Below, piece by piece: positions 1-64,000 of a DNA stretch of 64,000 nt; the stretch's first letter is position 1; each line of letters starts with the position of its first letter. Origin of the DNA: Eggerthia catenaformis OT 569 = DSM 20559 (GTDB lineage: Bacteria; Bacillota_I; Bacilli_A; Erysipelotrichales; Coprobacillaceae); assembly GCF_000340375.1 (NCBI RefSeq), contig NZ_KB446649.1, positions 126,339-190,338 on the forward strand, in the 5' to 3' direction. The position numbers were made by a program, and so were the translations under genes. Below the pieces are notes generated by a model. The model had not been told where the DNA came from. It saw only the letters and a list, made by a program, of their open reading frames with translations, and ran no database searches.

Positions 1-956
1 ATTTTTTCAACAACATTTTCTTTAACCATTGTATAGGTCAATTCCATTGCTGATAAAAAAGCAACAGCATCACTGCCTCCATGAGCCTTTACAATAGCTT
101 TATCAAATCCCATCATTAAAGCACCGCCAACAGATTTATAATCAAAACGGTCTTTAAGAGAGTACAAATTCTTTTTAGCAAGTAATGCTCCTATTTTCCC
201 TTTAAAATCAGACATTAAGCTTTCTTTCATTAATTTCATTAAAATAATAGCTGTTCCTTCCATAGATTTTAAAGCAATATTACCGCTAAATCCATCCGTC
301 ACAATAACATCAACTTCTCCCATCAAAAGATCTCTACCTTCAATATTCCCAATAAAATGAATATTCTTGTTGGCTGATAAAAGACGATAAGCTTCTGTAT
401 GTACTTCATCGCCTTTATGATCTTCTGTACCAATATTTAATAGAGCAACAGTAGGATGTTCTATATGATTAATAGCAGATGCATAAACTGATCCCATAAT
501 TGCAAAAGATTCTAGCTGTGATGCCGTATTAGAAGCATTGGCTCCGACATCTAAAAGACATGTTCCTTTTCCATTAACAGTAGGAAGCTGAGCCATTAAA
601 CATGATTTCTCTACATTTTCTAAACGATGTCCAAAAAGCATTGCAGCAGTATAATAAGCCCCTGTAGAGCCGCATGATACAACTCCATCCGCTCTGTTGT
701 CACTGGAAAGCATTAAAGCTTTTACTAATGAAGACTCTTTCTTTCTTCTAACTCCCAAAACACTATCAGTCATTGCAACAACATCTCTTGCATCTATTAT
801 TTCAACATTAGAATAATTGTTTAATAGTGTTAACTCCTCCTGTTTTCCAGTAACCAACAGCTTAACATTCGGATGCTTTTCAACAAATTTCAGACAAGCA
901 TCAACAACAATTCGACTTCCTAAATCGCCACTCATGGCATCAATTGCTAATTTCAT
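1..956 (-). CDS. plsX: Phosphate acyltransferase PlsX (3' end outside window)
   Basis: Makes acyl-phosphate from acyl-ACP for phosphatidic acid synthesis (PlsX/PlsY route). The reading frame starts at the ATG at 954-956 with the typical PlsX opening MKLAIDAMSGDLGS and stays open to the left edge, so about 318 residues are visible and the C-terminus is missing. It lies 31 bp downstream of recG on the same strand, as in the Bacillus recG-fapR-plsX order, but no fapR lies between them. Together with FakA at 11.8 kb it could share the acyl-phosphate pool. Identity rests on the N-terminal motif, size and synteny. Confidence 0.9.
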   Translation of the reverse strand, partial: MKLAIDAMSGDLGSRIVVDACLKFVEKHPNVKLLVTGKQEELTLLNNYSNVEIIDARDVVAMTDSVLGVRRKKESSLVKALMLSSDNRADGVVSCGSTGAYYTAAMLFGHRLENVEKSCLMAQLPTVNGKGTCLLDVGANASNTASQLESFAIMGSVYASAINHIEHPTVALLNIGTEDHKGDEVHTEAYRLLSANKNIHFIGNIEGRDLLMGEVDVIVTDGFSGNIALKSMEGTAIILMKLMKESLMSDFKGKIGALLAKKNLYSLKDRFDYKSVGGALMMGFDKAIVKAHGGSDAVAFLSAMELTYTMVKENVVEK

Positions 957-987
957 ATTCTCACCCCATTTGAGCATTATAGCATAG

Positions 988-2988
988 TTAATCTATATAT
1001 TCATTACCGCTTTTTATATTTTCAATAATTTTTTCAATATACTGTTTATATTCATCATATTTATAATAATCTTCAATAATCTTAATTGCATCATTTCTAG
1101 CAGTTTCCAGTATTTTATAATCTTTTACAAGGTCACCCAGTACAAAAGAAGGCATACCGCTTTGCTTATCACCTAAGACTTCTCCCGGACCTCTTAAAGA
1201 TAAATCATATTCTGATATTTCAAAACCATCACTATGTGATTCTAAAAATCTTAAGCGTTCAATTGTTTCTTCTTTCTTACTGGTACTTAAAAGAAAACAT
1301 CTTCCTTGAATGGCTCCTCTGCCAACACGACCTCTTAACTGATGAATCTGACTTAATCCGAATCTATCTGCGTCATAAATAATCATCATATTTGCATTTT
1401 TAACATCTATTCCCACTTCAATCACAGTCGTAGATACAAGTATCTGTATTCTATTAGAAGAAAAATCATCCATTACCTTATTCTTTTCTTCATCTTTTAA
1501 ATGACCATGAAGCAGTCCAATTTGATATTGTCCTTTAAAATATTTGCTCATTGCCTGATAAACCTGTTCTGCACTTTTTAAAGACTGATCTTCATTTTCT
1601 TCAATCATTGGACAAATCACATATACCTGTCCCAATGAAGCAAGATAATCCTTAAGTTCCTTTAAAAAAGGTTTAACCGATTTTCCAAAATAATAAACCG
1701 TCTTTGTTTCCAGTCTGCCTGTCGGCTTCGTTTTGATTGTAGAAACATCCATATCACCAAACAAAGTTAAAGCTAAAGTACGAGGAATAGGCGTAGCAGA
1801 CATAACCATAAAATCACTATTCTTTCCTTTATCCTTTAAAGCTTTTCGCTGCTCAACGCCAAAACGATGCTGCTCATCAGTAATAACTAAACCCAACTTA
1901 TGATAATTAACTTTCTCCTGAAACAAAGCATGAGTACCTATTATAACATCTACTTCATGATTTTCCAGACACTTATATATATTCTCCTTTTCCTTTAAAC
2001 TAAGAGTCCCTGTTAAAAGAGCTAATTTGATATCAGTATTTCTAAAATAATGACTAAGTGTCTTATAATGCTGTACTGCCAGTACTTCAGTTGGCGCCAT
2101 TAAGGCTCCCTGATACCCGGCTAAATAATTTGCATATAAAGCAATACTGCTAACAACTGTCTTACCGCTGCCAACATCACCTTGCAAAAAACGATACATA
2201 ATAATCGGCTTCGCAAGATCTTTTAAGATATCTTTAACAGCCTGCTGCTGATCATCAGTCAAATGAAAAGGCAGGGAAGATAAATAATCATTTATATCAT
2301 TTATAGAAAATCTTTTTGATAGACCTATTTCTTGTTCTCTTTGTATTTTTATATACTGCATTGTTAGCTGAAATTTAAGAAATTCTTCATATTTAAACAT
2401 TTTCATTGCTTTTACAAGAGACTCTTTTGATGAAGGAAAATGAATTTCTTTTAAAGCTTTTAATTTACTTTGAAAATGATATTTCTGTTTATAATCTTCC
2501 GGTATAAAATCATCTATTTCACTGATAAGATCAAATGCTTTTTTAACATAATTAGAAAATACTTTATTAGTTAATCCTTCTTTAAGTGAATAAACAGGAT
2601 GAAGACCTCTTTGCTGATCAAGAGTCTTTGTAACAATCTGACTAGCAGTAATTCTATTGCCTTCTTTTTTTCCTATAATTGTCACTCTTCTATCCATAAG
2701 AAGATACTGTATCAAAAAATGACGATTAAAAATAGTAACCTGATAAACTTTTCCTCTAATGCTTATCGGAACAATTAAGCGAGACATCCTGCCATAATAA
2801 GCATTCTTAGCAGAACCGCAGACTATTCCTTCTACACAAATAGGTCCATCACCTTCTATCCATTCTTCTTCTATTTCTTCATATCGATAGGGCAAATGTA
2901 AAATCAGATCAGTTAGCGTATGAATATGACTTTCATTAAGCAGTAATATTCTATTGTTTGAGCTGGTAATTTTCTTTAGTTCATTCAT
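988..2988 (-). CDS. recG: ATP-dependent DNA helicase RecG
   Basis: Branch-migration helicase that remodels stalled forks and Holliday junctions. The 666-residue protein has the usual RecG length. It shows an N-terminal wedge/OB region (about 1-170), Walker A GDVGSGKT near residue 270, the DEQH box in TDEQHRFGVEQR near 370, the SATPIPRTLAL motif, and helicase motif VI as QLRGRVGRG. It is transcribed toward plsX. The start chosen is the ATG at 2986-2988. In Bacillus recG follows sdaAA and fakA; here its upstream neighbour is the divergent desulfurase operon. Confidence 0.97.
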   Translation of the reverse strand: MNELKKITSSNNRILLLNESHIHTLTDLILHLPYRYEEIEEEWIEGDGPICVEGIVCGSAKNAYYGRMSRLIVPISIRGKVYQVTIFNRHFLIQYLLMDRRVTIIGKKEGNRITASQIVTKTLDQQRGLHPVYSLKEGLTNKVFSNYVKKAFDLISEIDDFIPEDYKQKYHFQSKLKALKEIHFPSSKESLVKAMKMFKYEEFLKFQLTMQYIKIQREQEIGLSKRFSINDINDYLSSLPFHLTDDQQQAVKDILKDLAKPIIMYRFLQGDVGSGKTVVSSIALYANYLAGYQGALMAPTEVLAVQHYKTLSHYFRNTDIKLALLTGTLSLKEKENIYKCLENHEVDVIIGTHALFQEKVNYHKLGLVITDEQHRFGVEQRKALKDKGKNSDFMVMSATPIPRTLALTLFGDMDVSTIKTKPTGRLETKTVYYFGKSVKPFLKELKDYLASLGQVYVICPMIEENEDQSLKSAEQVYQAMSKYFKGQYQIGLLHGHLKDEEKNKVMDDFSSNRIQILVSTTVIEVGIDVKNANMMIIYDADRFGLSQIHQLRGRVGRGAIQGRCFLLSTSKKEETIERLRFLESHSDGFEISEYDLSLRGPGEVLGDKQSGMPSFVLGDLVKDYKILETARNDAIKIIEDYYKYDEYKQYIEKIIENIKSGNEYID

Positions 2989-3033
2989 AATTGTATTTTA
3001 TCATATTTCTTAATCAATGAAAACACGGCTTCA

Positions 3034-3062
3034 TTGACATCAAGCTATTAAAATATTAAGAT
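3034..3062 (+). promoter_or_regulatory. Probable sigma-A promoter of desulfurase-ttcA operon
   Basis: TTGACA at 3034-3039, a 17-bp spacer and TAAGAT at 3057-3062, 27 bp before the ATG at 3090. A GAGAGGAAG ribosome-binding site follows. Called from consensus match only. Confidence 0.6.
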
Positions 3063-3089
3063 AATAAAGTTAAGAAAGAGAGGAAGATT

Positions 3090-4202
3090 ATGACTTATTT
3101 TGATTTTGCAGCTAATCCTCCTGTAAATCAGGATGTTCTAGATACTTTTTATCATATTACAAAAAAATATTATGCTAATCCTAATTCTTTTCATAAATTG
3201 GGAAGAGAAGTCAATCAGCTAATTGAACAATCAACAAATCATATTAAAGAGATTTTAAAAACTGATAAAGAAGTTATCTATACTTCCGGTGCAACTGAAG
3301 CGAATAATCTTGCTGTTAAGGGATTACTGGAAAGATACAGAAATAAAGGAAGACATGTTTTAATCAGTCCTTTTGAACATAATTCTATAACTGCTTCATT
3401 AACATCTATTAAAAATATAGAGATAGAAATTCTTCCACTTGATCATAATGGACAAATTGACTTAAATAGTCTTTCTTCAAAACTAAGAGAAGATACTATT
3501 CTTGTTAGTGTGACAACTGCTGATTCAGAATTAGCCATTCTTCAACCAATTAAGGAGATTGCTAAACTTTTAAAAAACACCAATACTTATTTTCATACAG
3601 ATGCTTCTCAATCTATTGGAAAAGTCTTTATTGATTATAGTGATACTGATTTGGTAACCTTAACTCCACATAAATTTTATGGAATGAATGGTACAGGTGC
3701 CCTGCTAAAAAAGAAAGACATCGGCTTACATTCATTAATTGATGGCGGACGTTCAACGACTATATTTAGAAGCGGCACACCGGTAGCAGCTAATATTATT
3801 GCTTTTGATAAGGCTTTGACCATTGCATTAGAAAAGCAAGAAGAAAGATACTATAAGGTATTAGCTTATCATGATGAATTGTATGATTTTCTTTCTCATT
3901 ATACTCATGTGCATATAAATTCAACAAAGACTTCCTTACCCCATATTATCAATTTTTCTTTACCTTCTATCAAAGCAGATATATTAGCTCAACTATTTGA
4001 AAGTAAAGATATCTATCTTTCAGCAAAAACATCCTGCTGCCCGGCTCATACACCAAGCAAGCCTGTTTATGCCTTAACTCATAACAGACAATATGCTTCC
4101 TCTTCTATTCGCTTAAGTATCTCGCATCTCAATACTAAAGAAGATATTGAAATTTTTAAAAATGCCTTTGATCAAATTTATAAGGAGAATTTTGATGATT
4201 AA
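3090..4202 (+). CDS. Cysteine desulfurase family protein (NifS-like, divergent)
   Basis: PLP-dependent enzyme expected to take sulfur from cysteine as a protein persulfide. The 370 residues match the class-V aminotransferase fold: His97 (PFEHNS), the PLP lysine in TPHKF at residue 195, and an active-site cysteine in the loop SAKTSCCPAH (Cys316/317). Unlike the second desulfurase in this window, the conserved NNEIG motif that touches PLP is replaced by DSELA near residues 145-149, so activity or specificity may differ. Its last 8 bp overlap the TtcA-like gene, which suggests translational coupling and sulfur supply to tRNA thiolation. Confidence 0.85.
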   Translation: MTYFDFAANPPVNQDVLDTFYHITKKYYANPNSFHKLGREVNQLIEQSTNHIKEILKTDKEVIYTSGATEANNLAVKGLLERYRNKGRHVLISPFEHNSITASLTSIKNIEIEILPLDHNGQIDLNSLSSKLREDTILVSVTTADSELAILQPIKEIAKLLKNTNTYFHTDASQSIGKVFIDYSDTDLVTLTPHKFYGMNGTGALLKKKDIGLHSLIDGGRSTTIFRSGTPVAANIIAFDKALTIALEKQEERYYKVLAYHDELYDFLSHYTHVHINSTKTSLPHIINFSLPSIKADILAQLFESKDIYLSAKTSCCPAHTPSKPVYALTHNRQYASSSIRLSISHLNTKEDIEIFKNAFDQIYKENFDD

Positions 4203-5040
4203 ACAAAAAGAAGTAGAAAGAAGTATTATTAAAACTTATCGTAAGGAAATATGGCATAATTTCATTAAATCTTTAAAAGATTATCAACTGATTAATGAAG
4301 GAGATCGTATTATGGTATGTATTAGCGGAGGAAAAGATTCTTTTCTATTGGCTAAATGTATTCAGGAGCTTCAAAGACATGGAAAGATTCATTTTGAAGC
4401 TCATTATGTTTGTATGGATCCGGGATATAATCAATATAATCGTGACTATATTGAAGATAATGCTGATGACTTAGGTATTCCTTTAGAAATTTTTGAAACA
4501 AATATATTTAATGCTGTCAGTTCCGGAGATTTTAAAAATCCCTGTTATTTCTGTGCCAGAATGCGCAGAGGATACTTATATAAACAGGCTCAAAGCTTAG
4601 CCTGTAATAAAATTGCTTTAGGTCATCATTTTGATGATGTCATTGAAACAACATTACTATCTATGTTCTACGGCAGTGAAATAAAAACTATGATGCCTAA
4701 GCTTCACAGTGAAAACTATAAAGGTATTGAATTAATTAGACCTCTCTATCAGGTAAAAGAAGAAGCTATTATCAGATGGCGAGATGCCAATAATCTGACA
4801 TTTATTAACTGTGCCTGTCGCTTTACAGAAGGATGTTCTTTAATTAATGATGGAACAAGTAAAAGAAAAGTTATCAAAGAATTCATTAAAACAATGCGTA
4901 AAGATAATCCTCATATTGATCATAATATATTTGTATCCATGCATAATGTCAATTTAGACTGTGTTATTAAATATAAACTACATAATAAAGAAATGAGTTT
5001 TTTAGACGATTACGAAAAAGATATGCCCCCTATCAAGTAG
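4195..5040 (+). CDS. TtcA-like tRNA thiolation enzyme (PP-loop, Fe-S type)
   Basis: Adenylates and thiolates a tRNA base; the family includes TtcA (2-thiocytidine-32). The start is the ATG at 4195, preceded by AAGGAG, inside the end of the desulfurase gene; an in-frame upstream ATG at 4147 lies deep in that gene and is unlikely. The 281-residue product has the PP-loop SGGKDS at 44-49, a CxxC pair at 117/120 (PCYFCARMRR) and further cysteines in NCACRF near 206-208, the pattern of Fe-S dependent TtcA proteins. Pairing with a desulfurase supports a thiolation role; the exact tRNA position is not shown. Confidence 0.85.
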   Translation: MIKQKEVERSIIKTYRKEIWHNFIKSLKDYQLINEGDRIMVCISGGKDSFLLAKCIQELQRHGKIHFEAHYVCMDPGYNQYNRDYIEDNADDLGIPLEIFETNIFNAVSSGDFKNPCYFCARMRRGYLYKQAQSLACNKIALGHHFDDVIETTLLSMFYGSEIKTMMPKLHSENYKGIELIRPLYQVKEEAIIRWRDANNLTFINCACRFTEGCSLINDGTSKRKVIKEFIKTMRKDNPHIDHNIFVSMHNVNLDCVIKYKLHNKEMSFLDDYEKDMPPIK

Positions 5041-5051
5041 ACAGGGAGCAT
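5023..5051 (+). terminator. Stem-loop at end of ttcA-like gene
   Basis: ATGCCCCCT (5023-5031) pairs with AGGGAGCAT (5043-5051) with one mismatch; the stop codon lies in the loop. No strong U-run follows, so termination is only a possibility. Confidence 0.35.
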
Positions 5052-5399
5052 ATTAAAAATAATCGTCTTTTCTTTGTTTTTAATATCTAATAAAATAAAG
5101 AAAAGGCTGTGCAAACATAGGAAGAATATTTTTAGCAGTTACTTGTTAAAAAGCCATACTAATACAGCTAAATCTTTTTACATTACTCAATTGAATTTAA
5201 GCTCATTGCTAATACTATTAGTCAGCTTTAAAAAGACTATCTTAAATTTAAGATTCATTAGGTTTTGGTCTTCTTGTTGATTCTAATGATTATTAAAATC
5301 TTAATACTGTTAATGCTACTATAATAGTAAAAAAACAGACAGTTATGTTTTTCTTATTCATATAACTAATAATTCTCGTTTTGTTTTAGAGAATTCTAT
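5052..5399. other. AT-rich gene-less stretch
   Basis: About 350 bp with no supported gene on either strand. A short open frame at 5074-5280 (+) has no ribosome-binding site and no recognisable protein pattern. It probably belongs to the same decaying region as the pseudogene immediately to its right. Confidence 0.5.
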
Positions 5400-5661
5400 C
5401 TAAAAAGAGAAGATGAAATAAATCTTGTCTTCACAAAATCTTCCAAAGTTCATTTCTTTTAATCCTTTCATTCTCTTATAAGAAAAATCAGTGATTAATT
5501 CTGATATGTCAGAATATCTTTCAGATGTTGAAATATAAATATAATCAAAATATTTTTTAACTTCTAATGCCTGTCTTATTCCTAAGGCATTAATGGAGTT
5601 GTACTCTTCTTAACTTATTAAAAAGTATTTCACCATGTCTGATCATATAAATAGTTTTTTT
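5400..5661 (-). pseudogene. Decayed histidine phosphatase / phosphoglycerate mutase family gene
   Basis: Reading the minus strand from 5661 gives KKTIYMIRHGEILFNK LRRVQ, the RHG catalytic signature of the histidine phosphatase family, followed by a stop at about 5590. In another frame the sequence resumes with GIRQALEVKKYFD, then YISTSERYSD, then YKRMKGLKEMNFGRF, which follow the family's order (xxSxxxRxxxT region, then GLxExxxG). The residues normally between the two parts are missing, the frame is shifted, the start codon is absent and the C-terminal half is gone (stop at 5400). Several independent lesions make this a relic rather than a sequencing slip. Confidence 0.8.
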
Positions 5662-5742
5662 ATAATCAATCTGATAGTCTACAAGTTATACTTTTCTTTC
5701 CACAAATAATTATATCACTTTCTAATAAATAATAAAAAGCCT

Positions 5743-6315
5743 TTAACTTAAATAAGAAATCAGATAATGCTGAATAACATTCATTAACCCTGCTAATATC
5801 ATAATCAGAATAGGATCAATTTCCATTTTAAGAAGCAGAAATACACATATACTAAAAATAATAACCATTTGGATTTTTAAATTACTTAATAAAACAATAC
5901 CTGATTCACCAAAAAAAGCTGTTATCAGAATAGAAACACCTGCCGTAGAAATAAGAGCAACAACAGCTGGCCTTAGCATTTTTAATACATTCTGAAGAAG
6001 ATCCATTTTACGATATTTAAGATACAAATAACTGATCATACTTACTATGATAATGGAAGGCAGAATACATCCCAAGGTGGCGACCAGTGCACCGGGAATG
6101 CCTGCGACTTTTATGCCTACAAATGTTGCTGAATTGATAGCAATTGGACCGGGAGTCATTTGTGAGATAGAAATCAGATCAGTAAATTCAGATAAGGACA
6201 GCCATCTATGATAATCGACAACCTGTGACTGAATAATGGGCATAGAGGCATAGCCTCCGCCAAAACTTAAAATACCTACCTGAAGAAAGCTTAAGAACAG
6301 TTTTACATAAATCAT
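5743..6315 (-). CDS. CHR-family (chromate-type) transporter subunit, short form
   Basis: Half-size member of the CHR superfamily, integral membrane proteins that move chromate and probably other oxyanions. The 190-residue product has the family opening FGGGYASMPI, the SQMTPGPIAIN motif and about five or six hydrophobic segments. The start at 6315 has an AAGGAG site and overlaps the upstream partner's stop as ATGA; a longer frame from 6366 would run back into that gene. Short CHR proteins act as pairs. Position at the end of the PTS-sulfatase operon makes an oxyanion such as sulfate a plausible substrate (inference). Confidence 0.88.
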   Translation of the reverse strand: MIYVKLFLSFLQVGILSFGGGYASMPIIQSQVVDYHRWLSLSEFTDLISISQMTPGPIAINSATFVGIKVAGIPGALVATLGCILPSIIIVSMISYLYLKYRKMDLLQNVLKMLRPAVVALISTAGVSILITAFFGESGIVLLSNLKIQMVIIFSICVFLLLKMEIDPILIMILAGLMNVIQHYLISYLS

Positions 6316-6866
6316 TTTTGCTCCTTTCTTTCCTTTAATGAATAAACTATCCCTATTAAAATACATGAAATAATAACAATCATCACATTAATCTTAAAAA
6401 AGTAACTAGCTATAAAGGATCCTATCATGACAACTATATAAATAGGTGATTTTTCTTTTAATATGCCGGACCCCAATTCAAAGCATACTGAAGCAATAAC
6501 TGCCCCTACTCCTGCCTGCATCCCTTCTAACATCAAAGATATAATAATATTGCTTTTTAATATCTGATAAACAAATGAAATAAGTGAAATGATAAGAAAA
6601 GGCGGTATGATTGTCCCTAAAGATGCAATAAAAACTCCAGGCAATCCGGCAATCTTATATCCTACAACTATTGCCCCATTAACAGCAATCGCTCCGGGAG
6701 CACTTTGAGCTATTGCCACTAAATCAAGCATTTCATCTTCTTCAATCCAGTGAAGCCCGCTGACAAACTTCTTTCTCATTAGTGTTACAATGACATATCC
6801 TCCGCCAAATGTAAAGGCACTTAAATAGAACGTGGATATAAACAATGTGATTAGCTTTTTCTTCAT
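6312..6866 (-). CDS. CHR-family (chromate-type) transporter subunit, short form
   Basis: Partner of the next gene; 184 residues with TFGGGYVIVTLM near residue 19, the IAQSAPGAIAVNG motif, and several membrane helices. The two halves probably make a heterodimer with inverted topologies, as known for paired short-chain CHR proteins. It begins 22 bp after the sulfatase stop on the same strand, so it is cotranscribed with the sulfatase and EIIC. Its ribosome-binding site is weak (GAAAGAAG), which suggests coupling to upstream translation. Confidence 0.88.
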   Translation of the reverse strand: MKKKLITLFISTFYLSAFTFGGGYVIVTLMRKKFVSGLHWIEEDEMLDLVAIAQSAPGAIAVNGAIVVGYKIAGLPGVFIASLGTIIPPFLIISLISFVYQILKSNIIISLMLEGMQAGVGAVIASVCFELGSGILKEKSPIYIVVMIGSFIASYFFKINVMIVIISCILIGIVYSLKERKEQK

Positions 6867-6888
6867 TTTATCGCTTCTTTCTTTAAAA

Positions 6889-8376
6889 TTATCTTATGTC
6901 TGTTCCCATTGGAACAAAGTCTCCTGTTTCCATATAATATTGTAACAATCTTTCTTTTAATTGAATAATTATTTCCTTATATTCAGGATTATTAATTTCA
7001 TTTTTAAGTTCTAGCGGATCTTTTTCTAAATCATATAGTTCATCTTGCTCATATAATCTCATAGTATACTTAATATTACCCATACGAATCATACATGCTT
7101 TTGTATGCTCCGGTCCTTCACTGGATTGTGTAGAAAGACGAGGCCAATAAACAGACTCCCTTCCATGACCGCCTTCCATAGCCTGAGTTTCTCCATGAAT
7201 TCTTCCACCTTCACAAAATACTGCATCACGGTGTTCATCATCACCTGCAACAACGTGCAACATTGATTGACCAAATTGTGTATATGACAATTTTATTCCA
7301 CACATATCAGCAATAGTAGCCGGAATATCCAGAAGCTGTCCCAGTGCTTTTGTTTTCCTTGGCTTACAAGGAATATTTTTGGCCGGCTTAATAAGCAATG
7401 GTACATTACTAACAGGATTTTCAAAACAGTTCTGAACTTTTTCTACAATATTATAATCCCCTGTATAATCACCATGATCAGACCATGCAATAATATTTGT
7501 GTCATCATAAAATCCTGTTTCTTTTAGTTTATTTACTACTATACCAAACTGATAATCTAAACGAGAAACCATAGCTAAATAAGTTGCCCTTAATTCTGTA
7601 AAGCGTTCATCACTCCAAGTTTGCAACTGCTGTTTAGACTCAATTCCATAAAGCATACTGGCACGATCTTTGAGTGTAGCAATATTAGGTCGTCTTTGAG
7701 TTATCTTACTTCTATCAATCATAGAATACCATGGCTCTTCACATCCATAAGGAGGATGCGGAAAAAGAAGTGTACAATAAATAAAGAAAGGTTTTCCTTG
7801 TGGTTCTTTACTTTTACGATCTAAATAATCTACAGTGCTTTGAATACAATTCCAATCGATCTCAGAAGATCCCTGATTAGGTATTTTCCCTAGATAAAAT
7901 GAATAATACGAATCATCTTTCATTTCTGCTTCAGTAACTTTCTTCTTATGAGAAGATGTATGCTTCATAAAAAAGGATTCTTTATCAGAAACTTTATTTT
8001 CCAATGAAAAGCCATCATAATACTCATCACAATAAGCCTCTTTAGATCTGTTTCCGGGAATAATATCATTTCTTCCAATCCATATGACTTCATATCCATT
8101 ATTTTTCATTTCTTTAAGAATATTTGGTTCTTCCTGATTTCTTTGTAAATAATGCATAGTACGATGACCTGTGGTATGTGGATAAAGTCCTGTTAAAAAA
8201 CTGCATCGTGATGGAACACATACAGGATTCTGACAATATGCATTTTCAAATGAAATACCATTATTTAGGATGTCATCAAGATTGGGTGTAAGAGAAGCTT
8301 CATTCCCCATATGATGCATAGAATCAGCTCGCATTTGATCTGCTACAAATAATAATATATTATTTTTTTTACTCAT
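6889..8376 (-). CDS. Cys-type sulfatase, cytosolic
   Basis: Hydrolyses a sulfate ester. The 495-residue protein starts with ILLFVADQMRADS (metal-binding Asp) and has the sulfatase signature CVPSR at residues 53-57, where the cysteine must be oxidised to formylglycine. A maturase gene lies nearby at 10647-11726. There is no signal peptide or membrane helix, so it works in the cytosol, unlike many gut-bacterial sulfatases. SD AGGAGG six bases before the ATG. It lies between the PTS EIIC and the CHR pair. The substrate is unknown; a sulfated mono- or disaccharide, possibly after PTS phosphorylation, fits the context. Confidence 0.92.
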   Translation of the reverse strand: MSKKNNILLFVADQMRADSMHHMGNEASLTPNLDDILNNGISFENAYCQNPVCVPSRCSFLTGLYPHTTGHRTMHYLQRNQEEPNILKEMKNNGYEVIWIGRNDIIPGNRSKEAYCDEYYDGFSLENKVSDKESFFMKHTSSHKKKVTEAEMKDDSYYSFYLGKIPNQGSSEIDWNCIQSTVDYLDRKSKEPQGKPFFIYCTLLFPHPPYGCEEPWYSMIDRSKITQRRPNIATLKDRASMLYGIESKQQLQTWSDERFTELRATYLAMVSRLDYQFGIVVNKLKETGFYDDTNIIAWSDHGDYTGDYNIVEKVQNCFENPVSNVPLLIKPAKNIPCKPRKTKALGQLLDIPATIADMCGIKLSYTQFGQSMLHVVAGDDEHRDAVFCEGGRIHGETQAMEGGHGRESVYWPRLSTQSSEGPEHTKACMIRMGNIKYTMRLYEQDELYDLEKDPLELKNEINNPEYKEIIIQLKERLLQYYMETGDFVPMGTDIR

Positions 8377-8409
8377 AGATACCTCCTCAAAACACGAGAA
8401 AAAGCATAA

Positions 8410-9705
8410 TTATACCTTTTCTTCTATCATTTTTTCATCTTTTAAAGCATTATTATCAGCAGCTTTAAAAAACGGATAATAAACTGCCATTTGAACTATA
8501 ACTAATATTAACTGTAGAATAGTTCCTTGCCATCCAACAGTCATTAATGCGGAAAGCCCTATTGGTGTTCCTAATGCATTTGCTACACCATTTGGAAAAG
8601 GAACGAGACCAATTGACATGCATAGATAAGAAATACCAAATGTAATCATTGGTGTTATAATCATAGGAATTAACATTACTGTATTTAGTACCATTGGAAA
8701 ACCAAAAGTAATAGGTTCATTAATACCACAAATACCCGGAATAATAGCTAGCTTTCCCAAAGATTTATAACGTTCACTTTTTGCTAAAAAAAGCATTAAT
8801 ATACAAAGGCCTAAAGTCCCTCCTGCTCCGCCAAGAGAAGCAAAATTCATCCATGTAGATTGAGTAATCAAATTAGGTAAAGCTTTCCCGCCCTGATATG
8901 CTGCTAAATTTTCTAATAATGTTGGCATATACAATGTATTTAATATTGGCATAACTATCATACCACCATGAATACCAAAGAACCACAATAACGAACATAA
9001 TGCTGTACAAAATACAAAAGTTAACGGACTTCTTCCTAGACTGACTAATGGTGATTGGATAACAGAATAAATTAATGAATTTAAATCTCCATAAGAGGTA
9101 AAAGAAAATCCTAATCTAATGAAACTAAATATGAAGACAATTATTAAACTTGGTATAATTGCACTGAAACTTTTTGAAATTGTTGGCGGTACAGACTCAG
9201 GCAATTTAATAGTAATATCTTTTTTAAGAATAATAAGATAAATTTTTGCTGAAAACAAAGCAATAATCATTGCTGAAAACAATCCCGCCGAACCTAGAAA
9301 ACGTGTTGGTAAAAACGCAGCTGTCATACCATTAGTTTTAACTGACTTCAATGGAATCATCAGCATAAATGAAACTAAAGCTGTCGTAGCAATAAAAAGA
9401 CTTTCTTTCCCATAACCTTCTTTTTCACCAAAAGCCTTAGCAATCAAAAAAACAGTATAAACAGCTAACATATCAGTAGTGACTGTTGATGCAAATGAAA
9501 ATAATGTTTTAATACCGGTTTTTGTAATGAGAGCCTGATAAGGCTGAAAGTTTAACGAACTTATAAGAGTAAACAATGCTCCTACCATAACAACAGGTAA
9601 CAAATAAGAAAAACCTGTGGAGATAGAATTTAAATACTTGTTTTGACCTAGCTTATTTGCTAAAGGTACTAAAGTGCGTTCTAAGAATTCATTTATTTTG
9701 CCCAT
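8410..9705 (-). CDS. PTS sugar transporter subunit IIC (Lac/cellobiose family)
   Basis: Membrane permease of a phosphotransferase system. The 431-residue protein has about ten hydrophobic segments and the family hallmark GICGINEPITFG near residue 335. The start at 9705 has a perfect AAAAGGAGG site; an upstream in-frame ATG at 9735 would precede that site. It is first in the operon with the sulfatase 33 bp downstream. No EIIA or EIIB gene lies in the locus, so the phosphoryl carriers must come from elsewhere. The substrate is probably a beta-linked or amino sugar carrying sulfate (inference from neighbours). Confidence 0.92.
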   Translation of the reverse strand: MGKINEFLERTLVPLANKLGQNKYLNSISTGFSYLLPVVMVGALFTLISSLNFQPYQALITKTGIKTLFSFASTVTTDMLAVYTVFLIAKAFGEKEGYGKESLFIATTALVSFMLMIPLKSVKTNGMTAAFLPTRFLGSAGLFSAMIIALFSAKIYLIILKKDITIKLPESVPPTISKSFSAIIPSLIIVFIFSFIRLGFSFTSYGDLNSLIYSVIQSPLVSLGRSPLTFVFCTALCSLLWFFGIHGGMIVMPILNTLYMPTLLENLAAYQGGKALPNLITQSTWMNFASLGGAGGTLGLCILMLFLAKSERYKSLGKLAIIPGICGINEPITFGFPMVLNTVMLIPMIITPMITFGISYLCMSIGLVPFPNGVANALGTPIGLSALMTVGWQGTILQLILVIVQMAVYYPFFKAADNNALKDEKMIEEKV

Positions 9706-9765
9706 ATTTTTCCTCCTTTTTCTAGTTAATGACAAAAAATAAATTGAAAATTATTACAATATTAT

Positions 9766-9794
9766 ATTATACCTTTTAAAATTTATTTCAATAA
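9766..9794 (-). promoter_or_regulatory. Probable promoter of EIIC-sulfatase-CHR operon
   Basis: On the minus strand TTATTG (9789-9794), 17-bp spacer, TATAAT (9766-9771). The -35 box touches the palindrome at 9793-9810. Confidence 0.55.
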
Positions 9795-9810
9795 TAATTT
9801 AAAAATTATT
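9793..9810. promoter_or_regulatory. Candidate RpiR operator palindrome
   Basis: Perfect inverted repeat AATAATTT-AA-AAATTATT in the divergent promoter region between EIIC and the RpiR gene, bordering the EIIC -35 box. AT-richness makes chance symmetry possible, but the position suits control by the adjacent RpiR regulator. Confidence 0.45.
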
Positions 9811-9827
9811 TCATTTTATTATTAATC

Positions 9828-9856
9828 TTGTTTCAAAAGAAAAAAGAAGGTATGAT
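9828..9856 (+). promoter_or_regulatory. Probable promoter of rpiR-type regulator gene
   Basis: TTGTTT (9828-9833), 17-bp spacer, TATGAT (9851-9856), 21 bp before the regulator ATG. Confidence 0.5.
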
Positions 9857-9877
9857 AAATGAGAAAGGCGGTTAATT

Positions 9878-10645
9878 ATGAATCCTCTTGAAAAATTAGA
9901 TTTTTATAAAAATATTTATACTAAAAAAGATTATAATATTTATGAATATATTAAAAAACATCCAAACTCTATTACACGCTTTAATGTTGAAATGCTGGCA
10001 AAAGAGATTCCTGCTTCTAAAGCAGCAATCATCCGTTTTTCAAAAAAGATTGGCTATAAAGGATTTTCTGAATTCAAATTTGAAATGACTCGTTATATTG
10101 TCTCCGGAGGCAGAGAAAATGAAAATGAAACTATGGATACAATCCAATCAATTACTTCTCTCTATGCCGGTTTTATTAGACAAATTAATGAAACTATTTC
10201 TCTAGATGATGTTTCATTTATTGCTAAAAAAATTGCAAATGCCAGATATGTTAAAATTTTTGGGCAGAATCGAAGTTATACTGCTGCCATGCAGTTTAGA
10301 CATAGACTAGCAAAAATAGGATATGATGCTGAAGCCATTAGAGGTTTAATTCTTTTTGATCAGATTATTGATTATCTTGAAAAAGATGACCTTATTATTT
10401 TCTTTACTACACAGGCTAGAAGCAAGTTTTATAAAAATTATATTAAAAAAGCAAGAAAAAATGGGGTTGCTGTTATTATTATCAGCTGTGCTCAGACCGC
10501 TTTGCTTAATGAAGCTTCTTATTCCATAATTCTACCATCCATATCGGATGCCTCTGAATCATCTTTCTTAGATAATCAGGCACTTTTCTTTGTTTTTATA
10601 GAAATACTTCTTGCCGAAATAGCTTATAGAATTCAAAAGAACTAA
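9878..10645 (+). CDS. RpiR/MurR-family transcriptional regulator (HTH + SIS)
   Basis: A sugar-phosphate responsive regulator of 255 residues. An N-terminal RpiR helix-turn-helix spans about 1-80 (AKEIPASKAAIIRFSKKIGY), and a C-terminal SIS domain spans about 105-250 (VKIFGQNRSYTAAMQF), which would bind a phosphosugar. It is transcribed away from the EIIC-sulfatase operon, the usual arrangement for a local controller. An inducer made by PTS uptake, such as a phosphorylated sugar sulfate or its desulfated product, is a reasonable guess. Its last codons lie inside a terminator hairpin. Confidence 0.9.
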   Translation: MNPLEKLDFYKNIYTKKDYNIYEYIKKHPNSITRFNVEMLAKEIPASKAAIIRFSKKIGYKGFSEFKFEMTRYIVSGGRENENETMDTIQSITSLYAGFIRQINETISLDDVSFIAKKIANARYVKIFGQNRSYTAAMQFRHRLAKIGYDAEAIRGLILFDQIIDYLEKDDLIIFFTTQARSKFYKNYIKKARKNGVAVIIISCAQTALLNEASYSIILPSISDASESSFLDNQALFFVFIEILLAEIAYRIQKN

Positions 10646-10666
10646 GCTAATAGCTTAGTTCTTTTG
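10634..10666. terminator. Bidirectional terminator shared by convergent genes
   Basis: A perfect 15-bp stem (10634-10648 with 10652-10666) and 3-nt loop. The left arm encodes the end of the RpiR gene and the right arm the end of the maturase gene; the two stop codons are adjacent, so both C-termini are coded by the hairpin. Confidence 0.8.
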
Positions 10667-11726
10667 CTATAGTATAAAATATTTGATATGTTTCTTCCAA
10701 AAACATCTGATAGCCGCAATAATCTTTATCAATCAAAATACTTTTCATTCTTTTGCAGTTGCCCTGACAAATATTCACAAAACGGCATTTTAGGCATATA
10801 TTATCAAGACTTTCCGGCTTTCGTATAAATTCCTGTGCAGTTTCCCCTTCTCTCATAGTATCTAATTCATCAGTAAGAATATTCCCCATCCTATAACAAT
10901 CAAGAGCATAAAAATCACAAGGATAAACATTTCCATCAGATTCAATGATATATTGAATCTGACATGAACCAAGCATTCCACATGTACGTGGCATTCTTCC
11001 ACTAAAGATCATAATCAGATCCTCAAATAGTGAAATCGAAACATATTTACCTTTTAAATAATCCTGATACCATAAATTAAATAATTTCTTATAAAATTCA
11101 TAAAACTTATATGGTGATAAAGAAAAATTATTAGACAATTGATTAAGATCGGGAAGACAAGGAATAAACTGAATATGTGAAAAGCCTTCTTTTTTATAAA
11201 AAGTATAGATTTCTTCTACTGAATCAGTAAGCAGAGGAGTAATAACAGTAAGAATATTTATTCTTAACCCGAACTTCTTCATAAGATGAATATTATTTAT
11301 AATTCTATCAAAAGTTGGTTTATTTCCTATACTTCTTAAAGAATCATGACATGCCTTTGTCCCATCTATAGAAACACCAATTAAAAAATCATTATTTTTA
11401 AAGAATCGGAGCCATTCTTCATCTAATAATGTTCCATTTGTCTGAATAGCATAACTTATCTTTTGATTACTTTTCCTTTTATTTACTTCTGTTATAAAGT
11501 TTTTAAAAAAATTTAATCCTGCAAATGTAGGTTCTCCTCCCTGAAAAGCAAAATGAACTATGCCAAATGATAGTCCCTTTTCAATAATAGAAATCATAAC
11601 CTTATTATTCATAATTCCAGGTGATAAAGAATGCCGATGACTAGTTACATCAGCATAAAAGCAATAACGGCAATTCATATTGCATAATGATGATGCAGGC
11701 TTTATTAATAATGAAATTTGCTCCAT
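10647..11726 (-). CDS. Anaerobic sulfatase-maturating enzyme (radical SAM)
   Basis: Converts the active-site cysteine of sulfatases to formylglycine without oxygen. The 359-residue protein has the radical-SAM motif CNMNCRYC near residue 15, FQGGEPTFAG near 60, and a C-terminal SPASM region with the cysteine series CGMLGSC, YPCDFYALDC, CLKCRFVNIC and QGNC that binds two auxiliary clusters. This matches the anSME family in length and pattern. Its target is most likely the Cys-type sulfatase at 6889-8376. It converges on the RpiR gene, separated only by a shared hairpin. Confidence 0.93.
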   Translation of the reverse strand: MEQISLLIKPASSLCNMNCRYCFYADVTSHRHSLSPGIMNNKVMISIIEKGLSFGIVHFAFQGGEPTFAGLNFFKNFITEVNKRKSNQKISYAIQTNGTLLDEEWLRFFKNNDFLIGVSIDGTKACHDSLRSIGNKPTFDRIINNIHLMKKFGLRINILTVITPLLTDSVEEIYTFYKKEGFSHIQFIPCLPDLNQLSNNFSLSPYKFYEFYKKLFNLWYQDYLKGKYVSISLFEDLIMIFSGRMPRTCGMLGSCQIQYIIESDGNVYPCDFYALDCYRMGNILTDELDTMREGETAQEFIRKPESLDNICLKCRFVNICQGNCKRMKSILIDKDYCGYQMFLEETYQIFYTIAKELSY

Positions 11727-11777
11727 TATTTCTCACACTCCTTTATTATTTTAAAAAAGCATTATTAGAGAAGTTTA

Positions 11778-11802
11778 AAAACGCCGATAATATCGACGTT
11801 TT
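11778..11802 (-). terminator. Terminator of fakA operon
   Basis: Stem of 11 positions with one mismatch (11778-11788 with 11792-11802) and 3-nt loop, followed on the minus strand by a T-rich run, just after the fakA stop. Confidence 0.7.
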
Positions 11803-11812
11803 CATTACTTTT

Positions 11813-13444
11813 TTATTCAATACCTACAATAAATGAATAAACCGGCTGTTTTCCATCAACAACTTCTAATTCAGCATCATAATTATTTTCAATATAATTC
11901 TTTGCTTCTTCTTTTTCTTCCTTGGTAATATCTTCACCACAAATAAGTGTAATAACTTCAGAATCCTCATCAGCAAGGCCGGATACCGTTTCCTTGAGAG
12001 CATCCAGCTTATTTGGCATACAGGCAGTAATTTTTTTCTCCTGTAATGCCATATATTCATTAGCTCTTATATCTAATCCATCAATGTTTGTATCTTTGAT
12101 TGCAAATGTAACCTGCCCTGTTTTTACATTACTTAATGCTTCTGTCATTTCTGCTACATTTGTATCTAAATCTGCTTCTGTATTATACATAATACAAGCT
12201 GATAATCCTTGCGGTATAGTTTTAGAAGGAATTACAATTACATCTATCTCATCTTCTAATACAGTAGCTGCCTGCTGAGCAGTCATAATAATATTAGAAT
12301 TATTCGGTAATACAATAACATGTTTTGCATTAACATTTCTAATAGCTTCTACCAAGTCTTCTGTTGCCGGATTCATTGTCTGTCCACCACTAACGACAAA
12401 ATCACAATGTAATTCCATAAACATATCCTTAATACCCTCACCGGCAGATACAGAAATGATAGCAACTTCCTTTTCAGGTTCTTCTTTTAATTCCGGTGCT
12501 TTAAAGCTAACTTCAGTAATATTCTTAATTTCAATCTTCCCTAAAGTTCCATATCTCTGTCCAACATTTAAGGCATTGCCAGGCTTATCTGTAGCAACAT
12601 TGGCTTTAATAATACCATTATCTTCAATAATTTTAATATTTCCGCTCGGTAAACGTTCTAATTCATTTTTAAAGCGTTCAGCAGTAAATGCTTTTTCTTT
12701 TCCTTCATCAATCTTAAATGAATATTCTAACTGATAATCATACTTTGTTTCTGCTTCTTTTTCCGCCATAGCACGATCAATTGTTTCTTTTGCTTTATTG
12801 CCTTCTGATGTCACATCAATTCTTTCAATAGTTTCACCTGCCAGTGCACTTAAGAAACCTGTTAAAACAAGTAATAATCCGGCACCTCCGGAATCTACAA
12901 CACCAACTTCTTTTAAAACAGGAAGTAATTCAGGTGTGTGATCTAATGAATCATTTGCTGCTTTTACAAAATATGAAAAGAAATCTTCAATTTCCATATC
13001 TTCTTTAGCATAAGCAACACCTGCTTCACTGGCTTCTCTGATAACTGTAAGTATCGTTCCTTCAACCGGTCTCATAACAGCCTTATAAGCAACTTTTGCT
13101 CCATTTGCAAAAGCATCAGCTAATTCAACAGCATTAACCTCTGTTTTTCCTTTTAATGATTTAGAAACACCTCTAAAAATCTGAGAAAGAATAACTCCTG
13201 AATTTCCTCTGGCACCCATTAATAATCCTTTAGATAGTTTCTTTGAAATCTCAAATAAATCATCACTTTCAAGTGCTTCTACCTCATTAGATCCATTAGT
13301 GAATGTTAATGACATATTTGTTCCGGTATCTCCATCCGGTACAGGAAATACATTCAATGCATCAATTTCCGGATGATTATTATGCAAAACAATAGCACCT
13401 GTCATAACCATCTCTCTAAACATTTTACCATTAACTGTCTTCAT
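11813..13444 (-). CDS. fakA: Fatty acid kinase catalytic subunit FakA (YloV, DAK2 domain)
   Basis: Phosphorylates fatty acids held by FakB to acyl-phosphate, feeding PlsX/PlsY. The 543-residue protein has an N-terminal DhaL/DAK2 kinase domain with the Mg-ATP motif PVPDGDTGTNM near 32-42 and GARGNSGVILSQ near 78-89. A middle domain and a C-terminal DegV-like region (VVSGGQTMNPAT near 350) follow. It starts one base after the Asp23-family gene, the conserved yloU-yloV pair. No fakB is in the window. plsX at the left edge completes the pathway locally. Confidence 0.93.
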   Translation of the reverse strand: MKTVNGKMFREMVMTGAIVLHNNHPEIDALNVFPVPDGDTGTNMSLTFTNGSNEVEALESDDLFEISKKLSKGLLMGARGNSGVILSQIFRGVSKSLKGKTEVNAVELADAFANGAKVAYKAVMRPVEGTILTVIREASEAGVAYAKEDMEIEDFFSYFVKAANDSLDHTPELLPVLKEVGVVDSGGAGLLLVLTGFLSALAGETIERIDVTSEGNKAKETIDRAMAEKEAETKYDYQLEYSFKIDEGKEKAFTAERFKNELERLPSGNIKIIEDNGIIKANVATDKPGNALNVGQRYGTLGKIEIKNITEVSFKAPELKEEPEKEVAIISVSAGEGIKDMFMELHCDFVVSGGQTMNPATEDLVEAIRNVNAKHVIVLPNNSNIIMTAQQAATVLEDEIDVIVIPSKTIPQGLSACIMYNTEADLDTNVAEMTEALSNVKTGQVTFAIKDTNIDGLDIRANEYMALQEKKITACMPNKLDALKETVSGLADEDSEVITLICGEDITKEEKEEAKNYIENNYDAELEVVDGKQPVYSFIVGIE

Positions 13445-13445
13445 G

Positions 13446-13802
13446 TTAATCCTCCATTACCTTAATACTCTGGACATAGACATTAACAGCTTCTACATCA
13501 ATATCTAAAGTGTTTTCTAATACATATTTAACTTTTTTCTGAACTTCATAAACAATCTCAGAAATTTTAATGCCATATCCTATAATTATATAAAGATTAA
13601 CAATTGCTCCGCCGGCACCTTCTTCGACAACAATTCCTTTAGAATAATTATCCTTTTTTAATAAATCATAAAAACCATCACTCATTTTCTGGCTCGCCAT
13701 ACCTACAACACCATAGCATTCAGTAGCTGCGCCGCCACAGATAGTCGCAATGACATCATTAGATAAATCAATACGCCCCAAATCAGTTGTTTTCTGAATC
13801 AT
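13446..13802 (-). CDS. Asp23/Gls24 family protein (YloU-like)
   Basis: Small envelope-stress-associated protein of the Asp23 (DUF322) family, 118 residues. It has DLGRIDLSNDVIATICGGAA at the N-terminus and GAIVNLYIIIGYG in the middle. The start at 13802 follows a GGAGGGAAAGT site; a longer frame to 13901 begins in AT-rich promoter sequence and is not credible. It is directly upstream of fakA and divergent from rpmB, the same order as in Bacillus rpmB/yloU-yloV. The function is not established; Asp23 proteins are cytosolic and can be tethered at the membrane. Confidence 0.9.
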   Translation of the reverse strand: MIQKTTDLGRIDLSNDVIATICGGAATECYGVVGMASQKMSDGFYDLLKKDNYSKGIVVEEGAGGAIVNLYIIIGYGIKISEIVYEVQKKVKYVLENTLDIDVEAVNVYVQSIKVMED

Positions 13803-13939
13803 ACTTTCCCTCCTATATATAAATACTTTATAGTATAATATCTTTAGTTTATTCTTTATTATATTAACAAAACACTTAAAAATTGTAAACACATACGCCA
13901 ATATTTTACTATTTTAAATGATTATTTAACAAAAAACTA

Positions 13940-13968
13940 TTGCATTTTAATCATCTGAGTGTTATCAT
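13940..13968 (+). promoter_or_regulatory. Probable rpmB promoter
   Basis: TTGCAT (13940-13945), 17-bp spacer, TATCAT (13963-13968), 38 bp before the rpmB ATG. Confidence 0.5.
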
Positions 13969-14006
13969 CTACGAGTATGTAAAAAACGTTTAAAGGAGTG
14001 AGAATC

Positions 14007-14195
14007 ATGTCTAGAAAAAGTCAGTTAAGTGGAAAAGGACCTATCACAGGTAATAATCGTTCTCATGCATTAAATGCTACTAGAAGAAGATGGAATGTTA
14101 ACTTACAGAAAGCTACAATTTTAGTAGATGGTAAACCAACTAAAGTTAAACTAACAGCTAGAGAATTAAGAACATTAAGAAAAAATGCTCAATAA
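14007..14195 (+). CDS. rpmB: 50S ribosomal protein L28
   Basis: Ribosomal protein of 62 residues starting [12 protein letters not shown], with basic [11 protein letters not shown] and the conserved [11 protein letters not shown] end. The ATG at 14007 is chosen over an in-frame GTG at 13998 because AAGGAG at 13992-13997 is correctly spaced only for the ATG. This form lacks the zinc-binding cysteines found in some L28 proteins. Monocistronic, with a promoter upstream and a terminator directly after. Confidence 0.96.
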
Positions 14196-14200
14196 TAATA

Positions 14201-14224
14201 AAACGGCATACTTGCCGTTTTTTA
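14201..14224. terminator. rpmB terminator, possibly bidirectional
   Basis: AAACGGCA (14201-14208), 4-nt loop, TGCCGTTT (14213-14220), then a T-run on the plus strand. The HAD gene converges from the other side. Confidence 0.85.
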
Positions 14225-14226
14225 TT

Positions 14227-14898
14227 TTATCCAACAATCTGTTTTACTTCTAAAAGTGAACTGATCTGATAATCAGGGATAATATCTGTTTCATTTAATA
14301 TTCCTTCAGGATTATACCAGCATGTTAGAATATCTGCATTAATTCCTCCCTTTATATCGCTTGTCAGACTATCTCCTATAATAATTGTCTGATTACAGTC
14401 ATAATCAGTCATTTTCTTTACATAATCAAAAAAGCTGATATGAGGTTTTTCATAACCGATTTCCTCAGAAATAAAACTCTGCTTAATAAATAACTGTATT
14501 CCTGTACTTTCAAGCTTGCCTTGCTGAGCTATTTTAGAACCATTGGTTACAACATACTGTTCATGATTCTGACATAATGCCAATGTATTTAACGCATGTT
14601 TTTCTAAAAAAGTATTCTTAGATAAAGATTTTTGATATTGATAATTAAATGCCTGGCAGTTTATATCCTGACGATTAATGAATTGAAAGAAGTCTTTGAA
14701 TCTATCTTCTAATGCTCTAGTTCTTTCAATTCTTCCATTCTCTATATTCTTCCAGTATTTCTTATTAATTATCAGATATTCACTTAAAAGATCATCTGTA
14801 AGACTAATATTATTTTCTTTCAATAATGTCTTCAAAGAAACATATTCTGATTTCTTAAAATCAAGTAATGTTCCATCTATATCCCATAATATTTTCAT
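14227..14898 (-). CDS. HAD-superfamily hydrolase, YjjG/YfnB-like nucleotidase
   Basis: Phosphatase of 223 residues with HAD motif I DIDGTLLD at residues 6-13, motif II TNGS near 118, and motif III-IV KPHISFFDYV...IIGDSLTSDIKGG near 150-185. The cap region is alpha-helical and matches the YjjG-type family, which dephosphorylates non-canonical pyrimidine nucleotides. A role as a house-cleaning nucleotidase is inferred from the family. It lies alone between the rpmB terminator and the dnaJ terminator. Confidence 0.8.
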   Translation of the reverse strand: MKILWDIDGTLLDFKKSEYVSLKTLLKENNISLTDDLLSEYLIINKKYWKNIENGRIERTRALEDRFKDFFQFINRQDINCQAFNYQYQKSLSKNTFLEKHALNTLALCQNHEQYVVTNGSKIAQQGKLESTGIQLFIKQSFISEEIGYEKPHISFFDYVKKMTDYDCNQTIIIGDSLTSDIKGGINADILTCWYNPEGILNETDIIPDYQISSLLEVKQIVG

Positions 14899-14915
14899 AT
14901 ATACCCCATATCAAA

Positions 14916-14940
14916 ATAGAGCCGGCCTAGCCGGCTCTAT
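14916..14940 (-). terminator. Terminator of the heat-shock operon
   Basis: Perfect 11-bp GC-rich stem (14916-14926 with 14930-14940), 3-nt loop, followed by TTTT on the minus strand. The dnaJ stop codon lies inside the stem. Confidence 0.85.
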
Positions 14941-16064
14941 GCCTTAAATGCCTTCTTAAAAGTATCAAAGATAGTTTCTTTGCTGCCTTCATTTCTTAAT
15001 TTTTCATAGAGATCTCTCTCTTTCTTAGTAAGCTTTTTAGGAACTTCTACATTCACACTAACAAACTGATCTCCCTGTACATTACCTCGAATACTTTTGA
15101 TTCCTTTACCTTTCAATCTTAATACAGAACCGCTTTGTGTGCCGGCAGGAATCTTCATTGTCACATCACCATAAACAGTTGGTACATCTACTTCACATCC
15201 TAAGGCAGCATCTACAACAGAAATTGGTACTTCTATATAAATATCATTATTTTTTCTTGTAAAATATTTATGTGGTCGTACATAGATTTCTACATATAAA
15301 TCACCATTAGGACCGCCATTTATACCACGTTCTCCTTTGCCTGAGACACGCAGCTGCTGATGTGTATTAATACCGGCAGGTATATTCAATTCAACAGTAA
15401 TTGTCTTATGTATATATCCCTTACCATGACACTGCGAACACGCCTTAGTAATTTTCTTTCCTGTACCATTACATTCCGGACAAGTTGTCTGATTAACAAA
15501 AGTACCAAATGGAGAGCGCTGCTGTGTACGAATCGTACCAGTTCCTCCACATCGCGAACATCTTGTAATATCTTGTGATGATTCAGCACCACTGCCATGA
15601 CAATGACTACAAGGTTCATCATAGGATATTTTAATATCTGTCTTCTTGCCTTTAATAGCATCCATGAAATCAATTTCTATTTGAGCAAAGCGATCATCAC
15701 CTTTCTGCGGTCCGGTTTGTCGTCTTGAACGAGTTTGTCCACCACCAAAAAATGATCCAAAAATATCTCCTAAATCAACATCTTCAAAACCAAAGCCGCC
15801 GCCAAAGCCTCCGGCACCGCCAAAGCCACCGGCATTCTGATCAAAAGCTGAGTGACCATAACGATCATAAGCTGCTTTTTTATTATCATCCGATAATACA
15901 TCATATGCTTCCTGAACCTCTTTGAATTTTTCTTCAGCACCAGCTTCTTTATTAACATCAGGATGATATTTTTTAGCTAGTTTTCGATAAGCTTTTTTTA
16001 TTTCTTCTGCACCGGCTGTTTTTGAAACACCCAGCACTTCATAATAATCTCTTTTATTAGCCAT
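14937..16064 (-). CDS. dnaJ: Chaperone protein DnaJ
   Basis: Hsp40 co-chaperone that delivers substrates to DnaK and stimulates its ATPase. 375 residues: J-domain with HPD in KYHPDVNK near residue 35, a Gly/Phe-rich linker (about 75-110), four zinc-finger repeats [24 protein letters not shown] and CSQCHGKG, then the C-terminal substrate domain. The start at 16064 gives the standard [13 protein letters not shown] opening; an ATG at 16094 lies in the intergenic hairpin region. Last gene of hrcA-grpE-dnaK-dnaJ. Confidence 0.97.
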
Positions 16065-16086
16065 AGCTATCCCTTCTTTACAATAC

Positions 16087-16111
16087 AAAGCCAAGGTTTT
16101 CCCTTGGCTTT
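16087..16111 (-). other. dnaK-dnaJ intergenic stem-loop
   Basis: Perfect 10-bp stem (16087-16096 with 16102-16111) and 5-nt loop. No U-run follows in the direction of transcription, so it is better seen as an mRNA-processing or stability element that lowers dnaJ relative to dnaK than as a terminator. Confidence 0.6.
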
Positions 16112-16114
16112 ATT

Positions 16115-18485
<2,371 letters not shown>

Positions 18486-18489
18486 ACTA

Positions 18490-19527
18490 TCACCTTTCTT
18501 TATTCTGTTCCTGAATAAGTTTTTCTATATTCTTTCCAATAATTTCTACCAATGAAACAACCTGATCATAAGGCATACGTGTTGGTCCAATAACAGAAAT
18601 TGATCCTTTAGTATCCTGTCCTGTATCAAATGAAGCAGATATAACTGATACATCATTCAATTCATCATCAAAAGGCAACTCATTGCCTCCTATTCTAATC
18701 ACAACACCGTTCTGATTATCATCAAGCTCTAATGATTTCCATTGCTGGGCATTCTCAAAAGCACTTACTAATTTTCTTAGCTTATTAATATCATTATATT
18801 CCGGCTGATAAAGTAAATGATTCTTGCCGGAAAAATAGATATTACTTTTTGCAAACTTCATAAAAGCCTCTAAAAAAGCATTAAACAGTGCTTCATGTTC
18901 TTTTACACGAACATTCATAATCGGCTTAACATCTCGCTGAAGCTTATCAGCCACTTCATTAATAGGAGTTCCTACTAAAGTATCATTCATGATATCAACA
19001 CAGGCATTTAAATCATCCATAGATGATTTTTTAGAAATCTTAAAAACTTTATTTTCTACATGTCCTTTATCAGTCACAATAATCGCTGTTACGCTATTTG
19101 TTCCTACCGGAACAAGTGTAACATTCTGAAAATGCTCATATCCTGAATTACTGCCTAAAGCAACTGCTGTAAGATGCGTCAATTCACTAAGCATCTGGCA
19201 GCTTTCTTCAATAATCTCCTGCAATGAATAATTTTTATTCTGAAATAATGAAGCTACCTGGTTCTTAATTTCATCATTAACATTAGGTTGAAGCAGTGTT
19301 TCTACATAGAAATGATATCCCTTCATAGAAGGTATTCTGCCGCTAGATGTATGTGTCTTTTCTAAGAATCCTAAGTCTTCCAGAAGACTCATTTCATTTC
19401 TGATTGTTGCACTCGAATAAGAAAGATTGTACTTTGTCATTAGGAGCTTAGAACCAACCGGTTCAGCAGTTTCAATGTATTCCTCAACAATATATTTAAA
19501 AATCAATAATTGTCTCGCTGTTAACAT
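18490..19527 (-). CDS. hrcA: Heat-inducible transcription repressor HrcA
   Basis: Represses its own operon by binding CIRCE, with GroE as corepressor-type chaperone in the family model. 345 residues: winged-helix DNA-binding N-terminus (MLTARQLLIFKYIVEEYIET, LSYSSATIRNEMSLLEDLGF), then GAF-like and inserted dimerisation domains. Strong AAAGGAGGC site upstream. Two CIRCE-like operators flank its promoter, so autoregulation is visible in the sequence. Confidence 0.96.
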   Translation of the reverse strand: MLTARQLLIFKYIVEEYIETAEPVGSKLLMTKYNLSYSSATIRNEMSLLEDLGFLEKTHTSSGRIPSMKGYHFYVETLLQPNVNDEIKNQVASLFQNKNYSLQEIIEESCQMLSELTHLTAVALGSNSGYEHFQNVTLVPVGTNSVTAIIVTDKGHVENKVFKISKKSSMDDLNACVDIMNDTLVGTPINEVADKLQRDVKPIMNVRVKEHEALFNAFLEAFMKFAKSNIYFSGKNHLLYQPEYNDINKLRKLVSAFENAQQWKSLELDDNQNGVVIRIGGNELPFDDELNDVSVISASFDTGQDTKGSISVIGPTRMPYDQVVSLVEIIGKNIEKLIQEQNKER

Positions 19528-19540
19528 TTCAACGCCTCCT

Positions 19541-19567
19541 TTAGCACTCTTTATTCTTTGGTGCTAA
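19541..19567. promoter_or_regulatory. CIRCE operator, proximal
   Basis: TTAGCACTC, 9-bp spacer, TGGTGCTAA: a perfect left arm and a right arm with two differences from the CIRCE consensus. It lies between the promoter and the hrcA ribosome-binding site, where HrcA would block transcription. Confidence 0.9.
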
Positions 19568-19571
19568 CATC

Positions 19572-19599
19572 ATTATACACGTTCTTTTGGCACTGTCAA
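19572..19599 (-). promoter_or_regulatory. Promoter of hrcA-grpE-dnaK-dnaJ
   Basis: Consensus TTGACA (19594-19599), 16-bp spacer and TATAAT (19572-19577) on the minus strand, bracketed by the two CIRCE-like sites. Confidence 0.9.
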
Positions 19600-19613
19600 C
19601 ATTTTAGTGCTAG
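19587..19613. promoter_or_regulatory. Second, degenerate CIRCE-like operator over the -35 box
   Basis: TTGGCACTG, 9-bp spacer, TAGTGCTAG: the same 9-9-9 architecture as CIRCE with about two changes in each arm, overlapping the -35 hexamer. It would allow cooperative HrcA repression. Confidence 0.7.
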
Positions 19614-19632
19614 AATTTACAGAAAATAAAAA

Positions 19633-19649
19633 AGAGGACTCAATCCTCT
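19633..19649 (-). terminator. hemW terminator
   Basis: AGAGGA (19633-19638), 5-nt loop, TCCTCT (19644-19649) with a TTTTTTATTTT run following on the minus strand; overlaps the hemW stop. Confidence 0.8.
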
Positions 19650-20734
19650 AAAAAATCAATAAGTACAGTATTTAAAATATACATTCCCTGATCAGTTGTC
19701 TTTATATAATCATCTTTAATTATCAGATTATTTAAAGCTAAATGCTTAGCTATAGGATATCTATACAGGTTTAAAAAATTTTCATGATATCTTTTATTAA
19801 AATCCTTTATATTAAGACCTTCAACTAATCTTAAGGACATCATAAGATGATTAAACATCGTATCTTTCTTGGTAAGCTTTTGAATGCTTGTAATATCTTT
19901 TCCTTTTAAATACCGGTTAAGAGCTCTTGAATGAGTTATCAGCAGATCATCTATTTTTCCTGATGCCCCTACTCCTAAACCATAATAGTTTTCATAATGC
20001 CAATATACTTTATTATGTATAGATTCATAATTCCCTTTGGCATAATTACTAACTTCATACTGATGAAAGCCTTGATTGCTTAATACTTCATAAATCATTC
20101 TATTCCACTGATATTCTACCTCACTGTCAAGAGGAACAAAGCGAGAATTCTTTAAGATAGTATGATCTTCTAAAATCAGTGAATAATAAGAAATATGTTT
20201 AACAGGAAGATTTTCTATAGTAGAAAGATCATTAAATAAATCAGATTTCTTCTGATCCGGTAATCCATACATCATATCAATAGATATATTATCTATAAAT
20301 TCAAAAGCTTGTTTTATAAACTGCTGTGCCTGTAATGAAGTATGTTTCCTTCCTATTTTTTCTAATAGATCATCATTGAAAGTTTGTATCCCTACTGATA
20401 AACGATTAATACCGGATTTTTTTAAAAGTTTGAGTTTTTCAACACTCATTGATTCAGGATTCACTTCTATTGTAAATTCTTTAAGATTATTATCAGTTAA
20501 CGGCTTAAGGATCTCAAAAAGATAAGATAGCTGATAATAGTTCAAAGCACTAGGAGTTCCTCCTCCTATATAAATAGTCTTAAAATTTTTTTCAGGTAAA
20601 GACTCTATTTCCTCAGAAAGTATAGACAGATAACGGTCAGCAATTCCCTGATTATAGAATACTTTTGCGAAATCACAGTAAGTACAGATATGCTCACAGA
20701 AAGGAATATGTATATAAAGAGCTTCAGTCTTCAT
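19640..20734 (-). CDS. hemW: Radical SAM heme chaperone HemW-like protein
   Basis: HemN-family radical SAM protein of 364 residues. It opens YIHIPFCEHICTYCDF with the CxxxCxxC cluster motif at about 13-20, then GGGTPSAL, EVNPESM, and RLSVGIQTFND. It lacks the long coproporphyrinogen-oxidase features of true HemN, and its size fits HemW, a heme-handling chaperone. It overlaps sdaA by 11 bp and lies downstream of hrcA's promoter region in the opposite direction of reading order, close to the usual Bacillota hemW-hrcA arrangement. Confidence 0.88.
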   Translation of the reverse strand: MKTEALYIHIPFCEHICTYCDFAKVFYNQGIADRYLSILSEEIESLPEKNFKTIYIGGGTPSALNYYQLSYLFEILKPLTDNNLKEFTIEVNPESMSVEKLKLLKKSGINRLSVGIQTFNDDLLEKIGRKHTSLQAQQFIKQAFEFIDNISIDMMYGLPDQKKSDLFNDLSTIENLPVKHISYYSLILEDHTILKNSRFVPLDSEVEYQWNRMIYEVLSNQGFHQYEVSNYAKGNYESIHNKVYWHYENYYGLGVGASGKIDDLLITHSRALNRYLKGKDITSIQKLTKKDTMFNHLMMSLRLVEGLNIKDFNKRYHENFLNLYRYPIAKHLALNNLIIKDDYIKTTDQGMYILNTVLIDFLED

Positions 20735-21938
20735 AGATATCCTTATATTCTTTTGCTAGACCACCTAAGCTTGTCTCTTTATAAGCAGAATTAAGATCAG
20801 CTCCCGTTTCCTTCATAACTTGAACTATTGTATCAAAAGATATCTTATTCTTCCTTAAGTATCCTAATTCCTTTGCTAGGGTTGCTGAATCAACAGCACG
20901 CATTGCTCCAAATGCATTACGTTCAATGCATGGAATTTGCACATAACCCATAACCGGATCACAGGTTAAGCCTAAATTATGCTCAAGACCCATCTCAGCT
21001 GCATAAGCAATCAAAGAATTATTCAATTCATAAATCCATGCCATGGCGGCGGCAGCCATAGCACAAGCTGTTCCAACTTCTGCCTGACATCCTCCATCAG
21101 CACCGGAGATTGTTGCATTTGTTTTTACTACATTGCCAAAAATACCGGCAATCGCAAGAGCCTTTATCAGATCTGATTTCTTCATACTCATCTTTGAATA
21201 GGCATAATAAAGAACCGCAGGCAATATACCGCTTGCTCCACATGTAGGTGCTGTTACAATAGTATAGCCATCAGCATTCTGTTCACTGACTGCATAAGCA
21301 TAGCTAGCTAAAAATAAGCGTCCTCTTTCTGTTTCTGAATGCGTATTTAATGCCTGCTGATACATTGAAGAAGCAACTCTCTTGAGTTTCAAGGCACCTT
21401 GAATAGTCCCTTGGGTATGTAAACCTTTTTCAATACAGCGAAACATTGTATCTAATATCATATGCAGATATCCTTTAATATCTTCATCTTCGTAAGCTAA
21501 TACATAATCATATAATGAAATACCTTGTGATTCACAATATAATAGTATTTCTTCTAATGTTTTTTGTGGATAAACTTCTTTTTTATACTGATGATGGTCT
21601 CCTGCAAAAACAATTTCCCCTCCGCCAATTGAATAAGCTTCTATTGAAGCCGATATTTTCTGATCTGCTATAACATCAACAATCATTCCATTAGGATGTT
21701 TAGGTAAAGAGTCACTGGAAAATGTAAAAGTACATTTTGTCGGAGAAAATGTTTTTTCCATTATTTTATCTGTTAAATGCCCTTTCCCGGTTAATGCCAA
21801 TGATCCATAAAGATGAACAATAACTTCCTGAGCATAAGGATACAGTTTTTTAATATGTTCAGCAATTTTCATAGGACCCATAGTATGTGATGAAGATGGT
21901 CCTACTCCTACCTTATATAATTCTCTTAAAGATTGCAT
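20724..21938 (-). CDS. sdaA: L-serine dehydratase, Fe-S dependent, single chain
   Basis: Deaminates L-serine to pyruvate and ammonia using a [4Fe-4S] cluster. The 404-residue protein joins both parts that are separate (SdaAB and SdaAA) in Bacillus. The N-terminal half has YKVGVGPSSSHTMGP near residue 8, and the C-terminal half has the cluster/catalytic cysteines in TAPTCGASGILPAV, GADGGCQAEVG and LTCDPVMGYVQIPC. The enzyme is oxygen-labile, fitting an anaerobe. Its 3' end overlaps hemW by 11 bp, and it follows holA by 8 bp, so it is embedded in a core operon. Confidence 0.92.
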   Translation of the reverse strand: MQSLRELYKVGVGPSSSHTMGPMKIAEHIKKLYPYAQEVIVHLYGSLALTGKGHLTDKIMEKTFSPTKCTFTFSSDSLPKHPNGMIVDVIADQKISASIEAYSIGGGEIVFAGDHHQYKKEVYPQKTLEEILLYCESQGISLYDYVLAYEDEDIKGYLHMILDTMFRCIEKGLHTQGTIQGALKLKRVASSMYQQALNTHSETERGRLFLASYAYAVSEQNADGYTIVTAPTCGASGILPAVLYYAYSKMSMKKSDLIKALAIAGIFGNVVKTNATISGADGGCQAEVGTACAMAAAAMAWIYELNNSLIAYAAEMGLEHNLGLTCDPVMGYVQIPCIERNAFGAMRAVDSATLAKELGYLRKNKISFDTIVQVMKETGADLNSAYKETSLGGLAKEYKDIYED

Positions 21939-21946
21939 AAGCCCTC

Positions 21947-22900
21947 CTAAATCAACATAAGGAATAATTCTAATCCCTTTTTTTTGTCAATCATTCCTGT
22001 TTTTATTTTTACATCAAGCTCTGAAAGCTGATGAAGCTTATATAATAAGTCATCAATCTCAAATTTCTTGGCATTCATCCTAATCGGATAAACGGCTCGC
22101 GGATTCAATCCTAATATACTAACCATTTCCTTATCACTATAACCTTTTCTTTCTAATAGCTTAACCTGATAAAGATTACGCAGAGAATAAGCTATTAAGG
22201 CTATTAAGGCTATTGGCTCATGATTAGAAATCATTAAATCATGATAAATGAAAGAAACCTGAGACAAATCATGAGATAAAATAGCATTTGTTAATGCAAA
22301 AACATTTTCTTCAATAGGCCTACTGACCAGTCTGTTAACATCTTGTATCTGTATATTTTTAGTATACAGACATAGTTTTTCCACTTGATTGCTAACAGCT
22401 TCTAAATCATCTCCTGTTCTTTCTAAAAGGAGATTTAAAGCATCATCATTAATTATTGCCTCTCTTTTTTTAATTGCTTCTCTAGCAAGTTTGTATAAGT
22501 CATGACGATTTACTTTTTCTATTTCATAAAACTTAGCATATTTTCTTAATGCTTTCACTGCTTTTTTTCTTTTATCAAAATTCATCACATCATGATAAAT
22601 TACAAAGATTGTTGTAGGATTATCATGTGCCAAGTAATCTATAAAAGCGATTATATCTTCTTCGCTGATTTCTTTCTGTTTTTCAGATGTTAAGAAAAGC
22701 GGCTGTCTTAAAACAATCATCTTGTATTCGCTTAAAAAAGGCGGTGTCAAAGCATCAGAAAGAATTTCTGACATAGATGTTTCATTTAGATAATAAACTA
22801 TAAAGCTCATATTCTCTTCATCAGTATGATATTTTTTCTTTAGTTTTGCCAACTGCTGTTTCATCAACAGCTTTTCATTTCCATAAATAACAATATTCAT
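21947..22900 (-). CDS. holA: DNA polymerase III delta subunit
   Basis: Clamp-loader subunit that opens the beta clamp. 317 residues with the weakly conserved HolA pattern: N-terminal MNIVIYGNEKLLMKQQL, the middle VNRHDLYKLAREAIKK, and the characteristic LLLERTGDDLEAVSNQVEKL near 158-178 and RPIEENVFALTNAI near 188. Usually found downstream of comEC in Bacillota; here two metabolic genes are inserted between them. Confidence 0.9.
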   Translation of the reverse strand: MNIVIYGNEKLLMKQQLAKLKKKYHTDEENMSFIVYYLNETSMSEILSDALTPPFLSEYKMIVLRQPLFLTSEKQKEISEEDIIAFIDYLAHDNPTTIFVIYHDVMNFDKRKKAVKALRKYAKFYEIEKVNRHDLYKLAREAIKKREAIINDDALNLLLERTGDDLEAVSNQVEKLCLYTKNIQIQDVNRLVSRPIEENVFALTNAILSHDLSQVSFIYHDLMISNHEPIALIALIAYSLRNLYQVKLLERKGYSDKEMVSILGLNPRAVYPIRMNAKKFEIDDLLYKLHQLSELDVKIKTGMIDKKKGLELFLMLI

Positions 22901-22901
22901 T

Positions 22902-23831
22902 TTATAATCTTTCTTTCATCCATTCATAAATATCATCAAATACTATTTCATGATCTATCTCATTAAGTATTTCATGCCGATAATCTTCATATAATTTACA
23001 TGTCAAGTCTTTTATTCCTGTTATCTGATACATTCCATAAACCTTTTTAACACCTGTCCCTAAATTACCTACCGGATCATTGGCACCGGAAATAATGAGA
23101 ATAGGAAGGTCTTTATTAGTCCTATTTGTATTAGTCTGGATAGAATCAAAATATACAGTTTCAAATAATCCTTTATAGCCATTTAAAGTAAAAACATAAT
23201 TACACATAGGATCCTGATAATATTTTTTTACTATCTCCTGATTTCTAGTAAGCCAGCTTTTTTCCGGTTTTTTTCCATTTGTATCAAACTTCTGATAACT
23301 CTTACCAAAAGATAAAGCTGTCACAAAACGACTACGGTGATGTGATTTAAAAATCTTAATAAATATTTCATTCAAGGTAATCGCAAAGCGTGAAAGTGCC
23401 GGACTGATATATCCTGTTCCCATAATAATTGCTCCATTCAACGGTTCATCATAAGTACTTAAATATTTTCTTAAGAGATAAGACCCCATTGAATGTCCTA
23501 AAATAAAATAAGGAATATTAGGATAATCTTTTATTATATGATGAAAAAACTTATACATATCAGCAGTTAATGTATCACTGGGGTGATTATTTGTAAAATA
23601 GCCATATTCTTCATCATTGTTAACACTTTTTCCATGTCCTAGATGATCATACCCAACAACCATGATTCCCTTATCATTTAAATAACGTGAAAATGAATCA
23701 TATCTGTCAATATATTCCTGCATACCATGGGCAATCTGTAAGATAGCCTTTATTTTTCTTTCAGGCTTCCAAACAATCGCATGAAGATGATGTAATTGAT
23801 CATTGGATAAAAAGGTAAATTCCTGCTTCAT
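22902..23831 (-). CDS. Alpha/beta hydrolase, lysophospholipase/monoacylglycerol lipase-like
   Basis: Serine hydrolase of 309 residues. It shows the oxyanion region QIAHGMQEYIDRY near 34-46, GYDHLGHGKS near 60, the nucleophile elbow GHSMGS near 114, catalytic Asp in SGANDPVG and His in YEDYRHEIL near the end. No signal peptide, so cytosolic. It ends one base before the holA start and so is likely cotranscribed. The lipid substrate is inferred from family resemblance only. Confidence 0.85.
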   Translation of the reverse strand: MKQEFTFLSNDQLHHLHAIVWKPERKIKAILQIAHGMQEYIDRYDSFSRYLNDKGIMVVGYDHLGHGKSVNNDEEYGYFTNNHPSDTLTADMYKFFHHIIKDYPNIPYFILGHSMGSYLLRKYLSTYDEPLNGAIIMGTGYISPALSRFAITLNEIFIKIFKSHHRSRFVTALSFGKSYQKFDTNGKKPEKSWLTRNQEIVKKYYQDPMCNYVFTLNGYKGLFETVYFDSIQTNTNRTNKDLPILIISGANDPVGNLGTGVKKVYGMYQITGIKDLTCKLYEDYRHEILNEIDHEIVFDDIYEWMKERL

Positions 23832-23883
23832 AATGATTCCTCCACATATACATATTATACAGCATCCTTCTTATAAAAAAAGT

Positions 23884-23904
23884 GAGAACTCATGAAAAGT
23901 TCTC
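23884..23904 (-). terminator. Terminator of 3-hydroxyacyl-CoA dehydrogenase gene
   Basis: GAGAAC (23884-23889) pairs with GTTCTC (23899-23904); flanking A- and T-runs extend the stem with a bulge and give a U-tract on the minus strand. Confidence 0.7.
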
Positions 23905-23914
23905 AACTTTTTAA

Positions 23915-24853
23915 TTATTTATATTTGTAGAATCCTTCACCGGCATTAACACCAGTCTTACCGGCATCAATGTATTCTTTCAATTTACCGGCCACCTTGC
24001 CTTGAATTGTTTCCGGATCTTTTGATCTTGGATCCATAATCACAATATTATAAGCCGTTGTCAACCCTACAACATCAAGAATTCTAAATGGTCCAGCAGG
24101 AGCACCTGTTCCTAGCATCCATGTCTTATCAATTGTTTCCGGATCTGCAACGCCATTCGCAAACAAAGCTTCAGCAGCATTTAAGAAAGGCACTAACATA
24201 CTATTTAAAATATAGCCCGGCTGTTCTTTATGAAGCTTTAAAGGAACCATATGAATTGCTGAAGTAAATTCTACAGTCTGATCATAATATATTTTCTCTG
24301 TACCGGCATGACCCATTATTTCACCAGTATTATTTCTCCAAATTTCATTCGCAAAATGTAATGCCAGATATTTTTCCGGTCTGCCTGTATAAGAAGCGAA
24401 TGTACTTGGTAACATTGTTGATGAATTTGTTGCAATAACCGTATGATCAGGAAGGTATTTTGCCATTTCTGTATAAAAAGCTATCTTCTGTTTAGGGTCT
24501 TCAGCAATGGATTCAATCACAAAATCTGCATCTTTAAATGCTTCATTATAATCCGTTGTCAATACAAGACTCTCATATGCTCTATTAACTCTATCTTTTA
24601 AATCAGCAATAACTTCATCAGTTATTTCACCGGTGATTCCAAATCCTCTTGGTGTCAATGCCGGATTTTCTTTTAATGCATCAATTGTCTTTAAATAAAT
24701 ATCTTTTAGTCTGTCAACCTTTGGCTGTGTACGCCCAATTGAGCCTTCACTTCTTAGCCATATTTTTGTATCAAAACCGGAAAAAGCTGTCTGGAAAGCA
24801 ATTTGACTTCCCAATACTCCTCCGCCTGCTACAACTATTTTTTTCCAATTCAT
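23915..24853 (-). CDS. 3-hydroxyacyl-CoA dehydrogenase family protein
   Basis: NAD-dependent oxidation/reduction of 3-hydroxyacyl-CoA. 312 residues: Rossmann motif VVAGGGVLGSQIA at 7-19, IESIAEDPKQK near 115, ATNSSTMLPS near 140, catalytic His in ALHFANEIW near 164, Asn in GYILNSMLVPF, and a C-terminal dimer domain with GAPAGPFRILDVVGL. The usual HFxNP is HFANE here. No thiolase, crotonase or acyl-CoA dehydrogenase is nearby, so a butyrate pathway role is uncertain. Confidence 0.87.
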   Translation of the reverse strand: MNWKKIVVAGGGVLGSQIAFQTAFSGFDTKIWLRSEGSIGRTQPKVDRLKDIYLKTIDALKENPALTPRGFGITGEITDEVIADLKDRVNRAYESLVLTTDYNEAFKDADFVIESIAEDPKQKIAFYTEMAKYLPDHTVIATNSSTMLPSTFASYTGRPEKYLALHFANEIWRNNTGEIMGHAGTEKIYYDQTVEFTSAIHMVPLKLHKEQPGYILNSMLVPFLNAAEALFANGVADPETIDKTWMLGTGAPAGPFRILDVVGLTTAYNIVIMDPRSKDPETIQGKVAGKLKEYIDAGKTGVNAGEGFYKYK

Positions 24854-24943
24854 TTTTATTTCCTCCTCATTTCTATTAATAATATATTAGCACTAAAAGT
24901 ATTAAATGAAAATCTATATGTTCTTTTTTATATCCTTCTATCT

Positions 24944-26941
24944 TCATCTAAAGATATAATAATGCTTTCTATAATGAATAATAGTAATATTGGAATCTCT
25001 ATCTGTTCTTAGTGTCAGTATCCCCCTTTCTTTTAATCTTTTAAGAACCAATGACGAAGGATGGTGATATTTATTATTTCTACCTACACCTATCAATGCC
25101 GCTTTAGGATGTATCATTTCAAAAAGTGCAACACTGCTAGAATACTTTGAACCATGATGAGGAACTTTTAAAATATCTACATTTAAAGAACGATATTTAT
25201 TAACTAAAGCCTTTTCTACTTCACTTGATATATCACCGGTAAACAAATAATGAATATTAAATAATGTCATATAAAGAATATTACTCTTATCATTCTTTTC
25301 TTTTGATTTGGTTTCTACAGTTAAGCAGGATATACTAAAATCTTTCTTTTTCCTCTCTTTAAATGGTTTATCTATAACTTCTCTAACATCAAAATGTTTC
25401 TTTAAGGAATCCAACGCTCCGCTATGGTCATAATCATAATGAGATATAAAAACTGTATCTAATCTTTTAACTCCTCTACTTTTTAAATAAGGAATAACAC
25501 GATTTAAAGCAATATCATAATTCCTGTCACCTCCTGTATCTATCAGGTAGTTTCCCTGATCAAAAGGCAATCGTATAAATGTACAGTCTCCCTGCCCTAC
25601 ATCTATCATTGTTACTTCAGCATAAAACTTATAGTTAGAATAAAAATTAAAGATAATCAGTAATGATAAACAGCACAGTAAATGACGATGAATCGTCTTT
25701 TTTAACTGCTGTCTAATAATAATTTGTGCTAATAAAAAATAATAAATACCTATAAATAATAGATTAGGCTTTCCAAATATCATTTCATGACTTAAAGAAT
25801 ATGAACTTTTAAGAATAGAATCAAATATATTAATAAAAATTATTAATAGATACTGCACAAATGGTATAAATAATGACAATACTGTCAATAGATAAAAATA
25901 TTTTATAAAAGGCACTAATAGACATCCTAGAACAAATGAGAATGGATATATTGAATAATTAACACTTAATATAATAGGAATAGAGGACAGATATACACAA
26001 ACAAAAGAATATTTTAAATTTTTTGTCAGTAAGACTATCAAATAAATAAAATATGAGAATATAAAAGAAAGATTGAATAGAATAAATGGATTATATATTA
26101 ATGAAATCATCACTAACAAGGAAAGAAAATCAAGACTATTAAGATATTTTTTAAAATAATCATGGAAAAGCATAAAATAAGCTCTCCATAATGAAATATT
26201 ATAAGGAATAGAAAAAACATATATGCCCAATAAGAATCGAGTTAAAACAGATGCTTTCTTTTGGGAAAGCAGATAGCTTAAAAGATTATTTAAAATATTT
26301 GATAAAGCAGTAATATGCATTCCGCTTAAAGCAAATAAATGTACTATAGATAGACTAATCATCTTCTGATAATCTGATTCAAGATCATTATGTATACCTA
26401 AAAGAAATAGTTTCTGATAGCTGGCTATCTTAGGAGAAGATGATAAATGATCAACAATAATATGAATTAAGGATTTATGAGAAACTCTTTTAACAACGGA
26501 AACAAGCTTAGCTTTTGCTTTAATATTTAAAGATCTCAAATAGTATGTTTCATTAAAAAAATCAGTATTATTAATAGCTAATTGTTTTACTTTTAAAATC
26601 GCTTCATCGTAATAAGAGAACTTTTCTTTTGTATAAACCTTGATTTTTCCTTGTGATGTTTTTAAGACTATAAAATTTTCTTTAATATCAATTACTTTTC
26701 CTTTAATCAGATGATTCATATGTATATCATAGGATAGTGGACGAAATAAAAGTATTCCTATGAATAAAAGAATAATAATAACTGAATAATGAAGAAACTT
26801 AAGAAGAAAGAAACTATAGATGATTAAAATAAGATAAAAGACCGGATGATAAAATCGTGATAAAACACAAAGTATTGAAAAGACAGCATAATAAATAAGA
26901 TGATAGCTTAAAGGGATAGGTTGTTCCGATATTTTAAAAAT
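24944..26941 (-). CDS. comEC: Competence protein ComEC/Rec2 (non-standard start)
   Basis: Membrane channel for uptake of single-stranded DNA. From the first ATG (26719) the product has an OB-like N-domain, the competence membrane domain (SIVHLFALSGMHITALS near residue 143) and a C-terminal metallo-beta-lactamase-like domain (DVGQGDCTFIRLP, HYDYDHSGAL, PHHGS). The same frame is open back to 26959 and encodes two or three hydrophobic segments (YHLIYYAVFSILCVLS, VFYLILIIYSFFLL, VIIILLFIGILLF), the part expected ahead of the OB domain. That extension has no ATG, GTG or TTG. I place the start at the ATT at 26939-26941 as the best guess; ATA or ATC, or a -1 shift from comEA, are alternatives. Confidence 0.8.
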   Translation of the reverse strand: MFKISEQPIPLSYHLIYYAVFSILCVLSRFYHPVFYLILIIYSFFLLKFLHYSVIIILLFIGILLFRPLSYDIHMNHLIKGKVIDIKENFIVLKTSQGKIKVYTKEKFSYYDEAILKVKQLAINNTDFFNETYYLRSLNIKAKAKLVSVVKRVSHKSLIHIIVDHLSSSPKIASYQKLFLLGIHNDLESDYQKMISLSIVHLFALSGMHITALSNILNNLLSYLLSQKKASVLTRFLLGIYVFSIPYNISLWRAYFMLFHDYFKKYLNSLDFLSLLVMISLIYNPFILFNLSFIFSYFIYLIVLLTKNLKYSFVCVYLSSIPIILSVNYSIYPFSFVLGCLLVPFIKYFYLLTVLSLFIPFVQYLLIIFINIFDSILKSSYSLSHEMIFGKPNLLFIGIYYFLLAQIIIRQQLKKTIHRHLLCCLSLLIIFNFYSNYKFYAEVTMIDVGQGDCTFIRLPFDQGNYLIDTGGDRNYDIALNRVIPYLKSRGVKRLDTVFISHYDYDHSGALDSLKKHFDVREVIDKPFKERKKKDFSISCLTVETKSKEKNDKSNILYMTLFNIHYLFTGDISSEVEKALVNKYRSLNVDILKVPHHGSKYSSSVALFEMIHPKAALIGVGRNNKYHHPSSLVLKRLKERGILTLRTDRDSNITIIHYRKHYYIFR

Positions 26942-27378
26942 CTCTGATTCCCTATCCCTTTAATATTCTTTAAATCTTCTATCTTTTCAAAACAATGCTT
27001 TTTACGATATTCAATAATCTTGTCCGCCGTCTTTTCTCCTATCCCTTTAAGCATCATTAATTCTTTCTTTGTAGCATTATTTAATGAGATCATATGTTCT
27101 TGTTTTACAGGAAGATAATAGCTTTCTTCTGCATGTATTATCTTGTTCATATTAATGCTTTTTACACTGGCATTCTCTTTTATTCCTACCTTCTTTACTA
27201 AATCCTTCATAGTCATTCCTTCTTTAATAGGGATTTTCCCTGTCTGATTAAATGCTCCTTCAAGTGTCACTGTTAATTCTTTTGGCTTCTTATAATTTAA
27301 AGGTTCCGGCTTTCTCAGCGAATGAATAACAGAAAGAATAAACAATAGGATAAATCCTATTATCTGTATTTTTTTCAT
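26908..27378 (-). CDS. comEA: Competence protein ComEA (DNA receptor)
   Basis: Membrane-anchored double-stranded DNA binding protein of the uptake machine. 156 residues: an N-terminal membrane anchor (KKIQIIGFILLFILSVI), a SLBB-like domain (about 35-95, TVTLEGAFNQTGKIPI) and a helix-hairpin-helix pair (LNNATKKELMMLKGIGEKTA and LKNIKGIGNQRFLKY). The ATG at 27378 has AAGGAG 11 bp upstream; a TTG at 27381 is less likely. The last HhH residues are coded within the hairpin that leads into comEC. Confidence 0.93.
   Translation of the reverse strand: MKKIQIIGFILLFILSVIHSLRKPEPLNYKKPKELTVTLEGAFNQTGKIPIKEGMTMKDLVKKVGIKENASVKSINMNKIIHAEESYYLPVKQEHMISLNNATKKELMMLKGIGEKTADKIIEYRKKHCFEKIEDLKNIKGIGNQRFLKYRNNLSL
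26910..26961 (-). promoter_or_regulatory. 11-bp inverted repeat spanning the comEA-comEC junction
   Basis: AAAGGGATAGG (26961-26951 on the minus strand) pairs perfectly with CCTATCCCTTT (26920-26910); loop 30 nt. The 5' arm holds the only SD-like sequence for an upstream comEC start, and the loop holds TTTAAAA, a -1 slippery heptamer in phase with comEA. It could hide the comEC start until comEA is translated. Confidence 0.6.
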
Positions 27379-27393
27379 CAAAAAAGGAACTCC

Positions 27394-28386
27394 TTAGAAT
27401 TCCCTTGTAATATGAAAATGGCGATAAGCTAAGTCTGTAGCTATTCTTCCTTTCGGTGTTCGCCTAATTAAACCTTTTTGAAGCAGATAAGGCTCATAGA
27501 CATCTTCTAAAGTTACCGGTTCCTCGCCAATACTGGCAGCAATCGCATTCAATCCAACAGGTCCGCCTTGAAACCGATGAATAATTCCTAATAGATATTT
27601 ATGATCAACATCATCTAATCCCAAATCATCTACTTTTAACTGATCCAAAGCTTCTACTGTTCGATCAAGAGTAATCATTTCATCACCATAAAACATCGAA
27701 AAATCTCTTACTCTTCTAAATAATCTATTCGCAATTCGAGGAGTTCCACGACTTCTTTTAGCAAGCTCATTTTTGGCATCTTCATTCATTTCCATGCCAT
27801 ATACTTTACTTGTACGTGAAATAATCTGTTTCAATTCATCAACTGTGTAGTAATCAAGTTTTGAAATAATCCCAAAACGATCTCTGAGAGGTGCAGAAAT
27901 ATCACCGGCTCTTGTAGTGGCACCAACTAGCGTAAATGGGGGGAGATCGATTCTTATTGATCTGGCTGACTGCTCTTTACCAATAATAACATCAACACAG
28001 TAATCCTCCATCGCCGGATAGAGTATTTCTTCTATCACTTTATTTAATCGATGTATCTCATCAATAAATAATACATCCCCCGGCTGAAGTGCGGTTAATA
28101 TCGCAACGAGATCTCCTGTTTTCTCAATTGATGGACCAGTTGTGATCTTAATATTTGTTCCCATCTCATGAGCAATAATCATTGACATCGTTGTTTTGCC
28201 TAATCCGGGCGGTCCATATAATAAAACATGATCCAGTGATTCGTCACGCATTTTTGCTGCACCTACAAATATTTTTAGATTGTTTTTAAGATCTTCCTGA
28301 CCTACATAGTCTTCAAAGTTGGAAGGTCTTAATTGACTCTCCTCATCTTCAGTATGTGCATCTGTATCATAAATATCACGATCCAT
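27394..28386 (-). CDS. ruvB: Holliday junction helicase RuvB
   Basis: AAA+ motor that drives branch migration with RuvA. 330 residues: [11 protein letters not shown] near 20, Walker [10 protein letters not shown] near 60, Walker B DEIHRL near 110, sensor [10 protein letters not shown] near 156, arginine finger region [18 protein letters not shown], and the C-terminal winged helix with [16 protein letters not shown]. It follows ruvA by 13 bp. No ruvC is present, as usual in this phylum where RecU replaces it. Confidence 0.97.
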
Positions 28387-28399
28387 ATTATCTTCCTTT

Positions 28400-28975
28400 C
28401 TATTTATTTAATGTCATCAAAGCCAATGCTTTTTTTACATATCCGTTTGTATCTAAATTTTCTTCTGATATCTGTTTCATAGCTTTTTCAGCTTCTAATT
28501 CTTTATACCCTAATGCAATTAAAACTTCAACAGCCTCCTGATAAGATGGAGATATAGAAAATGAAGATTCCAATCTCTCTACCCCATTAAACTTACCTTT
28601 TAAATCTAGAATAATCTGGCTTGCTGCTTTAGGTCCAATACCCGGAAAGCTTCTTAGAAATTTTACATTACTATCTTCAATAGCTTGAATAATATCCTTT
28701 GTTTCACCGGCAGCTATGATTGCAATCGCACTCTTAGGTCCAATACCCTTGACTTTAATCAACATTAAAAAAAGATCTTTCTGCTCACTTGTTTTAAAGC
28801 CATAAAGACGCATATCATTCTCAGTAATACTCTGAAAAATATAAACAGTATATTCTTTATTCTTTTCAAACTGATAGGGATTTGATACATAAACAAGATA
28901 GCCAATTCCCTGATTATCTAAAACAATACTATCAGAATACAAGGCAACTATTGTTCCTTTAATATAACTATACAT
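28400..28975 (-). CDS. ruvA: Holliday junction DNA helicase subunit RuvA
   Basis: Binds four-way junctions and loads RuvB. 191 residues from the ATG at 28975, preceded by AAGGAG. The OB domain is [15 protein letters not shown] to about 65, followed by two HhH motifs ([15 protein letters not shown] and [19 protein letters not shown]) and a C-terminal RuvB-binding domain ([13 protein letters not shown]). A longer frame starting at 29038 runs into AT-rich upstream DNA and is not the start. Confidence 0.97.
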
Positions 28976-29052
28976 AATGTCTCCTTCAATCCCTTTTATT
29001 GTATCATAAATCATATATAAAAAAAATATACTGAACATTATTCTTAATTAAA

Positions 29053-29072
29053 AGAGTCTCTTTCGAGACTCT
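29053..29072 (-). terminator. obg terminator
   Basis: AGAGTCTC (29053-29060), 4-nt loop, GAGACTCT (29065-29072), then TTTAATT on the minus strand; overlaps the obg stop codon. Confidence 0.8.
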
Positions 29073-30357
29073 AATTCATGAATTCAAATTCAAAATCAAG
29101 AATACGAATGATATTTCCATCCACAGCACCGGCTGCTCTTAAAGCATCATCTACTCCATAATTTCTCATCTTAATCGCAAAATTCTTAAATCCATCATCA
29201 GTATTTAAAGAAGCCATCTGAACAATACGTTCAATCTTATCACCGGTAACCGTAAAGACTCCATTCCCTTCATTCATAATTTCAAAGGCTTTTGCATCAT
29301 CTTCTTCATATGTATAAAGAACACTATCCTCTTGTTCATCTTCTTCGATAGAATAATAAGGAGCAGTCTTTAATGTATCAGCAATTGCATAAAGAAGTGC
29401 ATCAATTCCTTCATGAATAGGAGCAATTAATGGATAAATCTTAATATCTTCGCCTACTTTTTTCTGAAACTCTTCGAGATTTTCCTGTGCATTATCTAAG
29501 TCCATCTTATTAGCTACAATAATCTGAGGTCTTTCCATTAAATGATAATGATAGCTTTTTAATTCATTATTGATTGTCAGATAATCTTCATAAGGATCAC
29601 GTCCTTCACTGCCGGACATATCAATAATATGAACAATAACACGGCATCTTTCAATATGTCTTAAGAAAGTATATCCTAATCCTTTTCCCTGTGAAGCTCC
29701 TTCTATTAGTCCAGGCAAATCCGCCATAACAAATGAACGCCCATCCTTAACTTGAACCACACCTAAATTAGGAACAATGGTTGTAAAATGATAATCAGCA
29801 ATTTCCGGCTTTGCTTTAGTAACAACTGAAAGCAATGTTGACTTACCGACACTTGGAAAACCAACTAAACCAACATCAGCTAAAAGCTTTAATTCAACGC
29901 GTAATTCTAACTCTATGCCGGGTTCCCCACGTTCACAGATTGTTGGTGCAGGATTCTTAGAAGTGGCATAACGAGCATTCCCTCGTCCGCCACGTCCGCC
30001 TTTTGCAATCACCGCCTGCTGATTATCTTCAGTTAAATCAGCTAACAATTTGCCGGAAATATTATTATAAATACATGTACCTACCGGGACTTTAACTATC
30101 AAATCAGCAGCATTGGCACCATGCATCTTTTTAGCCATGCCATTTTCTCCCGGTCTGGCACGATATTCACGATGATATTTTAAATCAAGCAATGTTGATA
30201 ACGAATTTGTAGCTAAAAAAACAATGCTTCCTCCTCGTCCTCCATCTCCACCTGAAGGTCCACCTTTAGGAACATGAGCTTCTCTGCGGAAAGCAACAAC
30301 TCCATCTCCGCCTTTTCCGGAAATAGCTGTAATAATTGCTTTATCTATAAAATTCAT
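29071..30357 (-). CDS. obg: GTPase Obg
   Basis: Ribosome-associated GTPase in 50S assembly and stress control. 428 residues: glycine-rich Obg fold (SGKGGDGVVAFRREAHVPKG, GGRGGRGNA), G domain with GFPSVGKST near 165, DLPGLIEGAS near 211, NKMD near 281, and a C-terminal OCT domain (about 350-428, MRNYGVDDALRAAG). Separated from the upstream L27 gene by its own terminator, so it needs its own promoter or read-through. Confidence 0.97.
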   Translation of the reverse strand: MNFIDKAIITAISGKGGDGVVAFRREAHVPKGGPSGGDGGRGGSIVFLATNSLSTLLDLKYHREYRARPGENGMAKKMHGANAADLIVKVPVGTCIYNNISGKLLADLTEDNQQAVIAKGGRGGRGNARYATSKNPAPTICERGEPGIELELRVELKLLADVGLVGFPSVGKSTLLSVVTKAKPEIADYHFTTIVPNLGVVQVKDGRSFVMADLPGLIEGASQGKGLGYTFLRHIERCRVIVHIIDMSGSEGRDPYEDYLTINNELKSYHYHLMERPQIIVANKMDLDNAQENLEEFQKKVGEDIKIYPLIAPIHEGIDALLYAIADTLKTAPYYSIEEDEQEDSVLYTYEEDDAKAFEIMNEGNGVFTVTGDKIERIVQMASLNTDDGFKNFAIKMRNYGVDDALRAAGAVDGNIIRILDFEFEFMN

Positions 30358-30374
30358 ACTTTCCTCCTTTCTTC

Positions 30375-30398
30375 AAAAAAAGAATCCCTAAGGATTCT
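30375..30398 (-). terminator. Terminator of rplU-prp-rpmA operon
   Basis: AGAATCC (30381-30387), 4-nt loop, GGATTCT (30392-30398) with a seven-T run on the minus strand (30375-30380 complement). Confidence 0.85.
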
Positions 30399-30403
30399 TT
30401 ATG

Positions 30404-30688
30404 TTAAGCAGCCGGGTAAACAGAAACTTTTTTCTTTTTCTTGCCAACTCTTTCATACTTAATAACACCATCAATTTTTGCAAATAATGTGTCATCTCCG
30501 CCTTTGCCTACATTGTTGCCAGGATGAATCTTAGTTCCTCTCTGTCTGTAAATGATAGAACCGGCTGTACAAACCTGACCATCAGATAATTTAGCTCCTA
30601 AACGCTTAGATTCAGAATCACGTCCGTTCTTTGTAGAACCTACACCTTTTTTAGAAGCGAATAACTGCAGATTTAATTTGAATAACAT
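30404..30688 (-). CDS. rpmA: 50S ribosomal protein L27 with cleavable N-terminal extension
   Basis: L27 reaches the peptidyl-transferase centre. The 94-residue precursor begins [17 protein letters not shown], the Bacillota form in which the protease Prp cuts after LQLF to expose ASKKG. The mature part has [15 protein letters not shown] and [13 protein letters not shown]. The protease gene is directly upstream, so enzyme and substrate are cotranscribed. Confidence 0.97.
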
Positions 30689-30691
30689 GGA

Positions 30692-31009
30692 TTATTCCTC
30701 CTTCTGATTAATCTTAATATATTGACCATAGGAATCTTCAATTCCCTTAAGTGAAATGACCAATGTCTCTAGTATTAACTGGTTTTCACTTGTGACATTG
30801 TCAACTGTAATGTCTATATAACCTTCTCTTAATACGATTTTACCCTGTGACAGAAAATCATGTTTTACAAGAGTATTAGCTATACCTGTAGCTATACTGC
30901 TGACTCCTGCACAAACCAAGTCCTTACCATATTCATTGCTCTGAGCATGTCCGGAAATCTCTACATGAATCAGCTGCTCTAAATGATAAGATAAATCGAC
31001 TTTAATCAT
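30692..31009 (-). CDS. prp: Ribosomal-processing cysteine protease Prp
   Basis: Removes the L27 N-terminal extension, an essential step in relatives that have it. 105 residues with the catalytic pair visible: His in VEISGHAQSN near residue 21 and Cys in KDLVCAGVSSIA near residue 33. It lies between rplU and rpmA with 2-3 bp gaps, the conserved arrangement. Confidence 0.95.
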   Translation of the reverse strand: MIKVDLSYHLEQLIHVEISGHAQSNEYGKDLVCAGVSSIATGIANTLVKHDFLSQGKIVLREGYIDITVDNVTSENQLILETLVISLKGIEDSYGQYIKINQKEE

Positions 31010-31011
31010 AA

Positions 31012-31320
31012 TTAAGCATTAATTTCTTTGACTGTTAATCTTGTGTAAGGCTGTCTATGACCCTGTTTCTTATGATAATGCTTTTTAGGTTTATATTTAT
31101 AAACAGTCACCTTTTTAGCTTTACCCTGATTTACTACTTCAGCAGTTACAGTAGCACCTTCTACATAAGGATTACCAATTTTAGATGCATCTCCACCAAC
31201 AAATAATACCTTGTCAAAAGTATAAGCTGCACCTTCTTCAACATCTAATTTTTCAACAAAAATAGTGTCACCTGCTTCAACCTTTAACTGTTTTCCACCT
31301 GTTTCAATGATTGCGTACAT
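31012..31320 (-). CDS. rplU: 50S ribosomal protein L21
   Basis: 102 residues opening [18 protein letters not shown] and ending in the basic [20 protein letters not shown] motif that contacts 23S rRNA. First gene of rplU-prp-rpmA, with GGAGG at 31325 region and a structured leader upstream. Confidence 0.97.
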
Positions 31321-31425
31321 TCAAGTACCTCCTTTTACTTATTCTTAGACTCGCCAGCTAAGGCAGTACATTGTACATTTAATACCTTTTTTGAGCGGTT
31401 GTAGCTAGAGGTCTACAACAAATGA
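31321..31425 (-). ncRNA. Probable L21 leader (cis-regulatory RNA)
   Basis: Untranslated region before rplU with a clear stem GTTGTAG/CTACAAC (31398-31404 with 31413-31419), a conserved-looking CGCTCAAAA after it, and a second weak hairpin around GCC-AGCTAA-GGC. Position and first hairpin resemble the L21 leader known upstream of rplU in Bacillota, which is thought to sense a ribosomal protein. No covariance search was possible. Confidence 0.6.
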
Positions 31426-31431
31426 ATATTA

Positions 31432-32388
31432 TCATTTTCCTTCCTTTTCGTCAATCATTTTTTGATTTTTTTCTAATCGTTCAAGTGCTTTTCTAGGACA
31501 TGCCTGATTATAAACTTCCTGTAGCTTTTCTCGTGTAATATGTGTATAAATTTGAGTTGTCGCAAGTGAAGAATGACCTAATAATTCCTGTACTACTCTT
31601 AAATCCATTCCTGCATCGAGCATATGAGTCGCAAATGAATGGCGAATAGTATGGGGATGAATATGTCTTAGCGGATCGTAATGATTCATACACCTATTAA
31701 CAATATCTTCAATACCACGGTTAGTAAGAGCTTTTCCATTCTTATTCACAAAAACAAAATTATGATCCTGATGAGTAACTGCCAGCAATTCTTTTCTTGC
31801 TTCATTAATATATTTCTTAAGCCATAGAGATGCATAATCATGAAAAGGCACATAGCGATCTTTATTTCCCTTACCTGTAATAAAAAGAATATGTCTATTC
31901 CAATCAATATCTGATAAAGACAAACTAACCGCCTCACTCACACGCAGTCCCGAAGCATACATTAATTCCATAAGTGCCTTATTTCTAATACCTAACGAAG
32001 ATGTTACCTCAATACTGTCTAATAATTCCAGCATATCATCAAGATAGAGAAAGTCAGGATTTCTCTGACCGGTCTTTAAAGAATGAATCAAAGTAAACGG
32101 ATTATTCTTTACAATCTTATTTTTTTCAAGATATTTATAAAAAGTTCTCAGAGTTGAAAGCTTATGATTAATAGAAGTATGACTTAAATGCTTAGAATTA
32201 AGATAAACAAGATATGCTCTAATGAATTTATAATCACATTCTGCAAACTCGGATAAAGCTTCCTGATGAATAAACATTATAAAATCATTAATCTCTCGTC
32301 TATAGGAAGCAATAGTAAGATCAGAATAACGTTTCTGATATTTTAAATACTCAAGAAAAGAATCCCTATGCTTATTCATTATGTTCAT
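31432..32388 (-). CDS. xerC: Tyrosine recombinase XerC-type
   Basis: Resolves chromosome dimers at dif together with a partner Xer protein. 318 residues: N-terminal SAM-like core-binding domain (about 1-95) and a catalytic domain with Arg in [13 protein letters not shown] near 150, HxxR in [15 protein letters not shown], His in LLGHSS and the Tyr nucleophile in TTQIYTH near 281. The location after topA-trmFO is that of xerC (codV) in Bacillus, so XerC rather than XerD is preferred, though hslVU and codY do not follow. Overlaps trmFO by 17 bp. Confidence 0.88.
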
Positions 32389-33673
32389 TCAAGAAAGTTT
32401 CCATCGTCTTTAATGCTCTTGATGCATAAACCTCTTTTCTTTCTTTCTTTTTCACTTTCTCCTTCAAAGAAGGCAAAATCCCAAAATTCGCTTTCATTGG
32501 CTGAAAATCATCAAATGATGCATGTGTAATATAATAACTTAATGCTCCCATAACTGTTTCTCTCGGAAAAACAAGCAGCTCTTTATTTTGTAAATATCTT
32601 GCCATATTAATACCGGCACATATTCCGCTTTGTGCAGATTCAACATATCCCTCAACACCTGTCATCTGCCCGGCAAAAAACAAATTATCTCTATTCTTAT
32701 ACTGATAAGCCCGGTTCAAATATAGAGGTGAATTAATATAGCTATTACGATGCATAACACCATATCTGATAATCTGAGCATTTTCTAAGCCGGGAATCAT
32801 ATGAATAATACGCTCTTGTTCTCCCCATTTCAAATGTGTCTGAAAACCAACAATATTATAAAGAGAACCTATCGCATTATCCTGTCTAAGCTGAACCACC
32901 GCATAAGGTCTTTTCCCGTCAGGTGTCTCCAAACCAACCGGTTTCATCGGGCCGAAAAGAAGAGTCTGCTTGCCTCGTCTTGCGATTTCTTCAAAAGGCA
33001 TACAGCCTTCAAAAAACTTTTCTTCACCGTCATGCGGCTTTACTGTTTCAGCATGAATCAAAGCCTCATAAAAATTTTCAAATTCTTTTTGAGACATAGG
33101 ACAGTTAATATATTCGGCATCACCTTTATCATACCTGGATTTGAAGTAGGCTTTTTTTAAATCAATGCTTTCCTTAGTTAAAATAGGTGCTGCCGCATCA
33201 TAGAAATAAAAGTATTTCTCTTCTCCCAACAAGTCAGCAATAGCTTTTGACAACAAGCTGCTTGTAAGCGGACCGGACGCAATAATAGTAGGACCCTCCG
33301 GTATCTCTGTAACTTCTTCATGAAACACATGAACCAAAGATTGATTTCTGATATATTCAGTAATAGCCTTAGAAAATCCCTCGCGATCTACCGCCAGACT
33401 GCCTCCAGCAGGCACAGCATGACATCTTGCAGTTTTAATAATTAATGAATCATTCATCATCATTTCCTGTTTAAGTACACCTACTGCATTTTTTAATCCA
33501 TCCGCTCTTAATGAATTAGAACAGACAAGTTCAGCAAAGTCTCCGGTTTTATGAGCACCGGTAGATTTATTTGGTCTCATTTCATAAAGATTTACTTCAA
33601 TACCCCGTTTAATAAGCTGGTAAACCGCTTCAACTCCAGCTAGTCCGGCACCAATCACATTTACTTTTTTCAT
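32372..33673 (-). CDS. trmFO: Methylenetetrahydrofolate-tRNA-(uracil-5-)-methyltransferase TrmFO
   Basis: Folate- and FAD-dependent formation of ribothymidine at position 54 of tRNA. 433 residues opening with the FAD-binding [19 protein letters not shown] and YEMRP, then [12 protein letters not shown], with Cys near residue 51, and the C-terminal [18 protein letters not shown]. Lies between topA and xerC as in Bacillus (gid). Folate-dependent TrmFO is typical of Gram-positive bacteria. Confidence 0.96.
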
Positions 33674-33717
33674 ATTCCACTCTCCATAAGCATTTTATCA
33701 TGTTTTGAAAAGAAAAT

Positions 33718-33736
33718 GAACTGCTATGCAGTTCAC
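33718..33736 (-). terminator. topA terminator
   Basis: TGAACTGC (33718-33725), 3-nt loop, GCAGTTCA (33729-33736), followed by TTTTCTTTTC on the minus strand; directly after topA. Confidence 0.8.
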
Positions 33737-35829
33737 TCATCATCATTCTTCTTTTTCTTTGATTCCTTAATAATCGTTTTACATGTCGGATAGTTTGAAC
33801 AAGCTTTAAACATACCAAAGCGTCCTCTCTTCAAAACAATCGGACTACCGCATTTTGGACATACTTCCCCTTCAACCGTTTTTTCCTGAGACTTGATATA
33901 CTTGCATGTCGGATAATTTGAGCATGCTTCAAATTCGCCAAAACGCCCTCTTTTATAAATCATTGGACTGCCGCATTTTGGACACATTTCACCGGTTGGC
34001 TGCCCTATGCGATCATTAGAATCTTTTTTGATATATTTACATGTCGGATAATTTGAACAAGCAATAAACTCGCCAAAACGCCCTTTTCTAACCACAAGAT
34101 CTCCGCCACATTCCGGACACTTTTCACCGGTTTTCCGGGCTTCGATTTTTTCCATATTCTTATCAGCATTAGCCAATAAAGGTTCAAATTTATCTTCAAA
34201 AGAAGTAATTGCATTAAGATACGTATCATCACCATTCGCAATTTCATCTAATTCGCTTTCCATATTTGCAGTATATTCAACATTAATAATACTGTCAAAG
34301 AACTCCAGCAGCTTACTATTAGTCAGCCGTCCGGAATCTGTAGGCTTAAAAGCCTTAGAAACCATCTCAACATAATCTCTTTGTACAATAGTATCAATAA
34401 TCGTTGCATATGTAGATGGTCTTCCAATACCTAGCTCTTCCAATTCCTTTATCAGTTTTGCTTCCGTATAACGTGCAGGCGGCTGAGTAAACTTCTGTTC
34501 CTTTACAACTTCAAGAGCTTCAAGACTATCCGCTTCTTTTAAAGATGGAAGATATGTATCATTATTCTTTTCATAATCACCATAAACTTTCAGATAACCA
34601 TCAAAAACAATAACAGAACCGGATGCATTGAATTTATAATTATGATTATCAAGCACTATGCTTGTGGAGTCAACTTTTGCAGGTGCCATCAAAGAAGCAA
34701 GCGCACGGGCATAAATCATTGAATATAGTTTGTACTGTTCAGCAGTCAAATAACTCTTTACACTCTCAGGCGTACGATGAATACTGGTAGGTCTGATAGC
34801 CTCATGAGCATCCTGAACATTTTCTGTTTTCTTAGAAATTTTAACATGTCCTCTATATTCTTTACCATAAGTCTCTTCAATAAAACTCATAGCGTCATTA
34901 ATAAACTCAGGTGCCAAACGAATGGAATCAGTTCTCATATAGGTGATCAGACCAACTGTTTCATTCCCTAAATCTACACCTTCATAAAGCTTCTGAGCAA
35001 TTCTCATAGTACGATTAGCTTTAAAGTTTAATTTTGTAGAAGCTTCCTGCTGTAATGTTGACGTAATAAAAGGAGCTTTAGAATTTTTCTTTTTAACACT
35101 TTTCTTTAATGACTCAACAAAATAGTCTTTATCCAAATCATTATAGATTCTTAAAGCTTCTTCCTCATTAGAAATTTTTAATTTCTTTGTACCTTTTTTA
35201 GTTAGTTCAGCCTCAAAGTTAAGATCATCTTTTTCAAAAAGAGCCTTAATCTTCCAATATTCTTCCGGAATAAATGCTTCAATTTCATCTTCTCTTTCAC
35301 AAATCAATCTTAATGCTACAGACTGTACACGTCCCGCAGATTTAGATTTTATCTTTCTCTGTAAAAGCTTAGAGAGCTTAAAACCAATAATGCGATCTAA
35401 AACACGTCTTGTCTCCTGTGACTTAACAAGATCCTGATCGATCTTACGCGGATTCTCTAAAGCATGAATAACAGCATTTTTAGTAATCTCATTAAATACG
35501 ATACGATTTTCTTCATCCATATCAATATTCAGCACCTGAGCCAGATGCCAGCTGATTGCCTCTCCTTCACGATCAGGGTCAGTTGCAAGATATACCTTAT
35601 CTGCTTTCTTTATATAATTTTTCAATTGCTTAACAACATCTTTCTTGTCTTTACTAATAGTATAACAAGGAGCATAATCATGTTCTATATCCAATCCCAA
35701 TCCACCTTTTCCGGATGTTGCTAAATCTCTGATATGACCTTTGGAAGATGTAACAATATATTCTTTCCCTAAATATTTTTCTATTGTCTTTGATTTTGAT
35801 GGCGACTCTACAATCACAAGATAACTCAT
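33733..35829 (-). CDS. topA: DNA topoisomerase I
   Basis: Relaxes negative supercoils through a 5'-phosphotyrosine intermediate. 698 residues: Toprim domain (LVIVESPSKSKTIEKYL, TDPDREGEAISWHL), active-site Tyr in GLITYMRTDS near 295, and three C-terminal four-cysteine zinc ribbons (CPECGG...CSNYPTC, then two CPKCGSP...CSNYPTC repeats near 565-690). An acidic/basic tail SKKKKNDDE ends the protein. It is upstream of trmFO. Confidence 0.97.
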   Translation of the reverse strand: MSYLVIVESPSKSKTIEKYLGKEYIVTSSKGHIRDLATSGKGGLGLDIEHDYAPCYTISKDKKDVVKQLKNYIKKADKVYLATDPDREGEAISWHLAQVLNIDMDEENRIVFNEITKNAVIHALENPRKIDQDLVKSQETRRVLDRIIGFKLSKLLQRKIKSKSAGRVQSVALRLICEREDEIEAFIPEEYWKIKALFEKDDLNFEAELTKKGTKKLKISNEEEALRIYNDLDKDYFVESLKKSVKKKNSKAPFITSTLQQEASTKLNFKANRTMRIAQKLYEGVDLGNETVGLITYMRTDSIRLAPEFINDAMSFIEETYGKEYRGHVKISKKTENVQDAHEAIRPTSIHRTPESVKSYLTAEQYKLYSMIYARALASLMAPAKVDSTSIVLDNHNYKFNASGSVIVFDGYLKVYGDYEKNNDTYLPSLKEADSLEALEVVKEQKFTQPPARYTEAKLIKELEELGIGRPSTYATIIDTIVQRDYVEMVSKAFKPTDSGRLTNSKLLEFFDSIINVEYTANMESELDEIANGDDTYLNAITSFEDKFEPLLANADKNMEKIEARKTGEKCPECGGDLVVRKGRFGEFIACSNYPTCKYIKKDSNDRIGQPTGEMCPKCGSPMIYKRGRFGEFEACSNYPTCKYIKSQEKTVEGEVCPKCGSPIVLKRGRFGMFKACSNYPTCKTIIKESKKKKNDDE

Positions 35830-35895
35830 AATATCAGCTCCTTTCCGTTTTCTTAATATAAATCAGCAAACGAAGTTTTGTCAATACTAATGTTT

Positions 35896-36657
35896 CTATG
35901 TTCTCAATTCTTCTGCAATATCTTGCCCCTTTACAACAAGCTTTGCTCCTTGATTAATCAGCATATTTGTTCCCTGATAACCATCAATACTGCAAGGAAC
36001 CGCAAAAATATCCTTTCCCTGCTCTAAAGCATAGCCAACTGTAATCATTGTTCCGCTCTGTTCTTTTGCTTCACAAACGAGAATCTGCTGTGAAAGCCCG
36101 GCAATCAAACGATTACGAATACGAAAATCTGATTTCACCGGTGCTTTCGCAAAAGGAATTTCACTTAATACACAATGCTCTTTTTTTAATGTTTTATAAA
36201 TATCATGATTTGACTTAGGATAGCCAAAATCAATGCCTCCTCCCAGTACTGCTGCCGTCTTTCCCCCATTACTGATAGCACTACGATGTGCTATGCTATC
36301 GATTCCAATAGCCATACCTGAAACAATCACATAATCATTGCAAACTAAATCATGTACTAATGATTGAGTAGATCTGATGCCATATGAACTAGGGTGTCTC
36401 ATCCCTATCACCCCAATTGTTTTCTTTTCCAGCAAACTGATATCTCCATAATAAAATAAAACAAATGGAGGATATCTTATCTCCTTTAATAAAGACGGAT
36501 AATCTTTAGAAAGAATGGTCGTATACTTGCACTTTAACTGTTCCAGATATCTTCTCTTTAATTTCTCATCAACCAATTCCTTATTTTTTAAAGCCTGATA
36601 GATTTTCTGATAATCCCCCTCATATTTACAAGCAAAATAAACAAGCATCTCTTCCAT
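35896..36657 (-). CDS. dprA: DNA-processing protein DprA
   Basis: Protects incoming single-stranded DNA and loads RecA during transformation. 253 residues with the Rossmann-type core: YPPFVLFYYGD near 85, IGVIGMRHPSSYG near 105, VSGMAIGIDSIAHRSA near 140, AVLGGGIDFGYP near 163, SEIPF and RNRLIAGLS near 190-210. Short compared with DprA proteins that carry an extra C-terminal winged helix. With comEA and comEC it suggests a transformation pathway. Confidence 0.94.
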   Translation of the reverse strand: MEEMLVYFACKYEGDYQKIYQALKNKELVDEKLKRRYLEQLKCKYTTILSKDYPSLLKEIRYPPFVLFYYGDISLLEKKTIGVIGMRHPSSYGIRSTQSLVHDLVCNDYVIVSGMAIGIDSIAHRSAISNGGKTAAVLGGGIDFGYPKSNHDIYKTLKKEHCVLSEIPFAKAPVKSDFRIRNRLIAGLSQQILVCEAKEQSGTMITVGYALEQGKDIFAVPCSIDGYQGTNMLINQGAKLVVKGQDIAEELRT

Positions 36658-36741
36658 AATATCTCCTCTTATCTATATATTCTCCAAAAACAAGAATTTT
36701 TCTCACTGTAAATTCAATTTTTTGAAATATCCGCAAAGTTC

Positions 36742-36769
36742 TTGCATTTTATAAAAACGAAGCTATTAT
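36742..36769 (+). promoter_or_regulatory. Probable ferritin promoter
   Basis: TTGCAT (36742-36747), 16-bp spacer, TATTAT (36764-36769), 23 bp before the ATG. No clear Fur box was seen. Confidence 0.5.
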
Positions 36770-36792
36770 AATAGCTTGTGGAGGAAGAAAAA

Positions 36793-37305
36793 ATGTTAGA
36801 TACAAAAGTAAAAGAATTGATTAATAATCAGATTAATAAAGAATTCTATTCTGCCTATTTATATTTAGATTTTGCAAATTATTATGCTGATGAGGGTCTT
36901 GATGGTTTTGCTAATTACTTTGAAATACAGGCACAGGAAGAAAGAGATCATGCAATGCTAATGAGGACTTATCTTCTTAACAATGGTGAAAAAATAACAC
37001 TTGAAGCTATTGATAAGCCTCATCTTACTTACAATAAACTGGATGAACCACTAAAATCAGCTTTAGAACATGAAAAATATGTAACTAGCCTGATTAATAC
37101 AATCTACAAAGCTGCCAGTGATATCAATGATTATCGCACTATGCAGTTTTATGACTGGTTTGTTAAAGAGCAGGGAGAAGAAGAAAAATCTGCTGATGAC
37201 TTAATTAAAAAATTCAAACTATTTGGTTCTGATCCAAAAGGACTCTATGCCTTAAATCAGGAATTAGCCGGACGTACATATAGTACTCCAAGCTTAACAT
37301 TATAA
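36793..37305 (+). CDS. ftnA: Bacterial non-heme ferritin
   Basis: Iron-storage cage protein of 170 residues starting MLDTKVKELINNQINKEFYSAYLYL. The ferroxidase ligands are visible: Glu17, Glu50 and His53 in AQEERDHAM, Glu94 region in LEHEKYV, and Gln/Glu in VKEQGEEE. The ATG at 36793 is chosen because GTGGAGGAAG just before it is the ribosome-binding site; a GTG start at 36778 would be inside that site. Single gene with its own promoter and terminator. Confidence 0.95.
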   Translation: MLDTKVKELINNQINKEFYSAYLYLDFANYYADEGLDGFANYFEIQAQEERDHAMLMRTYLLNNGEKITLEAIDKPHLTYNKLDEPLKSALEHEKYVTSLINTIYKAASDINDYRTMQFYDWFVKEQGEEEKSADDLIKKFKLFGSDPKGLYALNQELAGRTYSTPSLTL

Positions 37306-37313
37306 AAAAACTG

Positions 37314-37370
37314 AAAGTCTGTTTAATGGAAGTGAATATCTTTTAACTCACTTAAGATTAAACAGACTTT
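37314..37370. terminator. Long bidirectional terminator between ferritin and rnhB
   Basis: A perfect 14-bp outer stem (37314-37327 with 37357-37370); the loop can form a second stem from AAGTGA and TCACTT. Flanked by A/T runs on both sides, serving convergent genes. Confidence 0.8.
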
Positions 37371-38005
37371 TATAATTCAAATAGATTGATTTGATGATTT
37401 AATATCTCTTTTACAGGTCCAAAGCTTTTTCTGTGGATCGGAGTAACTCCATATTTTAAAAGAGCTTCTTTATGTGCTTTAGTAACATAACCTTTATGTT
37501 TTTCAAACCCATATTCCGGATAAAGTTTGGCATATTCTTCCATGATATGATCTCTTGTTACCTTAGCTAATATTGATGCAGCAGCAATTGAAAGAGATAA
37601 AGAATCCCCTTTAATAATAGATGTATGAGGAATATAATTATTTAATGGCATCGCATCTGTTAAGGCATAATCCGGATGAATAGCTATCGTATTTATAATT
37701 CTTAGCATTCCTTCTCTAGAAGCCTGATAAACATTCAGTTTATCTACCTCTTCAACAGAGATAACCTCTACCTTATAAGCTAAAGCATTAGCTTTAATAA
37801 TTTCAGATAACTCTTCTCTTTTTTTAGCAGTCAGCTGCTTAGAATCATTAATTCTTTTATCATAATAATTTTTCGGAAAAATGACACCACCAACCGTTAG
37901 AGGACCGGCCATCGGTCCTCTTCCTGCTTCATCAAGACCAATAATAGTATGATATCCTTGCAAATAAGCTTCTTTTTCATAAACTAGACAATTAAGATTA
38001 TTCAT
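37370..38005 (-). CDS. rnhB: Ribonuclease HII
   Basis: Cleaves RNA-DNA hybrids and single ribonucleotides in DNA. 211 residues with the catalytic GLDEAGRGPMAGP near residue 25, SKQLTAKKRE near 55, and KGDSLSLSIAAASILAKVTRD near 130-150. Start at 38005 (MNNLNCLVYE) with GGGAGA upstream; it overlaps rbgA by 8 bp. A longer frame from 38044 lies inside rbgA and is rejected. Confidence 0.95.
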   Translation of the reverse strand: MNNLNCLVYEKEAYLQGYHTIIGLDEAGRGPMAGPLTVGGVIFPKNYYDKRINDSKQLTAKKREELSEIIKANALAYKVEVISVEEVDKLNVYQASREGMLRIINTIAIHPDYALTDAMPLNNYIPHTSIIKGDSLSLSIAAASILAKVTRDHIMEEYAKLYPEYGFEKHKGYVTKAHKEALLKYGVTPIHRKSFGPVKEILNHQINLFEL

Positions 38006-38867
38006 AAGGATTCTCCCATGTAATACCGCCAAATACTCCGTCACTTAAATCTTTAAAAAAGATATCTTGAACACGATCATAATCAGTTTCACCATTCTTT
38101 TTAGGAAGATGACGAACTAAAGCAATCTGATCATAAGCATCAAGTATCCAGTCCTGGTTTTCATCAAAAGATAATCCATATCTTTTCATTAAAGCCTTTG
38201 AGTAATGCTGATTTAAATATTTAACAGCATAGATAAAGAGATCATCCAAAGGAAGAATATCCTTCTTTATAGAACCAATCAAAGCCACATTACATGAAGT
38301 AATAAAATCACTATATTTTGGAGGCAAAATACCGGGCGTATCAAAAAGCTCAAAATCTTTATTTATTCTAATAATTTGTTGAGCTTTAGTTACACCGGGC
38401 TTATTTCCTGCTATTGCTGCTTTTCTTTTTGCTAAAGCATTGATAAGTGTTGATTTACCTACATTAGGTACTCCAATAATCATTGCTCTAATTGCTCTTA
38501 TTTTTAATCCTTTTTGTGCTTCTTTTTCTCTTTTTTCGCTTAACATTGCTAAGCACATATTAATAATTTTCTTTTCTTCCTTAAAATTCTTTAAATTAAC
38601 TGCTAAACTTAAAAAACCTTTTTCTTTATAAAAAGACTGCCACTTTTCAGTTATCTGTGAATCTGCCAGATCACTTTTAGTCATGAGTACAAGTCTGGGC
38701 TTGTTCTTTAAAATACGATCAAAACTTGTATTTCTTGAAGAGAAAGGAGCTCTGGCATCTACTAATTCAATGACCATATCGACAATTTTAATACGACTTT
38801 CAATCTCCCTTTCCGCTTTAGCCATATGTCCCGGATACCAGTTTATATTTGCTTTATTTCCATTCAT
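37998..38867 (-). CDS. rbgA: Ribosome biogenesis GTPase RbgA (YlqF)
   Basis: Circularly permuted GTPase needed for late 50S assembly. 289 residues opening NINWYPGHMAKAEREI; the G4 motif TKSDLAD (near 62) precedes G1 GVPNVGKST (near 125) and G3 DTPGILPP (near 170), the hallmark permuted order. A C-terminal RNA-binding tail follows. Start at 38867 is preferred over 38891 because a GAAGTGAG site precedes it. Sits between lepB and rnhB as in Bacillus. Confidence 0.95.
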   Translation of the reverse strand: MNGNKANINWYPGHMAKAEREIESRIKIVDMVIELVDARAPFSSRNTSFDRILKNKPRLVLMTKSDLADSQITEKWQSFYKEKGFLSLAVNLKNFKEEKKIINMCLAMLSEKREKEAQKGLKIRAIRAMIIGVPNVGKSTLINALAKRKAAIAGNKPGVTKAQQIIRINKDFELFDTPGILPPKYSDFITSCNVALIGSIKKDILPLDDLFIYAVKYLNQHYSKALMKRYGLSFDENQDWILDAYDQIALVRHLPKKNGETDYDRVQDIFFKDLSDGVFGGITWENPYE

Positions 38868-38911
38868 TATTCTCACTTCCTTTAAAATCACCTTTGATTA
38901 TAACATGAAAA

Positions 38912-38929
38912 GAACCGGTTTCCCAGTTC
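38912..38929 (-). terminator. lepB terminator
   Basis: GAACCGG (38912-38918), TTTC loop, CCAGTTC (38923-38929), seven pairs with one G-U on the RNA, followed by TTTTC on the minus strand. Confidence 0.75.
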
Positions 38930-38947
38930 TCCTGTACTCTATACCTG

Positions 38948-39481
38948 CTATTCAATAACTCCAAAATTCTTTGGTGGAAAAACAACAACACCTTTGGCAG
39001 ATATAATATCATTAATAGAAAAAGCACCTAAAGTACGTGAATCCATAGAATTTAAACGATTATCTCCTAAGACAAAATATTCATCTGATTTTAAAGTGAT
39101 TTTAAAATCAGATGTAAAAACTTTCGTATTATGAGAAGCTTTCTGCTTTTCTACAAAACTCTTATTAAAATAAGTTTCTTTAACATATTTTCCATTTACA
39201 TAAAGATGATCTTCTTTATATTCAATAGTTTCTCCCGGTAATCCGATTACTCGTTTTACTATATTTTCATTAAGTGCTTTACTTTTTATCACAACAACAT
39301 CAAATCGCTGAATAGATTTTTTAGAAACAGACCATCTATTAAGTAAAGCAATATCCCCATCATGCAGTGTACCAAGCATACTGTTGCCATCAACTTTAAC
39401 AGGAATAATCATAATTTTAAATAATCCAAAGACAACTGCAATCCCTACTGCTGATTTTATAAAAGTATGATATTTTTTCAT
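38948..39481 (-). CDS. lepB: Signal peptidase I
   Basis: Cleaves signal peptides of secreted proteins. 177 residues: one N-terminal membrane helix (SAVGIAVVFGLFKIMII), catalytic Ser in GNSMLGTLHDGD near residue 34, catalytic Lys in NIVKRVIGLPGE near 76, and GDNRLNSMDSR near 140. A perfect 14-bp inverted repeat lies inside the coding sequence. Located between rplS and rbgA as in Bacillus. Confidence 0.95.
   Translation of the reverse strand: MKKYHTFIKSAVGIAVVFGLFKIMIIPVKVDGNSMLGTLHDGDIALLNRWSVSKKSIQRFDVVVIKSKALNENIVKRVIGLPGETIEYKEDHLYVNGKYVKETYFNKSFVEKQKASHNTKVFTSDFKITLKSDEYFVLGDNRLNSMDSRTLGAFSINDIISAKGVVVFPPKNFGVIE
39082..39114. repeat. Perfect 14-bp inverted repeat inside lepB
   Basis: Arms 39082-39095 and 39101-39114 are exact reverse complements around a 5-nt loop. 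They code for the residues SDFKITLKSDE of the signal peptidase. In mRNA this is a strong coding-region hairpin. Confidence 0.75.
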
Positions 39482-39500
39482 AAGCTTACCTTTCTAAAAA

Positions 39501-39521
39501 AGAATGGAGTATACCCCATTC
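39501..39521 (-). terminator. rplS terminator
   Basis: AGAATGG (39501-39507) with CCATTCT (39515-39521), 7-nt loop and a six-T run on the minus strand; follows rplS. Confidence 0.85.
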
Positions 39522-39526
39522 TTTTT

Positions 39527-39877
39527 TTATTTACGAAGTTCTTTAATTCTAGCCGCTTTACCAGATAAACCACGTAAGTAATGTAATTTAGCTCTACGTA
39601 CTTTACCAATTCTAGCTACTTCAATATGATCAATAATTGGTGAATGAACCGGAAATACTCGTTCAACACCAATCTGATAAGAAATCTTTCTAACAGTAAA
39701 TGATTCCTGAACGCCTTTACCACGTCTTGCAATACAGACACCTTCAAACATCTGAATACGTGTTTTATTTCCTTCTTTAATTTTAACAAATACCTTTAAA
39801 GTATCACCCGGCTTGAAATCAGGAACATCATTTCTTAACTGACTCTTTGTGATTTCATCAACTAATTGCATATTCAT
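39527..39877 (-). CDS. rplS: 50S ribosomal protein L19
   Basis: 116 residues with [47 protein letters not shown] and the C-terminal [20 protein letters not shown]. End of the rpsP-khpA-rimM-trmD-rplS series. A structured leader precedes it, so it can be controlled apart from trmD. Confidence 0.97.
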
Positions 39878-39884
39878 TATGCAT

Positions 39885-39970
39885 TCCTCCTTATAAGTTT
39901 ATAATGTCTTCAAAGCTCATAGGAATAAGTCCCAGCGGAACTTCTGCGTCTTACGACTAATGAATAATAT
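39885..39970 (-). ncRNA. Probable L19 leader (cis-regulatory RNA)
   Basis: Between trmD and rplS the minus strand contains ACGCAGAAGTTCCGCTGGG with the hairpin AAGTTCC-GCT-GGGACTT (39927-39943) and downstream TATTCCTATGAGC before the ribosome-binding site AAGGAGG. Place and pattern fit the L19 leader motif known upstream of rplS in Bacillota. Call rests on inspection only. Confidence 0.6.
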
Positions 39971-39988
39971 CATTTTTATAGCTTAAAA

Positions 39989-40711
39989 TCAATCTTTTTC
40001 TTCAATTTCCTCAAGCATTCTGATTTCTTCCTGACTCAATCCCCTTTTTTTCAGTAGATCCGGTCTTTTATGTTTTGTTTTTAATAAAGACATTTGATGT
40101 CTCCACTTTCTGATATGAGCATGATGCCCTGATAATAAGATGTCAGGAACTTTATCTCCCTGATAATCATAAGGTTTAGTATACTGAGGATATTCCAATA
40201 ATCCATCAGAAAAAGAATCATCTTCATGGCTGCTTTCTCTAATTGTTCCTTCCAATAACCTAACAACACTATCAGTAACTGCCATAGCTCCTATTTCTCC
40301 GCCAGTCAAGACATAATCTCCAATAGATAACTCAACATCTACATAATTTCTGATACGTTCATCAAATCCTTCATAATGACCGCATATAATAATAAGATGT
40401 TTTTCTAAAGAAAGCTCCTTAGCATAACTTTGATTATGAGTCATCCCTTGAGGACTCATCATAATCACAAGTGAATCTTTAGTAGTTATTGTCTTAAGAC
40501 AATCAATAATAGGCTGACATTTAAGAACCATTCCGGATCCTCCGCCATAAGGTGTATCATCAACACTTTTATGCTTATCTAAAGCAAATTCTCTAAAATT
40601 ATGAATACTAATAGTTACAATCTCTTTTTCAATAGCTCTTTTAATAATTGATGTCTTTAAAAAGCCATCAAACATTTCCGGAAATAGTGATAGAATATCA
40701 ATCTTCATCAT
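39989..40711 (-). CDS. trmD: tRNA (guanine-N1-)-methyltransferase TrmD
   Basis: Methylates G37 of tRNA using SAM, preventing frameshifts. 240 residues: KIDILSLFPEMFDGFL opening, DDTPYGGGSGMVLKC near 52, the trefoil-knot CGHYEGFDERI near 110 and GGEIGAMAVTDSVVRLLEG near 140, then a C-terminal linker domain with LLSGHHAHIRKWR. Overlaps the rimM 3' end by 14 bp. Two adjacent in-frame ATGs (40711, 40708) make the start uncertain by one codon. Confidence 0.96.
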   Translation of the reverse strand: MMKIDILSLFPEMFDGFLKTSIIKRAIEKEIVTISIHNFREFALDKHKSVDDTPYGGGSGMVLKCQPIIDCLKTITTKDSLVIMMSPQGMTHNQSYAKELSLEKHLIIICGHYEGFDERIRNYVDVELSIGDYVLTGGEIGAMAVTDSVVRLLEGTIRESSHEDDSFSDGLLEYPQYTKPYDYQGDKVPDILLSGHHAHIRKWRHQMSLLKTKHKRPDLLKKRGLSQEEIRMLEEIEEKD

Positions 40712-41198
40712 CTATAAATCCTTTTATTAATGAAACATCAATACGCTTATGTTCAATATCCTTGTTTTTAATAAAAGCCTCTACACAAGGAATAAGAAGT
40801 TTTTTACCCTGATAATTGACATGCAGTATATCCTGATATGTATTCTCATACACATCTACAACTTTTCCCAGATATACTCCCTCATTATAGACTTCACATC
40901 CCTGCCAATCTGAAATATAGTATTCATCCTCATCTAAAAGATTCTCATCTTTATAAGCATATACTTTCATTCTCTTTAAATGTTCTACAAGATTAATATT
41001 CTGATAACCCTTTAAAGATACTAAATCATAACCTTTATGAACACGATGAGTTTCTATCGTATAACTTTGATCACCTATCCATATTTCCTGACCGGGCTTA
41101 AATCTTTCATCAGGAAAATCTGTTGAAGCATTAATCTTTAATTCACCTTTGATTCCATGAGTATTAATAATGATTCCAATAATTACTTTCTCTTCCAT
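40698..41198 (-). CDS. rimM: 16S rRNA processing protein RimM
   Basis: Assembly factor for the 30S head. 166 residues: N-terminal beta-barrel (IIGIIINTHGIKGELKI) and PRC-barrel C-terminus (DWQGCEVYNEGVYLGKVVD, LLIPCVEAFIKN). Follows khpA after a terminator-like hairpin and overlaps trmD. Confidence 0.93.
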   Translation of the reverse strand: MEEKVIIGIIINTHGIKGELKINASTDFPDERFKPGQEIWIGDQSYTIETHRVHKGYDLVSLKGYQNINLVEHLKRMKVYAYKDENLLDEDEYYISDWQGCEVYNEGVYLGKVVDVYENTYQDILHVNYQGKKLLIPCVEAFIKNKDIEHKRIDVSLIKGFIDDED

Positions 41199-41214
41199 AC
41201 GCTCTCCTACTAAA

Positions 41215-41235
41215 AAAAGGGAATTATTCCCTTTT
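41215..41235 (-). terminator. Intra-operon terminator/attenuator between khpA and rimM
   Basis: Perfect 9-bp stem (41215-41223 with 41227-41235), 3-nt loop, extending into TTTAG on the minus strand. It would reduce rimM-trmD expression relative to rpsP-khpA. Confidence 0.7.
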
Positions 41236-41485
41236 ATTCATCATAAGACTCAAACTTAATATCAATATGCTTATCATTCATACGACCAGGTACTGACATT
41301 AAACGTCTGATTGAATTTGCCATTGTACCACGTTTACCAATCAATCTGGCAATATCATCATGATCGGCATAAACATGAAGAACAATAGTATTTTCTTCTA
41401 ATGAAGGCATTTCTCTTACTTCTAATCTATCTTTGCTGTTAACTAACTCAACACAAATATCCTGTAAAGTTTTAGCGTAATCCAT
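41234..41485 (-). CDS. khpA: KH-domain RNA-binding protein KhpA
   Basis: Small KH protein of 83 residues; in relatives it pairs with KhpB/Jag and affects cell elongation and division via RNA binding. The KH loop is visible in DHDDIARLIGKRGTMANSIR (GKRG near residue 50). Placed between rpsP and rimM as in most Bacillota. Confidence 0.93.
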   Translation of the reverse strand: MDYAKTLQDICVELVNSKDRLEVREMPSLEENTIVLHVYADHDDIARLIGKRGTMANSIRRLMSVPGRMNDKHIDIKFESYDE

Positions 41486-41488
41486 AGC

Positions 41489-41761
41489 TTAAGCCTTCTT
41501 CTTAGATTCAGTAAATTCTTTGATGATACCTTCTTTAGAAAGAAGATTTCTTACTGTATCTGATGGCTGTGCTCCATTAGATAACCATCTTAAAATTTCT
41601 TCTTTCTTTAAAGTAACAGCTGCAGGACTCTTTGATGGATCATAAGTTCCTAACTGTTCAATAAAGCGACCATCTCTAGGCATTCTTGAATCAGCTGCTA
41701 CAATTCTATAAAAAGGAGCTTTCTTACGTCCCATTCTTTTTAATCTTAATTTTACTGCCAT
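41489..41761 (-). CDS. rpsP: 30S ribosomal protein S16
   Basis: 90 residues beginning [24 protein letters not shown] split by the usual [15 protein letters not shown]. First gene of rpsP-khpA-rimM-trmD, with AGGAGGATAGG upstream and a clear promoter. Confidence 0.97.
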
Positions 41762-41793
41762 TTTCCTATCCTCCTAATATCTTTGACTTATGT

Positions 41794-41839
41794 ATAATAC
41801 CATATATAAAACAGGTGTCAAGTATTTTTACTTGACACC
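41794..41839 (-). promoter_or_regulatory. rpsP promoter inside a 10-bp inverted repeat
   Basis: Minus-strand TTGACA (41816-41821), 16-bp spacer, TATTAT (41794-41799). The -35 lies in one arm of a perfect inverted repeat, GGTGTCAAGT (41814-41823) and ACTTGACACC (41830-41839); the other arm carries TTGACA on the plus strand. It may be an operator, a terminator for the region to the right, or two back-to-back -35 boxes. Confidence 0.65.
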
Positions 41840-42247
41840 ATAAATTATTTTTAAATAAATTATATATATGCTTAAAAAAATTAATAAAATATCCTGTGTA
41901 TCAAATGATCCAAAACAGAAGAAATACTCAAATAATTCTACTATAGCTACAGAACAGATAGAAAAAAACAAAGTAACTCTTTAAATTTTATTTTTCTATC
42001 TAAAAAATCATAGCGATATTAAATGGAATATAGGATATAAAAATTAATACTTACTTCTTTTATAAATCCCATCAAATAAAAGCTTCTCTATAGTTCTGAA
42101 TATAATCATAAAAAGAAATACTATTAAATCGGCAATGTCTTTTTGATACTTCATCAACTTTCTCATTCCCTAATCTCATTGAGTATTTCCTTGTATCAGA
42201 TTATTATAACCAAAAGTATTTTCTATAATAAATCTCCTTAGCAAAAA
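41840..42247. other. AT-rich gene-less stretch between rpsP and ffh
   Basis: About 400 bp with no supported gene. A 38-codon plus-strand frame at 41868 lacks a ribosome-binding site, and a 35-codon minus-strand frame near 42075-42182 has no recognised family. Both may be relics. The ffh operon should end here, but I see no convincing terminator. Confidence 0.5.
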
Positions 42248-43639
42248 TTATCTTTTTTTCTTCTTATGTCTTAATTTTTTTCTATTTGGATTAACCTGAA
42301 AAGGTTTCTGCTGTGGTCTTTGAGTAGGCATACCGGTAGAGGGATCAATTGATGACAACTGTTTCATCATTTTCTTTGACTGTTCAAACTGTTTAAGAAG
42401 TCTGTTAATGGCAGCAACATCTTTACCGCATCCTTTAGCTATTCTTTCTTTACGCTTTAAACTGATAATTTCAGGATGAGCACGTTCTTCTTTAGTCATT
42501 GAATAAATAATAGATTCTGTTTCTTTTAAACGTGCCGTGCTGTCTTCATCGTTTATCTTAGGCATTTTTGGCATACCCGGAATCATCTTTAAGATACCTG
42601 ATAGTGGTCCCATTTTTTGTAGCTGATGCATTTGAACAAGCATATCATCAAGTCCAAATGTTCCTCTTTTCATCTTATTGAAAGCTTTCATGCTTTCTTT
42701 TTCATCATAGACATCCTGTACTTTTTCTACTAAGGAAACAACATCACCCATACCTAAAATACGATCTGCCATACGATCAGGATAGAATAAGTCAATTGCA
42801 TCCAGTTTTTCACCAGTACCTATATACTTAATTGGAACACCGGTTAAATAACGAATAGAAATTGCTCCGCCACCTCGTGAATCGCCATCCAGTTTTGTAA
42901 GAACTGCACCGGTGATTCCTAATTGATCATTAAATGATTGTGCAACATTAGCAATTTCCTGACCGGACAATGCATCAGCAACTAAAAGTATTTCCTGAGG
43001 ATGAGCAATATCTTTAATATTTGATAATTCCTGCATTAAAGGTGCATCAATCTGTAAACGTCCTGCGGTATCAACAATAATAACATCATGATGATGATTA
43101 TGAGCATACTCTAATGCTTCAGTTACAATTTCTTCTGCTTTAATATTTGTACCTTTTTCAAAGACCGGAACATCTATCTGCTGTCCTAATGTCTTTAACT
43201 GTTCTACAGCTGCCGGACGATAAATATCAGCAGCAACCAATAATGGTTTCTTATTATCCTTTTCTTTTATTCTTTTAGCAATCTTACCGGTAGTTGTTGT
43301 TTTACCTGAACCTTGTAATCCAACCATCATAATAATCGTAGGATCTTTACTAAAGTCTACTTGGGCTGCTTCTGTTCCCAGTAATTCAACTAATTCATCA
43401 TGAACAATCTTAACAACAACCTGACCGGGCTTTAATGAACCAACAACATTCTGTCCTTTCGCTTTTTCTCTTGTATGGTCAATAAATTCTTTTACTACAT
43501 TATAATTAACATCAGCTTCAAGCAATGCCAATCTGATTTCACGGAACATCTGCTCCATATTCTCATCAGTCAGCTGTGCTTGTCCTCTGATTTTCTTTAA
43601 AGAGTCTTGCAGTCTTTCACTTAATGATTCAAATGCCAT
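42248..43639 (-). CDS. ffh: Signal recognition particle protein Ffh
   Basis: SRP54 GTPase that targets membrane proteins. 463 residues: N-domain, G-domain with GLQGSGKTTTTGKIAKR near 105, DTAGRLQID near 189, TKLDGDSRGGGAIS near 246, and a methionine-rich M-domain (MHQLQKMGPLSGILKMIPGM, GCGKDVAAINRLLKQFE). A basic tail RKKLRHKKKKR follows. The SRP RNA gene was not found in the window. Last gene of a long operon. Confidence 0.97.
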   Translation of the reverse strand: MAFESLSERLQDSLKKIRGQAQLTDENMEQMFREIRLALLEADVNYNVVKEFIDHTREKAKGQNVVGSLKPGQVVVKIVHDELVELLGTEAAQVDFSKDPTIIMMVGLQGSGKTTTTGKIAKRIKEKDNKKPLLVAADIYRPAAVEQLKTLGQQIDVPVFEKGTNIKAEEIVTEALEYAHNHHHDVIIVDTAGRLQIDAPLMQELSNIKDIAHPQEILLVADALSGQEIANVAQSFNDQLGITGAVLTKLDGDSRGGGAISIRYLTGVPIKYIGTGEKLDAIDLFYPDRMADRILGMGDVVSLVEKVQDVYDEKESMKAFNKMKRGTFGLDDMLVQMHQLQKMGPLSGILKMIPGMPKMPKINDEDSTARLKETESIIYSMTKEERAHPEIISLKRKERIAKGCGKDVAAINRLLKQFEQSKKMMKQLSSIDPSTGMPTQRPQQKPFQVNPNRKKLRHKKKKR

Positions 43640-43649
43640 AAATAATCTC

Positions 43650-43979
43650 CTATATTCTTCTTAACATTTCAAGGTAATCAGTTAATTCCTGATATTCTTT
43701 TTTTCCTTCTTTTTCTATTTTATCAATTAAAGCTATACGTTCTAAATGCTTTTCTAAAAGCTGAAGCTTTGCTTCATAACCTTCAAGCGTTTTAACTGCT
43801 CGTTTGATATTATCAAAGACAGCATTTCTTGAAATGCCTAATTCTTCACTTATTTCTCCTAAGCTCATATCTTCTTCATAATATAAAGATAAATACTGAT
43901 TCTGTTTATCTGTTAAAAGCTGTCTATACATATCCATCAATAAGATAACATGTTCTTTTTTTTCTAATATATCATTCAT
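43650..43979 (-). CDS. ylxM: SRP-associated HTH protein YlxM
   Basis: Small helix-turn-helix protein of 109 residues linked genetically and functionally to Ffh/FtsY in Bacillota. Sigma-like HTH in YYEEDMSLGEISEELGISR and NAVFDNIKRAVKTLEGYEAK. Directly follows ftsY with no gap and precedes ffh by 10 bp. Confidence 0.92.
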   Translation of the reverse strand: MNDILEKKEHVILLMDMYRQLLTDKQNQYLSLYYEEDMSLGEISEELGISRNAVFDNIKRAVKTLEGYEAKLQLLEKHLERIALIDKIEKEGKKEYQELTDYLEMLRRI

Positions 43980-44963
43980 TTATTCACCCATTAAATCATG
44001 ACATAAGCCATAAATATAAGCTTCTAAATCAAATTCCTGAAGATCATCAATCTTTTCTCCAAGACCTATAAACTTAACCGGAATATTAAGCTTATCTTTA
44101 ATAGAAAGGACTATACCACCTTTAGCTGTACCATCCATCTTGGTTAGAACAATACCACTAATATCTGTAATCTTTGAAAATTCAACAGCCTGTGATATGC
44201 CATTCTGTCCGGTTGTTGCATCTATAACTAATAAGGTTTCCTGCGGTCCGTCAGCTACTTCACGCCCAATAATACGATTCATTTTTTCTAATTCTTTCAT
44301 TAAGCCGGCTTTATTCTGAAGTCTTCCTGCAGTATCACAAATTAGAACATCTACACCTGAGGCTTTGGCCTGTTTTAAACCATCATAAATAACTGATGAC
44401 GGATCACCGCCTTCTTTTCCTATCACACATGGAATATGTAAACGATCAGCCCATACAGATAATTGATCAATAGCTCCTGCTCTGAAAGTATCACCGGCTG
44501 CCAGCATCACACTCTTATAGTCCTCATTAATAATCTTATTAGCAAGCTTAGCAATAGTAGTTGTTTTACCGGCACCGTTTACGCCAACCATTAATATGAC
44601 CGTAAGTCCTTCCTTAGCATAATTCAGTTTTGTTGTCATATAAGAATCATTGGCATAAATAATAAACATTTTATCAGCAATGATTTCGTTAATTTGTGAA
44701 GTATCTCTGATATTTTCAAGTCTGACTTCCTTTTTAATTTCATCAACGATTGTCATGACCATACTGACACCAACATCACTCATAATCAAAATATTCTCTA
44801 ATTCATCAAAATAAGCATCATCCACTTCACGATATCTGGCTGCCAAAGCATTCAGTTTATCAGAAAACGAGCTTGATGATTTATCTAACCCGGCTCTATA
44901 TTTCTCATTTGTAACAGCCGATTTCCCTACCAAAGCTTCTTTAATTTTATTAAAAAATCCCAT
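43980..44963 (-). CDS. ftsY: SRP receptor FtsY
   Basis: Membrane-docking partner of Ffh. 327 residues with a short N-terminal region and the NG domain: GVNGAGKTTTIAKLANK near 127, DTAGRLQNKAGLM near 210, TKMDGTAKGG near 273 and FIGLGEKIDDLQEFD. It lacks the long acidic A domain of enteric FtsY, as usual for Gram-positives. 11 bp after smc. Confidence 0.97.
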   Translation of the reverse strand: MGFFNKIKEALVGKSAVTNEKYRAGLDKSSSSFSDKLNALAARYREVDDAYFDELENILIMSDVGVSMVMTIVDEIKKEVRLENIRDTSQINEIIADKMFIIYANDSYMTTKLNYAKEGLTVILMVGVNGAGKTTTIAKLANKIINEDYKSVMLAAGDTFRAGAIDQLSVWADRLHIPCVIGKEGGDPSSVIYDGLKQAKASGVDVLICDTAGRLQNKAGLMKELEKMNRIIGREVADGPQETLLVIDATTGQNGISQAVEFSKITDISGIVLTKMDGTAKGGIVLSIKDKLNIPVKFIGLGEKIDDLQEFDLEAYIYGLCHDLMGE

Positions 44964-44974
44964 ATATTTCTCCT

Positions 44975-47914
44975 TTAAGCATCAGCTAATGCCGTTGCAT
45001 CATCTAATTTGACACTTACCAGCTTAGTAACACCTTTTTGTTGCATTGTTGCACCATATAATAAATCACATTCAGCCATTGTGCCTTCTCTATGAGTTAC
45101 AACAATAAATTGGGTTTTATCTGAATATTCTTTCAAATATTTCGCAAACCTTTCAACATTAGCCGGATCAAGGGCTGCTTCAACCTCATCTAATATACAT
45201 AATGGCACAGGTCTTACTGACATAATCGCAAACAGACAGCTCAAAGCAATCAGAGCATTCTCTCCGCCCGAAAATGAATGTAGCTTAGCAGACTTCCCGG
45301 GAGGCTGAGCCTCTATTTCGATTCCGGTTTCTAAAATATCCTGTGGATCTACATAATGCAAAGAAGCATGTCCGCCGCCAAATAAGTATCTAAAAACTCT
45401 ATTGAACTCTACATTAACAGCTTCAAATGTCTTTGTAAAGCGATCAATCATAATATGATCCATATCATTAATTGCTTTTAATAAAGAATCTTTAGCTTCA
45501 ATAAGCTCTATTCTATTCTTATTCAACGATTCATAACGCTGAGATATTTCCGTATACTGATCAATAGCATCTAAATTAATATGTCCCAGCCCGGCAATTT
45601 TAATTCGTAAATCTCTTACTTTTTCTTTAGCATCTTCCGTATCCAGTCCCTCATTAACAAACTCTAAAGCATGTTCATAAGTCAGTTGATAAGAATCATT
45701 AAGACGATTTAAGGCATTCTGTATTTCTGTCTCATATTTTGTTTTATTAATTTTATTATTTGTGATAGCTTCTTCAATAATCTTAAGATGACTTCTTTCT
45801 TCTCTTAAAGTTTTGGCAATCTCATCATTCTCATTGACATAACTCATTCTTAATTCACGTTTTCCTTGAATTTGTTCCTTCAGTTGATCCCTTTCCTTCT
45901 TTGCCTTATTTAAGATTTCAAGAAGTTCATTTGATTTGCTGCCATCAGCAATTTCTTCTAATTCAACACTCTTATTAGTAAGTGCTTCATAATCACTTTT
46001 AGCTAACTGTAAATCATTTCTTTTATTTGTAACCACAATTTCCAACTGAGCAAAAGACATCTGTTTTTGCATAAACATTTGTCTTAACTCTCTAGTCATA
46101 TTTTCCTGTTTAGAAAGTTCCAACTTCTTATGATGAAGCTCCTTCTCATGATCCGTCAGTTTTTCATTCAGTCTTTCTAATTCTTTCTTACTCGCAAAAC
46201 CATCATTTTTATTCTTATAATTACCGCCAGTCAAACTTCCTCCTACATTCACAATATCTCCTGATAGTGTTACAACTTTCAATCTATAAGATGTATTCCG
46301 AGCTATTTTAACTGCATGATCTATATGATCAGCTACAATAATAGAACCTAAAAGATTAGAAACTATCTGATCTAATGAATGATCATATTCAACAAAATCA
46401 CTCATAACACCTAAATATCCCTGTGATTCTCTCGCAATCAAAGCCAGATCACCACGTATTGTTCTTCCCTTAATAACATCTAAAGGAAGAAATGTTGCTC
46501 TACCGGCCTGATTTCTTTTCAGATAGGCAATAGCTCTTTTAGCATCTTCCTGATTTCTAGTTACAATATGATTAGAAGCAGCCCCTAACGATATATGGAG
46601 TGCTGTTTCATAATTTTCTCTGGCACTGATTAAATCACCTATTGTTCCTTTAATCCCGCTTAATGTTTCTTTTGCCTGTAATACTGATCTTACACCATAA
46701 GGATAATTAGACTTAGAATCCAGTAATTCTTTTAATCTTAAAGATTCATTCCTTTCAGCATGAATCTTTAAATTTAATGTTTCTGCCTCTTCTCTTAAAA
46801 GATTTTCTTTTAATAAAGCTTCTTTTTGTTTATTTTCTAATTCTTCTTTTTCTTTCTTTACCTGCTGATACCTCTGAACACGATCATTATATTCTGAAAG
46901 TGCATCCTGAAGCGTCTCTTTCATAGAAGCAATACGTAATGCCAGATTATCTTCATTCTGATTTTCTAAAATATGTTTCCTATTCGCATCAATTTCAACC
47001 TTCTGTGTTTCCAGTTCATTCACACGATTCATGGTAGCTAAAAGCTTCCCCTGTAATTCATTAATTTCACTATCTAAAGCATACATTTTTTCTTGAATAG
47101 CTGTATTCTTGTTTTCATTTAAGATAATATTACCTTCAAGCTCTGTAGCATGAGCATAAGATTCTGTTAATTCCTGATTAAGAATTCTCAGTTTTTCATT
47201 AAGCTTTTCAATTTCTTTAACCAAAACTGTAACTTCTATTTCCTGAAGTTCTCCTGAAAGCTGAAGATACTTTTCCGCTTTCTCTTTTTGTCTTTTTAAA
47301 GGATTCAGCTGTCTCTCCAATTCACCTGTAATATCTTCTACACGTTCCAGATTTTCTGTTGTTCTGGCAAGCTTTGATACAGATTCTTTCTTCCTCGCCT
47401 TATATTTAGCGACACCTGCCGCTTCTTCAAACATACCTCTGCGATCTTCCGGCTTACTGGCAACAAATTCATTAATAGAGTTCTGAGAAATAATAGATAA
47501 TGAATCCCTTCCTAAGCCTGTATCCATAATCAATGTTGTAATGTCTTTTAAACGCACAGACTGACGATTAATAAAATACTGTGCTTCACTGCCATCTCGA
47601 TAAATGCGCCTAGTAATCTCTACTTCATGTGAATCATAATCAAGATAGTGATCTTCATTATCAAAAACCAGTGTTACCTCCGCTATATTAAGAGGCTTAC
47701 GATCCTCGCTTCCTGAAAAAATAACATCAGTCATGGTATCTCCACGCATAGCTTTAGCACTCTTTTCACCCAGCACCCATCTAATCGCATCAGTAATATT
47801 TGATTTTCCACATCCATTTGGACCTACTATTCCAATGACTCCCGGCATAAATTCAATAAAGCTTTTATCAGCAAATGATTTAAATCCTTGAAGTTCTACT
47901 CGTTTTAAATACAT
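44975..47914 (-). CDS. smc: Chromosome partition protein SMC, short-armed
   Basis: Condensin ATPase that extrudes and organises DNA loops. 979 residues: Walker A GPNGCGKS at 31-38, N-terminal coiled coil about 165-400, hinge about 403-570 (GIKGTIGDLI, LSGDIVNVGGSLTGG), C-terminal coiled coil about 575-830, then the C-motif SFSGGENALIALSCL and Walker B LCILDEVEAALDPAN. Typical Bacillota SMCs are near 1180 residues with the hinge near residue 500, so each arm is about 100 residues shorter. No break is visible. ScpA/ScpB are not in the window; rnc is not upstream. Confidence 0.96.
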   Translation of the reverse strand: MYLKRVELQGFKSFADKSFIEFMPGVIGIVGPNGCGKSNITDAIRWVLGEKSAKAMRGDTMTDVIFSGSEDRKPLNIAEVTLVFDNEDHYLDYDSHEVEITRRIYRDGSEAQYFINRQSVRLKDITTLIMDTGLGRDSLSIISQNSINEFVASKPEDRRGMFEEAAGVAKYKARKKESVSKLARTTENLERVEDITGELERQLNPLKRQKEKAEKYLQLSGELQEIEVTVLVKEIEKLNEKLRILNQELTESYAHATELEGNIILNENKNTAIQEKMYALDSEINELQGKLLATMNRVNELETQKVEIDANRKHILENQNEDNLALRIASMKETLQDALSEYNDRVQRYQQVKKEKEELENKQKEALLKENLLREEAETLNLKIHAERNESLRLKELLDSKSNYPYGVRSVLQAKETLSGIKGTIGDLISARENYETALHISLGAASNHIVTRNQEDAKRAIAYLKRNQAGRATFLPLDVIKGRTIRGDLALIARESQGYLGVMSDFVEYDHSLDQIVSNLLGSIIVADHIDHAVKIARNTSYRLKVVTLSGDIVNVGGSLTGGNYKNKNDGFASKKELERLNEKLTDHEKELHHKKLELSKQENMTRELRQMFMQKQMSFAQLEIVVTNKRNDLQLAKSDYEALTNKSVELEEIADGSKSNELLEILNKAKKERDQLKEQIQGKRELRMSYVNENDEIAKTLREERSHLKIIEEAITNNKINKTKYETEIQNALNRLNDSYQLTYEHALEFVNEGLDTEDAKEKVRDLRIKIAGLGHINLDAIDQYTEISQRYESLNKNRIELIEAKDSLLKAINDMDHIMIDRFTKTFEAVNVEFNRVFRYLFGGGHASLHYVDPQDILETGIEIEAQPPGKSAKLHSFSGGENALIALSCLFAIMSVRPVPLCILDEVEAALDPANVERFAKYLKEYSDKTQFIVVTHREGTMAECDLLYGATMQQKGVTKLVSVKLDDATALADA

Positions 47915-47923
47915 GACTTTCTC

Positions 47924-48496
47924 CTATCTTAAAATGACTTTCCCATCATTAAATCCATCCACAATAATAAGTGATTCTACCTGTAATCCTGCTTCTTCTA
48001 ATCTTTTTCTTCCTTTTTGGAACCCTTTTTCAATAACAATGCCAACACCTTCAATAACTGCTCCTGCCTGATGTGCTAAATCAGCTATTCCTAAACAGGC
48101 CTCACCATTTGCCAGAAAATCATCAATTATTAATATGTGATCCTGACTATTAAGATATTTTTTTGAAATAATACCGATATAATCTTTATCTTTAGTATAA
48201 GAATGAATAACTGTCTTATAAAAATGATTATCTATTATACGACTTTCATCCTTTTTAACAAAAACAGTCTTGCAATGATCAAAATATAAAGAAGCAATAA
48301 CTGCTAATGCTATACCGCTAGATTCTATAGTCACTATTTTATTAATAGGCTTATCTTTAAAACGTCTTTTAAATTCTTTTGCGATTTGTTCAAACAAAGC
48401 AACATCTATCTGATGATTTAAAAAAGAATCTACTTTCAGTATATCAGGTTCTATGACTATACCATCACTTAAAATACGCTTTTTTAATACTTCCAT
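47924..48496 (-). CDS. xpt: Xanthine phosphoribosyltransferase
   Basis: Salvages xanthine to XMP with PRPP. 190 residues: LSDGIVIEPDILKVDSFLNHQIDV opening split by the PRTase fold, TIESSGIALAVIAS near 57, PRPP loop ILIIDDFLANGEACLG near 124-139. In many Bacillota xpt has a purine riboswitch; here it follows the histidine kinase gene by 2 bp with no leader, so it is part of a larger transcript. Confidence 0.93.
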   Translation of the reverse strand: MEVLKKRILSDGIVIEPDILKVDSFLNHQIDVALFEQIAKEFKRRFKDKPINKIVTIESSGIALAVIASLYFDHCKTVFVKKDESRIIDNHFYKTVIHSYTKDKDYIGIISKKYLNSQDHILIIDDFLANGEACLGIADLAHQAGAVIEGVGIVIEKGFQKGRKRLEEAGLQVESLIIVDGFNDGKVILR

Positions 48497-48498
48497 AG

Positions 48499-49887
48499 TT
48501 AATCTCTCTTTATATTTAATCTCTTTCTTAATTCATTTAAAGGTTGATAAGGAATAAAAACAGTAAAGATTGTCCCTACATCCTCTTGTGATTTTACATC
48601 TAGTTTAAACTTATGTAAATCAATTATTCTTTTAACAATACTTAATCCCAAACCATTTCCTTGTACACTTCGTGATTTATCTTCCCGATAAAAGCGTTCA
48701 TAAATATGACTTAGGGCTTCCTGACTCATACCAACACCGGTATCCTCAACAGATATTTCTATTTCATTAGATTTCTTCTTAATCTCTATTGTAATAACAC
48801 CTTTAGGCTTAGTATATTTAATCGCATTAGAAATAATATTAAGCCATACCTGTTCCATTCTTGAAGAATCAGCCTCTATAAAGATATCTCCTCTTGGTCT
48901 CTTAAATTCTATTTCTATATCTTTTGCGAGTGCTTCATTATCAGTCATTTCAATAACCCTGTTGATTTGTTCTATGAGAGAATATTTCTCAATATCTAAA
49001 GTAATATCTTCTCCTTCAAGTAAAGTCAGTTGCAACATATTTTTAGAAAGAATAGAAAGTCGTTGTGAATTATGCATAATAATATCAGCATATTTTCTTC
49101 TCTGTTCACTATCAAGCTCTTCATTCTTTAAAATAGTCGCAAAACCATTAATTGCGGTTAAAGGTGTCTGAAATTCATGAGAGACATCACTAATAAACTG
49201 CTGTCTTGTTTCATCCTGCTTAGCCAGCTGAATCGCCATCTGATTAAATGATTGAGATAATCTGCCTATTTCATCCTTACCACTATAAACCACTCTTACC
49301 TTATAATTTCCTTTTATCAGCTCATTAGTTGCTTTTGTCAGTCTGGATATTGGTTTTACAATAAAATCAGATATAACCATAAATACTATAGTCCCGCCAA
49401 AAAACATAATTAGTGCTGATAAAACATAAGAATCAATAAAAAATCTTGCTGAATCGCTCATATCTTTTGTTACATTCACAATATACATCTTATTATCAGT
49501 TTTAAATGTTTTTGTATAAGAAAAAATATTCCCCTTCATACTATGCGTTTGAACAGGTCTAACATTCTTCAGTATCTTATTAACTTTTTCCTTATTTAAA
49601 GACAATATATTAGTTTTATGACCATACTGAACAATTTTATCCTGAGTAATAATCTGAAAACTGATATTAGCAGTAGAAGCATAATTATGAAGTATTTTAT
49701 CTAAATCATCGTGACTAATAAGTTTCATCAGATTACTAATATGTTCACCCGATGCTTCCAGCTCAGATAAAGCCATATTTTCAGCTGTTGTATTCCCCTT
49801 TTTTACTACAAAATATCCGGTAACAGTTAAACTAAGTATTAAAGACAACAAAAATCCTACAAACAGTTTCCCATAAACCGATTTCAT
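48499..49887 (-). CDS. Sensor histidine kinase
   Basis: Membrane sensor of 462 residues: helix near 9-29, an extracytoplasmic sensor region (about 30-155), second helix near 156-176, HAMP (FIVKPISRLTKATNELIKGN), H-box SDVSHEFQTPLTAI near 231, N-box NIISNAIKYTKPKG near 345, and G-boxes DTGVGMSQEAL and GNGLGLSIVKRI. Overlaps the response regulator by 4 bp (ATGA). The H-box resembles heme-sensing kinases but the signal is not identifiable from sequence. Confidence 0.93.
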   Translation of the reverse strand: MKSVYGKLFVGFLLSLILSLTVTGYFVVKKGNTTAENMALSELEASGEHISNLMKLISHDDLDKILHNYASTANISFQIITQDKIVQYGHKTNILSLNKEKVNKILKNVRPVQTHSMKGNIFSYTKTFKTDNKMYIVNVTKDMSDSARFFIDSYVLSALIMFFGGTIVFMVISDFIVKPISRLTKATNELIKGNYKVRVVYSGKDEIGRLSQSFNQMAIQLAKQDETRQQFISDVSHEFQTPLTAINGFATILKNEELDSEQRRKYADIIMHNSQRLSILSKNMLQLTLLEGEDITLDIEKYSLIEQINRVIEMTDNEALAKDIEIEFKRPRGDIFIEADSSRMEQVWLNIISNAIKYTKPKGVITIEIKKKSNEIEISVEDTGVGMSQEALSHIYERFYREDKSRSVQGNGLGLSIVKRIIDLHKFKLDVKSQEDVGTIFTVFIPYQPLNELRKRLNIKRD

Positions 49888-50558
49888 TCTTCAACCTCTA
49901 TCTTATATCCAAGTCCTCTTACCGTTACCACTTTAAATCCGGGTAAATATCCTAAATTCTCTCTTATTCTTTTAATATGTACATCAACTGTACGATCAAA
50001 GCCGTCATAATCCATTCCCCATATCTTTTCTATCAGCTGTTCTCTTGTAAAAATCTGATTAGGATTCTTAGCAAGCTCAAAAGCTAACTCAAACTGTTTA
50101 AGAGGTAAATGAATCTTCTGATCCTTATATCTTATTTCATATTTATCTCCATCAAATACTACATCTTTAATAGTTATTATATTTGATGAGTTAATACTAT
50201 ATCTTTTTAAAATAACCTTAATTCTGGCTAACAATTCATCAGGATCAAATGGTTTGGTAACATAATCATCAATCCCTAAACTAAATCCTCTCAGTTTATC
50301 TTTTGACTGAGATTTTGCAGTCAGCATAATAACCGGAAATTCACGATACTGTCGCATCTCTTCTACAAGCTCAAACCCATCCATACCAGGCATCATAATA
50401 TCTACTAAAGCTAAATCTATGAACTGATTCTCAATAATTTCGATAGCCTGTTCTCCATTAGCTGCCATCAGACATTCAAATCCTTCTTTATCTAAATAGA
50501 ATCTGACTAATTCACGAATATGTTCTTCATCATCTACAATCATTATTTTTGATTTCAT
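49884..50558 (-). CDS. OmpR/PhoB-family response regulator
   Basis: 224 residues: receiver domain (MIVDDEEHIRELVRFYL, phospho-acceptor Asp in LALVDIMMPGMDGFE near 53, Thr in VIMLTAKS and Lys in DDYVTKPFDPDEL near 105), then a winged-helix DNA-binding domain ending DVHIKRIRENLGYLPGFKVV. First gene of a tight run RR-HK-xpt-smc-ftsY-ylxM-ffh, so its promoter near 50560-50600 may drive the whole set. Confidence 0.95.
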   Translation of the reverse strand: MKSKIMIVDDEEHIRELVRFYLDKEGFECLMAANGEQAIEIIENQFIDLALVDIMMPGMDGFELVEEMRQYREFPVIMLTAKSQSKDKLRGFSLGIDDYVTKPFDPDELLARIKVILKRYSINSSNIITIKDVVFDGDKYEIRYKDQKIHLPLKQFELAFELAKNPNQIFTREQLIEKIWGMDYDGFDRTVDVHIKRIRENLGYLPGFKVVTVRGLGYKIEVEE

Positions 50559-50615
50559 ACCGATACCTCACTTTTTAGATTATAGCATAGAAACAGTGAT
50601 TTTTCTAATGTAAAA

Positions 50616-50634
50616 AAGCGTGATAATCACGCTT
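50616..50634 (-). terminator. nrnA terminator
   Basis: AAGCGTGA (50616-50623), 3-nt loop, TCACGCTT (50627-50634), with TTTTTTAC on the minus strand. It insulates nrnA from the response-regulator operon. Confidence 0.85.
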
Positions 50635-51565
50635 AAATTTGTGGTCCTTTAAGAACTTCTTTCAATTCTTTTAATAATAAAGGCAATTCATCCAATGATT
50701 GAAGCGTGGCTCCGCTGGCTAGAGCATGACCGCCACCATTAAACTTAGCAGCCACTTTATTAACAGGATATTGTCTGCTTCTTAAGGAAACTCTAATATT
50801 TCCTTCACTTTTATTTTCTGTTAGAGCCATATAAATCTTGTATTCTTCAATATTTCCCAACAGCTGCACATAATTGCTGCCTTCATTTCTGGTAATATTA
50901 AGATGATTTAATGTCTGATCATCTAAATAATAATAAGCAATTCCTTCATCATATATATAATGATTATAAATATATTTTGTAACATCTAATTCCTTTGCTT
51001 TTTTAACATAAATATCCCGATAAATAGCTTCTATATCAATACCTGCTTCTAATAATAAGGAAGCAGCCTGAAATGTTTTCTGAGTTGTATGGCGATATAA
51101 GAAACGATTAGAATCTCCTACAATCCCCATATAAAGACATCTTGCTGATAAGGAAGGAATAGGATAAGCTTCTTGATGCATTAATAAAGTCACAATTTCT
51201 GAACATGATGATGCTTCCGGATTCTCATATCTGATATCACCATAAGCATCTACAATAAGATGATGATCAATCTTAATAATTTCTTTACACAGATTAATAT
51301 CACCATCTATTCTTTCTCTATTAGCAGTATCCATAACAATTCCTAAACTATCTTTATAAAAAGTAAATTCAGGCACCTCATTTATATAGAGATGATAAAG
51401 ATCATCTTTAAATTCTCCTGCTAAAACTACATTCTTATCCGGAAAATATTTTTTAAGATAATAATACATGCCAACAGCACTGCCATAAGCATCTGCATCA
51501 GGATTGATATGACGATAAATAATAATATTCCGGTATTCTTTGATTTTATTAATAATAGTTTTCAT
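50633..51565 (-). CDS. nrnA: DHH-family phosphoesterase, NrnA-like
   Basis: Probably degrades short oligoribonucleotides and pAp. 310 residues: DHH domain with IYRHINPDADAYGSAVGM near 18, IVMDTANRERID near 80, KIDHHLIVDAYG near 98, and the DHHA1 domain with FNGGGHALASGATL near 274. Length and motifs match Bacillus NrnA. Single gene with its own terminator. Confidence 0.9.
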   Translation of the reverse strand: MKTIINKIKEYRNIIIYRHINPDADAYGSAVGMYYYLKKYFPDKNVVLAGEFKDDLYHLYINEVPEFTFYKDSLGIVMDTANRERIDGDINLCKEIIKIDHHLIVDAYGDIRYENPEASSCSEIVTLLMHQEAYPIPSLSARCLYMGIVGDSNRFLYRHTTQKTFQAASLLLEAGIDIEAIYRDIYVKKAKELDVTKYIYNHYIYDEGIAYYYLDDQTLNHLNITRNEGSNYVQLLGNIEEYKIYMALTENKSEGNIRVSLRSRQYPVNKVAAKFNGGGHALASGATLQSLDELPLLLKELKEVLKGPQI

Positions 51566-51638
51566 TTGTACCTCTTCTGTCTTTATAATTACTCCTAAAG
51601 AATATCATAAAATCATTAAAAACACTATGATAATAATA

Positions 51639-52438
51639 TTATTTGTTTTCTGGAGTATTCTTATGATAAATAGCTTCAAAATAATCAATAATTTCTATAT
51701 TCTTATTTCTTAAAATCTGATAAGCGATCTTAGGATTTTCAGCAAATGATGCTCCCAGAATATTTTGATAAAAGATTCCATTACTAAAGTAATAAGTACA
51801 TTCTATTTCATAAACAGTATGTAATCCCAGATGCATTGCTGAAGTTACGGGATTAATAAGTTTCATTTCTACATTTTCTAAATCATTCCAATGATAATGT
51901 AAATATGTCTCTTTTTCTTTTTTAAAAAGAATAGCTTTAACTATCTTTATCTTTCCTAATAGTCTCTATGAGCATAAGATGATATCTTCATCACATAGTT
52001 CTATATAATCCTGTTCATCGGTAAGCTGAAATAAAGCAATAAGTGAGAATACTATCCACCAGAATAATACATAAACAATAATAAAGCCTGTAAATAAATC
52101 ATATTTCGGCAATGAGATACTTATGAAAATATTTAATCAGTGATGCATATAATATAAGCGGTACATCTATCAGTAATGAATAAAGAAAACAAATAGGTAA
52201 TCTCTTCAGATAATCCCTAACGTTTGTTTTAGTACCAATAATAACAGTTTTATCTTCCATCTTAATAGATTCTATAGGCACATCAATCTCTCTTAAAAAT
52301 ATAATCTTTTCAATTAGAGTAATTACGATATCCATTCTCATCACGATATGGCTTTATAAGATCCATTTTCTCATAATATCTTAATATATAAGGACTTAGC
52401 TTTAATTTAGCTTGTACTTCTTTAATTAACATAAACAT
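51639..52438 (-). pseudogene. Broken MerR-type regulator with C-terminal membrane domain
   Basis: From 52438 the minus strand reads MFMLIKEVQAKLKLSP, then YILRYYEKMDLIKPYRDENG and YRNYSN: a clear MerR N-terminal helix-turn-helix, ending at a premature stop (52310-52312). The next frame continues LIEKIIFLREIDVPIESIKM, the second MerR helix region, then a hydrophobic stretch (LPICFLYSLLIDVPLILYASL) and stops at 52099. A third frame resumes YDLFTGFIIVYVLFWW, has an in-frame TAG at 51966-51968, and ends at 51639 with a soluble tail of about 110 codons. Two frameshifts and one stop show a decayed gene of about 265 codons. Confidence 0.8.
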
Positions 52439-52459
52439 TTTCTCCTGATTTCTATGTTA

Positions 52460-52490
52460 AGCGTAAGCCTTAAAGCTAATCTAATGTCAA
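52460..52490 (-). promoter_or_regulatory. MerR-type promoter (19-bp spacer) before the pseudogene
   Basis: TTGACA (52485-52490), 19-bp spacer, TACGCT (52460-52465) on the minus strand, with the near-palindrome AGCTTTAAGGCT within the spacer. Overlong spacer plus dyad is the hallmark of MerR-controlled promoters, so the regulator probably acted on itself. Confidence 0.5.
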
Positions 52491-52531
52491 ATAGTTTTTT
52501 TAAATATTTATTTTTAACTATTTTACCATAT

Positions 52532-52554
52532 AAAAAGACCTTAAAGGTCTTTTT
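52532..52554 (-). terminator. ackA terminator
   Basis: AAAAAGACC (52532-52540), 5-nt loop, GGTCTTTTT (52546-52554), then TATATGG on the minus strand; overlaps the ackA stop. Confidence 0.85.
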
Positions 52555-53770
52555 ACAGTTCTAATAATCTAACAGTGTCTCTAGCAATGACTACTTCTTC
52601 ATCTGTAGGTATAACATAACAGGCAATCTTTGAAGATGAGCTTGAGATCAATCCTTCACTATTACCGTGAGCATCATTAAGCTGATCATCCAAGAAAACA
52701 TTGAATGCCTTTGAACATTTATCAATAATCATTTTTCTTAGATAAGCAGCATGTTCACCTACACCGGCCGTAAATGCGATTGCATCACAACCTCCTAACT
52801 CTACATAGTATTCACCAATATATTTTGAAACAATGCGAGTATAAAGCTCACATGTAAGTGCTGCACGCTCCATCTGTTCTTTAGTAGCTTTACCATCTTT
52901 ATTGAAAAGAGCATTTTCAATATCTCTTGAATCACTTGAAATTCCTGATACGCCTTTCATTCCTGATTCATGATTATAAATATCCAGTAATTCATCAGGT
53001 GTTTTATTAAGCTTCTTGCAAAGATAAGGCATAATTGATGGATCTACTGATCCGCATCTTCCTCCCATCATAACTCCGGCTAATGGTGTAAACCCCATTG
53101 ATGTGTCAATACATTTTCCATCTTCTACAGCTGAAAGAGATGCTCCATTTCCTAAATGACAGACGATCACCTTAGAATGTTTAGGATTCCCTAAACGTTC
53201 AATAACCTGCTCAGATACATATTTATGACTTGTTCCATGAGCACCATATTTTCTTACTTTATAGTCTGTATAGTATTCATATGGCAATGGATAAAGATAT
53301 CTTTCAGGATCCATAGTCTGATGAAAAGCTGTATCAAAAGTAAAAACATGCTTAACGCCGGGCAAAGCTTTTTTAAATGCACGATAGCCGATAAGATGAG
53401 CAGGATTATGCAAAGGTGCCAATTCAGCTAATTCTTCTACTTTCCTTTCTACATCTTCATCAACAATAGCACTATCAGCAAAATAGGGTCCTCCCTGAAC
53501 AATACGATGTCCAACTGCATCTATTTCATCTAATCTGGTAACTACTTTTTCTGCTACTAATGCCTTTAGTAATAAATCAACCGCCACTCCATGATCTGTA
53601 ATCGGCTGTTGAACTTCTTTTTTATGATCATTATGCTTAATAGAAAAAGCTCCCATTTCTAATCCTATTCTTTCTACAATACCTGAACATATCACTTTTT
53701 CTTCAGGCATTTCAAACAACTGGAATTTTAATGATGAACTCCCAGCATTTACTGACATTACTTTAGTCAT
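52553..53770 (-). CDS. ackA: Acetate kinase
   Basis: Makes ATP and acetate from acetyl-phosphate. 405 residues: MSVNAGSSSLKFQLFEM opening, GHRIVQGG near 87, FDTAFHQTMDPERYLYP near 144, GAHGTSHKYVS near 175, HLGNGASLSAVEDGKCIDTSMG split near 205-225, and FTAGVGEHAAYLR near 329. A phosphotransacetylase gene is not adjacent. Own promoter and terminator. Confidence 0.97.
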   Translation of the reverse strand: MTKVMSVNAGSSSLKFQLFEMPEEKVICSGIVERIGLEMGAFSIKHNDHKKEVQQPITDHGVAVDLLLKALVAEKVVTRLDEIDAVGHRIVQGGPYFADSAIVDEDVERKVEELAELAPLHNPAHLIGYRAFKKALPGVKHVFTFDTAFHQTMDPERYLYPLPYEYYTDYKVRKYGAHGTSHKYVSEQVIERLGNPKHSKVIVCHLGNGASLSAVEDGKCIDTSMGFTPLAGVMMGGRCGSVDPSIMPYLCKKLNKTPDELLDIYNHESGMKGVSGISSDSRDIENALFNKDGKATKEQMERAALTCELYTRIVSKYIGEYYVELGGCDAIAFTAGVGEHAAYLRKMIIDKCSKAFNVFLDDQLNDAHGNSEGLISSSSSKIACYVIPTDEEVVIARDTVRLLEL

Positions 53771-53797
53771 GATTCTTCCTCCTTCGTCAACATGTTT

Positions 53798-53826
53798 ATT
53801 TTACTAGAAAGTGTTTCGTTCTTCAA
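53798..53826 (-). promoter_or_regulatory. Probable ackA promoter
   Basis: TTGAAG (53821-53826), 17-bp spacer, TAAAAT (53798-53803) on the minus strand, upstream of GGAGGAAG and the ATG. Confidence 0.5.
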
Positions 53827-53853
53827 CTTCTTTTTGTAAGTGTTTCCAGTTCT

Positions 53854-55056
53854 TTAGAATAAATCCTCTTCTTCATTCTTATAATGTTCATCAATCACAA
53901 TAGTTTCCATATTCTCAACACATTCTTCTATCTGTGACATAAAATCCCATGCTTTTTCATAAACTTCTGCTTTATACTTTTTAGGCTTAGTAGCAGGTCT
54001 TTTAGGTGTAAAAATAGTACAGCAGTCTTCAAACGGTCTAATAGAAATATCATAAGTTCCTATTTTCTCTGCTAGATCAATAATTTCCAATTTATCTAAA
54101 CAGGCAACAGGTCTAATTACCGGTGTCCTAATAACTGAATTAATCGTATTCATAGAATCTAATGTTTGGGAAGCAACCTGACCTACTGATTCACCATTCA
54201 CAATTGCCTGAATATGTCTTTTCTCACATACTTTTTCAGCTATACGATACATCATACGTCTCATAACTGTCATAGCATAAGATTCATCACAATGATCATA
54301 AACAGATAACTGAAGTCCCGTAAAAGGAATAATGTGTACCGCTATCCTGCCATGAGTGAAATTCTTCATCACGTCAGCTAAATCCAATACTTTCTCTCTG
54401 GCTTTTTCATTAGTATAAGGCGGAGATGCATAATGAATACATTCTATATCAATTCCCCTTTTCATCATCAAATAGCCGGCAACCGGAGAATCTATCCCTC
54501 CAGAAAGCATTAGTAAAGCTTTCCCTCCTACACCTACAGGATATCCTCCAGCACCTTTAATCACATTGTCCATAATATATGTGTAATCTTTTCTTAATTC
54601 TATTTTAACTCTGATCTGCGGATTATGTACATCTACTTTTAGATTCTCTTTTTTCGTATGATGAAAAACATAACCGGCGATAGCTTTATTCATTTCCAAT
54701 GATGTCAGCGGGAAATCTTTGTCAGCTCTTTTAGTATCTATTTTAAAAGTATTCCCTTCATCTTCATCAATAATCCGACAGGCTATTTCTTTAATAATAT
54801 CCATACTGCTTGCAGTTTTATAACAGATTGAAAAAGAATGTATGCCAAAAACAGTTTTCAGCTTATTTGTAACTTCATCTGAATCTTCACCATTTAGCAT
54901 AATATATAAGTGATCATAAACCAACTGATATGTTAATAGCTTATACTCTTTTAATATTTCCTTCGTATTCTTTAATAATCTTTGAGTAAAGATTTTTCTG
55001 TTTTTTCCTTTTGTAGTCAATTCACCAAATCTGACCAATATATGATTAGGATACAT
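53854..55056 (-). CDS. thiI: tRNA sulfurtransferase ThiI
   Basis: Adenylates U8 of tRNA and inserts sulfur (4-thiouridine), also a sulfur relay for thiazole. 400 residues: N-terminal ferredoxin-like region (HILVRFGELTTKGKNRKIF), THUMP domain (about 60-165), PP-loop LMLSGGIDSPVAGYLM near 183. There is no C-terminal rhodanese domain, as in Bacillus ThiI, so sulfur must come straight from a desulfurase. That enzyme is encoded 2 bp upstream. Confidence 0.95.
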   Translation of the reverse strand: MYPNHILVRFGELTTKGKNRKIFTQRLLKNTKEILKEYKLLTYQLVYDHLYIMLNGEDSDEVTNKLKTVFGIHSFSICYKTASSMDIIKEIACRIIDEDEGNTFKIDTKRADKDFPLTSLEMNKAIAGYVFHHTKKENLKVDVHNPQIRVKIELRKDYTYIMDNVIKGAGGYPVGVGGKALLMLSGGIDSPVAGYLMMKRGIDIECIHYASPPYTNEKAREKVLDLADVMKNFTHGRIAVHIIPFTGLQLSVYDHCDESYAMTVMRRMMYRIAEKVCEKRHIQAIVNGESVGQVASQTLDSMNTINSVIRTPVIRPVACLDKLEIIDLAEKIGTYDISIRPFEDCCTIFTPKRPATKPKKYKAEVYEKAWDFMSQIEECVENMETIVIDEHYKNEEEDLF

Positions 55057-55058
55057 AA

Positions 55059-56195
55059 TTACCTCTGTTTCTTAACTTCTGTTAATGCTTGATCTAATGC
55101 TTTTATAAATATTTTAAGTTCTTCTTTTTGCGTTAAATGAGAAAGAGACAAGCGTAAAGCGCTTAATCCTATCTCTTCATTTATAGCTGTAGCTTGTAAA
55201 GTATGGGAAATATCCTGCTTTTTAGATGTACAGGCACTTCTTGCTGATAAATAAATATCTGATGTTTCTAAATAATGAACAAGTACTTCAGGCTTATAAT
55301 GAGGTACTGAAAAATTTAATAAATATGGAGAAGCATTCTTTGGAGAATTAATAAAAACAGCTTCTCTTTTTTTCAGTTCTTCTCTTAAATACTGATTTAA
55401 CTCAATTACATAATCATAATGTTCCTGCTGAGCTTCTAATGCCAGTCTTAATGTTTTCGCAAAAACAATATCTTTAGCACTATCACTTGTTCCTCCTCTT
55501 AATCCATATTCCTGTTGACCGGCAGTAATTAAAGGAATTAGTAAAGTACGATGATTTTTATAGAGAAGCCCGCTTCCTTTTAATCCATAAATCTTATGAG
55601 CAGAAAATGAAGCTAAATCTATACCTTTTAAATTGATAGGTATTTTCCCTAATGCCTGTACCATATCAACATGATATCGAGTCTTAGGGTTCTTTCTATG
55701 AATAATATCAGCTATCAAAGATACCGGAAGAATAGAACCTATTTCATTATTAACATACATTGTACTTACTAGAATAGTATCCTCCCTGATCATATTCTCT
55801 AATACCTGTAAATCTATCATCCCTTGATTATCTACATCTAAATAATCTACTTCAAAACCAAATACTTCAGCCATTTGCTTAAAGCTGGCATCTACACTGG
55901 AATGTTCAATTTTTGTAGTAATGATATGCTTTCCTCTATTTGAATATTGAAAACAAGCACCTTTAATAGCCATATTGTTTGCTTCACTGGCACAGCTGGT
56001 AAAAATGATTTCCTGAGGCTGAATTTTCAGCATCGATGCTATATGCTCTCTAGATTTTTCTATTAAGCCGCTAACCTGATATCCTAATGAATAAGCACTA
56101 TCGGCATTCGCAAAATAGTTTTTTAATAATTTTATATATGCTTCATAAACATCTCTATTTAAAGGTGTTGTTGCCGCATAATCTAAATAAATCAT
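55059..56195 (-). CDS. Cysteine desulfurase (NifZ/IscS-type partner of ThiI)
   Basis: Supplies persulfide sulfur, most likely to ThiI. 378 residues: MIYLDYAATTPLNRDV opening, His in TTKIEHSSVD near 98, canonical VNNEIGSILPV near 145, PLP lysine in FSAHKIYGLKGSG near 195, and active Cys in SARSACTSKKQ near 320. The start at 56195 is preferred to an in-frame ATG at 56225 because GGTGAAAG precedes it and the promoter -10 lies further up. The gene order desulfurase-thiI is that of Bacillus nifZ-thiI. Confidence 0.94.
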   Translation of the reverse strand: MIYLDYAATTPLNRDVYEAYIKLLKNYFANADSAYSLGYQVSGLIEKSREHIASMLKIQPQEIIFTSCASEANNMAIKGACFQYSNRGKHIITTKIEHSSVDASFKQMAEVFGFEVDYLDVDNQGMIDLQVLENMIREDTILVSTMYVNNEIGSILPVSLIADIIHRKNPKTRYHVDMVQALGKIPINLKGIDLASFSAHKIYGLKGSGLLYKNHRTLLIPLITAGQQEYGLRGGTSDSAKDIVFAKTLRLALEAQQEHYDYVIELNQYLREELKKREAVFINSPKNASPYLLNFSVPHYKPEVLVHYLETSDIYLSARSACTSKKQDISHTLQATAINEEIGLSALRLSLSHLTQKEELKIFIKALDQALTEVKKQR

Positions 56196-56216
56196 TCTTT
56201 CACCCCATTTGTGAGT

Positions 56217-56244
56217 ATTATACACAAAACATAGTCTGTGGTAA
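56217..56244 (-). promoter_or_regulatory. Probable promoter of desulfurase-thiI operon
   Basis: TATAAT (56217-56222) on the minus strand with a weak -35 TTACCA (56239-56244) at 16 bp. Confidence 0.45.
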
Positions 56245-56252
56245 ATCTATAA

Positions 56253-56272
56253 AAGGCATCCTTAGATGCCTT
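56253..56272 (-). terminator. ezrA terminator
   Basis: AAGGCATC (56253-56260), 4-nt loop, GATGCCTT (56265-56272), followed by TTATAG on the minus strand. Confidence 0.8.
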
Positions 56273-58013
56273 AAACTGATTGTGCTTCCTGTTTTTTTAT
56301 CAGTTTCTCATAACTGCCCGGTTGAATTTTTTCAATCACATCAATTGCGGTTGTTAGTGCTTCAGTATATTCTCCATTTCTAAATAGTACTTCTGATTTT
56401 GTAAGTTCAGTATTTACTTCTAAAAATGTTGAGCGGAATCTGTTGCCAAAAACAATCGCTTCTTCTACCATCTGTGCAGTTACAATCAAATTATGAACAT
56501 TATCATAAAGCTTATAAATAACATCTCTGGCTCCTTCAACTTTACTTGTCAATATTTCAAGCTGAACAGGTCTTTGATTTCTGAATTCTTGAATTTCTTC
56601 TGCTTTCTTATATGAATCTTTAATATAATCTTTATAGGAATCATTAATCATAGGTAAATGATGGTTCTTAATCTCAGATTTAGTCTCTAATAAGACAATA
56701 TTGATATTCTCTAATTCTTCAATAGCCTTTGACTCTGTCTTATAGAAAACATCTCTTTGACTCACAAATTTTTCAATACAGTCGATATGTTCCGGAATGC
56801 GTTCTAATAAAGAATAAATTTTTTCAAGAGCATCATTATAAGCAAAATCTCCGGATAATATCTCATCTTCCAATTCTTTATAAGAATCGTAAAGAATCGT
56901 AAACTGGCGATTATTCTCTTCAATCGTAACTTCATCAGTATTAATCACATAGTAACTTCCCAGCTGCTGATAATCCTTCATACACTGTTCATAGCGATCA
57001 TGAGTCTCTTCATATACTTTAATAGCCTCTTCCCAGTTTTTCTTAAATGCTTTATAAGATTCTCTTTCAGCATTCAGATCAATAACTAAAGATTCAATCT
57101 TATCTGTTAAAGTTTCAAGATTTTCTCCTGCCTTTTTAATCTTAACAGCTTTAACAAGTTCTCTTGCTTCTTCAAGCTGATTGACAATCTCATCATGCCT
57201 TTCAATCGCATTCATTGCTTCCAAAGCATAAGTATCTTCTTCCAGCTCTTTCATTACCAATTCAAAATCCTTAATCTTCTTAGGTAATAAATGAGTAACT
57301 ACTGAAACATAAGAAGGCAATTCCTTCATATTATTAGATAAACGATCAATACGAGCTTCTATTTCACCGGTAAATTCTTTAGCATCAGAGAAAAGCTGAT
57401 TATTCATCATTGTTTCAAGCTTCACAAAATCCTCATCAATACTCTTAAATATTTCTCCAACTTCGGGAACATAATTTTCTACTTTTCCTCTAATAGAATC
57501 ATACTGACTCTGAACACTGCGATATTTCTCTTTAACTCTGATAATCTCTATTCTCTGTTCATTTTCTATTTCAGTAACTTTCTCAATACGTGCTAATAAT
57601 TCTTTTGAATCCGTTTCATATTTATTAGCCATTATCGTCAGTTCATTAAGTTTCTTATTAGCACCTGACAACTTACCATAAAAAAGCTGTTCATCCACAT
57701 CATTCACAAGAACACCTAATTCATTCTTCTGAAATTCTTGAAGACTATCATAATCTTTAACAAACTCTTCATATTCTTTTGCAACACCGGCCATATTTTT
57801 AGCAATACTTTTAACTCTTCCTAAACGATATTGAATAGGCAAAGTTTTAATACCATTAATTTTATTTTCTAATTCAACAATAGTCTGTCTATATACTTTC
57901 AATCTTAATGATCTATAAATAAGAATTGCAACGATTAATAATATAATAATGACACCTACAATCGCAATATTTCTGATGCCTACTCTTGCAATGAACTGAG
58001 TTATTTGTTCCAT
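56271..58013 (-). CDS. ezrA: Septation ring formation regulator EzrA
   Basis: Membrane-anchored spectrin-like division protein that regulates FtsZ rings. 580 residues: one N-terminal helix (NIAIVGVIIILLIVAILIY, about 15-33) followed by a wholly helical cytosolic region rich in Glu and Lys with coiled-coil repeats. The start at 58013 (MEQITQFIARVG) is chosen; an upstream ATG at 58061 lacks a ribosome-binding site. Found next to the desulfurase-thiI pair and rpsD, matching the Bacillus order nifZ-ezrA and rpsD. Confidence 0.93.
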   Translation of the reverse strand: MEQITQFIARVGIRNIAIVGVIIILLIVAILIYRSLRLKVYRQTIVELENKINGIKTLPIQYRLGRVKSIAKNMAGVAKEYEEFVKDYDSLQEFQKNELGVLVNDVDEQLFYGKLSGANKKLNELTIMANKYETDSKELLARIEKVTEIENEQRIEIIRVKEKYRSVQSQYDSIRGKVENYVPEVGEIFKSIDEDFVKLETMMNNQLFSDAKEFTGEIEARIDRLSNNMKELPSYVSVVTHLLPKKIKDFELVMKELEEDTYALEAMNAIERHDEIVNQLEEARELVKAVKIKKAGENLETLTDKIESLVIDLNAERESYKAFKKNWEEAIKVYEETHDRYEQCMKDYQQLGSYYVINTDEVTIEENNRQFTILYDSYKELEDEILSGDFAYNDALEKIYSLLERIPEHIDCIEKFVSQRDVFYKTESKAIEELENINIVLLETKSEIKNHHLPMINDSYKDYIKDSYKKAEEIQEFRNQRPVQLEILTSKVEGARDVIYKLYDNVHNLIVTAQMVEEAIVFGNRFRSTFLEVNTELTKSEVLFRNGEYTEALTTAIDVIEKIQPGSYEKLIKKQEAQSV

Positions 58014-58136
58014 AATGCACCCATCCTTTTTATCTAATATATTAATATTATCATAAAACAAAAGCTATTTCATTAGTAAATCTTAAAATAGCTTGAATTT
58101 CCTAGGAAAAAGTGAATCCTTTCAATTTTCTTCTTA

Positions 58137-58164
58137 TTGACAAAGACTGCTAAAGATGTATAAT
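58137..58164 (+). promoter_or_regulatory. rpsD promoter
   Basis: Consensus TTGACA (58137-58142), 16-bp spacer, TATAAT (58159-58164). The spacer contains AAGACTGCTA, whose exact reverse complement recurs at 58193-58202. Confidence 0.85.
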
Positions 58165-58326
58165 ACAAATTGCAGTATTGCGTAGCGGTACATAGCAGTC
58201 TTAATTTCTATGTTTTCAACATTAGGATGTCTAGTATCTTTACCGCAGGAGAAAAACTTTGTGGGAACATACTTAAGATGAACTATGGCTCTACTTATTG
58301 CAAATATACAATAAGGAGGAAACGTC
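58165..58326 (+). promoter_or_regulatory. Long rpsD 5' leader, candidate S4 autoregulatory region
   Basis: About 155 transcribed bases before the rpsD ATG, with several possible helices (for example around TAGCGGTACATAGC and ATTGCAAATATACAAT) and a strong AAGGAGGAAAC site. S4 represses its own leader in Bacillus. The structure here was not modelled, so the assignment is tentative. Confidence 0.4.
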
Positions 58327-58932
58327 ATGTCACGTTACACAGGTCCAGTATGGAAGAAATCAAGAAGACTTGGATTTTCAATTCTGGAAAATGGAAAAGA
58401 ATTAAATAAAAGACCTTATGCTCCAGGCCAGCATGGTCAGGGCAGACACAAATTAACTGAATATGGATTACAGTTAGCTGAAAAGCAGAAAGTAAGACAT
58501 ATGTATGGATTAGGAGAAAAACAGTTCCATAATACTTTTGATAAAGCAAATAAAATGGATGGTATTACAGGAAGCAACTTCTTATTCTTACTTGAATCTC
58601 GTTTAGACAACCTTGTTTACAGAATGGGATTTGCGGTTACTAGAAGACAGGCTCGTCAGTTAGTCAATCATGGTCATATTTTACTAAATGGTAAAAAAAC
58701 TGATATTGCATCAGCACAGGTTAAACCCGGTGATACAGTATCTGTAAGAGAAAAATCTTTACAGTTGGAAATCATCAAAGCCGCCTTAGAAGCTAACGCT
58801 TCTACTTTAGGATTTGTTGAAGTGGATATTGAAAAGAGAAGCGGTAAATATTTAAGATTACCTGAAAGATCTGAATTAAATCAGGAAATCAACGAACAGT
58901 TAATCGTTGAGTACTATAACAGACTTGGTTAA
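58327..58932 (+). CDS. rpsD: 30S ribosomal protein S4
   Basis: 201 residues opening [18 protein letters not shown], with [13 protein letters not shown] near 35, [20 protein letters not shown] near 90 and an S4 RNA-binding domain ([18 protein letters not shown]). This form lacks the zinc-binding cysteines near the N-terminus. Stand-alone gene with long leader and strong terminator. Confidence 0.97.
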
Positions 58933-58936
58933 TGAC

Positions 58937-58969
58937 AAAAAAGAACATACAACATGTATGTTCTTTTTT
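58937..58969. terminator. rpsD terminator, bidirectional
   Basis: Perfect 14-bp stem (58937-58950 with 58956-58969), 5-nt loop, A-run before and T-run after. It also serves the convergent gene. Confidence 0.9.
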
Positions 58970-59600
58970 ATTTATATCTGTCAAACTCATCCTTGCTTAT
59001 ACCGGCGATTTCAAACATCCACATTCCCATAATATCAGATAAAATAGAATCACAGGTAAATTCTTCACCATTATCATCATATTTACAACTAAATAAAGGC
59101 ATTCTTGAAGCTGCTTTATAAAATTTCAATGCTAAGTCTATTAATCCATTTGGATCAAAAGAAAGTGATAACTGTTTTGCAATAGTACTGCGAACTTCAT
59201 CCCAATCTCTATTTTCAGATTGATAGTCCTTTCTTGTTTTTAACAGATAGCCATTACAGTATGCCCCTAAAAAATTTTGATTCCTGTAAAGATATTTACA
59301 ATTAAAATCAAGAATATATCCCGCATGAAGCAAAAAAGTTAATAAATCCTCCAGATTCTCTGCGACTCTTCCGATCTCACCTTCACTGCTGATAAAGCCT
59401 ATACTGTGATCTTCAAGAAACACATATTCACCGCCACTGGAATCTCCAGCAAAGGCTTTACAGACCATGGAATATACTTCATGATTATTACTGAATTGTA
59501 CTTCTTGGCTACAAGGATAAAAATAAATATCACATTCATGCATCAATAAAGTATTAAGTTCATTATCATTCCTTATTATTTCTATTAATTTATTATTCAT
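58968..59600 (-). CDS. Hypothetical protein, SMI1/KNR4 (SUKH)-like
   Basis: Cytosolic protein of 210 residues with no signal peptide. The stretch SMVCKAFAGDSSGGEYVFLE and the following IGFISSEGEIGRVAENLEDL (about 43-85) resemble the core of SMI1/KNR4-like domains, which often act as immunity proteins but also occur alone. No toxin gene is adjacent. The start at 59600 follows AAAGGTTATT; an ATG at 59615 contains that site. It is the last gene of a three-gene operon with a nitroreductase and an SseB-like protein. Function unknown. Confidence 0.5.
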   Translation of the reverse strand: MNNKLIEIIRNDNELNTLLMHECDIYFYPCSQEVQFSNNHEVYSMVCKAFAGDSSGGEYVFLEDHSIGFISSEGEIGRVAENLEDLLTFLLHAGYILDFNCKYLYRNQNFLGAYCNGYLLKTRKDYQSENRDWDEVRSTIAKQLSLSFDPNGLIDLALKFYKAASRMPLFSCKYDDNGEEFTCDSILSDIMGMWMFEIAGISKDEFDRYK

Positions 59601-59624
59601 ATAATAACCTTTCATTAAAATATA

Positions 59625-60275
59625 TTATCCTACACGATGACCGGAAGCCGCTTCAAAATGATATTTGACAATACCAAGATCTATTCTTGAATAAAATCCT
59701 CCCCTTGCTTTTGCAATAACTCTATTATTACTGAAAGTGAAATAAAACTTTTGTTGGTTCATTGCAGTAGGTGCCAGCATCACTGCTTCCATGCCTCGCT
59801 GATACCATTCCAAATCATGATCAGTCAAATTAGAGACTTCTTGCAATGCTTTATTCTTATGAGGATATCCCTGATTTAATCCATAGCCTAATGCTATTAG
59901 AATAACCTCCTTCTCTCCTTTAGAAATAACTGCTGTACTTTTACCATGAGTCATCGCACACCAGCAGGTATTTAATCCCAGCTCCTGTGCTTTGAGTACT
60001 ATTTGCTGACCATAATACCCGGCTTTTTCCTGAAGATTCTTTTCTTTCACTCCGATAATTGAAATATAATTACAGCAGCCTGAAAATTTACCATAATGAG
60101 CCCTCATTGAACGAAAGCACTTAGGTTCATCATAGATAATCTGAATATGCATACCGCTTTCCTTATTTATCTTTTGAGCAAGAGTGTCTAAAACCGCTCT
60201 TTTTTCTTCCTCTATAATTCTTTCACTATATCGTCTAACACTATGTCTTTGTCTCATAATCTCTAGAATATCCAT
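59625..60275 (-). CDS. Nitroreductase-family protein (TM1586-like)
   Basis: FMN-dependent oxidoreductase family, 216 residues. RQRHSVRRYSERIIEEEKR at 8-26 is the FMN-phosphate binding opening. GYYGQQIVLKAQELGLNTCW near 86-105 and APTAMNQQKFYF near 167 complete the pattern of tandem-repeat putative nitroreductases. Substrate unknown. 12 bp after the SseB-like gene and 24 bp before the SUKH-like gene. Confidence 0.82.
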   Translation of the reverse strand: MDILEIMRQRHSVRRYSERIIEEEKRAVLDTLAQKINKESGMHIQIIYDEPKCFRSMRAHYGKFSGCCNYISIIGVKEKNLQEKAGYYGQQIVLKAQELGLNTCWCAMTHGKSTAVISKGEKEVILIALGYGLNQGYPHKNKALQEVSNLTDHDLEWYQRGMEAVMLAPTAMNQQKFYFTFSNNRVIAKARGGFYSRIDLGIVKYHFEAASGHRVG

Positions 60276-60287
60276 TTTAGTATCTCC

Positions 60288-60773
60288 TTATTTTAAGTGT
60301 TCAAAGATTGTATGCCTATGTATAGGGTGATTTTGATCTCTTACTTTCTTTAAGTGAATAAGCATCTCTTTGGATATAATAAAAGACTGATTAAATGCAT
60401 TAATCACAATACCCATTCCCTTAGTATCTCTATTTAATATATCAATAAAATCATCAATACATAATGTTAATACTGTTGCTTTATGAACATCATATTCAAC
60501 CCATTTTTCACATTCCTTAAGACTCGTAAAAACCGGATAGTATTTTCCCCTAGAATTCGTTAATACAGGAAAAGAAATATTTGTGTCATTCTGTAATAAA
60601 TAATTACCATCCTTTTGAGCTACAGGTCTTTTGGAAAAAGAGACAAGAACATAAAAATAACTCGATTCAGCAACATAAGTAAATAACTCTTCATAATAAT
60701 CTTCATTCGATTGATTATTTAAATAATCTAACAATAACTCTATTCTTCTATTATCTAAGTTCCTTTGTTCCAT
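60288..60773 (-). CDS. SseB-family protein
   Basis: 161 residues with the SseB N-terminal-domain pattern: FPVLTNSRGKYYPVFTSLKE near 68-87, LCIDDFIDILN near 104 and GMGIVINAFNQSFIIS near 118-133. The biochemical role of this domain is unknown. It heads the small operon, divergent from the HAD gene at 60857. No signal peptide or membrane segment. Confidence 0.65.
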   Translation of the reverse strand: MEQRNLDNRRIELLLDYLNNQSNEDYYEELFTYVAESSYFYVLVSFSKRPVAQKDGNYLLQNDTNISFPVLTNSRGKYYPVFTSLKECEKWVEYDVHKATVLTLCIDDFIDILNRDTKGMGIVINAFNQSFIISKEMLIHLKKVRDQNHPIHRHTIFEHLK

Positions 60774-60856
60774 AGTTTTACCTCACCTATAATTATACGA
60801 ATTTATTGATAAAATAAAAGAGTTATGGCATACTTAAATCTAAAAGAGGTTAATAG

Positions 60857-61492
60857 ATGGAAACAGTATTATTTGATTTAGATGGTACTCTTACAGATAG
60901 TGGCGAAGGAATTATCAAGAGTGCAGATATTGCTTTAAAACATTTTAATATTCATGCAACACAAGAACAATTAAAGGTCTTTGTAGGACCTCCATTAATA
61001 GAAACATTTAAAATGTTTGGTATTCAGGAAAGTTCTTTAGATGAAGCAGTAAAACTGTTTAGAAAAAGATATTTAACTGTAGGAAAGTTTGAAAATCATC
61101 CTTATCAGGGAATTGAAAATGTTCTTAGAACACTCAAAGAGAAAAACTATAATCTTTTTGTTGCTACCAGTAAGCCGGAAAAAATTGCGATTGAGATTTT
61201 AGATCATTATGAACTATCTCCTTATTTTACTAAGATTTGCGGAGCTACAATGGATGAGAAAAGAAGCAGTAAAGATGATGTTATCTCCTATTTAAAGACT
61301 CATGTTGATACTGATAAGATGCTGATGATTGGTGATACTATTTATGATGTATTAGGCGCTAATGTTCACTCTATTCCTACAATTGGTGTATCATGGGGAT
61401 ATGGAAACCCAAAAGAAATGAAAAAAGCCGGTGCAATCACCATTGTGCATACACCGGAAGAACTTTTAGATGAAATTATCAGCTTTAAATAG
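60857..61492 (+). CDS. HAD-superfamily hydrolase, phosphoglycolate phosphatase-like
   Basis: 211 residues with HAD motif I LFDLDGTLTDS at 5-15, helical cap, motif II ATSKPEKIA near 112, and motif III-IV RSSKDDVISYL...MIGDTIYDVLGA near 135-165. Belongs to the Gph/PpaX-like group; precise substrate (phosphoglycolate, nucleotide or pyrophosphate) cannot be told. Followed after 52 bp by glnS on the same strand. Confidence 0.82.
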   Translation: METVLFDLDGTLTDSGEGIIKSADIALKHFNIHATQEQLKVFVGPPLIETFKMFGIQESSLDEAVKLFRKRYLTVGKFENHPYQGIENVLRTLKEKNYNLFVATSKPEKIAIEILDHYELSPYFTKICGATMDEKRSSKDDVISYLKTHVDTDKMLMIGDTIYDVLGANVHSIPTIGVSWGYGNPKEMKKAGAITIVHTPEELLDEIISFK

Positions 61493-61544
61493 ACTGTTAG
61501 AATAATCTTTGATAAAATAGGCAGAAAGATTTAGAGGTAAAAAA

Positions 61545-63206
61545 ATGGAAGAAAACATAAGTAAGAATTTTATAGAAAAAATTATTGATGAAGATTTAGA
61601 GAATGGTACATATGCAAAGGTTGTTACAAGATTTCCACCGGAGCCTAATGGATATCTGCATATCGGACATGCTAAGAGTATCTTATTAAATTATGGATTG
61701 GCACAGAAATATAATGGTGATTTTCATTTGCGTTTTGATGATACAAATGCTAAAAAAGAAAATACTGAATTTGTGGATAGTATTGTAAAAGATGTTGAGT
61801 GGCTCGGTGCTAAATATGTAGGAGGCATCAGATATGCATCCAATTATTTTGATGATATGTACAAAGCAGCAATTGAACTGATTAAAAAGGGAAAAGCTTA
61901 TGTGGATGATTTAACTGCTCAGCAGATTAGAGAATATCGAGGAACATTAACTGAACCCGGTAAGAATTCACCTTATCGAGATAGATCTATTGAAGACAAT
62001 TTAGATTTATTTGAAAGAATGAAAAACGATGAATTTAAGGATGGTGAAAAAGTATTACGTGCTAAAATAGATATGAGTTCTCCTAATATTAATATGAGAG
62101 ATCCTATTATTTATCGTGTTGCTCATGTTACTCATCATAATACAGGTGATAAGTGGTGTATTTATCCAATGTATGACTTTGCTCATCCTATTGAGGATGC
62201 CATTGAAGGGATTACCCATTCTATTTGTACATTAGAATTTGAGGACCACAGACCTCTCTATAACTGGGTTGTTGAAGAATTAGGATATCCTCATCCTCCT
62301 AAACAGATTGAATTTGCTAAACTATATCTGACAAATGTTGTTACAGGAAAAAGATATATTAAAAAGCTTGTTGAAGAAGGGATTGTTGATGGTTGGGATG
62401 ATCCTCGTCTAGTTACAATTGCCGCCTTAAGAAGAAGAGGATTTACTCCGGAATCATTAAAGATGTTTATGGAAATGACATCTGTGACTAAGAGTAATTC
62501 TTCTGCCGATTATGCAATGCTGGAATATTGTATCAGAGATGACTTAAAACCTAAGGCACCACGTTTAATGGCTGTCTTAGATCCTATTAAACTTATTATT
62601 GATAACTATCCTGAAAAGATGACGGAATATCTTGATGCCCCTAATAATGTAGAGAATCCTGAATTAGGTTCAAGAAAAATACCGTTTGAAAAAGAGCTTT
62701 ATATTGAAAGAGAAGATTTTATGATTGAACCTCCAAAAAAATATTATCGTTTCTTTGTTGGTAATGAAGTCAGATTAATGAATGCTTATTTCGTAACTTG
62801 TACAAGTTACGAAACCGATGATAACGGTAATGTAACAGTGATCCATGGTACTTATGATCCGGAGACTAAAAGCGGATCCGGATTTAACAGCAGAAAAGTA
62901 AAAGGTACTATTCACTGGGTATCTGCTCACCATTCAAAAAAGGTTACAGTTCGTCTTTATGAACAGTTAGTTGATGAAGAAAAAGGTGTTTATAATGAAG
63001 ATGGCAGTGTCAATTTAAATCCAAATTCATTAACCGTTATTCATAATGCCTATATTGAAGAGAATATCAAGAACTATAAGGCTGGAGATTCTTTCCAGTT
63101 TGTCAGAAAAGGCTTTTTTAATATTGATCCAAAGGATTCTACTGCCGATCATCCTATCTTCAATAGAATAGCTTCTATGAAATCATCATTTAAATTACCT
63201 AAGTAA
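61545..63206 (+). CDS. glnS: Glutaminyl-tRNA synthetase
   Basis: Charges tRNA-Gln directly. 553 residues: class I HIGH motif in [15 protein letters not shown] near 31-45, [12 protein letters not shown] near 65, and [16 protein letters not shown] near 226. The second class I motif, usually MSKR, is TGKR here ([12 protein letters not shown] near 268). Anticodon-binding beta-barrels make up the C-terminal half. Many Bacillota instead use GatCAB amidation, so direct charging is notable. A perfect 26-bp palindrome sits in its 3' third. Confidence 0.96.
62789..62814. repeat. Perfect 26-bp palindrome inside glnS
   Basis: Two 13-bp halves meet without a loop at 62801/62802: left half TTTCGTAACTTGT and right half ACAAGTTACGAAA. 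It codes for the residues around YFVTCTSYE of GlnRS. Confidence 0.8.
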
Positions 63207-63232
63207 AAGATTGCTGATAACAGCAATCTTTT
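63205..63232. terminator. Bidirectional terminator between glnS and the activase gene
   Basis: Perfect 12-bp stem (63205-63216 with 63221-63232), ATAA loop, flanked by T-runs; shared by convergent genes. Confidence 0.85.
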
Positions 63233-64000
63233 ATTCTCTAATCAAATTCTTTACGCCGGCTTTTGCAGCAATCCTGTAATAATGTTCCATTTCGTCTTTA
63301 TTAAACATCCTATAATTCTTGCTTAATTCATATTCCAGATTCAGCAATTCATACTTTGATAATCCTAATGGATTATAGTTTAATAATTCATATCTTACAT
63401 CAGAATAAAGATAGACTAAGAAGGAAGCAATATTCTTAATATTCTTATCATTTGCGGTGATATAAGGTATCAGAGGTGTCCTTATAATGACTTTATCTTT
63501 ATGGCTGCTTGTCAGAATATATCTAATATTGTCTTTGATGATATTTGATGAAACATTTGTATACTGTTTATGTTCCATTTCATCAAATAGTTTGAGATCA
63601 ATATAAATCAAATCTAAATAGGAGAGTATTTTTTTAATATAGTCTAGTGAAGCATACATTGTGGTTTCAATCGCAGTATGTATACCTTCCTGTTTACATT
63701 TCTTTAATATTTCTATTAAAAAATCTCCTTGTGCTAATGGTTCTCCTCCAGAAAAGGTTACACCGCCATCATTTCTGAAGAAAACCTGATCTTGCCTGAT
63801 TTTTTCCAGCAATTCCTCTAATGTATATTCCTGACTGTCATATCTGATTGCATTTGCCGGACAGGCTTTGATAAGATTATCAAAGTTTTTTTTATAATCG
63901 AGGTTAAAATAAGGACGATCATTCTTATAAATCATTTGATTCTCAAAAGATGCTTTTTCACATCTATGACAATGAATACAATTATTTTTAAAATAAATAG
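63231..64000 (-). CDS. Glycyl-radical enzyme activating enzyme (5' end outside window)
   Basis: Radical SAM activase that would install a glycyl radical on a partner enzyme. About 256 residues are visible and the frame is open to the right edge. The first visible part is a ferredoxin-like insert, NNCIHCHRCEKA with KACPANAI downstream, followed by VFFRNDGGVTFSGGEPLAQ, the hallmark of PflA-type activases, and IYIDLKLFDEMEHKQYT. The radical-SAM CxxxCxxC motif must lie beyond the edge. An ATG at 63935 is internal. The ferredoxin-like insert separates it from simple PflA; the target enzyme is not in the window. Confidence 0.88.
   Translation of the reverse strand, partial: IYFKNNCIHCHRCEKASFENQMIYKNDRPYFNLDYKKNFDNLIKACPANAIRYDSQEYTLEELLEKIRQDQVFFRNDGGVTFSGGEPLAQGDFLIEILKKCKQEGIHTAIETTMYASLDYIKKILSYLDLIYIDLKLFDEMEHKQYTNVSSNIIKDNIRYILTSSHKDKVIIRTPLIPYITANDKNIKNIASFLVYLYSDVRYELLNYNPLGLSKYELLNLEYELSKNYRMFNKDEMEHYYRIAAKAGVKNLIRE

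Follow-up and report, generated by a model that had tools for sequence, protein, structure and literature searches.

An operon of Eggerthia catenaformis OT 569 = DSM 20559 carries, behind the genes for a PTS permease (EIIC) and a cytosolic sulfatase, two short CHR genes in the slot that TauE/SafE occupies in relatives. The likeliest explanation for this arrangement, and a probable one in our judgement, is import of a sulfated sugar, desulfation in the cytosol and export of the freed sulfate by a CHR2/CHR1 heteromer. The import-desulfate-export scheme is not new; the novelty lies in a CHR pair standing in place of TauE. The operon lies in a 64,000-nucleotide stretch that was analysed as a whole (the window), part of a 1.94-Mb genome estimated to be 100% complete.

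Gene content of the operon

Table 1. Window coordinates, strand and family matches of the operon genes and the adjoining regulator and maturase genes.
Feature	Position	Strand	Match or remark
PTS EIIC, lactose/cellobiose family	8410..9705	-	PF02378 171.7 bits; ATG at 9705
Type I sulfatase, cytosolic, CVPSR formylglycine motif	6889..8376	-	PF00884 134.8 bits
CHR2, short CHR, upstream half of pair	6312..6866	-	PF02417 146 bits
CHR1, short CHR, downstream half of pair	5743..6315	-	PF02417 171 bits
RpiR-family regulator (HTH_6 + SIS)	9878..10645	+	PF01418, PF01380; divergent from operon
Anaerobic sulfatase maturase (anSME), radical SAM/SPASM	10647..11726	-	PF04055, PF13186

The first-pass annotation described four closely spaced genes on one strand, and the ORF calls and family matches bear this out (Table 1). 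The spacing is 33 bp between EIIC and the sulfatase and 22 bp between the sulfatase and CHR2; a longer ORF for CHR1 extends to 6366 and includes an ATG that overlaps the CHR2 stop codon by 4 bp. The Pfam and NCBIfam assignments of all four genes are clear. Only one large space lies upstream of the operon, the 172 bp that separate EIIC from the divergently oriented rpiR gene. The annotation also had one promoter heading the operon. Promoter-like matches numbered 42, against 40.4 expected from shuffled sequence, and thus stand at chance level; a single promoter may nonetheless serve the four genes. The divergent position of rpiR is retained in most orthologous loci, and the RpiR protein may control the operon. 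The rpiR and anSME genes converge, with one base separating their stop codons (10645-10647). Elsewhere in the window, a gene for a NifS-like cysteine desulfurase (3090-4202, plus strand) overlaps one for a TtcA-like PP-loop protein (4189-5040, plus strand); the NCBIfam scores of both are under the equivalog cut-offs.

The EIIC scored 334.1 bits against TIGR00410 (cut-off 236), which places it in the Lac-family subfamily, and fell below the NCBIfam cellobiose equivalog cut-off of 434. It is predicted to import a sulfated beta-disaccharide with phosphorylation. A Lac-family EIIA is encoded once, elsewhere in the genome, and GH1 enzymes are encoded at several other places; in several relatives a GH1 gene lies close behind the sulfatase.

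The sulfatase combines PF00884, the C-x-P-S-R motif and a nearby maturase gene, as do Cys-type S1 sulfatases, and the CxPSR columns are invariant across an alignment of 24 homologues. The claim that it has a CVPSR motif and no signal peptide stands: the sulfatase fold starts with its first strand right at the N-terminus (MSKKNNILLFVADQMR), and no signal peptide is visible ahead of it. The protein is without a close relative of solved structure, and its best match in the PDB is 6pt4 (E 2.3e-33). Carrageenan S1 sulfatases head the matches, with choline sulfatase close behind. Phosphonate monoester hydrolases, which also use formylglycine, are among the matches as well (2w8s, 4upk), so that the enzyme might be conceived of as a phosphoester or phosphonate hydrolase whose product the transporter handles. 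We consider this highly improbable, given the sulfatases at the top of the matches and the coupling to CHR and TauE genes, which indicates sulfur oxyanions.

The anSME gene was absent from the first-pass annotation, and its presence near the operon strengthens the case. Its product scored 325.6 bits against TIGR03942, just under the cut-off of 349.45, and its top two family matches are both anaerobic sulfatase maturases. The translation carries CNMNCRYC, and thus has the CxxxCxxC motif together with the radical SAM and SPASM domains. The enzyme would install formylglycine in the sulfatase.

The CHR1 and CHR2 proteins, of 190 and 184 aa, have one PF02417 domain each (cut-off 28.6 bits) and are encoded in tandem, and thus make a short-chain (SCHR) pair. 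They did not match the NCBIfam ChrA and ChrB chromate efflux equivalogs, for which the cut-off is 250 bits (CHR1, 91 and 74 bits; CHR2, 57 and 64 bits). The AF2 models are confident (pLDDT 91 for CHR1 and 89 for CHR2). A Foldseek search of the PDB gave no meaningful fold match to either protein, and hence none that informs the mechanism; a sequence search of the PDB gave no relative of CHR1.

Recurrence of the CHR-sulfatase linkage

The linkage of CHR genes to sulfatase or anSME genes recurs in the nearest relative, across the order and in Clostridia. A linkage unique to the window genome was rejected on finding it in other genomes, and because of this recurrence a chance explanation of the gene arrangement is excluded. 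Many genomes of the order have an orthologue of the sulfatase (56-78% identity), mostly accompanied by the same EIIC gene and a divergent RpiR gene, and often by anSME. A sulfatase 47% identical to that of the window was also seen in a Candidatus Lokiarchaeota sequence (L227, 9989-13147), where a second sulfatase gene adjoins it.

In the closest relative, G030, the anSME-RpiR-EIIC-sulfatase contig breaks off within CHR2. Its final 95 bases recur unchanged at the beginning of another contig, on which CHR2 goes on and CHR1 follows. This genome has a second operon, SULF-anSME-CHR2-CHR1, with intergenic gaps of 12 and 4 bp, and the CHR pair there repeats the first almost identically over at least 1057 bp (L034, L085, L247). 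The contig overlaps suggest the array SULF2-anSME2-CHR2-CHR1-anSME-RpiR-EIIC-SULF-CHR2-CHR1. CHR pairs were also found near sulfatase genes, in varying gene orders, in G024, G100, G120, G112, G258 and G110; in G157 the pair is 7.4 kb from a sulfatase gene. At the other sulfatase loci of the order, a CHR gene lies within 4 kb in 6 of 38, against 0.21 expected from each genome's CHR density (P about 6e-8), the six not all being independent, because four of the CHR pairs make one clade. Clostridial loci were sampled by anSME regardless of CHR; 40 were fetched, and 3 of the 39 with a recognised anSME gene have CHR2-CHR1 directly upstream of it, at 9, 37 and 88 bp. A tree of 89 CHR pairs, in which the position of some long branches is unsure, requires 5 changes of the sulfatase-linked label, at least 4 of them forced by well-supported branches. 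Several CHR lineages carry the sulfatase link.

The CHR genes as such are widespread. They are present in 286 of 316 genomes of the order, and the fetched stretches around 80 other high-scoring CHR loci held no sulfatase or anSME gene, one of these loci (L085) proving sulfatase-linked after contig joining. The window pair itself falls in the common CHR clade of its family, most members of which are without an adjoining sulfatase. We rejected a reading in which CHR proteins partner sulfatases alone, as these genes are near-universal in the order and mostly located elsewhere. This distribution also speaks for the view that the pair is the family's ordinary module, providing tolerance to chromate or another anion, and that its place behind the sulfatase is incidental. 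We hold that view to be unlikely: G030 has the same arrangement, and each of its two sulfatase operons comes with a CHR copy of its own, the recurrence is far beyond expectation, the tight CHR-anSME operons of Clostridia are independent, and the same slot in relatives holds TauE. Since CHR pairs are near-universal and usually far from sulfatase genes, the linkage is read as repeated recruitment of a general module.

Among the CHR loci of the family (L073-L095 included), 9 of 24 have a LysR-like regulator gene close to the pair, and in two sulfatase-linked loci (L052, L056) such a gene is divergent to it. The effector of this regulator could point to the CHR substrate.

TauE/SafE in the slot of the CHR pair

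The replacement of CHR by TauE/SafE is the strongest new evidence and the most informative result. In two genomes of the same family, G023 and G007, a TauE/SafE gene (PF01925) lies directly behind the orthologous sulfatase gene, the copy in G007 being cut by a contig end. TauE is found in sulfatase/anSME clusters of Enterococcus gallinarum, Listeria costaricensis, Lactococcus plantarum and Hungatella, and likewise of Lachnoclostridium, Fusibacter, Clostridium sp. C8-1-8 and Amphibacillus. The clusters of Enterococcus, Listeria, Lactococcus and Clostridia share with the window operon a homologous sulfatase (roughly 54-67% identity) and mostly also anSME and a PTS permease, but have TauE/SafE in the exporter position. 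The exchange is seen at close spacing: anSME is followed by TauE at 17 and 24 bp in L243 and L245, where L247 has the CHR pair instead, and TauE precedes anSME by 15 bp in L293, where L278, L282 and L283 have the pair. Five of the seven TauE-bearing genomes searched (those of L155, L159, L160, L161, L165, L167 and L180) have no CHR gene, and the 1.09 Mb of sequence surrounding CHR pairs that were sampled regardless of sulfatases held no TauE. The CHR pair and TauE/SafE thus appear functionally interchangeable in sulfatase operons; the substrate of TauE at these loci is presumably the sulfur anion released there. One locus (L050 1-14368, in G157) has a CHR pair and TauE together, with two sulfatase, two RpiR and two GH1 genes and anSME.

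Among 48 loci of the window sulfatase subfamily, TauE lies within 7 kb in 13, CHR in 4 and neither in 31; some of the fetched stretches end at contig ends, and G030 shifts from neither to CHR after joining. The 31 loci indicate that a dedicated adjoining exporter is not obligatory. With many sulfatase loci lacking an adjoining exporter and CHR pairs mostly found elsewhere, the pair is best regarded as an anion exporter of general use, which can come under substrate control by joining a sulfatase operon.

This kind of system is already known from the SPH1922-1929 island of Streptococcus pneumoniae, which encodes EIIC, EIIA/B, a sulfatase, a sulfatase-modifying enzyme and TauE, and for which import of sulfated sugars, desulfation and export of the sulfur anion (termed sulphite) were proposed in 2012 (PMC3302838); its genes, including the TauE match, are also given in PMC3283741. 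The window operon is like the island in clustering a Lac-family EIIC, a sulfatase, a maturase and a dedicated exporter, but has a CHR pair for TauE and RpiR for the ROK regulator, and the island has EIIA and EIIB within the cluster and two EIICs. The first-pass annotation took a link of CHR proteins with sugar-sulfate catabolism to be undescribed. The scheme had in fact been published with TauE, but the CHR pair as exporter is new: neither a CHR-sulfatase link nor CHR in the exporter slot is described in the literature searched, which lay mostly outside the subscription journals.

Proposed fate of the released sulfate

The window genome has one sulfatase gene by PF00884 search and only two CHR genes. 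TauE (PF01925) and SulP are absent from it, as is the PF01507 PAPS-reductase family, which is present in 14 of 14 control genomes. With none of these and no other CHR gene, sulfate would be a waste product without another obvious exit among the exporter families searched, and with no evident cellular use it would build up unless exported. We also rejected import of sulfate by CHR, since without PF01507 the genome has no obvious use for sulfate.

We propose that the operon works as a unit in the catabolism of a sulfated sugar, which is probably a disaccharide with a beta linkage. The EIIC, with EIIA and EIIB encoded elsewhere, would bring in and phosphorylate the sugar; anSME would turn the sulfatase cysteine into formylglycine, and the sulfatase would free sulfate in the cytosol. 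CHR2 and CHR1, acting jointly in the manner of the two domains in a long CHR protein, would move this sulfate outward as a general anion-export module repeatedly recruited to sulfatase operons. Gene content, tight spacing, recurrence and replacement are plain from the genomes compared; the substrate, the direction of transport, the pairing of the CHR subunits, the coupling ion and control by RpiR are inferred. Of the import, desulfation and CHR export put forward in the first-pass annotation, the scheme is thus the best-supported reading, with substrate and direction predicted, but the CHR proteins are not dedicated to sulfatases.

TauE/SafE proteins include exporters of sulfite and organosulfonates. 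The CHR pair, and TauE with it, could accordingly swap sulfate for an anion of the phosphate or bicarbonate type, or export another product such as sulfite, and an exchange would agree with the early proposal of CHR as a probable chromate/sulfate antiporter family (Nies 1998, by its title, via PMC8940164). Such a role seems quite unlikely to us, sulfate being the only obvious new anion from the operon enzymes and no sulfite-forming gene being found in the operon with Pfam and NCBIfam. For outward movement of sulfate by the CHR pair, the nearest parallel is YwrB/YwrA of Bacillus subtilis, likewise two adjacent mono-domain CHR genes of ~190 aa, but acting in chromate efflux and with an Lrp-type regulator; a sulfatase context is not described there (PMC8940164). 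Co-extrusion of sulfate by YwrBA has been hypothesised (PMC8940164), which together with the Nies proposal makes sulfate plausible as a CHR substrate.

With the CHR pair in the TauE/SafE slot of a genome that apparently cannot reduce sulfate, CHR proteins gain a concrete role that can be tested, that of clearing sulfate from the cytosolic desulfation of host or dietary glycans. CHR proteins are common among anaerobes rarely exposed to chromate. We suggest tentatively that the short CHR pairs of anaerobic Bacillota could serve physiologically to export sulfate, on a par with TauE/SafE in desulfation operons, with chromate efflux as a by-product. The observations thus suggest a physiological function for proteins known chiefly through chromate resistance, and a disposal route for sulfate in Gram-positive gut bacteria that desulfate sugars intracellularly.

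Follow-up and report, generated by a model that had tools for sequence, protein, structure and literature searches.

Initiation at near-cognate codons is a known mechanism, and no report of such a start in comEC or comGF was found in the open-licence literature that we searched. In S. aureus, the ccpN, cvfC1 and citZ genes have AUU or AUA starts that yield about 10% of the AUG level in poor medium, and an AUA start has also been reported for infC (PMC13009471); the accessible portion of that report contains neither the word comG nor the word competence. For Listeria, the available part of another study describes an ATC start of rnhC as experimentally confirmed, an infC gene starting with ATT, and comEC as one of 39 genes whose start codon varies, most of this variation being between canonical codons (PMC13068326). 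The same source describes an rsbW reporter with ATT for which fluorescence was undetectable and no more than a reduced Western signal was obtained (PMC13068326), a result that counts against an AUH start for comEC.

The comEC gene described here lies in a 64-kb window, by which we mean the whole stretch of DNA that was analysed. It overlaps comEA on the minus strand (Table 1) and is read in the -1 frame relative to comEA, as the initial annotation had stated and the junction alignment confirmed. The best NCBIfam match of the protein is ComEC_Rec2, although the score is under the cut-off of that model. A stop codon directly upstream of 26959 bounds the open frame, and the earliest ATG, GTG or TTG is at 26719; our frame scan thus agrees with the earlier reading at both positions. 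Eighty of the 671 codons of this frame precede any canonical codon, the corresponding value for other minus-strand frames in the window being 33 codons at most, and comEC is the sole long coding-strand frame in the window with such a start-less extension. The N-terminal membrane part of the protein, with 66 conserved residues that include hydrophobic helices, is encoded ahead of 26719. The window comEC is therefore a conserved frame without an ATG, GTG or TTG at its N-terminus; counted from the homologous start at 26917, it has 657 codons.

Table 1. Features of the comEA-comEC junction, and comGF loci with a start-less leader (SD pairing in kcal/mol)
Feature	Positions	Strand	Remarks
comEC open frame	24944..26959	-	stop codon included; Pfam Competence and Lactamase_B; NCBIfam ComEC_Rec2
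comEA	26908..27378	-	ATG 27378, TAA 26910-26908; HHH_3
First canonical ATG of comEC frame	26717..26719	-	without SD, +0.6
Candidate start ATT	26939..26941	-	-31 from comEA stop; SD pairing -6.6
SD-like AGGGA	26949..26953	-	7 nt before ATT 26941; within comEA GIG (helix-hairpin-helix) codons
Candidate start ATC	26915..26917	-	-7 from comEA stop, at family ATG site; SD pairing -3.5
TTTAAAA heptamer	26932..26938	-	in repeat loop; judged incidental
5' arm of 13-bp inverted repeat	26951..26963	-	
3' arm of inverted repeat	26908..26920	-	spans ATC and comEA stop
comGF without canonical leader start			L105, L126, L127, L129-L135, L140, L141
comGF without canonical leader start (continued)			L143, L145, L146, L148, L150, L154

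A ComEC search of 43 family genomes gave matches in 42, from which 30 loci were retrieved for comparison of the junction, an approach that the initial annotation had suggested. In 28 of the 30, the comEC ATG precedes the comEA stop by exactly 7 nt; the window and one other locus (L024, from G025) are the exceptions. The comparison revealed that at this site ATG has been replaced by ATC in the window; the ATC at 26917, which the initial annotation had not named as a candidate, thus lies exactly at the ancestral ATG site shown by the relatives. Read from 26917, the window protein begins (I)PLSYHLIYYA and those of relatives, for example, (M)PLSYHLIDYA, so that the N-terminus is conserved.

An order-wide survey provided 117 parsed comEC loci, outside which stand two loci with a disrupted comEC frame (L071 and L072, from G038 and G023), one unparsed locus (L112, from G184), and matches without retrieved regions. 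The two disrupted loci have kept the ATG at -7, and either decay or draft errors may account for their state. In 112 of the 117, a canonical comEC start lies in the interval from -68 to +2 relative to the comEA stop. The five start-less loci are the window, L024, and L100, L101 and L224, which belong to three species of one genus (G267, G268 and G275); their first canonical codon after the comEA stop is at +191, +166, +26, +134 and +26, respectively. The putative AUH start of comEC is not conserved within the family, 28 of the 30 family loci having ATG, whereas among the three species of another genus it is. In L024, comEC is in the +1 frame relative to comEA, whose C-terminus (IYFSCKK) also differs, a state that an indel reshaping the junction might have left; the best start candidate there is an ATC at -35 with an SD of -7.3.

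A contig search with a single ComEC protein found no relative, and the same search with an alignment as query gave 79 named loci, which were left out of the counts above, many of them duplicating genomes already counted. In 75 of these a canonical start is reached no later than +12 from the upstream stop, two are cut by the contig end, and two (L280 and L294) lack such a start. The upstream frame of L294 is not comEA-like, and L280, from an uncultured Bacilli bacterium, has a near-cognate ACG 29 nt before the comEA stop, at the site of TTG or ATG in six related loci, and no canonical start until +145. The nearest named relatives at the locus among the 79 are Sharpea porci and Kandleria vitulina.

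Two AUH codons in the overlap have an SD at start position, ATT 26941 lying in frame 24 nt upstream of ATC 26917. The SD pairing of the ATC is ordinary for family ATG sites, which range from -10.1 to +0.6 kcal/mol (n = 32 scored), and that of the ATT is weaker than the SD of comGF or infC in the same genome. In the survey, an AUH codon with SD pairing of -6.5 or stronger occurs in the open overlap of all five start-less loci but only in 9 of the 112 canonical ones (Fisher p 1.2e-5), with a cut-off picked after inspection of the data and with three of the five loci coming from sister species. Moreover, all four start-less loci whose comEC is in the -1 frame have an ATT open at -31, as does 1 of 101 canonical loci. 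Some AUH, mostly ATA, is open at -31 in 11 of these 101, and an open AUH at this place is therefore weak evidence by its presence alone. A comEC TTG or ATG at -29, just after the SD encoded by the GIG codons, is present in six further Bacilli loci (L288, L289, L300, L308, L315 and L318), and this GIG-coded SD is therefore evidently usable. On these grounds we infer that translation of comEC probably begins within the last part of comEA, at a near-cognate AUH codon, namely ATT 26941 and/or ATC 26917. The ATT is favoured only slightly. Of the two explanations first offered for the missing start, a rare start of the ATT/ATA type is thus the better supported, and the -1 frameshift fusion finds no support.

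The start-less comEC genes of G267, G268 and G275 show dN/dS values of 0.05-0.08 over the 44 codons that follow the comEA stop (dS 0.9-1.9, near saturation), and higher values, of 0.11-0.27, in the next 205 codons. Judged from these ratios, strong purifying selection acts on their N-terminal comEC codons. The first canonical codon in this genus is a GTG at +26 in two species and an ATG at +134 in one; because this codon differs between members of the genus and the stretch is conserved, the 44 codons should be translated from a non-canonical start at least in G268.

AUH starts are found elsewhere in the same genome. Its infC (L177, G000:C4:243007-243216) starts with ATC behind an SD of -10.6, and infC served as a positive control in the family, where all 25 parsed loci have ATT (21) or ATC (4), 5 of the 30 loci being unparsed. 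The comGF gene (L105:4407-4811, G000:C2:283406-283810) lacks a canonical start in its N-terminal region, where an ATT with an SD of -10.7 directly precedes the prepilin motif. The comGF leader is without ATG, GTG and TTG, and has AUA, AUU or AUC with SD pairing of -4.3 to -12.1, in 18 of 39 family loci, spread over nine genera (Table 1). The AUH codon is conserved, stands at the site of ATG or GTG in other genera, and its SD is often GGAGGTGA-like. A class-wide search with the Pfam ComGF model matched 29 of 296 genomes; this model is weak, and frequencies are given for the family. From these patterns, the AUH start looks like an established device in the competence genes of this family.

The junction also contains a perfect inverted repeat, which had been described as 11 bp long around the heptamer; its perfection and its position stand, and its measured length is 13 bp, with the heptamer in a 30-nt loop. 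When the local 250 nt were shuffled, a perfect repeat of at least 13 bp appeared in 1 of 1000 shuffles and one of at least 11 bp in 16 of 1000; the whole window has 17 repeats of at least 11 bp. The strand folds at 26880-26990 with -25.6 kcal/mol (z -2.7). All 13 positions of the arms pair in the window, versus 3-8 of the 13 aligned positions (mean 5.5) in 28 relatives. Compared with L009, the 3' arm of the window has three differences, each of which adds complementarity and one of which is the change from ATG to ATC. Template switching at quasi-palindromes is a known mutation mechanism, and the three changes have the pattern expected from it; changes that arose separately, or a hairpin favoured by selection, would fit equally. 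According to this scenario, the arms once formed a quasi-palindrome that was perfected by a template-switch patch (or by separate changes), with ATG becoming ATC, so that a mutation that makes a hairpin may have removed a start codon while the gene survived. With the hairpin in place, translation of comEA would open it, and ribosomes would initiate less often than at AUG, at ATT 26941 and/or ATC 26917, reaching a fraction of the AUG rate and keeping the level of ComEC low. A coupling of the comEC start to comEA translation is plausible in this arrangement.

Two rival explanations remain live, a recent loss of function and a sequencing error. In the first, the change from ATG to ATC would have stopped translation and the comEC frame would not yet have decayed. 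The canonical start is indeed gone, the RD/E codon that supplies GGGA in relatives is altered too in the window, and comEC may be decaying in the family, as it is frame-disrupted in G023 and G038 and without a match in G020. However, the 657-codon frame is whole and its invariant residues are retained, with 2 of 69 otherwise invariant columns altered in the window ComEC (0-5 in other loci), so that neither frame disruption nor invariant-residue loss marks it as a pseudogene. The competence pilus genes of the comG operon and dprA are open in this genome as well, and start-less comEC is under purifying selection in three other species, which together make a recent loss unlikely. Matches to DNA_processg_A (DprA-type) number two, at 35932-36546 on the minus strand of the window and at G000:C2:376072-376668. 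In the second, the ATC would be a base-call or assembly error, or a variant private to the sequenced clone, at 26915. ATC and ATG differ by a single base and one strain was compared, but the three differences of the 3' arm from L009 all go in the same direction and the canonical comEC start has been lost independently in two further lineages, and we give this explanation a slim chance.

Programmed -1 frameshifting on the heptamer T TTA AAA, yielding a ComEA-ComEC fusion, was dropped as the main reading after a census of the heptamer. It also speaks against a fusion that the C-terminus of ComEA, normally extracellular, would be placed ahead of ComEC. The initial annotation had correctly read TTTAAAA as T TTA AAA in comEA, placing it one position off, at 26939 instead of 26938. 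The heptamer is in frame within the overlap and comEC is in the -1 frame, as a frameshift would demand. In-frame T_TTA_AAA is, however, unremarkable here, as ten neighbouring genes with 2901 codons in all contain 8 copies, the comEA copy counted. The same TTTAAAA stands at -28 in three ATG-started loci (L020, L023 and L068), and of the four start-less loci in the -1 frame three are without it, so that its presence does not go with a missing start of the downstream gene; any in-frame slippery heptamer in the overlap occurs in 1 of these 4 versus 7 of 101 canonical -1-frame loci, and in the start-less L024 comEC is in the +1 frame. The hairpin, considered as a stimulator, was rejected for its location, since it encloses the heptamer and gives no block downstream of it. 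Y_YY.A_AA.R motifs are shift-prone in E. coli, but U_UU.A_AA.A is missing from the list of most efficient motifs in the accessible part of that work (Sharma et al., PMC4066793). Frameshifting keeps a low probability because AGGGA, which ends 10 nt upstream of the heptamer and is placed like an SD-type stimulator, could stimulate it. A shorter ComEC starting at ATG 26719, the first canonical codon and the choice expected of an automatic gene caller, is scarcely credible and was dropped, as this ATG has no SD, the 66 conserved N-terminal residues would be lost, and the ATG stands instead at -7 in 28 of the 29 remaining family loci.

If comEC is translated from an AUH codon, as we favour, a gene caller restricted to ATG, GTG and TTG would shorten ComEC by 66-74 residues, and would truncate or miss comGF in many family genomes. 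Both ComEC and ComGF belong to the natural-transformation machine. Because AUH starts with a fitting SD recur in competence genes, this pattern suggests that weak initiation may be a tolerated or selected way of keeping uptake proteins scarce. One may further speculate that in this family (the Sharpea/Kandleria neighbourhood) near-cognate starts gate the translation of the DNA-uptake genes as a class, which would link competence to the state of translation. This broader idea is a doubtful one; were it true, IF3 proofreading would keep infC (AUC), comGF (AUU) and comEC (AUU/AUC) of one genome at a low level, and all three would rise together under limiting IF3.

Set against known systems, the junction shares some features with each of them. 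In dnaX-type -1 frameshifting, an SD-like sequence precedes the slippery heptamer by about 10 nt, and the spacing is alike at comEA-comEC, where, however, there is no downstream structure and the heptamer is unlinked to the loss of the start. The AUU/AUC/AUA start of infC resembles the proposed comEC start in combining AUH with an SD, and is present in this genome as ATC, but AUH is found in all 25 parsed infC loci, whereas in comEC it is sporadic and its SD weaker. The genes ccpN of S. aureus and B. subtilis (AUA) and cvfC1 of S. aureus (AUU) likewise have an SD-backed non-canonical start of lower yield, and differ in being conserved across species, in their extended SD, in having been mapped by ribosome profiling, and in not being competence genes (PMC13009471). 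The rsbW mutants of Listeria monocytogenes (ATG to ATA or ATT) also lost a start within the overlap with an upstream gene and retained a lower, non-zero translation; these were selected in the laboratory, whereas the comEC change is in a natural genome (PMC13068326). Finally, the competence gene sigH of S. aureus resembles comEC in that its start region contains a perfect inverted repeat of 13 bp; the sigH repeat lies just upstream of a start codon in the 5' UTR (PMC3486894), whereas that of comEC is within the overlap with comEA and includes the ATC.
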